Of a DNA stretch of 64,000 nt, positions 1-64,000 are shown piece after piece (the stretch's first letter is position 1; the number at the start of each line of letters is the position of its first letter). Position numbers and translations under genes: made by a program. The stretch is from Fistulifera solaris (lineage: Eukaryota > Bacillariophyta > Bacillariophyceae > Naviculales > Stauroneidaceae): positions 248,001-312,000 of the forward strand of contig AP026172.1 in NCBI GenBank assembly GCA_030295235.1. Direction: 5' to 3'. A model generated the notes under the pieces. That model saw nothing but the letters and a program-made list of their open reading frames with translations. It was not told where the DNA came from and made no database searches.

Positions 1-1
1 T

Positions 2-639
2 CTCCGGGAATATTCCACCAACCACTACTCGGTCGTCTCCTACTTCATGTCAAGATTGGCGATCGAAACGCTGATTACAGCAATTCAGATTTTTGTTCTT
101 TGTCTATTGACCTACTACTTGATTGGTATGCAAGGGGGATTTGGTATTTTCTACACTGCAATATTTGCGCTGGCAATGTCAGGCACTGCACTGGGCGTGG
201 CCGTGGGATGCTCGACTGTGGATCCCAAGATGGCTATTGAACTATTGCCGGTAATGATTGTTCCGCAAATTCTTTTGCCGGCATCTTTGTTCAGATTGAT
301 TTGATTCCGAAGGTAAGAAAGATAACATAACTTGTCGCATTGCCTCACGATACCCTTTTCACTCATAATCGTTACTTTGTGTAGTTCCTGCGATGGGCCC
401 GCTATCTGTTTGCCCTTACTTATGCGCTTCGAGTCCTTGTAGTCAACGAGTTCGAAGATTGCGCGTCTGAAGAATTCTCGCAGTTGAATCCGCTCAATTA
501 TTGTCGTATAGTCCTCGAAAACACCGATTCAGATCCAGACGAGACATGGTGGAACTGGATTGTACTTGTATCTCTGTTCGGCTTTTTCCGTCTTCTCGCC
601 ATGCGAATTCTTCAAGTGAAAGCAATGAGATACTATTAA
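2..639 (+). CDS. ABCG-type ABC transporter, C-terminal membrane part (partial)
   Basis: This is the 3' end of an ABC-2 type (ABCG/White-like) half transporter; the ATPase part lies left of the window. The frame is open from base 2 (REYSTNHYSVVSYF, then several hydrophobic segments), which matches the membrane domain of ABCG exporters. An intron lies at 313-384 (gtaaga...gtag). After it come FLRWARYLFALTYALRV, an acidic loop, the final helix and the stop TAA at 637-639. The frame breaks by one base at the T run 273-276: adding one T gives PQILFAGIFVQIDLIPK, the usual ABCG sequence before the last extracellular loop, whereas the sequence as given runs into a stop at 302. I infer a sequencing indel. 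The substrate cannot be told from this end of the protein. Confidence 0.85.
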
Positions 640-1083
640 CAATATGTTTGCTACGTATGAGGAAGACAGATTCAGCCTCTCTATTAAGTACTTTTCTTTC
701 GTCGAAAGTTGTTACCCTCAGCGTGACATGACTCGAGTCCAGTGTGTTCACGAAATACTTCCATGCGTGATATTACCAGGTACGCTAGGTATGACGCAGA
801 AATGCGATGAGTTGGCCATTCCCGTTGAACAAAAACGGATGATGTGTTCATCACAGTCACCCGAAACGAGAGGATTTGATTGGCTGAAACCGCCATTAAC
901 AATATAGAATCAGATATAATGTAGAGACTTTTCCGTTCTGACTTCAACGTCATCACCCAACAACATAAGAAAAACCATCCTCTCAAAATCGCGGAAGCAA
1001 ATTGCGTTCATCCTCATCAAAATCAACCATCAACTCACGCCCGTACAAGTACAAGTAGTTATAATCACTAGCCATCCAATACC
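640..1083. other. Intergenic spacer before the light-harvesting gene
   Basis: No supported gene. The spacer holds the 3' flank of the transporter and the promoter of the light-harvesting gene. The short open frames here have no protein-like features. I see no clear repeat. Confidence 0.6.
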
Positions 1084-1943
1084 ATGAAACTTCCTGCTGC
1101 CATCTTTTCGCTTCTCCTTCTCAGCCCGGCTCTGGGTTTCGCACCAAATAAGGCTTCGAAAACGTCCACGGCCTTGCAGAATGACTTGTTTAAAGAACCT
1201 AGTGGCGACAAGAAGAGTGAAATGTCCAAGGCACTTCCTTTTGTGAAACGACCGAAACTACTTGATGGAACCCTCGCAGGAGATGTAGGCTTCGAGTAAG
1301 TCTGAAGTTGATTTGGGTGACTTTTGTTTGATACTCTGCCTTCCCTCACTTGGCAGTTCTTCTCCGACAGTCCTTTTGGTTTTGCCGGAAACGACATTCC
1401 CACTCTCGTTTACATGCGGGAGGCTGAGATCAAACACTGCCGCTTGGCCATGCTTGCTGTGGTCGGATGGCCCATTGCTGAGCTTTTTGATAAGCCCATT
1501 GCCGAGACGTTGGGCTTGCCGACTGCTTTGACCAAGTCGGGAGCTTCTCCGTCGGTCCTCAATGGTGGACTTGATCGAATCGATATTGCGTACTGGGTAA
1601 GAAATGAGGGAAAGTGATCATATCAATTACCAATTAATAGGCTTCATCTCACTCGAGCGTTGCTCTTGTTTAGGTTGCCGTTGCTGCTTTGGCCGGAATT
1701 GTCGAGTTGGAGAATGCAAAAGTCAAAGAAGAGAAAGGAAAGAAATACACACCGGGTGACTGCGGATTTGACCCCCTTAACTTATATCCTAAGAGCGACG
1801 CGGATAAGAAAGTAATGCAGACGAAAGAAATTAAGCATGGCCGCGTTGCAATGATGGCCATTTTGGGTTTCGTCGCCCAGGAAGCTCTCTACCGAATCCC
1901 TGTCGTTCAAGAGACGCCAATCTTTTTCAAACCTATTTTCTAA
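1084..1943 (+). CDS. Fucoxanthin-chlorophyll a/c light-harvesting protein (LHC family)
   Basis: Antenna protein that binds chlorophyll and fucoxanthin in the plastid thylakoid. Three exons, 1084-1295, 1371-1596 and 1674-1943, joined by GT-AG introns of 75 and 77 nt, give 235 residues. The N-terminus is a bipartite diatom plastid presequence: a hydrophobic signal peptide (residues 2-18) ending at LGFAP, an ASAFAP-type cleavage site. Then come the LHC entry segment GDVGFDPFGFA (completed across intron 1), helix 1 with the chlorophyll-binding pattern EIKHCRLAMLAVVGW, a middle segment (GGLDRIDIAYW) and helix 3 with EIKHGRVAMMAILGF. The length fits the family. The subgroup (Lhcf, Lhcr, Lhcx or the Lhcz/q-like types) is not certain; the VKRPKLLDGTLAGDVGFD start and long loop suggest one of the less abundant groups. 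No frame problem. Confidence 0.95.
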
Positions 1944-3030
1944 TTAATAAAGAATTGCGCAGTATGTCATTTAAATTGCTAATATGTCTAGGTTTTGAAG
2001 CATGAGGTTGTTTGTGCAATCTGTTACCTAGTACTCCACCACTTTTTCCTGTCTACAGAGCTCTCACCATAGTCGCGACGGTTTCCGTCGCGTTTGCATT
2101 TTTCGCTCCAGAAGACCCATTGATATCTCTAGCTAGCCTCAACAAGGTAAGGTTTATTGCAGTAGGTCGTTCTTTGTTAATTCGTTTACGACTCAATTTC
2201 CAGTCCCGACAATGAAAAAGTAGAATAAAAATGCGCCCTCCTGTGCAGACTTTCAGACGCTTGTTTTTTTAGGTATGATTGATAGCCTATTAAGGGTCGG
2301 CAGCACAACGGCGCGATGAAATCTGTTCCACGAAGGTTAAGGGTCAAGCAGCGCCACATCGCGATGAAATGTGTTCCACGAAGGTTAAGGGTCAAGCAGC
2401 GCCACATCGCGATGAAATGTGTTCCACGAAGGTTAAAGTGATTGAAGCGGATTGCCGGACTGTGCTGCGACGCGCTCTCTTGTCCCAAGTACTAGAAATC
2501 TAGGGTACCAGCAAGGTGCGGGAAAAAGTGTACACTCACGTAGGCCCCCGTAGAGAAATGTACCAAGCAGAGGTGCGTTCCCGTGTCTCCCAGGTACCTG
2601 GTAACAACGAATTCCGTCGACTGCCTGTACAAGTAGACTTTGTAGTTTGCTCGTTGAAGTTTGTTGTTCGCGCCAGCTAAGGTTAATGTTCACTTACGTG
2701 TCGTAGCGACACTGTTACCCTTGTCCCTTGTGCTCGTGCCTTTCCGTCGCTACATACAAAGCAATAGTAGTCACTTCATTGCTGGGTCACGGATGATAAC
2801 TATCGGTTTTAGCCTCGTCCTTTTCTTGATGAAACGAAAAAAATATGAAAGCGGCGGCAAAAGCAGCAAACCCATCTTTGTCGCAAGTCCTAGCCATTCC
2901 AGCGGCTACAACCAACGGAGTTTTACACGAACGAGCAAGAATTATTATCGATTCAAATCGATTGTTCTCCAGAATTAACGTGAATCACTGCTGCAAGATA
3001 CTTCGAAGCCTTTAAACAATCGGAGGGAAA
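1944..3030. other. Long non-coding spacer with tandem repeat
   Basis: About 1.1 kb without a supportable gene. It holds the 48-bp tandem repeat at 2294-2436 and a perfect 12-bp palindrome centred on GGTACC at 2590-2601. Open frames such as 2012-2215 and 2186-2488 (-) show no family features; the latter is repetitive only because it reads the 48-bp repeat. Confidence 0.55.
2294..2436. repeat. 48-bp tandem repeat, about three units
   Basis: Two exact 48-bp units (2341-2388 and 2389-2436), each starting GGGTCAAGCAGCGCCACATC, follow a diverged first unit at 2294-2340. The unit length is a multiple of three, so the reverse strand reads as a 16-residue protein repeat, but nothing else suggests that it is coding. 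Confidence 0.9.
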
Positions 3031-6000
3031 ATGTGGAACAGCAACAACAATCCGAACGATCATCGGAATCGACATTACCCACCACAGCCACCGCCGGGCT
3101 ATCATTACCGTCAATCGCCTCCTACGTACCCCGATCCGCGGTACCCCCCGCATCATCCTCCCTACGGATACGGTCCTTACTGGCCTCCGCCGCAACATCA
3201 GCCTCCTCACGGTGAACGCCCCCGGAGCGGCAGCCACGGAGAGAACGTTTATTACCCGGAATTCAGGCACCACCCCGGAGATCATGCCAGAGAAGAAGAT
3301 ACGTTCGTGCCCGTCGCGCACCCAGAGGACGAGGAGGTCGCGGATGTCGCCGTTAGTGGAGTAGCTCCCCGAGGAAAACCGGAAGCCATGGCACAAGCCC
3401 TGGCGGCCGCGAAGATTGAGACGAAACGTGAAGAAATTGCGGAAATGAAACGCAAAGAGGAGGAACGCATGAAGTATGACGAAGACATGGAGGAAGATCC
3501 TGTCATGGAGGTGGAAGTCGAGGCAGAACCTATTCCAGAAGAAGACGAGGATGAAGCAATTGCCGAGCCTGTAGTTCAGTCATCGTCGCTTATCAAGAAA
3601 CCATTGGAAGCGAAAAGAAAAGCCCTAGTCGCAAGAAGAAACCAAAGCCGCCACTGTCGTCGTCAAGTTTGGAAGGTACTGGCTCAAATCTTTTGAGTCG
3701 TCCGGTGGATCCTGTTTCAGAAGTGGAGTGGGAAAATTTGGATGCATTAATGAATCAGTTCTGCCGCGTTCCTTTATTGGCAGAATTCAGTCGGCCTGTC
3801 TCGCTCTTACACCCAGAAGTAAGTATGATGTTGGGAATGTAGCATTGTGGAGCGATTTACCGGACTAACACCGGAATGTTCCGTTTTATTGCAGCTTATT
3901 TCCACTTATTCAAAGATCGTCAAGCATCCATTGGACCTTGGCCATATATGCCGAGGCATACGTCGTCGTCAATACAAAAACCTTCGCGATATACGCCTAG
4001 ACATGTGGCGCGTCTTTGCCAACTGCGTCAAGTATCATTCGCACCCGAACAACAAAGAGGCTGTCCCCTCCTTTGTTTCGATTGCTTTGCATTTGCGCGA
4101 ATTCTTTAATAATTTGTGGAACGAATATATGCTACCATCGGATCTCCCGGACAACGCTTCAACCACTATGAAAGAAATGTTCCAAACGAGACAGAAAGAT
4201 CGCAAATCAATATTGGAAAACTCAGGTGTGCTTACCATTACTCTGAAGATCACCGGCGTTACATCTCGTACAATCAGGAAATTCATCAAGGACGGTGGCA
4301 GGGTTGATGCGCTTGACACAGACGCTGTCTTTGGGCCGGATGCCAAAGAACAAGATAGAGATCTGGAAGTCGTTGTTGCGAATTTGACAAAGATTCGAGA
4401 AGACCTGATGGAGAGAGAGGACGATTATGCTCTTGAAAAATTTTACCAGGATCTAAAAGCTGCGTATACAATTGATGTTCTGGAAGAGAATCCGGCTCTT
4501 CGCAATCGCATTGGAAACCGCATTACACGTATGTTCTGGAAATTGTTCTTGCCGTTGCACGAAGCAAATACGAGAGGTGTGTCACAGTCGAGTATATGGG
4601 GCAACATTGCTGCGACTATCTGGGCCAGAGAAAGCAGTAAAAAACCGTTTTGGCCTGCACTTTGCCTCGGAATTTTGGCTCCAGAAGACCAAAGAGAGTC
4701 GTGGCACGAAAGCATTACGCAACGAAATGAAATGAGGCTCCCGGAGAAGCTTCGAGCGCCGTTGGAGGCGTCGCGAAACAAGTGTACCTTGGCACAACAG
4801 CGACAGCCCCTAAGTTACTTCATGGTTGAGTTTCTTGGAACCCACGAATTCATCTGGGTCCGCGAAACGGATATCATTGAAAACTTCGATGCAAGCAAAG
4901 ACCCGAACAAAGATGCTTCTTCTTCGAAGAAAAAGCGTGCGTCGAGAAGCGCAACGTCTAGTGTCATTGGATCGAAGACTTATGCCACGGCTCTGGAGGA
5001 ATGTACTTGGGCCATGGAAGAATACGAATCCGTGTTGCAGGATTGCTACAATAACACAAGCATTGGTGACACTGCTCAGGTCAATGAAGAAGAAGACGGC
5101 GATGATGTCAACTACAGCTACGCTGTTTTGGCACAATCCGACGACGAAGCTGACGACGAAGACACTCATGGATACGCTTATGATGATGCGACAATGTCCT
5201 TGTCGGATGTAGACGAAGCTAATTTCCTCTTGGAACATACAGGCTTACTGGACACTAGTTCTGAAGGCCGAAAGAACGCTAAAAAACGGGCACAAGCCAT
5301 GAAGAAAACGAGTATCGAGAAGCTTGGCGACACAAAGTCAAAGGGACGTAAAGATTTTAAATCAAAGAAAGAATCGAAACGAAAGGATGCCCAGCGGGCG
5401 AAAGAAGAAAAAAACTCGAGAAGCTCAGCGAGCAAAGGATTTGGATCGGGAGTTGAGGAAGGAAGAAAAAGAACTAGAAAAACGAAGAAAGAAACGTATG
5501 CGAGAGCGAGAGAAGGCTCTTCGACTAGAGACCCGCAAAAATAAAAAGCGCAGGTCGAGTCTCGGTAATGAAGACGATGATCGCGGATTGACTCTTGATA
5601 AACGAGCTAGAGCAACGGCGATAGTAAAAGCGTATCTGACACGGCTTGCACAAGATGACGACCATAAAAATCTTGGTATCGGTGGGGTAATGAACATCCC
5701 TGCGGTTATGATTGACTCGACTGGTCTTCTCGGCATGGCACTCGCTTTTCGATCTGCTGCTGGCGAGATTCCTGTCCCTGACGATGGGGACGATTCGATG
5801 GCTAGGTTGAAGCCCTGGGCTGCTGTTGACACGGAATCGCAGAAAACAAGTGCTGAGCGTATTGAAGCTCTTCAGACCAAGATACGTCTTCTAGAAGCCC
5901 ACATCAAGAAGAAGAGAAACAATATCAAGGTCCGAGGGGAGTTGACACAGGAAGCAATATCCAAACGGCTCAGTATGGAGGAGAGAATCGTTGCTGACGA

Positions 6001-6283
6001 TGAGCTGGCGCGCCGCAATCCATACAAGAAAAAGAAGCGGTACCCTTCACCAAAATCGACGACTAAGTCGAATCGGTCAAAGGAAGCAAATGACGAGACT
6101 GAAGATGACGAGGAGGACGAAGAAGATGATGCTGGAAGTGAGAAGCTACGGAGGGAGGACGACGACAACGGCGACGATGAAGATGATGACGATAAAACTC
6201 TAGAAAGTGCCAATCGCTCCGATGAAGATGTAGAGAGTGCAGCGTCTGCTGACATCGACGCTATGGACGTTGAAAACCCCTAG
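3031..6283 (+). CDS. Bromodomain protein with Pro-rich N-terminus and acidic/coiled-coil C-terminus
   Basis: Probable acetyl-lysine reader in the nucleus. The ATG at 3031 starts a Pro/Tyr/His-rich stretch and an acidic, Lys-rich linker. An intron lies at 3819-3894. The bromodomain spans the splice: VPLLAEFSRPVSLLHPE joins LISTYSKIVKHPLDLGHI, then FANCVKYHSHPNNK with the family Asn-Pro. The C-terminal half is highly charged, with a Lys/Arg/Glu-rich predicted coiled coil near 5380-5560 and acidic runs at 6090-6200. Two one-base frame breaks sit in homopolymers: A run 3613-3616 (one base short) and A run 5408-5414 (one base long). With both corrected the protein is about 1058 residues. The frame before and after each break keeps the same composition, so I read this as one gene, not two or three. 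Confidence 0.8.
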
Positions 6284-6328
6284 ATAGTACTCCGTAATTA
6301 GAATACCTTTCCACAGTCTTAATCATAA

Positions 6329-8129
6329 TCATTGGTTTAAGGAATCCAAGTGGGGCTCGAACCGAAAATGATGATCTCTCTTGTTCTGTCTCATAATTTC
6401 GAGAAACGTTTGCTCGTAGCCAGAGAAGATTAAATGATCTTTGATGATAGAAGGTAGTTTAGCTTGACAAATGCGAAATTTCATTTCATGATATGTGGCT
6501 ACTGACACGACCTACCTTCTGCCATCCTACGTGTCACGTCAATCTCAGAGAAAAAAGTATTCGGTACGTAGCATCCTGCCATACCCACCCCGTCTCTATA
6601 AATATGGATCACTTGCCCAGGAACGAAAATCTCTGGTGTGATGCGATTTGTGACATCCCTCTCGATCAAATGATCGAAGTGCTCTCGAATGAGCGGAGTA
6701 ATCGTCTTACGAATCTTGCGTACTGCGTCATCGCTGAAAATCGTAGAGTTGAAAGTTTTCAGTGCTTTCAGAATGCTATCGATATCTCGCTGACTATACG
6801 GAATCCAATCGAATTCCTATTGAGCAAACAGCATGCGTGGAAAGATGAGAAAGTGCCAAACGAATTTTGTATTGTATCAGTAGCAGCGAAACGTACCACC
6901 AGGTTGAGCAGGAGATTTGTAATAGTAGCCGCACTGCATCGTGGAATCGCATCCGAATCATTGACAACGGTGGTGATGAAGGTTGACTTTTCGGCCAAAT
7001 CTTTTGAGAGGCACGCAGGACAACCGAAGCCAACAACCTCGACTTCAAAATTGCTCAACTCGTTGAATTCGATACCTGCAATCGACGCAGCACCAGCGCC
7101 AAGCGAATGTCCCACTAATTTGAGTTTGATTTTTGACCTCCCAGCCTTTCTACAAATTTCTTCTAGAGTTGCTCGATGTTTTTCGAATAGAAACTTTCCC
7201 CCTTTCAAAATGTAACCATGAGCCTTGCCTCCTCGATATCGTTCCGAATCACACAAGATATCCGTTATCGCATCCGCAATGGATTTGGTTCCTCGGACAC
7301 CCATGATCACTTCCAAGGGCGGAGCCATGAAGCCTTTCGTCTCTTGATTGCGCGGAATAGCGACATAATGCGCGGGCTCTCCGGGTGCACTGTCCACATT
7401 GGCATAGACCAAATCCGCCGGGACGGCCGCTCCACCCAATCCTTTCTCGATGTCGCTGACCGTGTCTGCATATGCCAGCAAGGCTAATTCGAGATCGCGG
7501 TTGAGTTCGTCGACCTTGTCAATGTCAATTGTGGAACAAAATCGGTGAATTCGCGCCTTCCAACTCGGATTCTTTCGTTCATCTTCACGCTCCAAGTAAT
7601 AAATGAATGTCGTTGGAGTCAATTTGGACAAGTCGATATCACCCACATATTTATCGGCGACTTGTTTGATGAGCGCCACGTACGTCTTGACCAATTCAAA
7701 GACTTCCTCAATGGTGAGATTATCGTGTAACTCTCCTTTTTGCATTTTATCACGTGCCTGTGCTACCAAATCGACCAATGCATCATTTTGCGCTTGTTCA
7801 TTCCCACTTATGAGAGACATGAAACCTGCCGCGATTTGTTGAAAGGCCATGATGGTATCTGGATGACGTTTATCGTCGTCTTTTGCGTCAGTTGTTTCGT
7901 CGTCGAGTGCCAACGCTTTTTTGAATGTATCTTTGATATCCGAAATATCGAAAGAAAACGGATGCGATTCTTCCGATGAAGCAGAAGACTTGCGTTCTAA
8001 TAGAGTTCGAGAAGCGTGAAAGGATTGAGCGGCAATCACTGTAGCCAACAAGGCGCGCGTTTTGGTCGATTGTCGAGCCAATCGTTGAACGGAATGTTGC
8101 AGCCGTAACTTTGCCGACGATCGAAACAT
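6329..8129 (-). CDS. Class 3 (fungal-type) triacylglycerol lipase / diacylglycerol lipase-like
   Basis: Serine lipase of the alpha/beta-hydrolase fold, likely acting on acylglycerols. On the minus strand the ATG is at 8129 (MFRSSAKLRLQ); the frame upstream has no ATG. Three exons (8129-6897, 6789-6516, 6438-6329), with introns of 107 and 77 nt, give about 538 residues. The basic N-terminus with a short hydrophobic stretch (ALLATVIAAQSF) suggests an organelle leader or membrane anchor. Catalytic features are the nucleophile elbow GHSLGAG, the oxyanion segment VIMGVRGT, the aspartate in NDSDAIPR, and the family signature VPGQVIHIYR followed by a DHL His in the last exon, which is restored only by splicing GAA-G to ATCATTTA. 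It is divergent from the bZIP gene at 8884, and the start codons are about 750 bp apart. Confidence 0.88.
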
Positions 8130-8883
8130 GCGACGGGTTGTGCCCGGGGAATAATCAACTTGAATCAAACCGATCGATTTTTCAGAAAGAAAACAAAGGA
8201 AACTTTCGTGTCAAAAGAGCTTTGATTTCGGCTTCTTTAGCAACGGTTGGAATGAATTACAAAGCGTGTCTTTTGCGAAAAAGGCGTCCCGTACAATTGT
8301 CTACTTCATGGTCTGCTAAACCGCATCCATCCGGAACTGTACTGGTAACCTGTAACACTACCAGTACCCGGCCGGGGGGAGTAGTATTTTCACTGGTCCA
8401 GAAAATCTGGACCAGTAGTATTTTCAAAATGTCCCTAGCAAATCTGGGGGTGTGTTATTTACACTGGTCCAGAATATCTGGACCAGTTGTATTGTCACGT
8501 TCCCAGAAAATCTGGGCGACTGGTATTTACACGGGTCCAGAAAATCTGGACCAGTTGTATTGTCACGCTCCCAGAAAATCTGCATACTTCGTAGCCCATA
8601 GTGCAATGGATACGCAATCGAACCCAATCCTGGTTCCTGGTAAAAACTCGATACCCGAAGAAAGAGATGGACGACGACGTCGACTTGTTTTTGAGACTAT
8701 CAAATCGATTGATCATGACAACAGAGAGGCTGTTACTAGTGCGTTTATCAAGGTGTAAGGAAGCCAATAGTCGTCAAAGCTCAGGATTTTTTAGTAAAGT
8801 GAGGTCTTCACTCTTATTCTCCTGAAAAAACAAACTCGTCAGAAGCCATTTTCCCTGCAACGATTATTATCATCATCATCATC
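8130..8883. promoter_or_regulatory. Divergent promoter region between lipase and bZIP genes
   Basis: About 750 bp between two outward-facing start codons, so it must carry both promoters. It contains the palindrome array at 8392-8582 and, just before the bZIP ATG, an ATC/ATT trinucleotide run at 8865-8884. An open frame crosses it (8111-8758) but reads through the repeats and has no protein features. Confidence 0.6.
8392..8582. repeat. Array of alternating palindromes (25-bp and 15-bp hairpins)
   Basis: Three copies of a 25-bp inverted repeat at 8392-8416, 8463-8487 and 8531-8555 have 11-nt arms (ACTGGTCCAGA / TCTGGACCAGT) around a 3-nt loop; the third has one arm mismatch. They alternate with a shorter hairpin CCCAGA-AAA-TCTGGG at 8502-8516, cut short at 8570-8582 and degenerate near 8432-8449. 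The period is about 68-71 bp. Confidence 0.9.
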
Positions 8884-10826
8884 ATGCCTTCTCCGCGTGC
8901 TGCTTCTTCTTTCACAGGAAAGCGTGAAAAGCGTGTCGAATTTTCTCCGTCGCTCGAATCTATCGATCGTGATCATGAGCAGCCCGAGTCACCGCATCAT
9001 TCGAGCGCAGTCCCATGGGATACCGAGACAGGTACGAAGATGCTGATGTGCTCTCGAATGAAGGAGGTGTGTGTGTGTGTGTGTTCTCTCTCGTTTTCTC
9101 AGTCTTTTGGTGTCTTTTTACAAAACCTGGTAGACCACATGCTCTCGTATTTTCTCGGCGGAGAAATGGGGCATGGCCCGACTCCCATGTTCTCGACGGC
9201 GAACCCGAATTCGAGCAAAAAATATTACGAAGACGACGAGGATGCACCTCCTACCACACCGGCTGTTCCTTACTTTTATGCGGGGGCTCATCGTCGCAAT
9301 AATAATAAAACCGAGTCTCTGCAGCCCATGGCTGCGTCTTTGATTACTGGTGGACCCATGGTGACTTCACGACAAATATTGCGACAGTCCTCATCGACGC
9401 ATACCATGGATTCCTTGGAAAACCCATCACCAATTTCACCCGCGGCCTTGATTGGAAATGCGCACGAAAATTTAATGTTACCGCACAGTGATGATATATC
9501 TCCGCTCATTGCCTTTCAACGGCAGCAAATGACTTCGTCTTCCGATGCAAAGCCTATGGCATTTCAGCAAACTATGATAAATGGACCGGAAAAGTGGTGC
9601 CACCACCCTCAAGTAATGGAGAAACACTTTATCCGAGAAACACCGAAACGAGTCAACAACAACAACAACACATGGCCTGGTTACAAGAAATCAATGCCCG
9701 AGCCAAAATGTCGGGTCCGTCGGCGACGAGTACTCAGTTTGTACCACCGCCAATGCCCATGCAACCCGTGATGGCGTATTTCCCTCATCCTCATTTCATG
9801 GCGCAACATCCTTACTTATTTGCAGCTACCATGGCGCAACAACAGGACTCCAAAACTCCGGTCGAAAGTGAGGAGAAACGAGTCAAGCGTTTGGAGCGAA
9901 ATCGAGAGAGTGCTCGTAAAAGCCGTCGGAGGAAGAAGGAACGTTTAGAGACGCTGGAAGCCAAGGTGAACCATTTGCACGAGCAAATAGAGAACGAACG
10001 CAAGACTCTGATTCATGTCATGATTCAAAATACCAAGTCGTGGAGATGTGCGGAAATCGAGAAAGGACAGGTTCCGTCCGAGCAGGTGGTTCGCTACACC
10101 AGTCCATTTAGTCCCATGGCTCGTGCTGTCACGGAGTTTCAATACAATCGTTTACGGCAAGTAACGCTTCCGGGGTATCACAAATTCCTACTATGGTGTG
10201 TTTCGCGAGAAGATGATTTTTACACGTCGGCTCGAGAACAGTATGTGAAGCGTGTGGGTAACTCGGGAGGTGCCAACCGCTCGTCGGCCAACAAAATTAG
10301 TTCCAAACAGATCGGGGAAGAGTTGTTCAATGCTGGTACAAAGGTAGAAGAAAAAGAAGACCGCCAATTTCCAGCTTCGTCTTTTACGGATGATTATGAG
10401 AAAACGTGGCCGTTGATATGCTTCGAAATGAAATTCAGTGTCGACCAAGAAGAGAAATTCATGGCGTGTCGGAAGAAAGCCCGGGAGATTCCCAATTTAG
10501 ATTACATTCAGTCCGAAACGACCACAGCTGTTCGGACGGTCGAAAGCTTAAGCTCGGCAGTTGAATCTGTCAGCTATGCCGTGGGGAGACGTGAAGAAGC
10601 ATCGTTGAATTCCATCTTGACCCCGGCGCAGACTGCTGCCTATCAAGGGTGGCTGACACGGAACCGTAGTAAATGTCATCAAGCTTTCAACCGAGCGCAA
10701 GGGGATCAATCTCCTCTTCCGGCAGCAGACACAAGCGAGGCGGGTGTCAATCCAGCCAAGGATACCTCTCTGGTCGACATCTGCCGACGACTGAATGAGG
10801 TTCTACGAATTTCCAAACCGCAATAA
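8884..10826 (+). CDS. bZIP transcription factor with long conserved C-terminal region
   Basis: DNA-binding regulator. The basic region RNRESARKSRRRKKERL (Asn-x7-Arg pattern) is followed by a leucine-zipper-like helix, encoded at about 9870-10030. Upstream is a low-complexity Gln/Pro/Met-rich region; downstream about 250 residues include a Trp/Cys-rich segment and no recognised domain. An intron at 9032-9133 (102 nt, in frame) containing a GT microsatellite is likely: removing it joins DTET to DHMLSYFLGGEMG. The frame shifts by one base at the A run 9590-9593 (one A short): with the base added, GPEKVVPPPSSNGE leads into the Gln-rich stretch and the bZIP. The corrected protein is about 613 residues. 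There is no PAS or LOV domain, so it is not an aureochrome. Confidence 0.85.
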
Positions 10827-11019
10827 TTGAAATGTTGACTCTGTGGACCAGAAAAGCTTTATCGACCGTATCAATTATACACGTAATCAATGGAATTAAC
10901 AAATTAAGATTACAGTGTCGCGTTGAGAAGTGTCGGTTCTTTCGTTGTCAAAATCAAAATTATGATCCACGAAGCTCTATTCATTCGTCAAAAGAGCTAT
11001 GCGATCGGCTATGTATCTT

Positions 11020-11909
11020 CTACCCTGCACTACCTTGCGAATGTATTGACCTAGATGCTTGAACGTTCTCATCATGCTGTGGAGGCGAAGGATACTGGTT
11101 ACCAGGCGGAGGATGAAAAAGGGCTGGTGACCCCCGCTCATCCAGTTTGGTCCGTTGGGATAAGAAGGTCCGTAATTTCGGTGCATATGAGGAGGCATGT
11201 GATTGGGGGGACTTGCGTAATAACCTCGATAATCGGGTGGAGGATGACCTTGGTGATAAGGCATCGCTGGAGGACCCAGCGATGGTGGTGATTGATGGGA
11301 GTAATACGGTTGATGAGGAAAGGGCGCACTTGTCCTTGCTGCCGTTTCTGATGGGCTGTTTGTCGTGCCACTTCCGTGATCGTTGTCGACTGGTGTTAAC
11401 GTTGGGACCATCACGAGCACTTCCTGGAGATTATCAAACATCATGTGAGCCTAAAATTAGTGAAAGCGAAAACTTTGACATCATCTCTGACTCACTTTAT
11501 CGTCTTTTTCTTCTCCATTGTGATGAATTCTTCTAAGCTCCATGTTTTCGTTGTGTAACCTTCGAAGTACGTCTACACTTTTCCCTATCAGGTCCAGACG
11601 AGTCGATCCAGCGTTATCGACCGTATCTAGATCAACAGCATCTCCGACTGATTTCCTTCTTCGCTTTTGCTGACGATATGACATTGATTCGGACGATTCT
11701 TCCGGATCTATCAAGGATAAGATCGCCGCTAATTCGTCAAATGCGTTGGCTAAATCCGATCGGCGTTGTCTCTCGCGCTGTCGCTTTCGTTCCGATTTAG
11801 TCGCCTCATCTCCACCCGCAAGATCAGCATCCAGATCTTCTCCCGAAAAACCAGTCTCTCTTGCGTTGTCCATTGAATAATTACAACATTGCATTCCCAA
11901 GTTTATCAT
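11020..11909 (-). CDS. bHLH transcription factor
   Basis: DNA-binding regulator on the minus strand, start ATG at 11909. The basic region and helix 1 read KSERKRQRERQRRSDLANAF, then a loop rich in Ser/Glu, and helix 2 reads TRLDLIGKSVDVLRRLHNEN. A 45-nt intron lies at 11451-11495, among the shortest here. The second exon encodes a Pro/His/Tyr-rich tail (NHMPPHMHRNYGPSYP). The frame breaks by one base at the A run 11116-11120 (one short): the corrected tail keeps its Pro/Gln/His composition (HPPPGNQYPSPPQHD) and stops at 11020-11022, about 281 residues. As given, the frame runs on to 10977 with unrelated composition. The gene is convergent with the bZIP gene. Confidence 0.8.
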
Positions 11910-12752
11910 TCACATGCTCTATATGTCAGCTTTTGGGTTGAATGAAATCGAAAATCCAGAGTTTCGTCTACTTTTTTAGTTTCTACCAGGTACCAGGTAC
12001 TGTTTAACAGAGAAATGAATTTGTTGGGGGCCGCTGACGGCCAATAGAGTGAGCATACTCTTTTCTATACAACAATCTCGCAAATCAAAACATTATGAAG
12101 GCCAAATGGCCTTTCGACGAAATATCTTGTCACTGCCAGCGCACGTACGACTGAAATAGTGTGAAAATGTTCGTGTCGGGTGAGCGAAAAAGCCTTGCAA
12201 CGCTATCAACGACACGTGCCTTTACTGATATTCGCTTGGCTTTTACTGGTACTGGTACCAGGTACATTATACTTTGTATCGAGCATCGAGCATCGAGCAC
12301 CGATAGCGCTCTTGTTGAAGACGCTAGAGTTAAGGTTGACGGATAATTACTTGCACCTTGCACCTTGATCGCACGTTTCGATCTGCGATAAACGTGCGAA
12401 ATAGATTGTGTACCACGCACCCTAAGTATCAATGACTTTCTTATAGTAAAATCCATCCTTTTTCGAGGAGACACATTGAGTAGATCTTTCTCAGTACTCC
12501 AACATCATAGTATCCTTCCGAGCGATCCAACTTACTGGACGCTTCTGGTTAACAAACGCTTGCTCTTGGACGGTAGGCAGTTTTCTTATTACACCTCACA
12601 AAACATTGGCGAGGATCAATAAAAGTCACAATTAAGAAACCAGACGTTGCGATGCAATCGGAGAATGATGCGTTTCAGCCTTGTCCCTGGGGCGATATTC
12701 GCTGACTGGGAACACAATTGCAAGAAAACGATCTGTCTACAAGGAAGCGAGC
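11910..12752. other. Intergenic spacer with GGTACC palindromes
   Basis: Divergent spacer between the bHLH gene and the secreted Pro-Val protein. It has GGTACC-centred repeats at 11984-12000 and 12245-12265, a triple GAGCATC-like repeat near 12277-12300 and a short CTTGCAC repeat near 12352. An open frame at 12130-12474 (-) shows no family features. Confidence 0.55.
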
Positions 12753-15671
<2,919 letters not shown>

Positions 15672-16344
15672 GACAATTAATATTATTTAGTCATAGTTAT
15701 TACGTTTGAAGCCGAATTTGTGATTATTTTTAAATTAAAAGCCGGCTAGGGACTCGGAAAACCATTGTCGTTTTTTATCCATGAGAAATTATTAGTACAA
15801 ATATCGTCTTGGACGTCAACTAACTTACAAAAGAAACCAAATTGTCGTTTAACGGGTATCCTACTATCTAACGAGACTTTCTAGAGGGGCTTGCATGCCT
15901 CCCGGGAATCTAAATACAGCTCGAGTTTTGGATCATTTGCAATCATTTCAACAAAATCGTTCAAATGCAGCATCACCAGGGCCCAAAAAGTACGAATATC
16001 GTTGCTGCTGCTGGGACATATAATTGGGCGTTGGTAGAACTGCCTATCAGTATCGTGTTAGTTCTGTTAAGATGCGTTCTCTCTCTCTCTCTCTCTAGAG
16101 CCTCTATTTGTTGCCTTGACCTCGCATCATTGTGTCCGAGTTTTCATGACTGGATTTTTCATTAGTCATGAGTTATCTTGAGCCGCCTCTCGCGCCTCGC
16201 ATCCGCACTCGCATCGCATCTCGCATCGCCATCATCCTCAATCACTCGCCACCTCTTTTTTTTAATAACGTGTCATCGTCTTTGATCCTAATTATCTCTT
16301 TAATTACCGATCGATGTTTCAAACAAACTGAAAAAGGTGCTACA
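15672..16344. other. Intergenic spacer with CT microsatellite
   Basis: 3' flank of the secreted protein gene and 5' region of the inositol synthase fusion. A CT repeat lies at about 16078-16097, and a pyrimidine-rich leader with a T run follows at 16255-16263. No gene supported. Confidence 0.6.
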
Positions 16345-19300
16345 ATGAACTTTGAAACGAGCTCTACCGTGAGTAGTTCCGCTTTTTCCATGGCATCATC
16401 GAGCTTTCGCAGCCAGCCGACAACTTCTTCTCCACCGCAGTCGTTTAAGGACGCGAAACCGAAAACAACCGGGAGTGTCGGAATCATGCTAGTTGGAATA
16501 GGTGGATACAATGGGACTACTCTCTTAGCGGGTATTATGGCCCATCGCTTGAATATCACGTGGCGAGGACCTTTCGGAGATATACGGACTCCAAATTACA
16601 ACGGTTGCATCACGCAATTAAAGATGAAAGGCGGCGGTGTTGGCTACAAAGATCGCATCAAAGGACTCGCAGATGCTACAACTGCTGCCGTCGGTGGTTG
16701 GGTACGTCGTTTCTATCTTGCTTGCTTCGTTTGAAAAGTATTCTTTCTTTTTTGGGGGGGACCTCACAAAAATTGTGGCAGGATATTCGACCCACTAAAT
16801 GTGGAGATGCTCTTTTGGAACAACAAATATTGGATTATGATCTTGTGCGGCAAGTACAGGACGAGCTTAATAATATTAATATTTTCAAGGGGGCTTACGA
16901 CAGTCGCTTCATCGGTCCTTCGCAACACGCCACCGCGACACACATTCTCACCGAATTCGAGGCCCCGAACGCATCGGAAACCATAAAATGCATAAGAGCC
17001 GATATTCGATATTTTAAATGGAAAAATGGTGTAGTAGGACACACGACAGTCATTTGGAGTGCGAGCGTCGAACCCAACAGTGAATTGGTGGGAACGTGGA
17101 AAACGGTCGATGAATTGCTCATGGCGTTTGAACAAAGTGAATCCAAACGCGGTGGACCCATTCCGCCCAGTCTCATTTACGCTACCGCCGCTTTACTTGA
17201 AGGATGCTCTTTCATTAATGGTGGTTCACAGAACACATTGGGTTGTCCTGGTCTTATGGATTTGGCACGGCAGCAGCAAGGCGTTTATTGTCTGGGAACG
17301 GATTTCAAGGCGGGGCAGACAAAGTTCAAAACCGCGGCAGTGGAATATTTACGAACCATGGGATTGACTCCGTTAGTCATTGCCAGTTCGAATCATTTAG
17401 GCAATAATGACATGCGGAACTTGGCTTCGGCGCCGGATACTTCGAAAGCAAAACTGCGTGTCAAGCACGATATATTTGCTCCTTGGGAAGAAAACATTGA
17501 CCATAAAGTCAGTATCATGTACACGGAGCTTATCAATGATGAAAAACGAGACTTTGTCGAATATACCAGCGCTGGGTTCCTGGGACAGCTTCACACTATG
17601 GTGACTTACACACGGGCGTCGGATAGCGTTTTGTGCGTTCCTTTGATTCTTGACGGTGCAGTCTGGTGTGATTTCTTTTCTCGGTGCAGTTGGCCTTACG
17701 AAAAAGTCGCCAAGGCACTAGCGTATCTCTTTAAGGTACCCGAAGGCGCAGCGATGGGTGTCGATCCCGGATTTTTTGCGCAAATGCGAGAACTCGAAGC
17801 ACAAGTTATAGCAGCAAACGAGAGTCGCGGTTCCGGTAGAGACGCTGGTAAGCGGGTTCGGATCATTACAAATGAAAAGGCAAAGACGGAATGGTCGGTC
17901 CCTGAAGGAGGAGTTATTTGCGCCGGTCTCGCTTGCGTAGACATGCAACTAAACAACGCGACGGGGGGTGACGGCGGAGAAGGAATCGAGTCATTCCAAG
18001 GCGAAAAGAGTATTGGTGGTGGAAGTGTCAGTATGGCGTGCAAAACGCTCGCTCGTCTTTGTCACGGCGAAGCAGTAGATCCAGCACACGCTCCGCCTCG
18101 GGCAGTGTTGTCAAACATAGTTCCGATCTGTAAGATCGGTATGGATGGTACTGGAGACAAGTTGCTGAATTTGTTAGAAGCAACCGGTGAAACATGTCGG
18201 AATGTGAATGTGAGGCACTTGAAACACAATCGTGACCCTGAAGGCAGAACAGCTTTGTCTGTCTTGCCTATCTACCGTGACGGTCGACGCGGATGCTTCT
18301 TTGATGCGGCTTCGAACGTAACATTCTCAGCAATGGAAATCATTTCGGATCTCAAGTCTTTGAGGAATAGAGAAAATTCGTCATATGGTGCATTCCTCTT
18401 CGGCTATCCTCATTTACTCCCCAAACTTCAAGGTGAAGCACTAGCGCAAGTGCTAATTGAAGCTCGCAATGTTCTAGTGAACGGAGGAATATGCGCTGTC
18501 GATTTAAACGGTGTCCCTGAAGTCTTGTTCCAGCGAGACAAAAGAAGCGGTCTCCGCGCTGATATGAAAAGTGACCCCATTATCGGAGCTGCTTTGCAGC
18601 ACACAGACATACTTCACATGAATGTAAGTTATCATTTCACGAATACTTATGGCGTGCTACAAAGGAGAACCTGTACTCACGTGTGTTTGAATCACAGGAA
18701 GAAGAACTGTGTCTGCTTACCGGTTGTATATTGACAGGGAATACCGTACAGGACGACGGAACAATTCGAACAGCAGCCCGGTTATTTTTGGACGCAGGAG
18801 TAGGAATTGTTGTGGTGACCCGAGGTAAGCAGGGAAGCGTCGTATACTGCAATAGTAAACTGCGCTCCACTCTCCCGGCGTTGTGGGAGGGTCGCTCTGT
18901 AACCACACCTGCATCGGTGTTGGCGAGAGGGACGATTATTAACTCCAACGGAGCTGGAGATGCGTTTACTGCAGGATTCCTGTTGGCTGCTATGCTACGA
19001 CACACGGGTTTCGATGTAAAGAGTGACGCGGAAATTAGCAGTCCAGCGTCATCGTCGCGAGGAACTCCCACGAAAATTCCGGCAAAAAAGCAGTTGACTC
19101 CGTATGCCTTGTACATGCAAGAAAACTACCTTACTTTGAAAACGCAACTTCAAGGAGATAAGAAAGCAATATTTTCCAAGTGCCATGAATTATGGGAGAA
19201 TGAATCACCTGCTGTTAAGGCAATGTACGAACGTCGAGCCTCCGAGGAGAGGAATACAGCGAACCAACCCGAGGAAGTGAATTCTTCATTCGACTCCAAC

Positions 19301-19480
19301 CAAATGATGACCGACTCGAATAAAGATCGTACGTTATCATTGGAATCTGCCGCTACATTAGCCACTCTCATCGCCGCGCGCCACATTGATGTTTCCACTC
19401 GAGATGACTTGCATCTGGATTTGAACACATTACTCGAACATTGTCTCTTATTGCCCAACAATGGCCTTGAAGAGATTTAA
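16345..19480 (+). CDS. INO1: Inositol-3-phosphate synthase fused to PfkB-family sugar kinase with inserted HMG box
   Basis: Multidomain protein of 993 residues from three exons (16345-16701, 16782-18623, 18698-19480) with no frame break. Residues about 48-480 are myo-inositol-1-phosphate synthase, which turns glucose 6-phosphate into inositol 3-phosphate with NAD: the dinucleotide motif is GIGGYNG, and family blocks include SPxTxY-like [31 protein letters not shown] and SSNHLGNND. Residues about 495-830 are a PfkB kinase: [27 protein letters not shown], the N-x-x-E element in [12 protein letters not shown] at the second splice, and the catalytic loop [11 protein letters not shown]. Then comes an HMG-box-like helix set (about 862-920: [11 protein letters not shown] ... 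[18 protein letters not shown]), followed by a Ser/Ala-rich helix resembling the PfkB C-terminus. Plant PfkB proteins include a myo-inositol 3-kinase, so both enzymes could feed the same product; that is inference. The ATG at 16168 in the same frame is an alternative start. Confidence 0.9.
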
Positions 19481-19557
19481 CACAACAAGACACGATATTA
19501 CTTTTAACTGCTAAACTGATTTTTTTACTGCCGCCATTGTTCATTCTAAAATTAGCA

Positions 19558-20705
19558 CTACAATCCCGCAAAAGGATCGTCGTCCTGTTGTGACTGGGAA
19601 ATACTCGTACTGGCCGTATTACTACCGACAAATGGGTCAAAGCCGTTTTGAAATGGAGCTGCCGGTGCGGAAACTACGGCAAACGGATCATGATAAGGAG
19701 CTGGAACGGGAGCTGTTGTGAAATCCAGCAAATCATGACCTGCAAATGGATCTGACGGAGGTTGATGTGCTGGCGGGTACGTGGATAAAGGTGCCGCAGA
19801 AGTGGGTGGTGGTGGTGCCTGATACATGGGTTGTGGTGGCGCCGAATAGGCAATGGTTGCTGCAGAATTGGAATACAAGGATGGCTGTTGTGATACGGTT
19901 GCCGGATAGTTGTTGGGAGTTGATGATGATGGTGCTGTATTCGCCCACGGCATACCATTGTTATTCAATGGCGGCTGCAGCGGTGGCGGCGGCGATATTC
20001 GAGCTGGTTCTGTTCCTGCCGCACCCCAGGGAGGTACATCCGGATTAGCTGGCACTCCATTACTTTGTTCTGTAACACTTTCTCCACTCAATTCCGCCAA
20101 TTCCTTTTCTTTCTCGGTCCGTTTCCTTCGTATCTTTTCCACATCCCTTCGACAAATATCATAAAACGAGCGAATTTCTCGATCTGTCGGCAACCATTGT
20201 TGCGTATCTTCTAATTTTTCTAAATCGGCATACATTTTGACCCCAAATTCTTGTTTGTGTTTCGTGATTTGTCCTTGTACTATGCTCAATTCGGTGGTCA
20301 ATGCGACTTCTTTGCCCGCGTACGCGGTCGTTTTCCCCGCATTGGCCAATTTTTCTTGCCAATTGGTGGCGGGTGCACAAGAAGCGGCTTTTTGGACTCC
20401 CGTCAATTGTACTTTTGTTTCAATTTCCCAACTTTGATTTCGAGTGCGGCAATTTCCCGTTGTGCCGCAATGAAATGCGGTTGTATCGATGCCGTGAGCA
20501 AATCATCCGAACTGTAAAAACTGTGATGTTTCGCGAGCGGTGCCACATAATCATAGAGTTGTACACCAAACGCGTATTGTCGATTGGTCAGTTCGCGATC
20601 AATGAACATCAGATCTGCTTTGCATTTGGCTTGCATCGATGCTTGACCGGCTACTTGTCCAACGGCCGCGGCGCCTTTGATCACGGTCGACCAAAGAACG
20701 TCCAT
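19558..20705 (-). CDS. Coiled-coil protein with C-terminal DPF motifs (possible endocytic adaptor)
   Basis: Minus strand, ATG at 20705. The N-terminal half is helical and charged (residues about 60-220). The C-terminal half is Pro/Ser/Gln/Asn-rich and carries four DPF tripeptides (DPFAGH, DPFAVV, DPFVGS and a final DPFAGL). DPF motifs bind clathrin-adaptor appendage domains in known endocytic accessory proteins, so a role in vesicle formation is a reasonable inference, but I do not recognise the N-terminal domain. A one-base frame break lies at 20424-20429 (T or C run, one base short): adding it joins AALEIKVG to ETKVQLTGVQKAAS, about 382 residues. It is divergent from the acid phosphatase gene. 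Confidence 0.7.
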
Positions 20706-21249
20706 TCTGTGCTTGTGAAGAATTGCTGGTCCGTATCAATCAAGGGCTACAGATACAGATACGGCAGCAATACAGTACATGCCAAGTAAGCAAGCAAGCA
20801 AGAAAGAGTGCTTCTGTAGAATATAGATACAGAATGCTTTTTTTTTTGCTTTGCTGGTTGGTTGCAATGCCCGTTTCGGTGCCTATTGACAAGAAATCAA
20901 AATGCACCGCGTGCGCCATCCTGCAAATAATACAGTACTACCTACTACGTAGTACTTACGTGTATGTACTTTGTACGTGGGAAAATTCGCCTTGACGCAT
21001 TCGGTGTGTCGTTGGTGTTGGTGGTGTTGGTTGTTCTACTTCCGATAGGAATAAGTGTAGATTGCTTGTTTTCACGATTGTCGCGTATTTCAGTCATGAG
21101 ACGCAATCATAACCCAAAGAAACGACGAACGAACGAGCGACATCAACAACAAAACAAACAAGGCGACGACCAAAATTTTCGAATATCTATGATCTGCGAA
21201 TGATTATAAAAGTATAACGGTATTATCGTTTACGAAAAACGAAACAAAA
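20706..21249. promoter_or_regulatory. Divergent spacer between DPF protein and acid phosphatase
   Basis: About 540 bp between outward-facing starts. It contains an AAGC tetranucleotide run (about 20785-20805), a T9 run near 20837 and a GTAC-rich stretch at 20935-20980 (CTACTACGTAGTACTTACGT). No gene seen. Confidence 0.5.
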
Positions 21250-22875
21250 ATGAGAGTACTTTTAATCATAGTGGCCTTTGTAACGACGACGACGACGACG
21301 ACGACGACTCTTGCGGCAGCCCCGTACACGGCGTACCCAATCTATCCTCCGTACTGTTCGACGCCCACACAAATGCAACAACGTCGTATTCCACCATTAT
21401 TATTAGTAAAGGAAGGCTCGTACGGTGCCTCACAAATCAAACATGTCACGGCCATTATTCGACACGGTGCTCGGACACCGTGGGCTGGAAAATTGCCCTG
21501 TTGGTCCGATTATTACGATGATGCACATCCGCCGTGGAACTGTGAACTCCAAACCACGATCACACCCGAAGTGTCGGCCACGTGGTTTCGCAAACAATAC
21601 GACGCTCTCCAATCTCCCGAATTCAATTTGACGAATGAATTAAGCGGAGGAACCTGTCAATTGGGGCAATTGTTGGCAATGGGGGTCGTGCAAGAACTAT
21701 TGAACGGAGAACACTTGCGGGATGCCTACTTGGGTCACGAGGACAGTCGCATGCAATTATTATTCAGCCAAAATAATAAGAATAATAATCATAATCATAA
21801 TAAGCCGTGGGAATCCTTGTATTATCGAGCAGACGATGAACAACGGACGCTCATGTCGGGACGTGTCCTCTTGAAGGGATTGTTTGGCAATGAAGTGACA
21901 TCGTCATTGACGATTCCGATGCACACGGCCGATTATGAACGAGATATCGTCGGGGAAAACGAAAATGTGTGTCCGCGATTGACGCAACTACGGGAATTGT
22001 TTTATTTGACCGATGAATTCCGTCAATTCAATGCATCGGTTGAAGCCCAACAATTGCGCGACTTTCAACGACGTCAATTGCGTACAGATCACGACCTGGA
22101 ATTGGATTGTTTCATGACGACCATTTGTACGGATCGTATGTTACCCGATGCCATTAATGATTATGCCGGAGAAGATCAAACGGAAAGTATGTTTTTGCGT
22201 CTAGTCAACTTCTATATACGACAATATACCAGTTTTGCCATGGCCAATGATGCGGAATACAGCAAGTTGGCGATGGGTCCCTTGTGGGCGGAAATTATGG
22301 ACAATGTCGATCGTGTCATTGCGGAGAACGACGACACATACCCGCGCTTGGCGCTCTTCAGTGGACACGATACCACCATTATTGGTCTCCTCGCGAGTTT
22401 ATCGAAAGTATACGATGGCTCGTGGCCTCCGTACGCTAGTAAATTGTTGTTGGAAATTCACGAGATTGATCTGGATGGTCGAAAAGATAAATCATTGTAC
22501 ACGACAGGATATGGTTTTCGATTGATTTACAATGGTCAAGTGTTAACTGACAAAGTGGAAGGATGCCCCAAAGACGCTCACATTTGTGATGTCGCCATAT
22601 TGAAACGTCATTTGAATTTCCCGTTGCGGGATCGCGATTGCTCACTGTTGGATATTCCGACGACCGCATCATCATCTTCTTCATCATCGGAGAGTGGTAT
22701 GGCTCAAGTCTTTGATTTGTTTCTGTCACCATCAGGCTTTGGAGTCTTTGTGGTCGTTGTGTTGAGTAGTATGGCCGTAGGCAGTGTCCTCATGTTTGTG
22801 TTGTTATCGAAACTGCAACCTCAATTGATTCATCGAAGATCGTACGGAGCGGCCTCTCAAGAAAATCCTGAGTAG
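21250..22875 (+). CDS. Histidine acid phosphatase, membrane-anchored
   Basis: Branch 2 histidine phosphatase that hydrolyses phosphomonoesters through a phosphohistidine. 541 residues, single exon. The signal peptide (MRVLLIIVAFV) runs into a Thr run encoded by an ACG repeat. The catalytic RHGARTP lies at about residues 74-80 and the proton-donor motif SGHDTT at about 373-378, as the family requires. A C-terminal hydrophobic helix (GVFVVVVLSSMAVGSVLMFV) and a short basic tail make it a type I membrane protein with the enzyme facing the lumen or outside. An Asn/Lys/His low-complexity insert (about 21773-21804) is encoded by an AAT repeat. The substrate is unknown; relatives include lysosomal-type acid phosphatases and phosphoxylose phosphatase. 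No frame break. Confidence 0.92.
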   Translation: MRVLLIIVAFVTTTTTTTTTLAAAPYTAYPIYPPYCSTPTQMQQRRIPPLLLVKEGSYGASQIKHVTAIIRHGARTPWAGKLPCWSDYYDDAHPPWNCELQTTITPEVSATWFRKQYDALQSPEFNLTNELSGGTCQLGQLLAMGVVQELLNGEHLRDAYLGHEDSRMQLLFSQNNKNNNHNHNKPWESLYYRADDEQRTLMSGRVLLKGLFGNEVTSSLTIPMHTADYERDIVGENENVCPRLTQLRELFYLTDEFRQFNASVEAQQLRDFQRRQLRTDHDLELDCFMTTICTDRMLPDAINDYAGEDQTESMFLRLVNFYIRQYTSFAMANDAEYSKLAMGPLWAEIMDNVDRVIAENDDTYPRLALFSGHDTTIIGLLASLSKVYDGSWPPYASKLLLEIHEIDLDGRKDKSLYTTGYGFRLIYNGQVLTDKVEGCPKDAHICDVAILKRHLNFPLRDRDCSLLDIPTTASSSSSSSESGMAQVFDLFLSPSGFGVFVVVVLSSMAVGSVLMFVLLSKLQPQLIHRRSYGAASQENPE

Positions 22876-22979
22876 ATAGACCGTCGTACGGGTAAAAAAA
22901 AAGAAATAGTATTTTAACATTGAATCAAATATATTACGTAATCGTTATTCCCAAACAACAAAGGACACAATCAATGAAT

Positions 22980-23657
22980 TCATCGACGCGCAAATTCGAG
23001 TTCTTCTTCCTCATCCAATAATCCCCGTCGTTCCGCGGCTGGCGTCACATCGTCCTCCTCGGATCGTGCTCCATTCTTGTTGAAACGTGACGCCAGCATC
23101 CGGAATTGGGAGGTAACATTTTCACCGAATTCATTGAGATGTTTTTGCACTGATTGCAAATTTTGTTGCAAGACGGGTCCAATGGGAGGTGCTGCCGTTC
23201 TCTGTTGAGTAGGGGGGACTCTCCGCGGGGCCGAAGTGCGACGTTCTCGTTGCTGTTGCTGATTTTCTTCTTGTTGCAAGCGACGCGCCAAGGCTTCATC
23301 ACTTTCGTAATCGGCCGGATTATAACCGGGAATGCGCAAAAGTCTTCGGGCAACAAGGTGGGTGTCCCACGGGCTCCACTACTATGACTGGTAGTACTTT
23401 CGGTTTGCGCCAATTGCCGCGCCAGTTCCGCATCCATGCGGGTCGTCGATTCGTCCGGATTCACACCGGCTTGCAACTGTTCCATCAACAGTTGCGGATT
23501 TTTGGTTGATGTGCCGCAAAATAAAATCGACCGTATTCTCCATATGACCTTTTTGAAAGCGTAGTACAGCATCGAGTGATTCACGGGTCCATGCGGACGA
23601 CGACTCGGAGAACATGGATTCGAGCGTCGACAATGCTTCTTCGTACGAGAGTGCCAT
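22980..23657 (-). CDS. CUE-domain protein
   Basis: Probable ubiquitin-binding protein. Minus strand, ATG at 23657. The N-terminus (YEEALSTLESMF ... MENTVDFILRH) has the three-helix CUE/UBA-like pattern. The rest is charged and Gln-rich (DYESDEALARRLQQEENQQQ), and another helical segment ends at FARR. The amphipathic ARQLAQ and ARRLQQEE elements resemble ubiquitin-interacting helices. Two one-base frame breaks occur: T run 23499-23503 (one long) and A run 23338-23341 (one short). Correcting both joins FILRHINQNPQLLMEQ and LLPEDFLRIPGYNPADYES in one frame of about 225 residues. The partner proteins are unknown. Confidence 0.75.
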
Positions 23658-24327
23658 TTTGGAGTGTAATGAGTAATGAGTAATGATTGATGTTCTTTCT
23701 CGTGCTACCTGGTAGTCAAAGAGAGATGAACCTTACTCCTTTACACAATTCTTGATTTCTGTAAGATGGTTTCGTTGCCTCGGATGTTCCGGAGAAGGTT
23801 TCTTTGATGATGATGATTCGTGCGGAAGGAATAGAAGATGAAAATGAAACACAGTGCGAAACAGATTTTCGCTGCTGCGGCTCGACCACGCCTGTTTCGT
23901 TTGTTCGTTTTGCTCGTTTGCAGCACGTCATCCTCATCGGTACAAGTACTTCTGTAGAAAACGTGGTAACTGAACAAGACTACAATAAGTCCTTCTTAGC
24001 TAGTACCGGAACGATTTCTGTGTCTTTGACATTCAATACTGTCTGACTGCCACCCGCCGATGAGAAGATCGTATCCTATATCTGCCGCGTTTTTGCGCGG
24101 GACGCGTCTCGCCCTCTTGCAAAATAATAAAATAAGGAGTAAATTAAAAAATATCTGTAACACAGTAAGCCAAACCAACAAAATCAACACAAAGCATTCA
24201 TTCTTATTATTATTTGTTGCTAACAGGTACCTGGTATCGCACGTTGAATGAAAAGCGAACTACAAAGACGACGGCTTCAATACAGTATTATTTTGTAACA
24301 ACCAACTAACTCAGCAAACGACCGCTC
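23658..24327. promoter_or_regulatory. Divergent spacer between CUE protein and EGF-domain gene
   Basis: About 670 bp between outward-facing starts. It holds a short TAATGAG repeat just upstream of the CUE start, the palindromes CTACCTGGTAG (about 23704-23715) and CAGGTACCTG (24225-24234), and no supportable gene. Confidence 0.5.
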
Positions 24328-27098
24328 ATGTTGCTTTTCTGGCTTTCTTTATTAGCAATATACACCGCGTCGGCCGACGATGTTGCTTCCCAGAACTGCG
24401 AGCAATTGCCATCGACCTTGACCTATACACAAGAAGAAGCTCCACGTGATTTATCTGGATTGGTGCGTCAAAATATAGAAAGAAAGAGGAGTCAACTCTG
24501 TTGATTGATTCTACGATACTCACATTCATTCTTTCTTGCTTTCTTTCTTGCTTGCTTGCTTGCTTTATCTCGGCAGTTACCTGTCGTTGTGCAACGCATC
24601 AATCAAGTATTGGATGGTGTCGTCGATGTCGAAGTCGAATGGACGGGAGCCGATTTGCACGGCAAAGTTGGAGAACATATGGTACAAACCAAGGTGACGC
24701 GTCACTTAAAAGAGAGTTTAGTGACACAATGTTTTCAAGTACCGTTTCGAATTTTGGATACGAACGAATGCTTGTTGCCCGAAGGGCACTGGATGCATCA
24801 TCACTGTCATGCTTCTGCCATTTGTATCAATACGATCGGTTCGTACGAATGTGTGTGTCCATCTGCCGAGGAGTCCTGGTCGGAGGAAGGTATTACGGTC
24901 GAAGAACCGGACGTTTTCGTCAAACTCATCGCGTCTCGCACCAATCATCCTTGGGAATTGTCCTTTGCCACCAGTCGGTTGACGTCGTGTCCTTCCTTAC
25001 CATCGACTCACAAATGTTGTCCCGAAAACGATCATGCCTGTCGTGCGGCCTTTCGGTGTCCCCAAGATCCTTGTCAAAAGAAAAATGATTGTGTCCAGGC
25101 CGCAACATGTGAAACCGCGGCATCTCCGTTGCAACAACCCAATTATACGTGTCGCTGTCCCGCCGGGTTGATGGGAAATGGACACCAATGTAAGGACCAC
25201 GATGAACCACCCATCCCCAAAGTCATGTACGATGGTGTCACTCCGACGGAAGAAACGGTCCGCAACAACTATTATTGTGATTGCACGAAACCCGTCATTG
25301 ATGCGTGTTCGGGTTATCCGCCGTGTGCGGGCAAACACGAAGTCTGTTTGGTGAATTCCGACAATGCACCGTATTGTGGATGCAAACCAGGATATGTGTG
25401 GCACGAAATGTACGGCTGCGTCGACAAGAGTCCGCCGGTCTTACGACTCAAACACGACGAAACTGGCACGATGAAATTAAAACAAGGAGATGTCTATCAC
25501 GAATACGCGGTGGAAATTCAAGACGAGAACGCCGAAGAATACATGCGTTCGTTAAAAATTGCCTACAGTCGTCCCATTCCCCACGGATGTTTTACACAAA
25601 TGGGATCGTTTCACGTCAACTACACCATTGCGACTCCATGGACGACCCCGCCCTTTGTGCAAGTGACCCGTCACGTCGTCATTGATGATATTGACGAATG
25701 TTCCCTGGATCAGGCCAAGTACGAAACGACGTGTCCTTCGTTAATTCCGCGGTGCGATGTGGCGGCGGGCGCTAAATGCGTCAATACTGTTGGGAGTTAC
25801 ACGTGCCAATGTCCGCCACACACGGAAGGAGATGGATTTTTGAAAGGCCTATCGTTAGACTCGTCTCCACTCGGTTTTCAAGGAGGCACGGGCTGTAAAG
25901 ATACCTCCCAACCGGTCATACAGTTACAAGGACCGAATCCGAGAGTGTTCTCGGTGTGCGCTTGCCAGGGTGTCACGGGCATTATGCAGGACAAGGCGAA
26001 CAAAACCAAATACCCGGATTTACGGCAATCGCAACAAGGACATTACCATGAAGATATCAAGGTACGTTCGCTTCTAGAGCAAATGAATGGCAATGAGAAT
26101 TTACAATGTGAACTCGCATGTCTTTTGTCAACTCACACTTTTCTTCTTGTTCAGAAACTTGTCCGGAAAACGGCCGGTGCGGAACTGTGTGCCACTCCTA
26201 CCAACAAAAACCCCAAAGCAACGGATTGTGTTCAGGCTTACGATGACACATATAAAGGACGTGTGAATCTTTCCGACAAAGTACGCATTGGAGAACCTGT
26301 TCAGAAATCCGCTTTGCACTGGGTGGTCTCATATGATGTAACGGACGAAGCAGGAAACGCCGCCACTACTGTATGGAGAGATATCATGGTCGAGGAAGTC
26401 GACTTGGCAAGCTTTCAGCGAGACACCGATGTTGAGGCTTTAGTCCAGAAGGCTTTGTTAGAAAAAGAGAAAGAACATCAATTAGAGATGCGCAGAAAAG
26501 TCGCAAAGGCTATTGAAGAAGATCGTCAAAAAGAGTCGGAAAAGCCTCCACGTCATGTCCCGATTGCCCGAGATGTGATTGCACTTCAGGGTCAGTGCAT
26601 TCTTCCAACTGCGAAAGCTATTGCACAAATAAAATGCAAGCATGCACTTTAAGTCACTATCAAGATTCTGCTTTGATGAAAGTCATGATGTGGCTGGAAG
26701 AATATGTACCTTGGCAAATTGTACCATTGCTGGTTACCTCCGTTGTTGTCATCTTCGGTGCAACCCTGCTGCGATGGATGATCACTGTTTTGCTGAGACC
26801 CTCCACAAGGCCGCGAACATACATTGCGTCTGACGAGCTAGAACGCCAGCTACAAAGTGCTGCTACAATACTGACGTCCTCCAACGGCAATACTGTAAAC
26901 GGAAATGGCTACCATCCGTCTGTGCAACAACACCAGCCTTCGCAACCACAGGCCCCATTCTTCAGCCCTGGGTTCGGATCGCCGCCGACCGAGGGTAGGG
27001 TTGCGGATGTTCCTCGATCATCTGGTTACGATGATATCTATGCTTCGCCGCCTCTCATAACCCCACGAAAAAGACAGACTCCTGGCTTTAGTCGATAG
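24328..27098 (+). CDS. EGF-like domain type I membrane protein
   Basis: Secreted/cell-surface Cys-rich protein. I place the start at ATG 24328, giving the signal peptide MLLFWLSLLAIYTASA. Exon 1 (24328-24462) is joined to 24577 across an intron with a CTTG/CTTT repeat as its pyrimidine tract. EGF-like modules follow: a calcium-binding type one (DTNECL ... CINTIGSYECVC), one with NYTCRCPAGLMGNG, a short CGCKPGYVW unit, and a second calcium-binding one (DIDECSLD ... CVNTVGSYTCQCP). A further intron at 26062-26154 (93 nt, in frame) joins HEDIK to KLVRKTAG. The frame breaks by one base at the G run 26589-26591 (one short); beyond it come HSSNCESYCTNKMQACTL, one transmembrane helix (IVPLLVTSVVVIFGATLL) and a Pro/Gln-rich cytoplasmic tail. 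The corrected length is about 854 residues. It is a possible adhesion or receptor protein; the ligand is unknown. Confidence 0.85.
24500..24576 (+). repeat. CTTT/CTTG tetranucleotide tract in intron 1
   Basis: Imperfect tetranucleotide repeat (TTCTTTCTTGCTTGCTTGC) directly before the TCGGCAG acceptor of the EGF-protein gene, acting as its polypyrimidine tract. Confidence 0.75.
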
Positions 27099-27240
27099 AA
27101 CCTGCCTCGTTGATGAGAACTGAGTGACGCATCTAGGTCCCTTGCTTTACCGCTACTAGTATTTTGTAGAATTAACGCGTAATAATAACGTTGGCGTATC
27201 CAAGTAATTATAAATCAGCGCGCTCACATGGCCAGTATTT

Positions 27241-28263
27241 TTACAATGGAGACGAACCGGAGGCGTCACCCGTGATGGAAGAAATGTCGATACCTGCCGA
27301 TTGCCAAATTCGAACCATCGCTGCCGCAGCATATTCTCCGACCAAAGGATCTCCCTCATGATCACTCATAGCACATTGCATTTTCGCGTAACCTTCTCCT
27401 CCAGGACCGAATCCCAGTTCTTCGACCAAGCTCGGGCTTCCGCCGAGGTATACTTGATTGATAATGACATTTTGTAGAACCTGGTGTTTCAATTGCAACT
27501 CAATTTCGGGATCATCGTCTGCGAATACAATAACACCAGAATGAGTGCGCTTTATCGTATTGTCATTCAAACAACAGCAGTAGTGCACTCACGACTAATT
27601 TTGGAGGTCTGCGTTTGAATCTCCAACAAGACACTGGGTTCCATCATTTTGGATGCCACTTTATGCATATGATTACGAGCATCCACAATTCCGAGTGAAG
27701 GAATATCTACCACATCCAAGGAAAACGCGGTGGCGACCATTTCTCTCCACGTATCTCTCCGAATGTCCGTGAGCACCATTTGCACGTCGGGATCCGCGTT
27801 TTGCAAACACGATTGTAAATCTTGCGCATATTTCGAGAGTCCCTGTTCGTTCGCCGTGTATCCAATGGACCCAATGACATGCACTTGTGTCACTAAAAAG
27901 AGAAAGATTTAGTGGAAATGAGTATTTCTGCATCTAATGGGCCCTATTACTTACTCAAAAACACTTCCATCATCTTTTGCCATTTGTGAAGAACCGGTTG
28001 CTCCGATTGGGCCAAAAATTCGAGACGCTGTCGGGACAATCCGTAGCGCATGTAAAATTGTGTAGTATCGGCAATCCCTTCGGCGATTTCGATGGTAATT
28101 TCTTTCGGGGATTGTGGTTTAAAATCGTCATCGTCATCCAACGACGGTGTCGACGACAGGAAAGCACGGTCGGGTTTAAAACAGACGATGCGTGGCTGCC
28201 GTAGCAGCCGCGGTGTTATTTTGCGCCGATATGAGTGGAGACTTTCTTCGCTATAGAAAACAT
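27241..28263 (-). CDS. Probable mitochondrial protein of unknown function
   Basis: Minus strand, three exons (28263-27955, 27892-27593, 27518-27241) with introns of 62 and 74 nt, about 295 residues. The N-terminus MFSIAKKVSTHIGAKITPRL continues with basic and hydrophobic residues and no acid, as in mitochondrial presequences. An acidic DDDDDF marks the start of the mature part. Later segments are HVIGSIGYTANEQGLSKYAQ, VVDIPSLGIVDARNHMHKVA and a Gly-rich C-terminus (GFGPGGEGYAKM). I do not recognise a family. The presequence and body are in different frames as given; adding one base in the T run 28219-28222 joins them. The gene is divergent from the methyltransferase gene, with 341 bp between the starts. 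Confidence 0.65.
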
Positions 28264-28604
28264 GTTTTATAATGAAGATAAAGAAATAACAGTAGCAACA
28301 AGGAGGATGAATGGAAGTGGGTTGCTGTACTGGTAAGGATCGAAAGGTGCAATAGAAGCGAAAATTTTACACCGCTTTAGAATATCGGAACGGTACACAA
28401 TCCTGTATATGTGATCATAGATCCTTCATCACAATCCGATAAAAAGAAGGCAAAACACGCAATCTGAATGTGGAAAACGAGTGGAGGAGGTTGCAGCTTG
28501 CAGCCTCCACACTTTGGATTGCGTTCTGTTACTGGTAGTCGCACAGAGATCAGAGATGTCAGAATTCATCGAAAGGACTTCACATAACGAGATCGCTTAC
28601 AAAG
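28264..28604. promoter_or_regulatory. Divergent promoter spacer
   Basis: 341 bp between the starts of the mitochondrial protein and the methyltransferase. A GTTGCAGCTTGCAGCC repeat is seen near 28490. No gene. Confidence 0.5.
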
Positions 28605-29491
28605 ATGAAAGCTCAACTTGCCCTCTCACTTCTCGCTTCCACTGATTCATTATCAACTATACCAATCACTTCCTGTAGAACATTTCTTACGAACAAATAC
28701 TGCCCGGATCGTCGAGGGTTTTTGGGGTGGACGGCCAGTTTGATCCCAACCTGTGCCAACGCGTTGACACCCGAGGAAGCATCTCGTCAATATGATACCT
28801 ATGCTCCTTCTTACGACGACTTGGATGGTGGAAAAGTCTCGGTGGCTCTGGGAATCGAAGATGCTCGTCGAAAATTGATTTCCAAGGCCAAGGGAGATGT
28901 ATTGGAAATTGGGGTAGGAACCGGTACGTGCGAAACATTGTTCAACATGTGTAGCCGGCGTTCTTTCGTCGTTCACACTCGTTTTCTTCAAAAGGCCTTA
29001 ATTTAGACAAGTACCTAGATTCTCAATTGACTTCACTAACGTTAGTGGATATTTCGGAGGGGATGTTGAAGGAAGCACTGAGTCGACTGGAGAGTTTGCC
29101 AAATCTAAAGAAGGTGCCAGTGAAGTGGGTACAAGCGGACGCAACTAGCCAACTCGTCGATTTCTTTGGGAAGAAATCATTTGACACAGTCATTGATAGC
29201 TTTTCACTTTGCGTCATGGGTAATACAGGCGCAGTACGATCGTTGCAACAAATGGCGGACGTTTCCAGAAACGAGGTCCTTTTGCTGGAGAATTCGCGCT
29301 CATCGAACGCATTCTTAGGATGGTACCAGGATATCACTGCCGATGCCGCCGCAATGGCGGGTGGAAAAGGTTGTGTCTACAATCAAGATGTTGCGGCAAT
29401 GATCCAATCGACCACGAACTTGCAGATTTTGGAGGAAACATCCTATGCTGCTGGGTTGTATCGTTCGTTTGTTTGCAAGGTGATGAACTAG
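28605..29491 (+). CDS. Class I SAM-dependent methyltransferase with twin-arginine, plastid-lumen style leader
   Basis: Methyltransferase of 271 residues; exons 28605-28923 and 28995-29491. I chose the acceptor ending CAAAAG at 28994 because it restores the SAM motif GVGTGLNLDKYLDS; the later TTTAG site would destroy it. Other family features are the acidic post-I motif LTLVDIS and FDTVIDSFSLCVM (motif II/III region). The leader has a signal-peptide-like start (MKAQLALSLLAS), then a transit-like stretch, then DRRGFLGWTASLIPTCANA, a twin-arginine motif with RR-x-F-L, a hydrophobic core and an AxA-type cleavage site. That is the form of Tat substrates imported into the thylakoid lumen. The body resembles methyltransferase type 11/25 proteins; the substrate is unknown. 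Confidence 0.82.
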
Positions 29492-29681
29492 GTCTTTGAA
29501 TTCGCCATCATCAGGAATATATACAGAGCACTGAAATGTCAAGGTTTTTTTGAAAATATTCTATCATGTAATCTTCGACATGTACACGATTTATGACACA
29601 GTTAACACACAATTAGCATGGAACGCGAGAGCTGTCGCTGCATGGCTCTTCTGTGCGTGAGATGACGGCATGTTTGTTATT

Positions 29682-32057
29682 TTATTGCAGACCGGCTGCT
29701 GCACCGGGGCCGTGTAAACGACGATCGGTATAAGTGAAGCCCTCAAAGGGGTTGTCGACTGGTGTTGCGGAGAATCCATGCAAAGCACGATTTTGCGGGC
29801 TTAAAATAGGCATGTTGGTGAATTCCTTGTCGAACTGGCTCGTATCTAGCATGCCAGAAATCGTAGGCTTCCAAGGTGGAGTCATTTTTCCAGCCGCTAA
29901 TTTATTCCAGTCGATATCCTTGAAAAATTCGTGTGATTTAATTTCTTCAGCATCCGTTGGACCGCTTCCCAATCTCTTAGTCGGATCTTTGGTCAGAAGG
30001 CCTACGAGCACGCTCTTTGCTGGTCGTGACAAACTAGGTGGGTAAGGGAGCTCACTGTGTCGAATTTTTTCAAAGAGGCGATGTCGGTCTTGGCAATAAA
30101 ACGGGGGTAAGCTCGTGAGCATTTCGTAAAGAAGAGCTCCTAGACTCCACCAGTCAACGGCTCGACCGTGTCCTTGACGATTGAGAATTTCAGGAGCAAG
30201 ATATTCCGGTGTTCCACAAAAACTATTGGCACCGCTCGAACTATTGCTGATCCCTTCTTTAGACAAGCCGAAGTCTGTAAGACGGATGTGACCCTCGGCA
30301 TCTAATAGAACGTTTTCTGCAATTTGTCGAAAACATTACGCCGTGAGAACATTCACGCTATATCGAGCAACAAAAGTGACGTTCTAATCCCGAAGAAATT
30401 AACTTACCCGGTTTCAAGTCTCTGTAAATAATGTCGAGACTATGCACGTAACTGATCGCGAGAATGATTTCGGCTGCATAAAAACATGCGCGAGGCTCTG
30501 GAAACTTTCCTATCTTTCCTAAATGAAAGAACAGTTCACCGCCTGCACAATAATCCAAAACAAAGTAGAGCTTATCCTTTGATTGAAAAGCCATGTTCAT
30601 TCCTACGATGAAAGGGTGTCTCACATATCCAAGAACACTACGCTCTGTCTTCGTATGCTCGACTTGATTTCGCTTAATAATGTTGTCTTTTCTTAACACT
30701 TTCAGAGCATAGATCTGTCCCGTCATGTTTTCTTTGACGAGAAAAACCTTACCTGCGTTAAGCCGCCAAGGAAACGTGAGAACGAACTAACTTGCGGTCT
30801 CGCGAAGCGCTGCATCAGAACTTACCAAAAGATCCTTTGCCAATCACCTTAATTAACTTGAAGGAATCTAGCCGCGGAGCAGACTGTATCGGTTTAGAGT
30901 TGAAAGCATTGTTACTGCTAATAATATTCTCGGACTGGGCTCGCTCGATAGCACCGCCAATGCCTCCAGAAGCGCCTTTGACTGTATTTCCTCCCATTTT
31001 GAGCCCTTGTGGTACCTGAGTGTTCTGGTTCACATCATGTGCTCTGTGTTTGATTTCAGCCTGCAACTGTAATGATCTTCCTAAATGAGAGGCTCCAAGA
31101 CTTTGCGCCAAGGATCCGATATCTTCCACCATTTCAACTTCGCCGGCGAGATCCATAAGTTCCATTTCTTCGGCGTTTGTTATCGCTTCATCTGTTGGTT
31201 TGTAACGCTCTAATGCAGAGGGAATATAATCACCTTCATCAAAGTTGTCATCGTCTGCTACATCACCGTCGTCTCCTGCCATGAACATGTCATCCATTTC
31301 CATATCATCTAGATTGGTAGATCCTCCACCCGCATGTGCGCCATTGGGCGAGGCTCGCTGTGGAGGAACCGCCATGGGATTGAATTGCGTCCACGCGACT
31401 CCTTCGTATTGCGGCGGAATCATATTTGCCCCTTGACTGAGAAAATGGCGCGCTTCGATGGATTCTTGTACTCCTGGATACATCAGAATATTAGTCAGCC
31501 ATTCCTGCAATTCATTCCTTGCCAACATCAGTGCATTTAGATCATATCCGGGAGATAAAGAAGGAGGACACGGCGGAAGGGATGGCAAGAATCGTGATAA
31601 CGTTTCACCCAAAACTTTTAACTCGTCATGAGATCGAAACACAGTCCATGATTGAACGGGCTGATTGACCGCAATAGCGCACACCAGCCCTCCGCCCAGA
31701 GTCGTTGGGGCGCACCCAACAATCATGACTGCGAATTGGGCTTGTTGTGAAGAGTCGGTCTGGTGGAAACGTAGGAAAGATAATATTATGGTGAGAAAAG
31801 CGGATCACGGTGTTTCTGAGGACACAACTCGACGGCGTTCGTAGAAGAAAGCACCCAAAACATAAAGAACGCTTTTCACGCATAAAAAGGTTTTCGCTTG
31901 AAAAATTCAAATACAAGCGTGCAACCTTATTTCTCTTTAGCTTAAACGGCGGGCAACGCTGCGTTAAAAGCGCCATAAACTAAAACACAACTTTTCTTTC
32001 TTAACAACGAGTCTTTTTCCTTCGTTCTCTCACCTGTATCTTCCCCGGCGAAGACAT
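29682..32057 (-). CDS. PX-domain AGC serine/threonine kinase (SGK/S6K-like)
   Basis: Minus strand, four exons: 32057-32034, 31759-30826, 30752-30408 and 30316-29682, 645 residues, no frame break. The N-terminal PX domain (about residues 15-120: WTVFRSHDELKVLGETLSRF, Pro-rich loop PSLPPCPPSLSPGYD) should bind phosphoinositides. An acidic linker follows. The kinase domain has the Gly loop GKGSFGKV completed across intron 2, Lys in YALKVLRK, catalytic YRDLKPEN completed across intron 3, DFG in LTDFGLSK, and the AGC activation segment NSFCGTPEYLAPE, where the Thr would be the PDK1 site. The C-terminal extension ends in the hydrophobic motif NPFEGFTYTD, the TORC2-type site in SGK/S6K kinases. The architecture matches SGK3. 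Intron 1 is long for this genome (274 nt) and follows an eight-codon first exon. Confidence 0.93.
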
Positions 32058-33024
32058 GCTTTCACCACTCTGTTGATTACTCAAAACAAAAAAGGACCAA
32101 TAAGGTTAGTCGGATAAGAAGTATAACAACTACAACAGCGAGTCATGTGTCTTGTGTTAATAATGAGCTAACTCCATCACGAATCCTTCTGATTTTCTCC
32201 TCCGCCGCCAACGAAAATTCGAGAAAGAGCCAGGATGGAGGGAGGAGTAAGCAGAAAGCCGAGGTTCGGATCTACTTTTTCACACCACAAAAGATAGATA
32301 GATGTCCGGCTCACGGTACAACATTCACGAGCGCTTGTACACAAAAAGACTATTTTGGATTTTGGAAAACCAAAGACTAGGCAAAATTGTCGGCTCACCG
32401 CTCACCTTAATTACGTCTTTTTCCTATTACGTAGAATGTACGTGTTGCGTGTCTTAGTAGGTTAGAGTTGTACATGGGTGTACAATGAAAAGAACCAAAA
32501 GTAGAACGTCACATTGAAGATAGATTTATTTAGTACTTACTTTCTAATCTTGGCGAAATTTCATTGGTTTCAGCTTTCAGCATTCCGCTTTTCAAATTTT
32601 TATCCGAGCTAAAATTTCTGCAAAACGTAAAACGTCAGTCAGGAAGAATTACGTCGCACCGGTAAGCGCACAATTTAGAAGCCACCTTTTGCTCGAAACC
32701 TGAAACCTTAACGCGCAATGCAGAAATAGATCCTGTCGTTTTTTTGACTGCAATTGTTATAATCGTCAGAATCTAATCTTGACATTCGACTGAATACCGC
32801 AAGAATTTTCGTTGCATTGCGAAGGCCGAGATACTTTGTTTTGATTAATCAACCATCTTCCGCTAATTTGTTCAAAGTAAGTACATTCTTTGAATAAACA
32901 GCAATCCACGTTGCCTGGTCGACGTCTTCTGTGATGATGAACGAACACCATTTGAAACAAAAAGGCGTGCGGTATTCTTTATTTCTCAAACCACCTTCTG
33001 ATTCTATTATTTTAGCTTGAAAAG
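32058..33024. promoter_or_regulatory. Divergent spacer between the PX kinase and the small membrane protein
   Basis: About 970 bp with no supportable gene. It carries the kinase promoter and, on the right, that of the small protein. CACGTAG-like and TACGTG motifs lie near 32425-32450. Open frames here are short and lack features. Confidence 0.5.
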
Positions 33025-33243
33025 ATGGACGCACTTCCTCCCAATGATCCGAACGACCCAAACAGTCGACGTTCATCTCGTGAGAAGGAAATTCCTCATT
33101 CTGTGGGGCAGCAGCGAAGTGAACAGCGAAATGCAGACGGCACGATGGACGTCTTGGGTAATCTGCAGGATTCACCTATTGTCGTGGCAATGTTTCTGAT
33201 TGGAGTTGCAAGTTGGTTCTTACGAACTCGTTGCGTATGTTGA
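33025..33243 (+). CDS. Small single-pass (tail-anchored) membrane protein, 72 aa
   Basis: ATG at 33025 opens a 72-residue protein with a polar, Asn/Pro/Ser/Arg-rich start and one hydrophobic helix near the C-terminus (DSPIVVAMFLIGVASWFLRT), ending in CVC. The layout is that of a tail-anchored protein. I do not recognise the family. Support is the helix, the ATG and an isolated position with no competing gene; a chance frame is possible. Confidence 0.45.
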   Translation: MDALPPNDPNDPNSRRSSREKEIPHSVGQQRSEQRNADGTMDVLGNLQDSPIVVAMFLIGVASWFLRTRCVC

Positions 33244-33518
33244 GTGCGCACAAACTTATCTGCAAGTTCTCAGTGATCAGGAAGTAAATGAAACCACCAG
33301 GACGTTGCAGAGAACTTATTTCATTTCATTTATACGTAGTGTTTCGTCAACATCTGTTGTGGTTTCGTAAATAATGTAGGGTGTAATCGTATACCCTTTT
33401 CAGTCACGCGGCATGCTTTTCTAGCGCAATCCACCATTGTGCAATAGCGGTTCTAGCGGGTAGTAAAGAAGATTGTGTTGATGACAAAACAACCATTAAA
33501 CACATTAATAAATCACTC

Positions 33519-35810
33519 CTACGGATTAGTTTTCTCGGGTGTAACCATTGCGGGCATTGTTAACATTGTGTCCGTCGAATCGGACTTGAGAACTTCGATA
33601 CTTTCGTCGTGGTACATTTCATCAGAATTTATCGCGTCAGTTGTAGTGATGCCAGGCGATCCGGTGATGACAGAGAGCTTCGGTCGCCTGGCAATAATTT
33701 CCTCCTCTTCTTCATGAGCAGTCATGCATCTACCAAGAGAGAACGTGTGGGCGTGCACAAAGTTGCCGGATCTCATCACATGAGGTCGGGAAACAAGGAT
33801 GGGTTCCGGTTTGTCAACAATATTGCGAGGAGGAGAGTGATGAATGATGAGAGGCGACGACGTGGGAGAAGGCGTTGACGCCGATCTCGGTATCATGTAA
33901 GGACTCCGGGGCGGCCTGGCACGAAATTTGTCATGACGAACGCATTGGCTAATGGCAGGACTAGAGGACTTGTGCTTTCGCTCAATCGAGGCTTTCGCTA
34001 CCTCAAACACCAAATTTCCCATCTCGGCGGGAGAGTCTTCTCGTTCCTCACCCTCTTTCCCGTGGCCCGAGTAGAGGAGCTTTCTACTGTCTCTCGAAGA
34101 GAAAGTAGTTCCGGGAGCCGTTCAAGATAGGAAACAATTGTTGGAGGCGGTCCTTCTTGCGACGAGATGGAAGCTGTCGTATGAGTACCCGTTGTGCTTT
34201 CCGAAGTAGACGCTGATGTCGTCGTTCCGCTTTGTGTGCGGGTCATACCACTGACCTGCGATCGAACGAAAGAAGTAATAATCTGCCCTGTTGATAACGC
34301 CGTTTCCGTGAAAAACCGATCCAAGGGAACGTTGGCCCCATCACGGAGCGGAACTGGACTATTTTCGACCGGTAAATAACAGTGTGTTGCGGTACTCCCA
34401 GTAGAAGAAGAATGAACACTTGCCAAATCACTCTCATTTTTAGTGTGCGCAACATTCATACCGGTGACCCTTCTTCTGGCTTCCTTGTTGGTTTCCATCA
34501 CTTCACGGTCGGTTTCTGAAATTGTCGATAGGCCGGATGCACCCATGCTAGAACCGATCGAGGCGGCATGAGTTGCGTGACCCGAGCTCGAACCGGTCAC
34601 AGACGACCGGGCCGTTCCGGGTGACTCCGTTTCGCTGGCATCTCCTGCTGCCATGCGCGTTGGACTCGGACTAGGGAGTGTCTCCAGCTTCTGGTCCACC
34701 GAGGAGTATTTGATGCGAAGCGAATGTTCGTACTGCTTTTGCTCTTGTTGGTTTTCCGCATGATCTTCTGCCACTTGCGGATGGATGGGCGACGAGTTTG
34801 GGCTTTCCGACTGTAACTGAGCTTCAATGCGCTGATACGGTTCCTCTTCCTTGTCTGCGACTTCCGTATCCTTGATTGGAGGACTATACATGTCTTCGGG
34901 AGCCATTGGTAACGTAGACTTGTAGTCAGGCTCCGTTATAACAGTAATCGACGTGTCGGGCGCTGCGAGAGATTCGGCCTTAGCATCCCCACCGTTCTTT
35001 TCTTTTGCGTTTTGCCCTTTCTTGCCCTTGCCACCAAATCGCCGTCGGCGACTCAACACGCGCACATCTTCCAAGAAGCGAGCTGCCCGGGAAGCCGCTC
35101 CACGTCTTTGCGGAGTGCTGGCTTCTTGGGCTTCTTTGTCTGGCGTCATGTCCATGACCTCAATGGACGTTCGCTCCATATCTTCTAACTGCCATGCGTA
35201 ATACTTGACGGGGTCAAAAGCGGATCTTCGGGGATGCGTCACCGACGACGTATAGTTGACGCGCTGTGACGGTAAAGTGAAGGCACTTCGTCCTTCCGTT
35301 CCAATAGAAGTGCACATGCTATTTTGACGAAAGGAGGATGGCGTCGAACTCGACCTTTGCATAGGGTCAAGCGGAATCGGCGGGGGCATGATATTGGATT
35401 CTTCCTGATCCATTTCTTGGTCGAAGACCTTTGGTCGCCATTGAAGAGGCGACGAGCGGATATGTCGTAATTCGGGTTGCATCAAGTGTTGCGTGAAAGA
35501 AGATGGGCCGTCGGTAAGCAAGTTCAAATCTCCTTCTCCACACAGCTGTAAATCTTGGAAGCATTTGGATAGGCTGATCTTTGGCGTCATTCATGTAGTT
35601 CTCCCACCCTTGAACGAGTCTCGAAAAGGCTTCGGATCCAGTGTTCGCTCCGGGGACGAAATTGCTCATCACCGTCACATCTACACCGAGCGCAGCTGAT
35701 ACAGCCTGTAGTGGTTGAGGATATACAAGTGCTGTAGAGATCAATTCTTCGGCATCTGTTTCTTGTTGCGAAGCCGATTCGGCAGACGGTTTTTCCAGAG
35801 GACCGGTCAT
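33519..35810 (-). CDS. Large disordered protein of unknown function
   Basis: Minus strand, ATG at 35810, about 763 residues once corrected. The N-terminal part (LVYPQPLQAVSAALGVDVT ... FSRLVQGWENYM) is the only ordered-looking region. The rest is rich in Ser, Thr, Pro and acidic residues, with a basic RRRRFGGKGKKGQNAKEK patch and a Ser/Thr-rich stretch at about 34190-34330. The C-terminal part has EEEEEIIARRPK. Frames change at the T run 35580-35582 (one long) and the G run 34029-34031 (one short); across both, composition and coding strand continue, so I treat this as one gene. No domain recognised. Confidence 0.6.
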
Positions 35811-36509
35811 TTTATTTATTCGATAATCTGCAGCGAGAAAAAGAGGGTTTCGGCTTGATGAGACATTTTAATTCAAACAGAAACAAGACAGTCTACAGTC
35901 CTGGGAATATTCTCAACGAAGATCAACCGATCAGTGAACTCATTTCACCAACAAACCATCTTGTGGACGCACCTGCTGAGTCCTTTTAACAGCAATTTCT
36001 TTTCATTTACAGCTATCGTTCTCTTTTTACAACAATATAGATCGCTCGTCTTCGGATCACAATTTCAATGCAAGCCTGTTATCCAAGCCAAAACGTTCCT
36101 TGTTGTTTGCTATCGGAAATGCAAACACCGCGATAGCTCCCACCCATGGATCGCCGCTTGTCTAAGTGAAGCATTTTTTCGGATATAGGAGAAGAATTAA
36201 ATACAGCTTTGTATGGTCACTGACAAATTTCATTTCCGTTCCATTCTATTTCGGCACTGCTATTCTCTAAGTCGTTTGGCGCATTCTGGCGCGCCATTGG
36301 ATGGAGCTGTTAGTTCAACGGAAAGGGCGCTGCTTTGCTGTTTCTCCCTCCGCACGTCCGAACGTCGACCGTTGCTTTTGCTGCGGTCCGTCGTTGCGAG
36401 AAGAAACGTTTTTTCACGTCCTTCGACGACAAAGCAATAACCGGAAGTCCATCTTCTCAACTATAATACTTTTTTGTTGCTAGTTTTCTTCTATCGAAAT
36501 TAAATCAGA
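35811..36509. promoter_or_regulatory. Divergent spacer before the DEAD-box helicase
   Basis: About 700 bp between outward-facing starts. Open frames at 35934-36483 have no protein features. It probably carries the helicase promoter and leader. Confidence 0.5.
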
Positions 36510-38763
<2,254 letters not shown>

Positions 38764-38873
38764 TTCGTCTCGCGTATTACTTTACAATTGTAATCTGAGG
38801 AAGAAACCATTAGTAACGACTTTACTAGATTCCGATGCATTTATCATGAATGATATCTTTATAATTCGAGTAT

Positions 38874-40042
38874 TTAACGCTTTTGTACGAGGTTTCTCAT
38901 CTTTTGGGTCTTGCTCGTGGGCATTTGTCGGGGTGCCATGCTGGGAACATGCATGACCTTTCCACCCGCCAGAGCCACTTGCGTGCGTCCTTCTATTTTC
39001 CGTTTCTTAGTAGCAGAAGCAAAGCTACAGCATCACCAAAAGAAGGATCACCTCGTTTGCTGGGACTTTGTATCAGTCGCTGATGCGATTGCACCGCTTC
39101 CTGGCGTATCTTGGAAAATTTACTCGCCGGAGCCACATTGAATGCCCGCTTGGCCACTGTTGAAGGACGTTCCAGTATACTATTTTGCTTAGCCGAGGCA
39201 GGTCGAACTTTGACTACTTTGGGTCGATCCGACGCTAATTTTTCTCGGGCTTCTCTCATTTTCTTTCCTTGACATGCTCGCAAATTATCCTGTCTCTCTT
39301 TTAATGCAGCAAATAGCTGTCTCCAACTCCAACACTTTTCCGCCAATTCCATATCCTTCAACAGAACTTCATCTTCTGGAGATTGTTGACCTTGTCCATC
39401 CGACGCAAGCGCCTTCCACGACCTCAGTGTCTCTTCCAACACTTCGATATCACTGGATGGAATTATCGCATCCTCCTTGTAACGTTTCACCAACTTGCGT
39501 AACATCTTTCCTGCTCCCGTCGCTTGTAAAAGCGAAACATTCATTGGTGATTCTCGTAATAGGTGCATCACTAAACTGCGTGCGTTCTCATCGTCACCTT
39601 CGAGCGTCGTCAGGCAGGTCTGGATCGATTTAACCAATTCCGGCCACGGCATCCGCAATGCCCGCGGACGACTCATTCCTTCTCTCCGAAATCGAAATTC
39701 GACACAATCCTTCCATACCAACCGATCGACTACGGGACTTTCCGCCAAATGTCGATTGTGGGCTTCGATTTGGGACAAGATCTTCTCCGTCAAGGCCGGC
39801 GCCTGTCGTCCACTGCCATCCAATCCACCCGATCCCGATCTCGGTTGCGTCTTTTGGTGTCGCAATCGAATTAAACAATCCCATTCTTCGGGATCGCACA
39901 ATCCAAAGACCTCAGGAGGATATTTTTCCAAATTTGCCACAAGAACGGATCGACACAAATCGACGAGAGATGTTTCGAAAGGATCGCGTCGTTGTGCGGT
40001 GGGGCGACTGTGCTGTTGATGTGTCGGACGTTCTGATTGCAT
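38874..40042 (-). CDS. TFIIS N-terminal (LW/TND) domain nuclear protein
   Basis: Minus strand, ATG at 40042. The central segment (SLLQATGAGKMLRKLVKRY ... VLEETLRSWKALA) has the helical bundle pattern of TFIIS/elongin A/IWS1 N-terminal domains, which bind disordered partners in transcription elongation. The N-terminal segment (LEKYPPEVFGLCDPEEWDCL) recalls the VHL-box/F-box-like region of elongin A but this is weak. The frame breaks at the A run 39021-39023 (one short). After correction the protein continues FASATKKRKIEGRTQ, a basic nuclear localisation signal, and stops at 38874-38876, about 389 residues; as given it ends at 38993 in a Leu run. It is convergent with the helicase gene and divergent from SEC13. 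Confidence 0.7.
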
Positions 40043-40560
40043 TCTTTGGGTTTTTGTTCATTTGATAAAGGGAAATGAATTGTACGATAAATCCGCACTT
40101 TTTTGAATAAATACTTGGTAGGAAGGAATAAAAAGAAAGGAATAACGACACGACACGACACAATGCGTGATGTGATCATGCAGGAAAGAAAACGCACAGA
40201 AAGAAACCGCTCCGCAATTTTAGTCACGCAGCAACGGTCGAACGACAAGCGAATTAAATTAGAGTATCATTCATTTTTACTGTAGACTGGAACGGAAGCT
40301 GTGTTACTGTACCTAAAACTGTGGTCGTAGTGTACCATGCCCGTTGACGATATAGCTCACCCAGTACCGGTAGGTCACCGCCATGACTCCTCAGCGAGCC
40401 AAAGCAGCGACGAGCGTCGAGCCAAGGATGAAACCATGGCAAACCTAATGTTTGAAAGCGCAGTACAAGTACCTGCTACAGCAAACTCTTTTCTTATTGC
40501 TTCAATAGTCGATTTACCGGAGATAATTACAAGTAACAAGTAAAGAAATCATTCAGCACG
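40043..40560. promoter_or_regulatory. Divergent promoter spacer, TFIIS-N protein and SEC13
   Basis: About 520 bp between outward-facing starts. A CGACACGACACGACAC repeat lies near 40146-40162. No gene supported. Confidence 0.5.
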
Positions 40561-41573
40561 ATGACGACAGCAGAACCTAGCAATCCCGTTCCCGTCGACG
40601 CGACGCCTGGACCGATTTATATCGACACGCAGCACGAGGACATGGTCCACGACGCGCAGATGGATTATTATGGCTCCAAATTAGCCACGTGCTCGTCCGA
40701 TCGCACCATCAAGATCTACAACGTCAGTGAGAATGCGTATGAACTATCGGCGACGATTCAAGGAGGACACGAAGGACCGGTTTGGCAAGTCAGTTGGGCG
40801 CATCCGAAATTTGGAGTCTTGCTCGCAAGCTGTTCGTTTGATGGAAGCGTCTTGTTGCATCAGGAAGTGCGTCCTCGGGAGTGGACCGTCATTCACGCGG
40901 CTCGTCATTTGCACGAAAGTTCCGTCAATGGCGTGGCGTTTGCACCGCACGAACACGGATTGCTCGTCGCCGCCGCTAGTTCCGATGGTCGCGTCTCGGT
41001 CTTGCAACACGAAGCCGCCAACAACACGTGGGGTGTTCATTATCTTACCGATTGTCCATTGGGAGTCAATGCGGTGAGCTGGGCGCCTTGGGGGCTTTTT
41101 ATCAAGCGGATCAAGTCGAAGCGCCGCGTCTCGTGACGGCGGGTTGCGACAATCAAATTCGTTTCTGGATTTATCAGGAGGGACAGTGGACGACAGATTC
41201 GTCCATTGTATTGGATGTTACAGAAGTAGCACACAAAGACTGGGTACGAGATGTGGCGTGGGCACCGGTCTTGCTACCCAACCATAATATGGTGGCCAGT
41301 TGTTCGGAAGATGGATCCGTCATTGTTTGGACCCAAGTCCCACCCGCCAATGTGGATGGTGATGAGAATACCCAAGAAAGTTTCTCACAATGGAAGCCGA
41401 CTTTGCTTCACAAGTTCGACGCTCCGGTGTGGAGGGTCAGCTGGAGTGTTACAGGTCATTTCTTGGCTGTTAGTGCCGGGGATTCCGATGTTACACTATG
41501 GAAAGCTGGATTGGATGGTGCATGGTCGCAAGTCAGTACTGTGGATGCTCAATCGACTTCACAAGGACAATAG
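40561..41573 (+). CDS. SEC13: SEC13, COPII coat / nuclear pore WD40 protein
   Basis: Six-bladed WD40 open propeller that pairs with SEC31 in COPII vesicles, with a NUP145C/NUP96-like protein in the nuclear pore, and in the SEA/GATOR complex. Family blocks are in order: [29 protein letters not shown] (blade 1, residues about 23-52), [69 protein letters not shown] and [21 protein letters not shown]. The frame breaks by one base at the G run 41090-41094 (one short); with it, [20 protein letters not shown] matches the family and the length is about 337 residues. Single exon. Confidence 0.95.
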
Positions 41574-41692
41574 GCGCTTTCTAATAAGTCTAGGTAGTCC
41601 TTCTGATATCGCATTCGAAAATTAGAGAATTTTAACTAATATACCCCCGAATATAAAAACAACATAATCGACACATGTGTACAATCGCTTTG

Positions 41693-43498
41693 TCAAAAAG
41701 AACCAGCTTGGTGGAGCTGATCACGACTCTCTTCCGCACGGGATGACGTCGTGCTACTGGGTCGAAGTATCATCGGCGTAAACGAATCAAGTATTGAAGA
41801 AGTTGCCACCGGTGAGGGCTTAGAACGCACCGAGCTTAAGCCAGTGTGGCTACTCATCCGCAATCGGCCCGAGTATGCGGGCCTGTGATTATTATTGTAC
41901 GAGTGAGCATGATTTGAAGAAGAATGACCATAACCGTGATTTTGATGTGACGCTACGGATGGCTGGTATTGGTCTTCAAGATAGTCGTGAGGATGTCTCG
42001 TGTGATTTCCGAGTAGCAAGCCCATATGCCCACTCATCCCAGTGCGAAAGTTGATGCCTCCTGAGGATCCGCCTCGGGCTATCTGACCCTGTCGTTCTCT
42101 CCATGCTTGAGCACCAGCACGCATAGCGCTGGGTGACGGGTGTGATATGGAAGGGAGGAGAGCACCGAGGGTAGCCTGATGTGGCATAAAGTCCAAAAGA
42201 GAAGATGTTGGCATGTCAGGTAGAACAGCACGATCACTCGCGTAATTATCACCATCATCACCATCCCCGAAGAGTCGACCGGCAAAGCATGAGAGTCTTG
42301 CATTCTGGAAAGGTGGTGTTGGTGGCCGCTGTTGAAGCTGAGCCTTTTCGATAGCAATGTCATCTCGTTCTGCCGTTGTGTCTCGACTTCGCACCTCTCC
42401 GTACGCTGCGGTTGGTGTCACGTCCACTTCTGAGGCGTCATCCAGAGCGTTGCCCGAGAAGGCGGCGGCTACAATGACAGTCAAATCTTCATCATGTTCC
42501 ATTGAGGCCTGCAGACTATTCAGCATTCGAATAAACTGATTGTCGATATCACTTTGTTCAAGACGAAGCTCTTTCTTTCTCTTCGAAAGATTTCTCAGTA
42601 TCGCTTCTAGTTTGCATGCACGATCAAGCGAGTTCCCGACTAAAGAAGGAAGCGAGTGTCAGAAAGTGTCGACATAGCATGAGTTAAGAATATGAATTCC
42701 TTTCTCACCTTTCACAAGTTGTTGCCGATCCGCTTTCACATAACCATATCCCCTGGCTAGTTTTGCCCATCCCGAGTCAACTGACACAACTTGTACGCGA
42801 TCGCCGTAACTTAACCGTGCAGGACTGTCTACACCGGCAGAACCCTCTTTACTATCTGAAATCCGAAGAAGAGTGTCAATATCTTCGTCAGCTAGCGAAA
42901 CAGATTGTTCCTGCATTGCAGGTCGCTCGGGATAGATATCAAGTCCCTCTTTCTCGGCTACTGCATACGTCCCCGCCACTCCCACAGCGAGTGATGTACC
43001 CATCTTTATCTTTTCCTCCTCGTCATCATCGTCATCATCATCAATCATAGACCCCATGTTACGAATCTCTTCCACGCCTACAGCCGCCGACTTGTGCTCC
43101 GAATGTTCCCTCGGCGAATCTGAATACTTCCCCCAGTCATCATGCGAGGAAGAAAGGGCTGTCACTTCCACAAGAGATAATAAAACAACATTCTTGGGCA
43201 AGGGCAGTCGTTTTTTTACCTTGCGAATTTGCGGGTCACGGTTCTCCGCGGATCTTTGGCGCCCGGAATTTGCCCAGCTAGATCTCGAAGGAGCTATTGG
43301 AGAATGAGGGGCATTATTGTCTGCTGGTGCATAATAATAGAGCGGCGTCCGGCACTCCATACATTTTTCGAGTCGCTGAGCACATTGACAGCAAACATAA
43401 GTATGCCCACAGGGCAAGACGACCGGATAACGATCTTCGAGAGTGAACTCTTCGTAGCAAACGAAGCAATGAAACGAAAAGGGAGAATTCTGTGCCAT
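41693..43498 (-). CDS. RING-finger protein (probable E3 ubiquitin ligase)
   Basis: Minus strand, exons 43498-42709 and 42639-41693, intron 69 nt, 578 residues, no frame break. The N-terminal C3HC4-type RING has the zinc ligands CFVC, PCGHTYVCCQC and CMEC (residues about 11-51), then a disordered region with an Asp run (DDDDDDDEEE) encoded by a GAT/ATC repeat at about 43018-43040. A short SH3-like segment (YGDRVQVVSVDSGWAKLARG YGYV) precedes the splice, followed by a Leu/Lys-rich helix (about residues 265-310) and a long Ser/His/Asn-rich tail. RING proteins of this kind recruit E2 enzymes; the substrate is unknown. Confidence 0.85.
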
Positions 43499-44080
43499 TT
43501 TTCTTTCCAGCGAAAGATTTCAAACAGCAGATAAAACGATTCTTCTTCGTCTTGCACCGCTCTTTACTTGTGCAACAGATGTTCGGGTGATCAACCAAAG
43601 TTTCGCAAGACACGATCTTTGCACTTAGGCAGGGCGGGCTCTGGGCGACTTTCCGTTCAGAGACCTGCAACGGCGTTTCAAACAGAAAAGTCTATAGCGA
43701 TGGATCATAGTATAGAGTTTTATGTAGATGATGTCGTTTAATAATTGTATTGCAAACTGATAAATAACAGCGTGATCTCTATTTGAAGCAATGCTTCATC
43801 ATAGCTAGGATGTACTATGAAGAAGATACAATTTTCGCTATAGTCACTTACAATGTACTAGGTCCCAGACTTTGGATGAAGAAACTTCAAAGAGTAACGA
43901 AGCCGTGGCGCGGCGTCTTCTCGACATTTGCAGATTGGACCCGCCAGGAGCTATCGAGGCTAAACTAGCTAACGTCAGCAAAACCCGTAAGCTCTATTTT
44001 TGTCCTTATTAGACTCCCGTTGCTGGACAAAGTTGCGAGTCATGCAAAGTAAAGTGCCGAGTGCCGAGATTCATCGCAAA
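43499..44080. other. Spacer between two minus-strand genes
   Basis: About 580 bp holding the promoter of the RING gene and the 3' flank of the beta-propeller gene. Open frames are short and featureless. Confidence 0.5.
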
Positions 44081-46032
44081 TTAAATAGATATAAGGATAG
44101 AACGGAAAGCCCGTAAACGGGTCGAAACCAAATCCGAAAGCAATATCGGTTCAGAAGACTTCATCTTATTCACCTCTTCGCATGCCAGGCGCCATACTTC
44201 TTCTCGCAGAGCTAGTGTCTCTGCATTCAGCGATAGCAGGTGCTCGCGAAGAAGCGCAGCTGTACCGTTAGACAAGAGCTCGGCGAACAAAGCATTCCAG
44301 TAAGTTTTCTTCTCCTGAAGTAATTCGCTTGAGTAGACATCAATGATTCCACCAGACCAACAGTACACCATGATTGGAATCGAAGACTTGGTGAATTTAC
44401 GATCATCCGCAGAATAGTGCAGAACGCCAGCAGAAAAATAATCAACACGGTGGGGAGGATTGTCTGTATCAATATCGTTTGGATAAGTCATGGTATGAAT
44501 CACGTCAGACTGTTCTCCTTTGTCCGCGGATATGCACGGAATTAGGTACGACGTCCCACCTCGGAGACAGCAAACAACATTCGGTAAAACATCTTCGCCC
44601 GACGTCTGCAAAGAGCAACCAGCCCCAATGGCGGGAAAAGACAGCAAAAACTGATCGTGTGTCGCTCGGATACACCATTCAAATTCACCATCGACCATAT
44701 TCGTGGTGATAAACAACATGCTGCCCTCGGCTAGTATAGCGACACATGCCAACATCGAGTCGTCTTCTAGAGATAGCTCGATACGAACAAGACTGTCTGT
44801 GCCACCAATCGGGACCCAAGCTCGATTCTTAAAATGGAGATCCGTGGAAGGCTCCAGTAGGCTCGTCGTTGGATCGATCACTTCCATTCCTGGTCGTGCT
44901 AGCAATGAAAACTCGTCTAATTGGACTTGGGTAGCGTTTTCATCATGTTGTAGCAATTCCTGGTAACCATTGGCTATCGCCGTGACGTTCAGAACTTCAA
45001 CCATCCCTACTGTCGATATCATCTGCTCTTCCTGTATTGTTGCAATTAAGAATTCGTCCGAATCATTTGGAGTTTCATTTTCGGTAGAGGTTTTGGGAGG
45101 AAGATGCTGGAGTTGCATAACCGACCGAATTTCCGGGGCGCTTGCAAAAAACCCTCGCCATAGAAGCTTTTTCCGGTAGATAGTTTCAACTTTTTCTAGG
45201 GCCTTGGAAGCGGCGATAACTTTTCTTGCCGACTTGCGAGCCTCCAGCTTCCAAGACTCCAATCGACCGAAACGGTATCCAACAACGATTGCACCCATGC
45301 TCGTCGTTGTAACACATTGCAAGCCAGCTTTTCCGGTTGAAAAGAGGCTGCAACAGAACCCATGAGTGGGTTGTAGTCGTCGCTTAGGTTGAAAATATGG
45401 GCGAAGCCGGCGACCGAAACAGCCACCAAGACGTCGTTGCCATTGCCAAGTACCGCCGGAGAACCAATACAGATCTGTGCAATTGCTGCTCCATCTCCGA
45501 GCGTAGAAGCTGATTCTGCCTCTCCCTTTTCATCTTGATGCGTATTAAGTACTAGATCGGGTGTATGGCTCGTGTGAATTTCGAATGCAGAAACGTCAGC
45601 CTCTCTCGCAACATCGTGAAGACCCGATCCTTTGACACGATCTTCTCCTTCGCCGTCCTCATTTATCTGATCATCTACATCAGCTACGTTGCTTCTGAGA
45701 GCTTTTGTCAGATCCCATAAGAGAATGTGGCCTGACAACGTAGGTGCTATTATGTATTTCTCTTTCCAGATGATCGGAGGCGCTGACCATACATATGTTG
45801 AAGGATTTCGAGCGACCAAGGTAACTAAATGTTGGGGAGTTCTCGGAATCTGTTCACACTGCTTCCAACCGTCGGATAGTTTAAAAACCGCCGGTGAGCT
45901 GTCAATGGCGTCGAAGTGTTGTGTTGATGATTCGTCGCCGTCGCCGCTCCCAGGACGGAGGATGGGACGAGACCTTCGACGTCTCGTGTTGCGATGATTT
46001 CTGTTGGCGTTATCGGGTTGTCCTTCGCACAT
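44081..46032 (-). CDS. WD-repeat/beta-propeller-like protein of unknown function
   Basis: Minus strand, ATG at 46032, about 650 residues. The basic N-terminus (RNTRRRRSRPILRP) is followed by blade-like segments: IIAPTLSGHILLWDLTKAL, AIAQICIGSPAVLGN, NDVLVAVSVAGFAHIFNL, MGAIVVGYRFGRLESWKLE and LVRIELSLEDDSMLACVAIL. The C-terminal part is helical (TALLREHLLSLNAETLALREEVWRL). This order, propeller then alpha-helical tail, recalls nucleoporin or coat-type proteins, but I cannot assign a family. A one-base frame break lies at the T run 45329-45332 (one short); with it SFQPEKAGLQCVTTTSMG is continuous. Divergent from the phosphatase gene at 46777. Confidence 0.65.
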
Positions 46033-46776
46033 TTTTCAAGTACTTGCAAAAACTAGAAGCCTGCTTCTCTTGTCGTGGGTAATAAAGAAGCAAGGAAAAA
46101 GATACTCCGGGGTATCATCGAATGAATTTTGCTTGGTGTCGCTGTGGCGTTTATACGAAAGGTCGTGTTGTCTTGCCTCACGATTTTTTATTGATTTATT
46201 CGACTTAACAATCTACTACACTAAGGTTAGCGTTTTCGGTGTTTTTCGCGGACTGATGGTGAAACGTGAAACCGTGAACATTATCGAAAAAATATCAACC
46301 AAGAAGTCGCTGTTCATTCACGTTTTGGAAAGTTAACACTTCTGTTTCCATTTTCTTAAGCCCCGAACCGAATGGCGAAACACTGTTTCAGATCTACAAT
46401 AATCTCGATAGCAACTAAAGATGCCTGTGACTTGTGACTTTGATTTCAAATACACTTTCCGCTATAGATCTGCCTATTGGACGGTCAAAATTCTACTTCC
46501 GGGACTCACAATCTATTTGTACTCATTTTCCATACAATGGTCAATCAACATGGCAATACTTTGTAGTGTAGCAAGCCAATTTCGCCTTTCTCCCTGTCTG
46601 CTCGTGAATGAATCACACTGGCTTCTACTGTATTATAACCGGGGTTCCCGATCGCGGACAGCAAGCATGCAGGCTTCACGCCTCGTCTGATTTTCCCATC
46701 GGGGCAAATTCACCCCAACAAGCAATAAAACGAGACTTCCCATTTCTTTTCATGCCCCAATAAACAAGCAATTAAA
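46033..46776. promoter_or_regulatory. Divergent spacer before the PPP phosphatase
   Basis: About 740 bp between outward-facing starts. Open frames at 46004-46336 and 46421-46690 have no recognisable protein features. I see no repeat. Confidence 0.5.
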
Positions 46777-48315
46777 ATGCAAAGTCCTGTCAAATCAGTC
46801 ATCAAAATGCGCGGGCTTCCTAGCTTGCATCTTCCGCTATCGCCAAACTCGCCACAGCGTACGATTTCAGCGCGACGTGCTTTGTCCTCCGTTCGAGCGC
46901 CCCCGTTCCCTCGCGAGAGTTCGTGGGCTCTGAAAACAGGCGCCGCCGCTGCTGGTGCCTGCTGCATTTACGCCATCGATCAATCCCACTCACAAGAACA
47001 AGTGAACATCACCCGTACCGAAGGATCCTTCCTGCAACAGCCCAGTTTCTCTCTCGTTCAGGACCTCGCGCAAGAAGCCAAGAAAAGTTTGATCCAGCGA
47101 TGCATGACCAAATCATGCGTTCCCGCCAGCAATCATCATCTTTCTTACAAAGGAATCAACTTCCGCAGCATTTCTCCCCAAAGAGCACACCGAATCATTG
47201 CGGCGCTTCATTCTGGGAAAATACTCGATGGAGCAACGTTGATGTCTTTATCCAATGCTGCGGTAGAAGCATTCAAGTCTGAACCGACGGTTCTCGATCT
47301 ACGAAAAGCCGGTGATAACATAACTGTCGTAGGCGATGTACATGGGAGTCTCCCTTGTTTGAAAAAGGTCATGGATTTGGTCGGAAGTCTGGAAGATGGC
47401 GGGATTTTGGTCGTGGCGGGAGATTATGTGGATCGAGGCGAACACAGCCTGGAAGTCTTCTGCACCTTTCTTCTACTGAAACTCGCGTACCCCAACAGTG
47501 TCTACTTACTGCGCGGCAACCATGAAGACAACGAAATCTGCGCAGAGTATGGTTTTCTGGACGAACTGCAAGAAAAGTACGGCTACGAAACGGAAGGTGG
47601 TGGCATTTGGGAGGCCCTTTCGGATGTCTTTGCTTCGCTACCACTCGCCGCCAAGACAGAAACTTCACTGATCTTACACGGTGGACTACCTTCTGCCGAC
47701 TTTCAGCTTGCGGATCTAGAAGCCATCGATGCCGAAACACGCTTTTCCTTCAAGACACTTACCGATGCCAGAACACCGGCGGAGAAGCTCATCGAAGGCG
47801 TTCTATGGAGCGATCCATCATCTCATGACGGAATTTCACCCAATGAGCGCGGTTACGGCATTGAATTTGGCTCGGATATAGCGAAAGATTTCCTCGATCG
47901 TCACGGATTGAAATACTTGATTCGGGCGCATGAACATGTGGAACAAGGATCGCAATTGCTCGACTGCGGCGAAGGCAAAGGAGTTGTGACGGTTTTTTCG
48001 ACGGCAAACTATCCGTTTGGCGAAGGAACCAACGCAGGGGCTATCCTCAAGCTCGACCAGAAGGGTGACTACGAGTCGATATCTTTCTCCTACTCCGACG
48101 CGAGTATATTGGATGCTTTCCGATATCTCGACACCGATAGCAACGGAATGGTGGCCAGATCTGAATTTCTTGCCGGCATCGAAAAGTTGAATCAAACATT
48201 GCCGGAAGAGAAACGTCTCAAGAACGCCGAAGAAGTTTACAATATTTTGGATCAACGAAAACAAGGTCAAGTTGACCTTGATACCTTTACTCAGTTCTTT
48301 CAGCGAAGCATCTGA
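46777..48315 (+). CDS. PPP-family serine/threonine phosphatase with C-terminal EF-hand region, organelle leader
   Basis: Metal-dependent protein phosphatase of 512 residues, single exon. Catalytic motifs are all present: GDVHG (residues about 188-192), GDYVDRG, RGNHE, a mid HGG and a later RAHEH. Relative to PP1/PP2A the motif spacing and the C-terminal calcium-binding-like loop DTDSNGMVARSEF (one clear EF-hand loop plus a weaker partner DQRKQGQVDLDTF) recall the PPEF/PP7 group. The N-terminus is basic (TISARRALSSVRAP) then has a hydrophobic segment (TGAAAAGACCIYAID), suggesting mitochondrial or plastid targeting with an anchor. Calcium control is inferred from the EF-hands. No frame break. 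Confidence 0.93.
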   Translation: MQSPVKSVIKMRGLPSLHLPLSPNSPQRTISARRALSSVRAPPFPRESSWALKTGAAAAGACCIYAIDQSHSQEQVNITRTEGSFLQQPSFSLVQDLAQEAKKSLIQRCMTKSCVPASNHHLSYKGINFRSISPQRAHRIIAALHSGKILDGATLMSLSNAAVEAFKSEPTVLDLRKAGDNITVVGDVHGSLPCLKKVMDLVGSLEDGGILVVAGDYVDRGEHSLEVFCTFLLLKLAYPNSVYLLRGNHEDNEICAEYGFLDELQEKYGYETEGGGIWEALSDVFASLPLAAKTETSLILHGGLPSADFQLADLEAIDAETRFSFKTLTDARTPAEKLIEGVLWSDPSSHDGISPNERGYGIEFGSDIAKDFLDRHGLKYLIRAHEHVEQGSQLLDCGEGKGVVTVFSTANYPFGEGTNAGAILKLDQKGDYESISFSYSDASILDAFRYLDTDSNGMVARSEFLAGIEKLNQTLPEEKRLKNAEEVYNILDQRKQGQVDLDTFTQFFQRSI

Positions 48316-48398
48316 AACGAAAATTATTCTAATTCCTTTATAACTTTCATTGTATAATAGATAGACACAATTTGTAAAACACTCTCGTGTCTACTTAG

Positions 48399-51300
48399 TT
48401 AAGATCCACTCATATAGTTTTCGACAAGCGACGACGTGCCGAACTCCCTAACTTCATTTGGGGACAATAGCATTACCTCGACGAACAAAGGCTGCAGATA
48501 ATTCCATGCTTTGTCAAATCCCATAGTTGTTACAAAGGCGCCGATCAAAGCATGGAAAGAGAAAGTGAGTACGGACGTATCTTTAGGTCCAACCTTTTTC
48601 GTCTTTCCACAAAGGCGACCACCTCTCAAGGCAGTGTAAGCAGGATCCCTGTTGCTACAAGACCGTTTCCGAAATTCTTCCGTCCCGCCAGGGACTAACC
48701 AACCTCCGTGAAGATCCCAGGATTCTTTACCTAGTATTTCTGCCCTTCTCGAGTGCCCGATAAAGTTGTCAGCAACCCCATCGTCAAAAAGTGCGTTGTG
48801 GAGACCGTTTTTCGTGAAAATATACGCCAGAGTATCTTCAGAAACAACTATTGAAAAGAGCAGCATGAGGTCACCTGCAGTAATGTGCGGATACCTCTCA
48901 TATAAGTAACTTGTTACACCGAGCTGTAGCGCTCTGCATCCGATGACGTTTAGCATCTTTAGCAACGACCAGGTGTTCTTAAGTTCCGCAAAGCCTGACA
49001 GATCAGGGCAGCATAAATTCTCATTGTAGATTGCAAAGTAATTGATTTCCGCGTTGTATAGAGAGCACAATATCAATGAATACAAAGAACAATCCTCCTG
49101 AGCCTTCGATGTGAGCTGAGTTCCTAGCACCTTGTCAACTACTTCTAGTCCTTTCTTTAGCTTGTTGGACGCAGCAGATGGTATATTAGAGAAGTACTCT
49201 TTCACGACATTGCTGCGCATCTTGCCCAACGGCGAGGACTCGAACAGTTCCTTTCCAGAAAAGGATATCGTTTCCGCTGACCCTTCCATCGGTAGCTTCG
49301 CTTTTTCTAGTAGAGCTTTGAGTAGTCTTAATTCCTCGTCGCATCTTTGGCTTGCAAGGAATGTAGCCGCAACGCAGGCTTCAAATACATCCGAGAGAAA
49401 ACAATCAGGGAATTCAAGCGTTTCCCCTTTTTGCGAATGATTGTATGAGTACGCACTCGACCAAGAACAGCGCTTTGACAGTATAAGGCGAGGCAGTCCG
49501 ATTTCCAAAGCCCCGCCCGCGATTGAGCGATTTTTGGCTGAAGTCGAGAGCGAGTCAAAGGGGGTAGAATAAGTCTCGCTCAAACAAAAATGCGACTCGG
49601 TCAACGCAAGCGCGACAAAGAACGCTAAGACACGGTCACCGAAGAACTCTAGGCGTTCGAAAGGTGTTGCTGCTTTTACAGTGCATCGAGTCGTCGCAAC
49701 AAATATTAGATCAGTAAAACGTCGAGAAAACGCCTCCACTTCTCGAATACTGTCAAGACAAGTTGCTGCAGATGAATCACGCAAGCAAGAATGTATTGCC
49801 GACGTAGCAAGACGACGTACATCAATCTTCCTTTCCAAAAATGGCATGAAAGAATCCGCTTGGTCCAGAATATAGACAAAGTCACGGGGAAGTGGAAGTA
49901 GGGAACACAATTCAGGAACAAGATACACCGGCTCAGGAGGCGGTGATTCCATAGGATTGGCATCAGCATGTTTGTTTATTCTCGATGCCCTGATCATAGG
50001 TACATGTCCGTACTGAATCCTTACATCATACCTGCAAACAAGATAGAGCATTGAGCTGACCCAAAGCTGCCAATAAGGAGCGAGAATCGATACTACGTAC
50101 TTTTTCAAGTAATAATCGGAAAACGTTGCGGTATCAAGATCAAGGCCGAAGCGCGTTTTGAGTTGCTCCTTTTAGCCCTCTTCACACGGAATCCAATTAG
50201 TTTCGAGTTCGATGAAACGTTATGGCTACTGGCAATAGCATGTGGCGCATATAGGTCACCGCAGTGCCGGAGAAAGCGGTTGCATATTACACTTTCGCAA
50301 AAATTTGATCTTGGTTCCTTGCGTACACTCAACAACCCCCACATTAAAATGACAAATGCAAGTGCCTTTGACGACCAGGTATCTTGTCCGGCAAATACAC
50401 ACCAACCAAAAAAAGAAAACGGTAATGATGGGGAAACGCTTATCCAACTTGCCCAGGTATGGAACAATCCAGTCTCCAAAATTCGCATCGTAAAGGGGAC
50501 GGGCTCGTCGGAAGCGGACTGTTTCATTGATACAGTGCCAGTCGATGCAGATTGCGGACGATTTGGAATCAAGAGGAACAAACATATACGTCCGATCACG
50601 TAAGTAACATTCATTCCCAGCGTACTGAGATTTACGTGACGCACACATCGCAGAGTCGTACTGCTTTCCAAACCCATATTGCTTCCATTTTGCCAGGAGC
50701 TCATTGAATGCAACAAGCTCCTGTAAAGAATTGGAAACATTTTGACCTTCATCGTTATCAAATCGGAGGACAGTTCGGTCCACAAGCTCGACTTGACACG
50801 AGGCTAACTTTCCATCCTCTACCAGGGCCTGAAATTGGATCGTGTCGGAATATGAAGCGCACGCATCGCTATGACTCAGTGGATCCTTCGGCAGTAAAAC
50901 ACCAATCCGTGTGCACGCTTTCCTGCTCTGTATCCACGGGATCTTCTCTTCCGCAACAAGTTTTCCCGACTTCGTTTTTAATACAAGTTCGTACAAAAAA
51001 TAGGTTTCATTTCGTTCAAATGGAGAAGACGCCCACGACGGGAGCTTGTTGTTGTAATGTGTAGATTGTGGTAAGGCCTGGAGGATGCTTTTTCGATTGC
51101 TGTTGGCGTTATGAGGGGAAAGCCTTTTTATAAAAGAAACGTCGAGATGTTTGTGCAATTCCTGAACTGCAGACTGCAACGCAACAGATTTCGAAGTACA
51201 TGAAGTTCCAGTGACAGACAGTCGAACCGGATCTCGTACAAATATTTTGCAATACAAACGTGTCGGCTTTGTTAAATTCCAATCGTCGCATTCATCGAGA

Positions 51301-52052
51301 TCGCTTTCTTGGTGAAACGAAATTTCCGGTTTCCGGATGCCCAAATCGTGAATCGTACGTACCCAGTCCGGAAACTGGTCATAGCCATTTTCTAAACACT
51401 CTTCTTCTTGTGCGTCATGCAACGGAATCGGCTGTTCGGTAACAAAGAGTGGAACAGCTCCATCATGCCAGCCCAATCGACTAGGATCCAGCCGTAAAAT
51501 AGCCACAAGGGCGCAACTTGCCTTGGCAGCCTGCTTCTTATCCCAGTATACACATCCATCGATTGTTATGTAATCCGCCGAAAAGAAATTGCGCGTAGCT
51601 TTCGCCAAAAACGTCGTCGAATCCGGACTTTGCAAGAGTGCTTGCGGAAGACCCGAACTCACTTTTATACCCGAAAGTGGACATTCGAAGTAAAATCGCC
51701 ACCAAATTTTACTTTCCGACAAAGACTCGCATCGAATGTTGTCTCGAACATTCAGTTTCTTTTCTTGTAGTCGCGTTCGTTGCGCCTTGTCGTCGTAGTA
51801 TTGCATCAAAAGTGATATGGGATTTCGCGACGGTTCCTTCTGCAGCCAGTCGTATAGTTGAAAGACGGCTTCCGTGCTCTTTTCGATTGTTATGGGGCAT
51901 TCGGTAGCAAGCGATTCGAGAGAATTGTCGTCTTCATCGACATTTCGGCTTTTATTTAAACCCTCACCCCTTCCGTTCGCAAACGAAAACGAAAACGGCA
52001 ACTTTGATTCACACCACTTTCTCTGCAAGGAAGACTGTTTGAAACCATTCAT
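48399..52052 (-). CDS. Dicer-like double RNase III protein without helicase
   Basis: RNA-silencing endonuclease that would cut dsRNA to small RNAs. Minus strand, ATG at 52052. Order: a dsRBD-like segment (51740-51480: WWRFYFECPLSG ... KKQAAKASCALVAI), a Dicer-dimerisation-like segment (TGTSCTSKSVALQSAVQELH), a platform/PAZ region (YMFVPLDSKSSAICIDW; then TATFSDYYLKKYDVRIQYGH across an intron at 50032-50100; VYLVPELCSLLPLP), RNase IIIa (ERLEFFGDRVLAFFVALAL) and RNase IIIb (PHITAGDLMLLFS ... LTFSFHALIGAFVTTMGF). No DExD/H helicase is encoded upstream in the same direction. The RNase IIIa signature keeps E..EFFGD, but the first signature of IIIb is poorly conserved. The frame shifts by one base at the T run 50170-50173 (one short), and an unresolved intron or break lies at about 50300-50450. 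About 1200 residues. Confidence 0.82.
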
Positions 52053-53054
52053 TTGTTATAATTATACCAAGTATGGTGCAGGTACAAGGCATCTCACATG
52101 AAATGGCCGATCTGTCGTTTCCCTCGTTGGGTCGCGTCGAAGATTTTTGGATTTCCTTCATGACTGAAATAATGTAGTCGTGGTTTTGTTCAATCAACTC
52201 TGTGGTCTACCGTAGAAATGCGAAATGATGTGATGCGCATAATTTACTATGACGAAAGAATACGAATTACGCATTTGAAATTCTGATTTAGACTAGTTGA
52301 TTTCTCATTGAAGATAATACAAAGCTCTCGCCAAAAGGAGGAATGCGTTCACACGAACTCATGTTTCGGTTCTGGAAAAATGGTTCATGATTGGAATGGA
52401 GGAGGTGGAGTCATGATGAAAAGGTCGCCTACACGTTGGGTCTATAGTATTTACAGAAATCTACGATCTGCAAACTACTTCATAGGATCTTAAAGTGCAT
52501 CTGCAGTCTGTAGTGAAGAAATCGCATTGCATCGTAATTCGCAATGATAAGGAGGTTGTGGGTTGTGGCGTAGCCCTCTGGCCAGGAGCCATGATGGGTG
52601 ATTGTGCACTGTACTTTTCGATCATTATTTGCAATGGAAATAGACGACAAATAATGAGAAAGAAGAAAGAGATACATACCAGGTACCAGAGGTCTAGAGC
52701 AAGAACACGTTGTCAAAATATCCTTGACCATTGTAAGCAAGAAGCAAGACGCCAGGCAAGGTCACCAGACTTTGGTCTATGGAATGCAATCGGCGTACGG
52801 AGTTCAAAGAGGAAAGACATAGAACACAGAAACAGAAGAATGCCAGATGAACTCGTGACTGTTATGTATTAGTTTTTATATAAGCCTTTTCTCGCCGGAA
52901 TCCTGGGCGTCCGAAACAAAGAGTGTTTCTCGCGCTCCGCACAACAATCCACATTATTTCGCAAGCAATCTTCGTCCCGTTTGCCGTCGATAGAACACTT
53001 CACAAAAGCAATGGATCGTTTTGAGCCTGTAAACGACACTTTCTCTATCGCATC
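52053..53054. promoter_or_regulatory. Divergent spacer between Dicer-like gene and secreted Cys-rich gene
   Basis: About 1 kb. An open frame at 52495-52872 (125 codons) is basic and featureless and I do not call it a gene. A GGTACC-centred motif lies at 52676-52690. The last 150 bp are the probable promoter and leader of the secreted protein. Confidence 0.5.
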
Positions 53055-53834
53055 ATGAATGTTCTTTTGATAGTCTGGAGTTCTGTCACGATCCTAACAG
53101 CTACTGCACATGCGGAGTTGAGCCTGCCGAACAGCAGTCTTCTCAGTGGTCCTAGTTTGACTTCCGAACGTTGGCTTCAAGGTTGTAGCTGGCTCGGACG
53201 AAATGATGACAAAGAGGACGATGTGCCGCGATGCTCCAGTCCGGCCCCTTGCAATGCGCAGCATGCGTTCATTGCATCCGTTCTAACGTATAATGATCAG
53301 CCCTGCGAATGCAACCTGTGCGGCGATGTCGTGACGCTTCAGTGTAGTTACTGCACTGCGTGCGGCGCCTTTCCTGGTAAAGATTCCTGCATTGAAGCTC
53401 AAACGTCATTCGAGCTCACTGATTTGAAGAATGGTAACTACACGTTCATGAGCGTTGCAGTAAGCGTCAAGTCTAGTGGTAAGGACAGTGCCTCCAATCA
53501 TGTCGTGGCGGAAATGACCTTTGCGGAGAAAACTTTCAACTGGACGCTTTTCAATGAAAATACCACGTTGTTGGGTAGTGATGACGACGTGAACCTTTCA
53601 GTGAATGGTGTTAGTTGCCAGAGCATCTCGCTTGAACACGATGAGTGTGCCGTCTTTGATTGTCGAAACATCGACCCTGACTACTACTGGACTTGCAACG
53701 ATGGCGATGAACTCATCAACGACACGTCCAATCCTTTGCATGGGTTCATCACAGCTACCCTGTATTGTCCCGAGGATGACAATCGCTTGGAACAGACATT
53801 GAACGAAATCCGTTTGCCACCGCCCTTCCTCTAG
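53055..53834 (+). CDS. Secreted Cys-rich protein of unknown function
   Basis: 259 residues, single exon. The signal peptide (MNVLLIVWSSVTILTATAHA) is cleaved near residue 20. The mature part has a Cys-dense N-terminal half (CSSPAPCNAQHAF, CECNLCGDVVTLQCSYCTACG) and a beta-rich C-terminal half with several N-x-S/T glycosylation sites (NYT, NHV..., NWT, NTT, NDT). I do not recognise the domain. The C-x-LCGD-x-x-TL block recurs in the damaged-looking PT-rich gene at about 61081-61783, so the two are likely paralogues. Confidence 0.8.
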   Translation: MNVLLIVWSSVTILTATAHAELSLPNSSLLSGPSLTSERWLQGCSWLGRNDDKEDDVPRCSSPAPCNAQHAFIASVLTYNDQPCECNLCGDVVTLQCSYCTACGAFPGKDSCIEAQTSFELTDLKNGNYTFMSVAVSVKSSGKDSASNHVVAEMTFAEKTFNWTLFNENTTLLGSDDDVNLSVNGVSCQSISLEHDECAVFDCRNIDPDYYWTCNDGDELINDTSNPLHGFITATLYCPEDDNRLEQTLNEIRLPPPFL

Positions 53835-54421
53835 TTGTACCCCAACATTATTCATATTTCCATTATCCTCCCGTTATCGTTCTCATTCTAATAGATAGCC
53901 ATTTATTGTACTTAAGATTGCTTCCGTAGTTTTATTTGCAACAATTATTCATATTTCCATTATTCTCACGTAGTCGTTCTCCTTTTAATAGATAGGCATT
54001 TATTGTATTTAAGATTGCTTTCGTAGGTTAATTTGCAACAAAAACTGTGATGAAGAGTGAGCAAAGGAAGGATTGTTATTGTGTGCGACCGATAGCATTA
54101 GTATTCGTGACTTAAGTCATGTTGCAGTCCTGAGTACTTTCCCGAAAAGAAACGGTCCAAAAAGGTTCGTCATTGACGATGGCCGTGACGCTCTATAAAG
54201 AACGATTTCTTATTATCTCGCAAGTCGTGTTTTTTTTATAAAATGTTCTCAAGAGCCTACAACAATCATCAATAGACACGAGAAAGGTGAATGAATGCTT
54301 CAAACTAATACAACAAAGCTGTGAGCATGAAGAAGACTGGCGAACAGAACTCCGATGGTTTTTCCAAACGACCATCCTTGTCATTTCCACCACGAATGGT
54401 GGAAATCGTTGCGCCTGCACC
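53835..54421. other. Spacer downstream of the secreted Cys-rich gene
   Basis: Contains the 97-bp tandem duplication and then the leader of the PLAC8 gene, with a T8 run near 54230. No other gene seen. Confidence 0.5.
53847..54040. repeat. 97-bp tandem duplication in the 3' flank
   Basis: Two similar units of about 97 bp (starting at 53847 and 53944) share ATTATTCATATTTCCATTAT, AATAGATAG-CATTTATTGTA and AAGATTGCTT; they differ at roughly ten positions. They lie immediately downstream of the secreted protein stop. Confidence 0.85.
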
Positions 54422-55294
54422 ATGGTGGAAGGTAAGTTTTGCAATTTCGTAGCCTTCGTTAATTAAAACTGTCTCACCCTGTCGATGCTGCGTTCTTGCA
54501 GGCTTTACCTTTATGGCGACCCATGACGGCGAATCGTTGCCCATCACAGTCGTACGTACCTCTTGTGAAAAATACTGTTGTTTCATTGAGCACACTCGGC
54601 GTCATCCTAATACACATCATTCGTTTTTTTCTTTCTTATCGTTTCACAGCCCCGCGGCGGCGTCCAGCAAGGCCAGGTATTCTCCGTACCTTATCCAGGG
54701 CAACGTGAAGTCGCTACCGAAATTACACCCTTCTTTCTGCATCACACCGATGAAGGATACTGGAAGGATGACTGGTGGCAGTGTTGCCGATACGGATCGT
54801 GTCACGTGAGTCTATGGAATGCCATGTGCTGTCCACAATTACTGGCGGCGCAAATATTGACGCGATTGCAACTCAATATGTGGGGAAATTCCGATCATCG
54901 CCATCACGGCAAACGAACCTTTCGGACCATGTTTATTCTCGTCGTTGTGTACTGGTGCTGGATTTTGGCTTTGACGTTTCCGTTGTCGTACAATATACAA
55001 ACCGATCCTGTGGTACTTTCGCCTTTCACGTCCTTTCTTTACAACTTTGTTTCGTGGGGATTTGGTTTTTACACGTGGTTCCTTTTGACGAAACTACGAG
55101 CCGCCGTACGCGCTCGTTTCAAAATTCCATCGTCCTGGTGGGGAGAAGATACTTGCATGATATTGTGGTGTAGCTGTTGTTCTGTTTCTCAAATGGCGCG
55201 ACAAACTGCCAATTACGAACAGCATTCGGCGATTTGTTGCTCCACGACGGGCATTGGAGCCCCGTTGCCGTACGAGTCCATTCTTACCGTATAA
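54422..55294 (+). CDS. PLAC8 (Cys-rich) family protein
   Basis: Membrane-associated PLAC8 protein; relatives affect cell size, metal handling or calcium channels. Three exons: 54422-54431, 54502-54551 and 54650-55294, 234 residues. The first exon has only ten bases (ATG GTG GAA G), chosen because it brings GFTFMATHDGESLPITV and PRGGVQQGQVFSVPYP into one frame, the N-terminal module usual in diatom PLAC8 proteins. The PLAC8 core has WWQCCRYGSCHVSLWNAMCC, PQLLAAQILTRLQL, then a hydrophobic pair of helices (TMFILVVVYWCWILALTF; FLYNFVSWGFGFYTWFLLTK) and a second Cys cluster (CMILWCSCCSVSQMARQTAN). An alternative first exon in other frames upstream cannot be excluded. Confidence 0.85.
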
Positions 55295-55634
55295 ATAATC
55301 TACTGATGAGGCTGGGGGGACAACAGCAATAAGCAGAGCAAGCAATTAGATAGAATTAGAGACACAAGAAGCCATACAACTACACAACTTGATAAACTAT
55401 GTACTCTATCGTGTGCGATGACTTGCACTATTGCATTCTAGAAGAACGCGGTAATGGTTCGGACGAAAATGGATTCATGAAGGGTCGCTCACTATCTACC
55501 AGTGTGCTGTTATTACCTGTAGAGAAAACTAAGTTTTCATAAGATAGTTTGGTACCGGTACGCCAAAACCGCCAGAAGCGTGCAGACTTTTTTTGACCTC
55601 GTGCCCTATATTTTTATTCTTTCAGAACACCACC
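55295..55634. other. Spacer before the TM9SF gene
   Basis: About 340 bp with the promoter of the TM9SF-like gene. It contains the palindrome GTACCGGTAC at 55552-55561 and a T-rich stretch near 55590-55620. No gene. Confidence 0.5.
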
Positions 55635-57318
55635 ATGATGAGGGCAGGTTTGAATCCTTTCTTGCGAGCGGCGTTAGTAATCTTGCTGCTGCTGTTTCTA
55701 TTGCAATATGTGAAAGCCTTTTATCTAACCGAAAGCAATCCTCGATCTTTTGAGAAGGGAGACACGTAAGTGAGACAACGATCGATGAAGCCGAGCTCCT
55801 GTTATGTCGTGACGCGTAGCTTCAATAGTTGTGCTGCGGAGATTTCCCACCCATTGTCATGTAGTGTCGCGCTATATTCAATCCTGTTTTCAATACTATT
55901 TGCCTTTCCTAAAATCGCTTCTAATCGCGTTTTGCATCGCCCACAGTGTTGCATTGAACGTCAACAAGATCACATCGACAAAGACTCTCTACCCAATGGA
56001 TCAGTACAGTCTTCCGTTTTGTCCCCCCATGGAGGGAGCGAGACTCATAGGTGGAAATTTAGGAGAATTTTTGTCTGGTGATCGTATTTTGAGTTCCCCC
56101 CTATCTTGTAAAAATGAAAACAGATATGTTCTGTGAACAGGTCTGCATGGCGAATCTGGGTCGCCTCGAGCAGAACGGACACGCGCTGTCGAAGCTTGTC
56201 AAGGCGATTCGCATGGACTACCATGCCAAATGGATCTTGGATAATTTGCCAGCCGCCAGCAAAACTGAGGATGAAAATCAGATTGAAACGCGTTACTGGC
56301 AGGGTATCCATCTTGGTTACATTGACAACGCAACCAACAAGGCCTACGTTTACAACCACGCTAACATCGAGGTCGGCTACCACGAAGTGGAAAGTGACCC
56401 AGGTCATTATCGGATCGTTCAATTCTCAATTCAACCATTCAGTATCAATCATGACTTAAAGCCTAATCTTGATCTTTTTTATTGAAGACGGACATTATCT
56501 TCCGTCCATAGTGAAGATCAACAACCCTATCGATTCCTGCGCTCTCAAATCGAATGTGAAGTGTAAACGGATATGTCACCGCGAAACTTTACAAGACCTT
56601 TGATGGATCGCAGCGACAGCGTGCGACGACTGCTGCGGCGATCGCCTTTCCTGGGCTTACCTTCTCCTTGTCTCTGATTTTGAATGCACTAGCACTTCAC
56701 ATCAGGTCGACCTATGCGATTCCGTTTACATACATGCTCATTTTGGTTGGCCTTTGGCTCGGTATTGCCACTCCGCTGGTATTCTTAGGCGCTTCTTTAG
56801 GCTACAAGCATGATATGATTGTGTTTCCTGTCGACACAAGCAGTACTTACCGTCAGATTCCGGACCAGCCTTGGTTTATGGGACTACCCGTCACCGAGGC
56901 AGTCGCTGGTGTTCTTTCCTTTGCATCCTGTTTTGTCGAACTACACTTCATTTTCACGGCGTTGTGGATGGACTGCTACTACTACGCGTATGGCTTTCTT
57001 CTGCTGGTCTTCCTGATCCTTGTCACCACATGCGGGCTAGGTACTATTCTACTAACCTATTTCCAACTCTGCAAGGAGGACTATCATTGGTGGTGGCGCT
57101 CATTTTGCAACGCTGGGTCTCTCGCTATTTATGTTTTCATTTACTCCATCATCTATTGCTACAATCAGCTTGAGGCAAATGCTCTTGCGTCTTACCTTAT
57201 TTATTTTGGTTTCATGGCTTTCTTCTCGACAGGCTTGTTCATGATGATGGGTTCCATCGGAGTTTTTAGCTCTTTATTGTTCAATCAGAACCTTTTCTCT
57301 ACAATCAAGATTACATAA
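55635..57318 (+). pseudogene. TM9SF (nonaspanin) gene with internal deletion
   Basis: Nonaspanins are nine-helix Golgi/endosome proteins. Exon 1 (55635-55765) gives a signal peptide and FYLTESNPRSFEKGDT; after an intron to 55946 come VALNVNKITSTKTLYPMDQY, YSLPFCPPMEG and GDRILSSPY, the family's luminal head. The C-terminal part from 56563 (VNGYVTAKLYKTF) has the last six to seven helices and the usual end. Between them, at about 56557-56563, SCALKSNVK runs straight into VNGYVTAKLY: the rest of the luminal domain and the first helices, roughly 200-240 residues, are missing. This is an internal deletion in the locus or an assembly collapse. Two one-base frame shifts also occur in homopolymers, C run 56096-56101 and T run 56475-56480, each one base long. 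The family assignment is secure; a working product is doubtful. Confidence 0.8.
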
Positions 57319-57592
57319 AATTTTTAAAATGAAATTTAATTTTGCTAAAGAGAAATTCCAGTCGTACCTAGAGGTCAAGCCCTGTTACGTGTCTTTGGCA
57401 TTGTTGCGTAGCTGTCTCTAGTTCGATGAACCAAATGGTAAGACGAAACGCCAGTACCTGATACGAACACTTCATCTCGATCGGTACGCTACTCTACAAG
57501 CTAGCAATTTTCTAGCGTACTTCGTCCTGACGTAGCAGAAACAATCGCGGTTGAACGAAAATTCTAGCGTCAAGACTGAACAACATTGAACG

Positions 57593-58733
57593 CTATGCCC
57601 GACGACCCAACATTTCTTGTTCCATGTACTTGACAATCAAAGGATGATAGACATCTGCGGTAACCTTACTATCACGCGATACTTGATACCGATCAAAGTC
57701 AAGAACCGGAATATTGAATAATCGTGCTACGGGAAGCAACGGTGACAAGTATTCAATCATCACGTCGTTCGTACTTTCCGTCAAAAAGGAAATATGATTG
57801 GGAGCGTCGGGTCGATCGTAGACAATGGCAGCCCTTTTGGGGATGGGTTGATTCATAATAGTGCCTTCGGGAAGACGAATTACATCCGAGGGAATCGCAT
57901 TTGGACTCGACAAGAACCGGTTGGCGAGACCATCCCCATGGAAGTCACCAAAAGATAATTGCCCTTCAAGGGGCTTCCATCCCGTTGTCGAGTGAAACCC
58001 GAAATAAAAACACGCGCCCAAGAGTCATCACCGGTCTGAATTGCTGTTCCACAACCTAATGAATGACCAATGATACCGTACGCTGACGCTCGTATGTTCC
58101 AGTCCTTCTGTAGAGCCTCCAACAACGCATCCGTATTACCTTTCGATCCAGTCCGGGCACTGGATCGTAAGAAGAAGCCAACGACTCGGGATATTCGGCT
58201 GCTACACAAACAAAGCCTCGACTGGCCAATACTTCGGCCAAGTGCGATAAATCAAAGCGACTTCCGAGATAGCCGTGTGCTAGCAAAATGATCGGCATCT
58301 TTTGGCAAGGGTAGGAGAGTGCACTACCATCGACCACATAATTTCCCGTCGGCTGTAGCATATAATCACTAGCGAAAAACCGAGGAATGTTCCATTGAGC
58401 GAGCATTTGACCGATTTTGCGTACCGAAATTCGATGTTCGTACGTCGGTTTGGTGGGAGTGAAGTCTTCTTTCGTATCGGATAAGGGAAACCAACACGCC
58501 ACCGGGACCTTGGTGTTGTATTCAGGTATCGATAGTGATTGCGATTTGTATGCTACGGTAAACGGGGCGGTCGCTGGAGTCACTTGGCTCTGCAAAGCCA
58601 GGGCCGGCAAAGCGGTGAACGCCAAGATCGTTGTCGAGAGATCTCGTAGAAACATTTTCCTCGTCGCTACTGATGATAGGGCGTCAGAACGGGCTACTAA
58701 GCAAAACAAAAGGAGGGCCAAACACTTATGCAT
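57593..58733 (-). CDS. Alpha/beta hydrolase (PAF-acetylhydrolase/chlorophyllase-like), plastid-type leader
   Basis: Minus strand, ATG at 58733, about 380 residues corrected. It has a signal peptide (MHKCLALLLFCLVARSDA), a basic stretch, and a second hydrophobic segment ending in an AxA site (ILAFTALPALALQ), consistent with plastid and perhaps lumen targeting. The hydrolase core shows the oxyanion segment LLAHGYLGSRFDLSHLAEVL, ASRGFVCVAAEYPES, the nucleophile elbow GHSLGCGTA and a later VYDRPDAPNHISFL. The ester substrate is unknown. Two one-base frame breaks: T run 58141-58143 (one short; restores GLDRKGNTDALLEALQ) and A run 57995-57997 (one short; restores VFISGFHSTTGWKPLEG). Divergent from the pseudokinase gene. 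Confidence 0.78.
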
Positions 58734-59215
58734 ATGATATACAAAGTTATGAATAAAGATGCGATCTCATTGTCTTCTTATTCCGCAAGAACCGCCACTT
58801 TTCATGAGGTGATTAGGTGAAAAAGTTTGTGGCTTCATTTGCTGCAGTTTTGCAGCCGACGAATGCCACGTCCACTTTTCAATTCTCTAAAAGCTTCACT
58901 ACTGTATGGATCTCAAAGATAATTTCAGAAGTCGTACCGCGTTCAGACGTGTGAGGGCTCGCGCTTCTCGCTTTTTGAACTTTCTGAGCCTTAATTCTCT
59001 CGATCTCCGCCTCTGCATTATTATTTATTGAGACACTTATCGTCATCATTCTTGTAAAAATAAATTGACAGAACCTCCATTAAAAGCAAACAGAAGCAGT
59101 CTACCCTCCCTTTACTTCTATAAAGCGTAAAGAAAGACTATCACATTTTGAGAGGTGCTCAATCGAGGGGAAAACCACCCAACAAAATAATCGTTTCAAA
59201 AAGGCATCCACGAAA
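58734..59215. promoter_or_regulatory. Divergent promoter spacer
   Basis: About 480 bp between the hydrolase and the pseudokinase starts. No gene and no clear repeat seen. Confidence 0.5.
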
Positions 59216-60396
59216 ATGACTTCTCTGGCACCTCCACCATTTCCCACTCCCGTCTATTTGTCGGCGCGGAGAATCACGGGATATGTACTCACTGAAATAC
59301 CTCGCGACGAGCAAGCCATGGCACCACCAACTCTAGAAAGAAGAACGTCCGTGGCGGGTAACATATTGCTCCTCGAGGATCAAGGAGAGACGACGAGAGC
59401 CTATTCGTTGCAACGCAAAATTAAAGATTCTTCCATGCATAGTTCCGTACGAGTGGGATTTGAGTTGAATTTGTTACCCGAGGTTGGGCCGGCCATGTAT
59501 GAACTTGTTCCGGATGGACAATGTGACAGATTGGAGAACGACGACAATGAAAGGAAATACAAAATGGTGTCTGTCAAAGTATTTTCATTGCAGGAAGAAT
59601 CCAACGAAGAGACAACGAATGAAGTTGCCGCTCTGCAGTGGATTACAAGCTCGGGAAAAGAGAGTCATCATTTACAGGGGCCTGTTGTCGTCGGAAAAGA
59701 TGCCACGCATATTTATATGATAACGCCTTATCACAAGGAAGAATCGCTGTTTGACTATTGCGGCCGAATGGGTCGATTGAGGGAAGACCAGGCTCGATGT
59801 TTCTTTCGTCACATTCTTCAGGTGCGTATTGCCACCATTATTGGTCTTTCGCTTCTTTGTCGACCCCCTTATACTGTTCTCTACTTTAAGGGTTTGGAAG
59901 AATTGAAAAATTTGGAAGTTTGTCATCGGGGACTTGATTTGGATAGTATTCTTCTCAAAGGAGCAACTTGTACATTTTCGAATTTTGAACATGCATTAAG
60001 AATACCTGTATCAGATGGACAAACCGCTGTGATACGCTCGCAAGAGCCACATGGGAAGAATCCTCAGAATGTTGCCCCGGAACTTCTCAAAAGTGAACCA
60101 TTTGATGGAAATGCTGTCGATTTATGGTCGGCTGGTGTCATACTGTTCCAGATGCTGTTAGGCTGTATCGCACTTTTGATGCTCCAATCGCCGAGGATTC
60201 AAAGTACGATGAAATATGTATACGTTCTGATTTGAAAGGTGCGCTGCAGCGGTGGATGCCAAATGACCAACATCCTTTGAGTGCTGAAGCAATTGATTTA
60301 TTGAAAGGAATGCTCAAGGCGGATCCTCACAAGCGATTGACACTTCCCGGAGTACAAAATCACCCGTGGGTGATGGCTGACAACAAGAGAACTTGA
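59216..60396 (+). CDS. Protein-kinase-like pseudokinase
   Basis: About 370 residues; exons 59216-59821 and 59891-60396 (the 69-nt intron is in frame and stop-free, so unspliced reading is also open). The fold is that of a CAMK-type kinase: FFRHILQGLEELKNLEVCHR across the splice, APELLKSEPFDGNAVDLWSAGVILFQMLLG (APE and DxWS motifs), and LLKGMLKADPHKRLTL...HPWV. Key residues are lost: HRD-L-K-x-x-N is HRGLDLDSI, so the catalytic Asp, Lys and Asn are replaced, and DFG is SNF. No Gly loop is evident. I infer a non-catalytic scaffold. The frame breaks by one base near 60159-60162 (one base short); with it MLLGLYRTFDAPIAEDSKYDE is continuous. Confidence 0.78.
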
Positions 60397-61080
60397 CGCT
60401 CTCTCCAGGGAATGAAACAGAGTAGCGCAGCCTTGCGCTCTCTATGCAATGGTAGCTGGAGTTCAGAGTTCAGTACTCAGCAGATGGCCGCTGATGGCGG
60501 GATCTGGAATTTCATCAATTTCTTGTCAATTGATTCAAACGAAAGCCTAAACTAGGGCTACTAACAACTTACAACCTTTACGAGCCAACTCTACATCCGT
60601 AGTCACAAGTTTGACGAGTTGAAGATATCTAGTCGCCACATAGCTCTTAAAGGTTTGACCGTTCAGTACAGAGAACCAATAGCTGGAAGCGTGACATGAG
60701 ATATGGACTTGAGCGAGACGTGGGACTGGGACTGGGATCGTAGACTCTTAGACTAGGGACTAGACACTCGAGACTAGAAACGAGAGAGTATTATTGACAC
60801 TAGACACTACCAGACTCTCGACGCGCAACAATTGACAAGTTCAAGCGATTGGTCTACTTATTTCTTTGTACGACATACAGAGTGCTGGTAAGTGGTGACA
60901 GGTAACACGCAAGCAAGATGTCACACCCGTTTCCGAAAGAATCATTAACCACAAGCCACAAGCGGCAACTCGCAATCCAGCCTGTTTGGTGTCTTGTACT
61001 AGATACCTTCAGGATGATCAATAACAATTCATACCTGGCACCTGGTACTTGTTAGTTGTAGCTTATGAATCATAACTCAG
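60397..61080. other. Spacer with GACTAGACACT-like simple repeats
   Basis: About 680 bp without a gene. Imperfect short repeats of GACTAGAC/ACTAGACACT occur at about 60735-60820. The motif TACCTGGCACCTGGTAC lies at 61032-61048. Confidence 0.5.
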
Positions 61081-61783
61081 CGTTGGAAGCCAGGTCCTAA
61101 CTGTGTTGCGCAATGCGTCGATACGAATGTCACTGGTGCCGATAGAGGGGTAAGTTGCTATCTGAGACGAAGATCTGTTTGGTGAAATTATACATGCCCG
61201 ATTTCTCTCACGGTCGATTGATGTCTATTGGTGATTCCAGTGCCCCCGACGTTCTCTTTATTGCGTCTTGGAAGATGGATCCGATCCGTCAATTGGTGTC
61301 CCTGGAGTAAAGTGCTCCATTTGTTCTCCGGCTACTTGTGAACGCAGGGCTTTTGCGATCCGAAGCGTGGTTGCTACTACATCTACATCCACGTTCCTGC
61401 TTCATTTCCAACCAGTGCCCCGTCTCATTTGGCAACCAGTGACCCGACCTTTTGGCCGACCAATGCACCAACCCATTCGCCGACTAGTGCGCCCACCACC
61501 AAAGCACCAATTGCGACTCCGACAACCTCCGCGCCAGTGGTGATTGAACCAACAACCGCAGCACCAGTTCTCTTCAGGGAGTCTACATTATCATCATCAG
61601 AGGCTCCAATCGAGCAAGATAAATGTGAAGGATCAAATATTTGCAGCGCGGAGCTCGACTTGCTTATTAGCCGCCTTATTTCTTTTCGACGAGAATTTCG
61701 AATTCGAGTGTACTTTGTGCGGCGACCAACTTACCCTGGGAAGGACGTTAAAATTCTGCCTCCCAGTACAAGATTCTACCTAG
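61081..61783 (+). CDS. Probable Pro/Thr-rich Cys protein, incomplete or damaged
   Basis: A likely intron lies at 61150-61240 (gtaagt to ttccag); before it is a Cys-bearing segment (GPNCVAQCVDTNVTGADRG), after it CPRRSLYCVLEDGSDPSIG and KCSICSPATCERRAF. A diatom-type PT-rich run follows (FPTSAPSHLATSDPTFWPTN, SPTSAPTTKAPIATPTTSAP), then ICSAELDLLISRLISF and DENFEFECTLCGDQLTLG, matching the Cys block of the secreted protein at 53055. Frames change at the T runs 61405-61407 (one short) and 61683-61686 (one long). I found no convincing signal peptide exon upstream, so this may be a partial paralogue. Confidence 0.5.
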
Positions 61784-62094
61784 CGTCTACAACGAGGCAG
61801 AAAATTTAACGCCGTTCCCTGGTACTTTGTACGTTTGTACGGAGTACGGGACAAGTACCTACCGGTACCGGGTACCGGAACCTCCTCTGGACTATTATAG
61901 GTCCTTGCCTCTGGATGATATACGTCGCTCCCGGCCGTTGCTAGCTTTGTCGCACCGTTATTTCGACCTGCTCCGCAACGCGCATCCTTTTCGTTCTTAT
62001 ATTATTCATTCGCAAAGAACCGTCACTTTGATGAATTATTTGACGACTAATACGGAGTAGGACAAATAGCAGATTGAACCAACTACACACAAAA
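61784..62094. other. Spacer before SKP1
   Basis: Contains a dense cluster of GTAC/GGTACC palindromes at about 61820-61885 (TACCGGTACCGGGTACCGG at 61860-61878). It is the probable SKP1 promoter. Confidence 0.5.
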
Positions 62095-62916
62095 ATGACG
62101 ACAAGCAAAGACACCCGGGAAGTTACTTTGATCAGCTCCGACAAGCAAGAATTCAAATTATCGGCCGAAGCTGTCAAACTCGCTCGTATGGTGCGTTCTT
62201 GTTGTCTATCGCTTGTCGTGCAGCGGTTGTCGCGTTCTCATCAATCCTTGCTTCCGACAGGTCGCTTCCTCTCTCAATTTGATTCAGGAGGATGACGATG
62301 GCGACGAGGATGACACAGCAGCGGAACTGGATCCGCTTGAATTGTCGCGTGTCGAGGGATCCGTCTTGGCCAAGGTCGTCGAATACCTATCCCATTACTT
62401 GGAAGAACCGATGAAGGAAATTCCGCAACCGCTAGGAGGAACCACTTTCAATGAAGTGAGTTCATTTGTAACGCAAAGGAATTGTCGCAGTATTTTGTGT
62501 TGTTGATGACACGCTCTCACTTTCTTCATTGTTTTCTATGCATTTCTGCAGGTCATGACACAGGAATGGTATCAAACCTATGCTTATGGCATGTCGGACG
62601 AGCTTTTGTTTCAAGTTCTGACGGCCGCGAACTATATGGAAATTCAGCCATTGCTCGACTTGGCTTGTCTGCGCGTGACATTCCAGTTGCAAGGAAAGTC
62701 GGCCGAAGAGGTAAGTCTGATGTTGGTCGCGGAGAAAGATCTCGTCACTATCCAGCTCGTCGACTAACGCTAAGTTCGATCATCTTTTCAATATATATAT
62801 TTGAACGGTCTGAACTACAACAGATTCGCGCGATTCTAAACTTACCAAAGTTGACGCCAGAGGAAGAAGCTCGTGCTCGGGAAGAGCATCGTTGGGTGTT
62901 TGAAGAGACTAGCTAG
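62095..62916 (+). CDS. SKP1: SKP1, SCF ubiquitin ligase adaptor
   Basis: Adaptor linking cullin 1 to F-box proteins. Four exons (62095-62190, 62261-62455, 62552-62710, 62824-62916), 180 residues, no frame break. The BTB/POZ-like N-terminus reads EVTLISSDKQEFKLSAEAVKLARM then VASSLNLIQEDDD; next VEGSVLAKVVEYLSHY. The C-terminal SKP1 dimerisation region has EWYQTYAYGMSDELLFQVLTAANYMEIQPLLDLACL, then AEE-IRAILNLPKLTPEEEARAREEHRWVFEE, the canonical ending in which the N-x-x-D/L-F-T-P-E-E segment contacts the F-box. The first three introns have the same kind of phase-0 junctions as the gene downstream. Confidence 0.95.
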
Positions 62917-63470
62917 AGGATCTACAGATGAAACCTTTATACTATTTCTACCAATCAAAAAAATCTGTCGTCCTCCCTTTATTGAGCCAACATCGTCACA
63001 GATACATGATGGAAAAGTCGATTTTACAGAAATCAAAGAAATTATACGATCTTCGACTATTTTCATCGTGTATGTATCATAAGCTGATTGCTTCCATCGA
63101 ATTTACTAGTCTTTACATCTAGATTCGAAAGGTTAAATAATGAGATTCGAGTTACATCTCCGAGAAAATCGGGATGATGATCCGGGATTGGGTCCATCCG
63201 TGGTCCGTAAGGTGCGCTCAAACCACGAACCACACAAGCAACAGAGTGCCGCGGTAACATGTACTTAAATTTGTAGAGTATTTTACTCGCGGAAGATTTT
63301 AAGTACTTTTTCCCGCCACTTTTCAAAGTGGGCAAAGACTGCTGCTATTTGCTATTCCTTCGCACTCGTGCTGTCACGATGGATTTTCTCGAGCTCATTT
63401 TGACCCCAGCAGGGCAAATCCATTTCCAAACAAACAATTTTTTTTCCTTTGAAATCCTATCATTTCTAAC
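62917..63470. other. Spacer between the tandem SKP1 genes
   Basis: About 550 bp, 3' flank of the first SKP1 and promoter of the second. No gene seen; a T8 run lies near 63438. Confidence 0.5.
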
Positions 63471-64000
63471 ATGCAGTCAGAAGAAGAATTCAAAATCGTC
63501 CTGCGCGGTTGTGACGATGTCAAGGTCGAGATTGATGCGAAAGTTTGTGAACCTTCCGAGTTCCTCCAAAACCAGCTCGAAGATATCGAAAATGCAGATG
63601 TTGGCGAGATCTCTGTGCCCAAAGTCGAGGGTGCTATTCTTGAACTTATTGTCAAGTTCCTGAATCATCATGCGGAGGAGCCGTTGATCAAAATCAACCA
63701 CCCCATTGAAGGCGATACGGTGGAAGATGTAAGTTCATCTGAAGCATAGCAAAGCTTCAGACCCGCAAAACTCATATCGCATTCCCTTTTGCGTTTATAG
63801 GTCGTGAAACAAGAGTGGTACGCTACATTCATCAACGAGTTGCATGAAAAAGTTGTCTACAAGTTGCTCTTGGCGGCCAACTTTATGCACATTCAGCCGC
63901 TTTTGGATTTAGTCGTGCTTCGCATTGCTTGGCTTTTTTCGAAAAAGTCTCCCGATGAGGTACGTCTCTTACAAAAGAACAGCGTGATGGAATTGCAGAA
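63471..64000 (+). CDS. SKP1-like protein, divergent tandem copy (3' end beyond the window)
   Basis: Second SKP1-family gene 555 bp downstream of the first. Exon 1 (63471-63728) encodes EFKIVLRGCDDVKVEIDAKV, VEGAILELIVKFLNHHAEEP and IEGDTVED; exon 2 (63801-63959, 159 nt, the same length as exon 3 of SKP1) encodes VVKQEWYATFINELHEKVVY, KLLLAANFMHIQPLLDLVVL and KKSPDE, followed by a GT donor at 63960. Both intron positions match the neighbour exactly in phase and place; the first intron of SKP1 is absent here. The final exon lies beyond the window. Sequence divergence suggests an old duplication, with a possible change of F-box partners. Confidence 0.88.

Follow-up and report, generated by a model that had tools for sequence, protein, structure and literature searches.

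A single reading frame in the 64-kb window analysed here (the whole stretch of Fistulifera solaris DNA, 64,000 nucleotides) appears to combine three modules that belong to quite different protein families: an inositol-3-phosphate synthase (MIPS), a PfkB-family kinase and an HMG box. An earlier note, made from the DNA letters, had read the frame as one polypeptide with a full MIPS, a kinase that might be a myo-inositol 3-kinase, and an HMG-box-like segment lodged between the PfkB catalytic loop and the C-terminal helix of the kinase. Is this really one protein, are its two enzyme parts what they seem to be, and what could an HMG box be doing inside a kinase?

One three-exon gene and its surroundings

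The spliced frame begins with the ATG at 16345, ends at 19480 on the + strand, and encodes a product of 993 amino acids (Table 1). Both splice joins are backed by homology. The join at intron 1 (GGW/DI) lies inside a block that aligns across the junction to MIPS homologues, and the join at intron 2 (HMN/EEE) aligns across the junction to the sequence FGNEEE of the adenosine kinase 2a9y. When codon usage is scored with nine further ORFs of the window as the training set, frame 0 comes out ahead in exon 1, the MIPS-type domain, the linker, both kinase parts, the insert, the HMG box and the C-terminal tail, and does not do so in the introns. Spliceosomal introns as short as these two suit a eukaryotic alga. 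The start codon is less certain, since an in-frame ATG upstream at 16168 (16168-16344, + strand) could add 59 residues, over which the codon score is slightly positive.

Table 1. Positions of the exons, introns and protein modules of the fusion gene within the 64-kb window.
Feature	Position	Strand	Description and basis
Exon 1	16345..16701	+	N-terminal leader, then the first part of the MIPS Rossmann fold domain (GIGGYNG); gene model, Pfam
Intron 1	16702..16781	+	80 nt, GT..AG, phase 0
Exon 2	16782..18623	+	614 stop-free codons; remaining MIPS, linker, N-terminal PfkB half
Intron 2	18624..18697	+	74 nt, GT..AG, phase 0
Exon 3	18698..19480	+	C-terminal PfkB half, HMG insert, kinase tail, stop
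MIPS-type domain	16477..17801	+	residues 45-459, span with intron 1; PF07994, PF01658
Altered MIPS loop DTSKAK	17436..17453	+	residues 338-343; motif comparison
MIPS-kinase linker	17802..17939	+	about residues 460-505; no in-frame stop, coding-like codon usage
PfkB kinase body	17925..19027	+	about residues 501-843, with intron 2; PF00294
Kinase insert	19028..19327	+	100 residues, 844-943; PfkB match lengthens on its removal
HMG box	19085..19261	+	residues 863-921; PF00505 and fold match
C-terminal kinase tail	19328..19477	+	residues 944-993; carries the helix next after the PfkB GAGD helix

The points of fusion do not coincide with introns, because exon 2 holds the MIPS-type domain together with the N-terminal part of the kinase, and exon 3 holds the remainder of the kinase together with the HMG box. 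These two shared exons, together with the codon usage that is consistent throughout, make it very unlikely that the combination is an artefact of assembly or of gene modelling. Pfam profiles of all three families match the spliced protein. The gene model, the homology-backed splice joins and the coding-like codon usage thus bear out the reading of the frame as one polypeptide, and the three modules form, on this in silico gene model and its domain assignments, a genuine single protein.

Several other ORFs of the window deserve a note. A histidine acid phosphatase of branch 2 (21250-22875, + strand) follows the fusion gene at a distance of about 1.8 kb; prostatic acid phosphatase and LPA phosphatase type 6 rank first among its solved matches, and none of the six matches is a phytase. 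On the other side of the fusion gene, a large protein (12756-15671, + strand) exhibits three DUF7467 stretches in Pfam, a long Pro-Val/Pro-Ala repeat, and near its start a hydrophobic stretch that on visual inspection resembles a signal peptide. Farther away, one ORF carries a bromodomain and a PWWP domain (3829-5541, + strand). Another ORF (48399-50171, - strand) is perhaps Dicer-like, with two stretches of ribonuclease III and, at 25.7 bits, a match to PAZ that falls below the cut-off of 28.8; the ORF on its 5' side (50256-52055, - strand) exhibits no Pfam match at E-value≤0.01.

The MIPS-type domain and the kinase

The first module exhibits two Pfam matches above the curated cut-offs in the spliced protein, NAD_binding_5 (PF07994; residues 45-459, E-value = 5e-59) and Inos-1-P_synth (PF01658; residues 297-401, E-value = 1.3e-19); in NCBIfam this module brought up no family. 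A PDB sequence search matches it to nine different MIPS of solved structure (E-values from 4.6e-59 to 1.2e-10), none of them N-terminal of residue 18. The domain is 35-38% identical to chains 9m53, 1vko, 9f2k and 1jkf, which we take to be eukaryotic MIPS and which are mutually 58-65% identical. Its identity to chain 7nwr, presumably a bacterial MIPS, is 32%, and to the best 80 of 575 relatives on genome contigs 28-33%. A tree of 35 rows (the query, the five PDB chains and 29 of 81 MIPS loci hand-picked for spread) groups the domain with the four eukaryotic chains at 100/100, with an end branch of 3.82 for the query versus 0.08-0.47 for those chains. By its sequence the domain is a very diverged member of the eukaryotic group, a placement that is unsure because long branches, of which the tree program itself warns, may mislead.

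The divergence reaches conserved positions. For comparison we used 86 MIPS sequences, namely the five PDB chains and 81 loci (the best 80 of the 575 genome relatives and one viral contig). The query keeps 28 of the 37 positions that are invariant in this set and 40 of the 58 that are at least 95% conserved; those retained include the equivalents of D320, K322, K329, N350, N354, D356, K373, K412 and D438 of 1jkf. A loop of the pattern [ST]KE.[ST]K, present in 84 of the 86 sequences (all five PDB chains and 79 of the 81 loci), is absent from the query, which reads DTSKAK at this site in a loop four residues shorter. The two remaining loci, L059 and L074, are Bacteroidaceae MIPS and both read TKRRSK.

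We assume that K369 of the yeast enzyme, which lies in this loop, matters for catalysis; a literature search on such a role retrieved no paper. Residue 306, taken as a catalytic lysine, falls on no lysine of chain 1jkf, and residue roles assigned to MIPS in this way are for this reason treated as leads only. MIPS catalysis may survive the change, since K341 or K343 could occupy the position of yeast K369 after realignment of the loop. The MIPS activity of the domain is nevertheless doubtful as judged from its residues, and the label "full MIPS" of the earlier note proved too strong for a domain that has lost a near-universal motif. The missing loop is also a warning that labelling this gene an "inositol-3-phosphate synthase" and nothing more may be incorrect.

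The 81 loci also served in a search for related arrangements. The pattern [DN]..GAGD.F within an ORF of at least 200 aa was found at two of them, in flanks of up to 6 kb (shorter at contig ends); this is a narrow pattern and was the sole test for fusions in the genome MIPS loci, the best 80 of 575. With the pattern at only 2/81 loci, no conserved pairing of prokaryotic MIPS and PfkB genes shows, and an operon or neighbour link between the two was rejected. Single-sequence scans of viral contigs yielded no relative of the fusion. The alignment scan did find a MIPS relative there (6001-7143; 26% identity to the query) on a contig of 72.7 kb, with no PfkB signature nearby. Three known families in this order are not reported among the literature matches listed, nor is the fusion itself, several of the lists holding part of the matches.

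The second module is a PfkB kinase, as had been read from the letters: Pfam PfkB (PF00294) matches residues 517-830 (E-value = 5.6e-12; 46 bits for a cut-off of 25.8), a di-glycine block lies at 531-533 and the GAGD motif at 818-821, and residues 815-828 fit the second PfkB signature (PS00584). The first signature, presumably PS00583 with an asparagine after the glycines, is unmatched, the query having a serine at that place (GGGSVSM). Since GAGD is kept, the kinase is probably active, on a sugar or a cyclitol. PfkB kinases act mainly on sugars, and the family includes myo-inositol kinases of plants and archaea.

The homology matches of the kinase are generic or weak. The best NCBIfam match is the IolC-type TIGR04382, at 39.7 bits for a cut-off of 300, and ribokinase ranks next. 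The best solved matches are adenosine kinases and ribokinases, with an E-value of 0.0014 at best, and no inositol kinase occurs among 21 PDB matches up to E-value = 10. A carbohydrate kinase on the Citrobacter freundii plasmid NZ_CP151862 is 27% identical to the query kinase and adjoins a sugar isomerase and a ketose-bisphosphate aldolase. Relatives in bacterial genomes, found in one of 188 genomes of one phylum and in 0/8 others, are distant. Naming a substrate from NCBIfam, PDB, plasmids (5 records) or genomes was rejected, the matches being only distant ones.

The myo-inositol 3-kinase proposed in the earlier note finds no backing in these generic or weak matches. The reading of that note is a same-product pair, in which an active MIPS would make inositol 3-phosphate from glucose 6-phosphate, a myo-inositol 3-kinase would make it by salvage, and the HMG box would simply be attached. 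The many conserved MIPS positions that are kept (D320, K322 and others in 1jkf numbering), the inositol kinases within the PfkB family and the IolC-type best match all suit such a pair, but the loss of the [ST]KE.[ST]K loop and the missing inositol kinase among the PDB matches do not, and we consider it improbable. Two routes that converge on one product would, moreover, offer no channelling. In this they would differ from three fusions of diatom metabolism described in the available extracts of PMC2173943 (TIM-GAPDH, UGP/PGM and G6PDH/6PGDH), each of which joins consecutive steps.

That precedent speaks instead for an enzyme of consecutive steps, in which the kinase would turn a hexose such as glucose or fructose into its 6-phosphate for the MIPS, or would use the MIPS product. 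The sugar isomerase and aldolase beside the C. freundii relative point the same way. So does the mainly sugar-directed activity of PfkB kinases. The unmatched first signature with its serine, the doubtful MIPS catalysis and an HMG box left without explanation count against it, and we regard this arrangement as unlikely.

The HMG box and its place in the kinase

In the whole protein, the HMG_box profile (PF00505) matches residues 863-921 with 23.8 bits (E-value = 6.2e-5), slightly below the Pfam cut-off of 25.4. The segment 854-921 taken alone scores 29.8 bits (E-value = 8.5e-7), above the cut-off, and none of ten shuffled versions of it matched HMG_box at E-value≤1. AlphaFold2, run on residues 852-924 (73 aa) with no alignment, predicts three helices with a mean pLDDT of 79.1 and a pTM of 0.57.

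A Foldseek search of this model against PDB returned 63 matches at E-values up to 10, the best at 0.27 and 0/63 at or below 0.001. Among the best 50 of the 63, the first 46 are HMG-box proteins or complexes, and unrelated helical proteins appear lower down. We assign UBF, SOX, HMGB, SSRP1 and Abf2p to the HMG-box proteins by their titles or by common knowledge, and in two RAG complexes we take the matched chain to be HMGB1. UBF box 5 (2hdz) superposes on the model with TM-scores of 0.75 (query) and 0.82 (target) and an rmsd of 1.0, and BAF57 (7cyu) with 0.74 and 0.86, respectively. PDB sequence matches of the segment are weak, an HMG protein at E-value = 0.026 being followed by a non-HMG protein at 0.032. 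Taken together, the profile score, the predicted fold and the shuffles make it very likely that an HMG box is present; the HMG-box-like segment of the earlier note thus clears the Pfam cut-off as a segment and resembles solved HMG boxes in its predicted fold.

Its location follows from the behaviour of the PfkB match. With the insert (844-943) excised, the match rises to 51.5 bits and reaches profile position 287 of 302. The kinase without its tail scores 49.7 bits, and with five shuffled tails 48.9-49.2, all six matches ending at position 268; the gain from the real tail is thus small, about 2 bits, and lies at the expected place. The insert-free kinase aligns with the C. freundii kinase, the stretch beyond the GAGD helix included, and when the insert is retained, that post-GAGD stretch pairs with query residues flanking the insert on both sides. 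Because removal of the insert extends the PfkB match into the last 50 residues, the box most likely occupies the loop between the GAGD helix and a C-terminal kinase helix, which agrees with the position first proposed for it. A model of the whole of exon 3 shows three helices over the HMG box and is too poor (pLDDT 38.4) to place the insert. An HMG box within the fold of a metabolic kinase would be structurally unusual.

The helices need not touch DNA. They may instead be an arm for protein interaction or dimerisation in an ordinary cytosolic enzyme, the metabolic context being the more usual one for MIPS and PfkB proteins. The residue that intercalates into DNA (methionine in HMG-D) reads alanine in the query box, as judged by eye, which would suit such an arm. 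The specificity of the HMG match (the segment score and 0/10 shuffles) and the basic character of the segment (12 K/R versus 8 D/E, pI 9.4) tell against it, and we regard a purely interacting arm as less likely than not.

At the opposite extreme, the whole protein could be a regulator, in which a degenerate MIPS and a kinase would be domains for the binding of metabolites, with the HMG box acting on chromatin. The extreme divergence of the MIPS-type domain and its lost motif would fit. There is precedent for both enzyme parts: PMC5444476, in the extract available, cites Latrasse 2013 for an Arabidopsis MIPS that acts in the nucleus with the histone methyltransferases ATXR5 and ATXR6, and the available portion of PMC3409070 describes sugar kinases with regulatory roles, mostly from other families. 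The kept GAGD of the kinase, the many kept MIPS positions and the single, weak NLS-like string in the protein (KRVR at 476, from a scan for K[KR].[KR]) argue otherwise, and a regulator of this kind seems to us a doubtful prospect.

Proposed reading and comparison with known systems

We favour a joint reading with a probability of roughly 0.5: a three-module protein with a probably active kinase, a diverged MIPS, and an HMG box that serves as an outward tether. The MIPS-type domain would be a fast-evolving eukaryotic MIPS that has probably retained the binding of NAD and of a hexose or inositol phosphate, and its catalysis would be weakened or changed, since the near-universal loop is gone. Owing to the fusion, either site could use or sense the phosphorylated product made at the other. 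The HMG box would face outward and anchor the protein, with DNA or chromatin as the likeliest partner and another protein as a possible one; it would place the enzyme activity and take no part in catalysis.

A nuclear or chromatin role of the box is speculation with a plant precedent. Carried further, it would give a chromatin-bound sensor, in which the altered MIPS and the PfkB kinase read the state of inositol or sugar phosphates and the in-kinase HMG box relays it to DNA; we think this an unlikely elaboration. If true, the nuclear role reported for Arabidopsis MIPS would be hard-wired in this protein, and an HMG box in a metabolic kinase would link inositol or sugar metabolism to chromatin within one polypeptide.

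Among known systems, the diatom fusions of PMC2173943 resemble the present gene in carrying two metabolic enzyme domains per diatom reading frame. According to the extracts of that source, they differ in joining consecutive steps through spacers of 8 to 25 residues, and a MIPS-kinase pair is not among the fusions named there; the same extracts list genes for inositol phosphate synthase and inositol monophosphatase in two diatoms. Fusions of oomycetes and diatoms are also described in PMC2705460, in the main text of which the words inositol, PfkB and HMG are all absent by word count. The MIPS1 of Arabidopsis (PMC5444476, PMC6429088) would share with our protein a MIPS linked to chromatin, the nuclear location being putative here, and differs in that the extracts of these sources mention no fused HMG box; in the extract of PMC6429088, cotton MIPS is placed in the nucleus, the plasma membrane and endomembranes.

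With respect to eukaryotic MIPS, the query matches the whole Pfam domain, retains many conserved positions and groups at 100/100, whereas it is only 35-38% identical, is without the KE.SK loop and is fused to a kinase. To the PfkB/ribokinase family, as represented by the C. freundii plasmid kinase, it is linked by the GAGD motif, the di-glycine block and the C-terminal helix; it differs in its 27% identity, in the change of the first-signature asparagine to serine, in the 100-residue HMG insert ahead of the last helices and in the MIPS placed in front. The predicted three-helix fold and the segment E-value of 8.5e-7 relate the box to solved HMG boxes (UBF box 5, 2hdz; BAF57, 7cyu; SSRP1, 5vwe), from which it would be set apart by the alanine at the putative intercalating position and by its site within a kinase loop.
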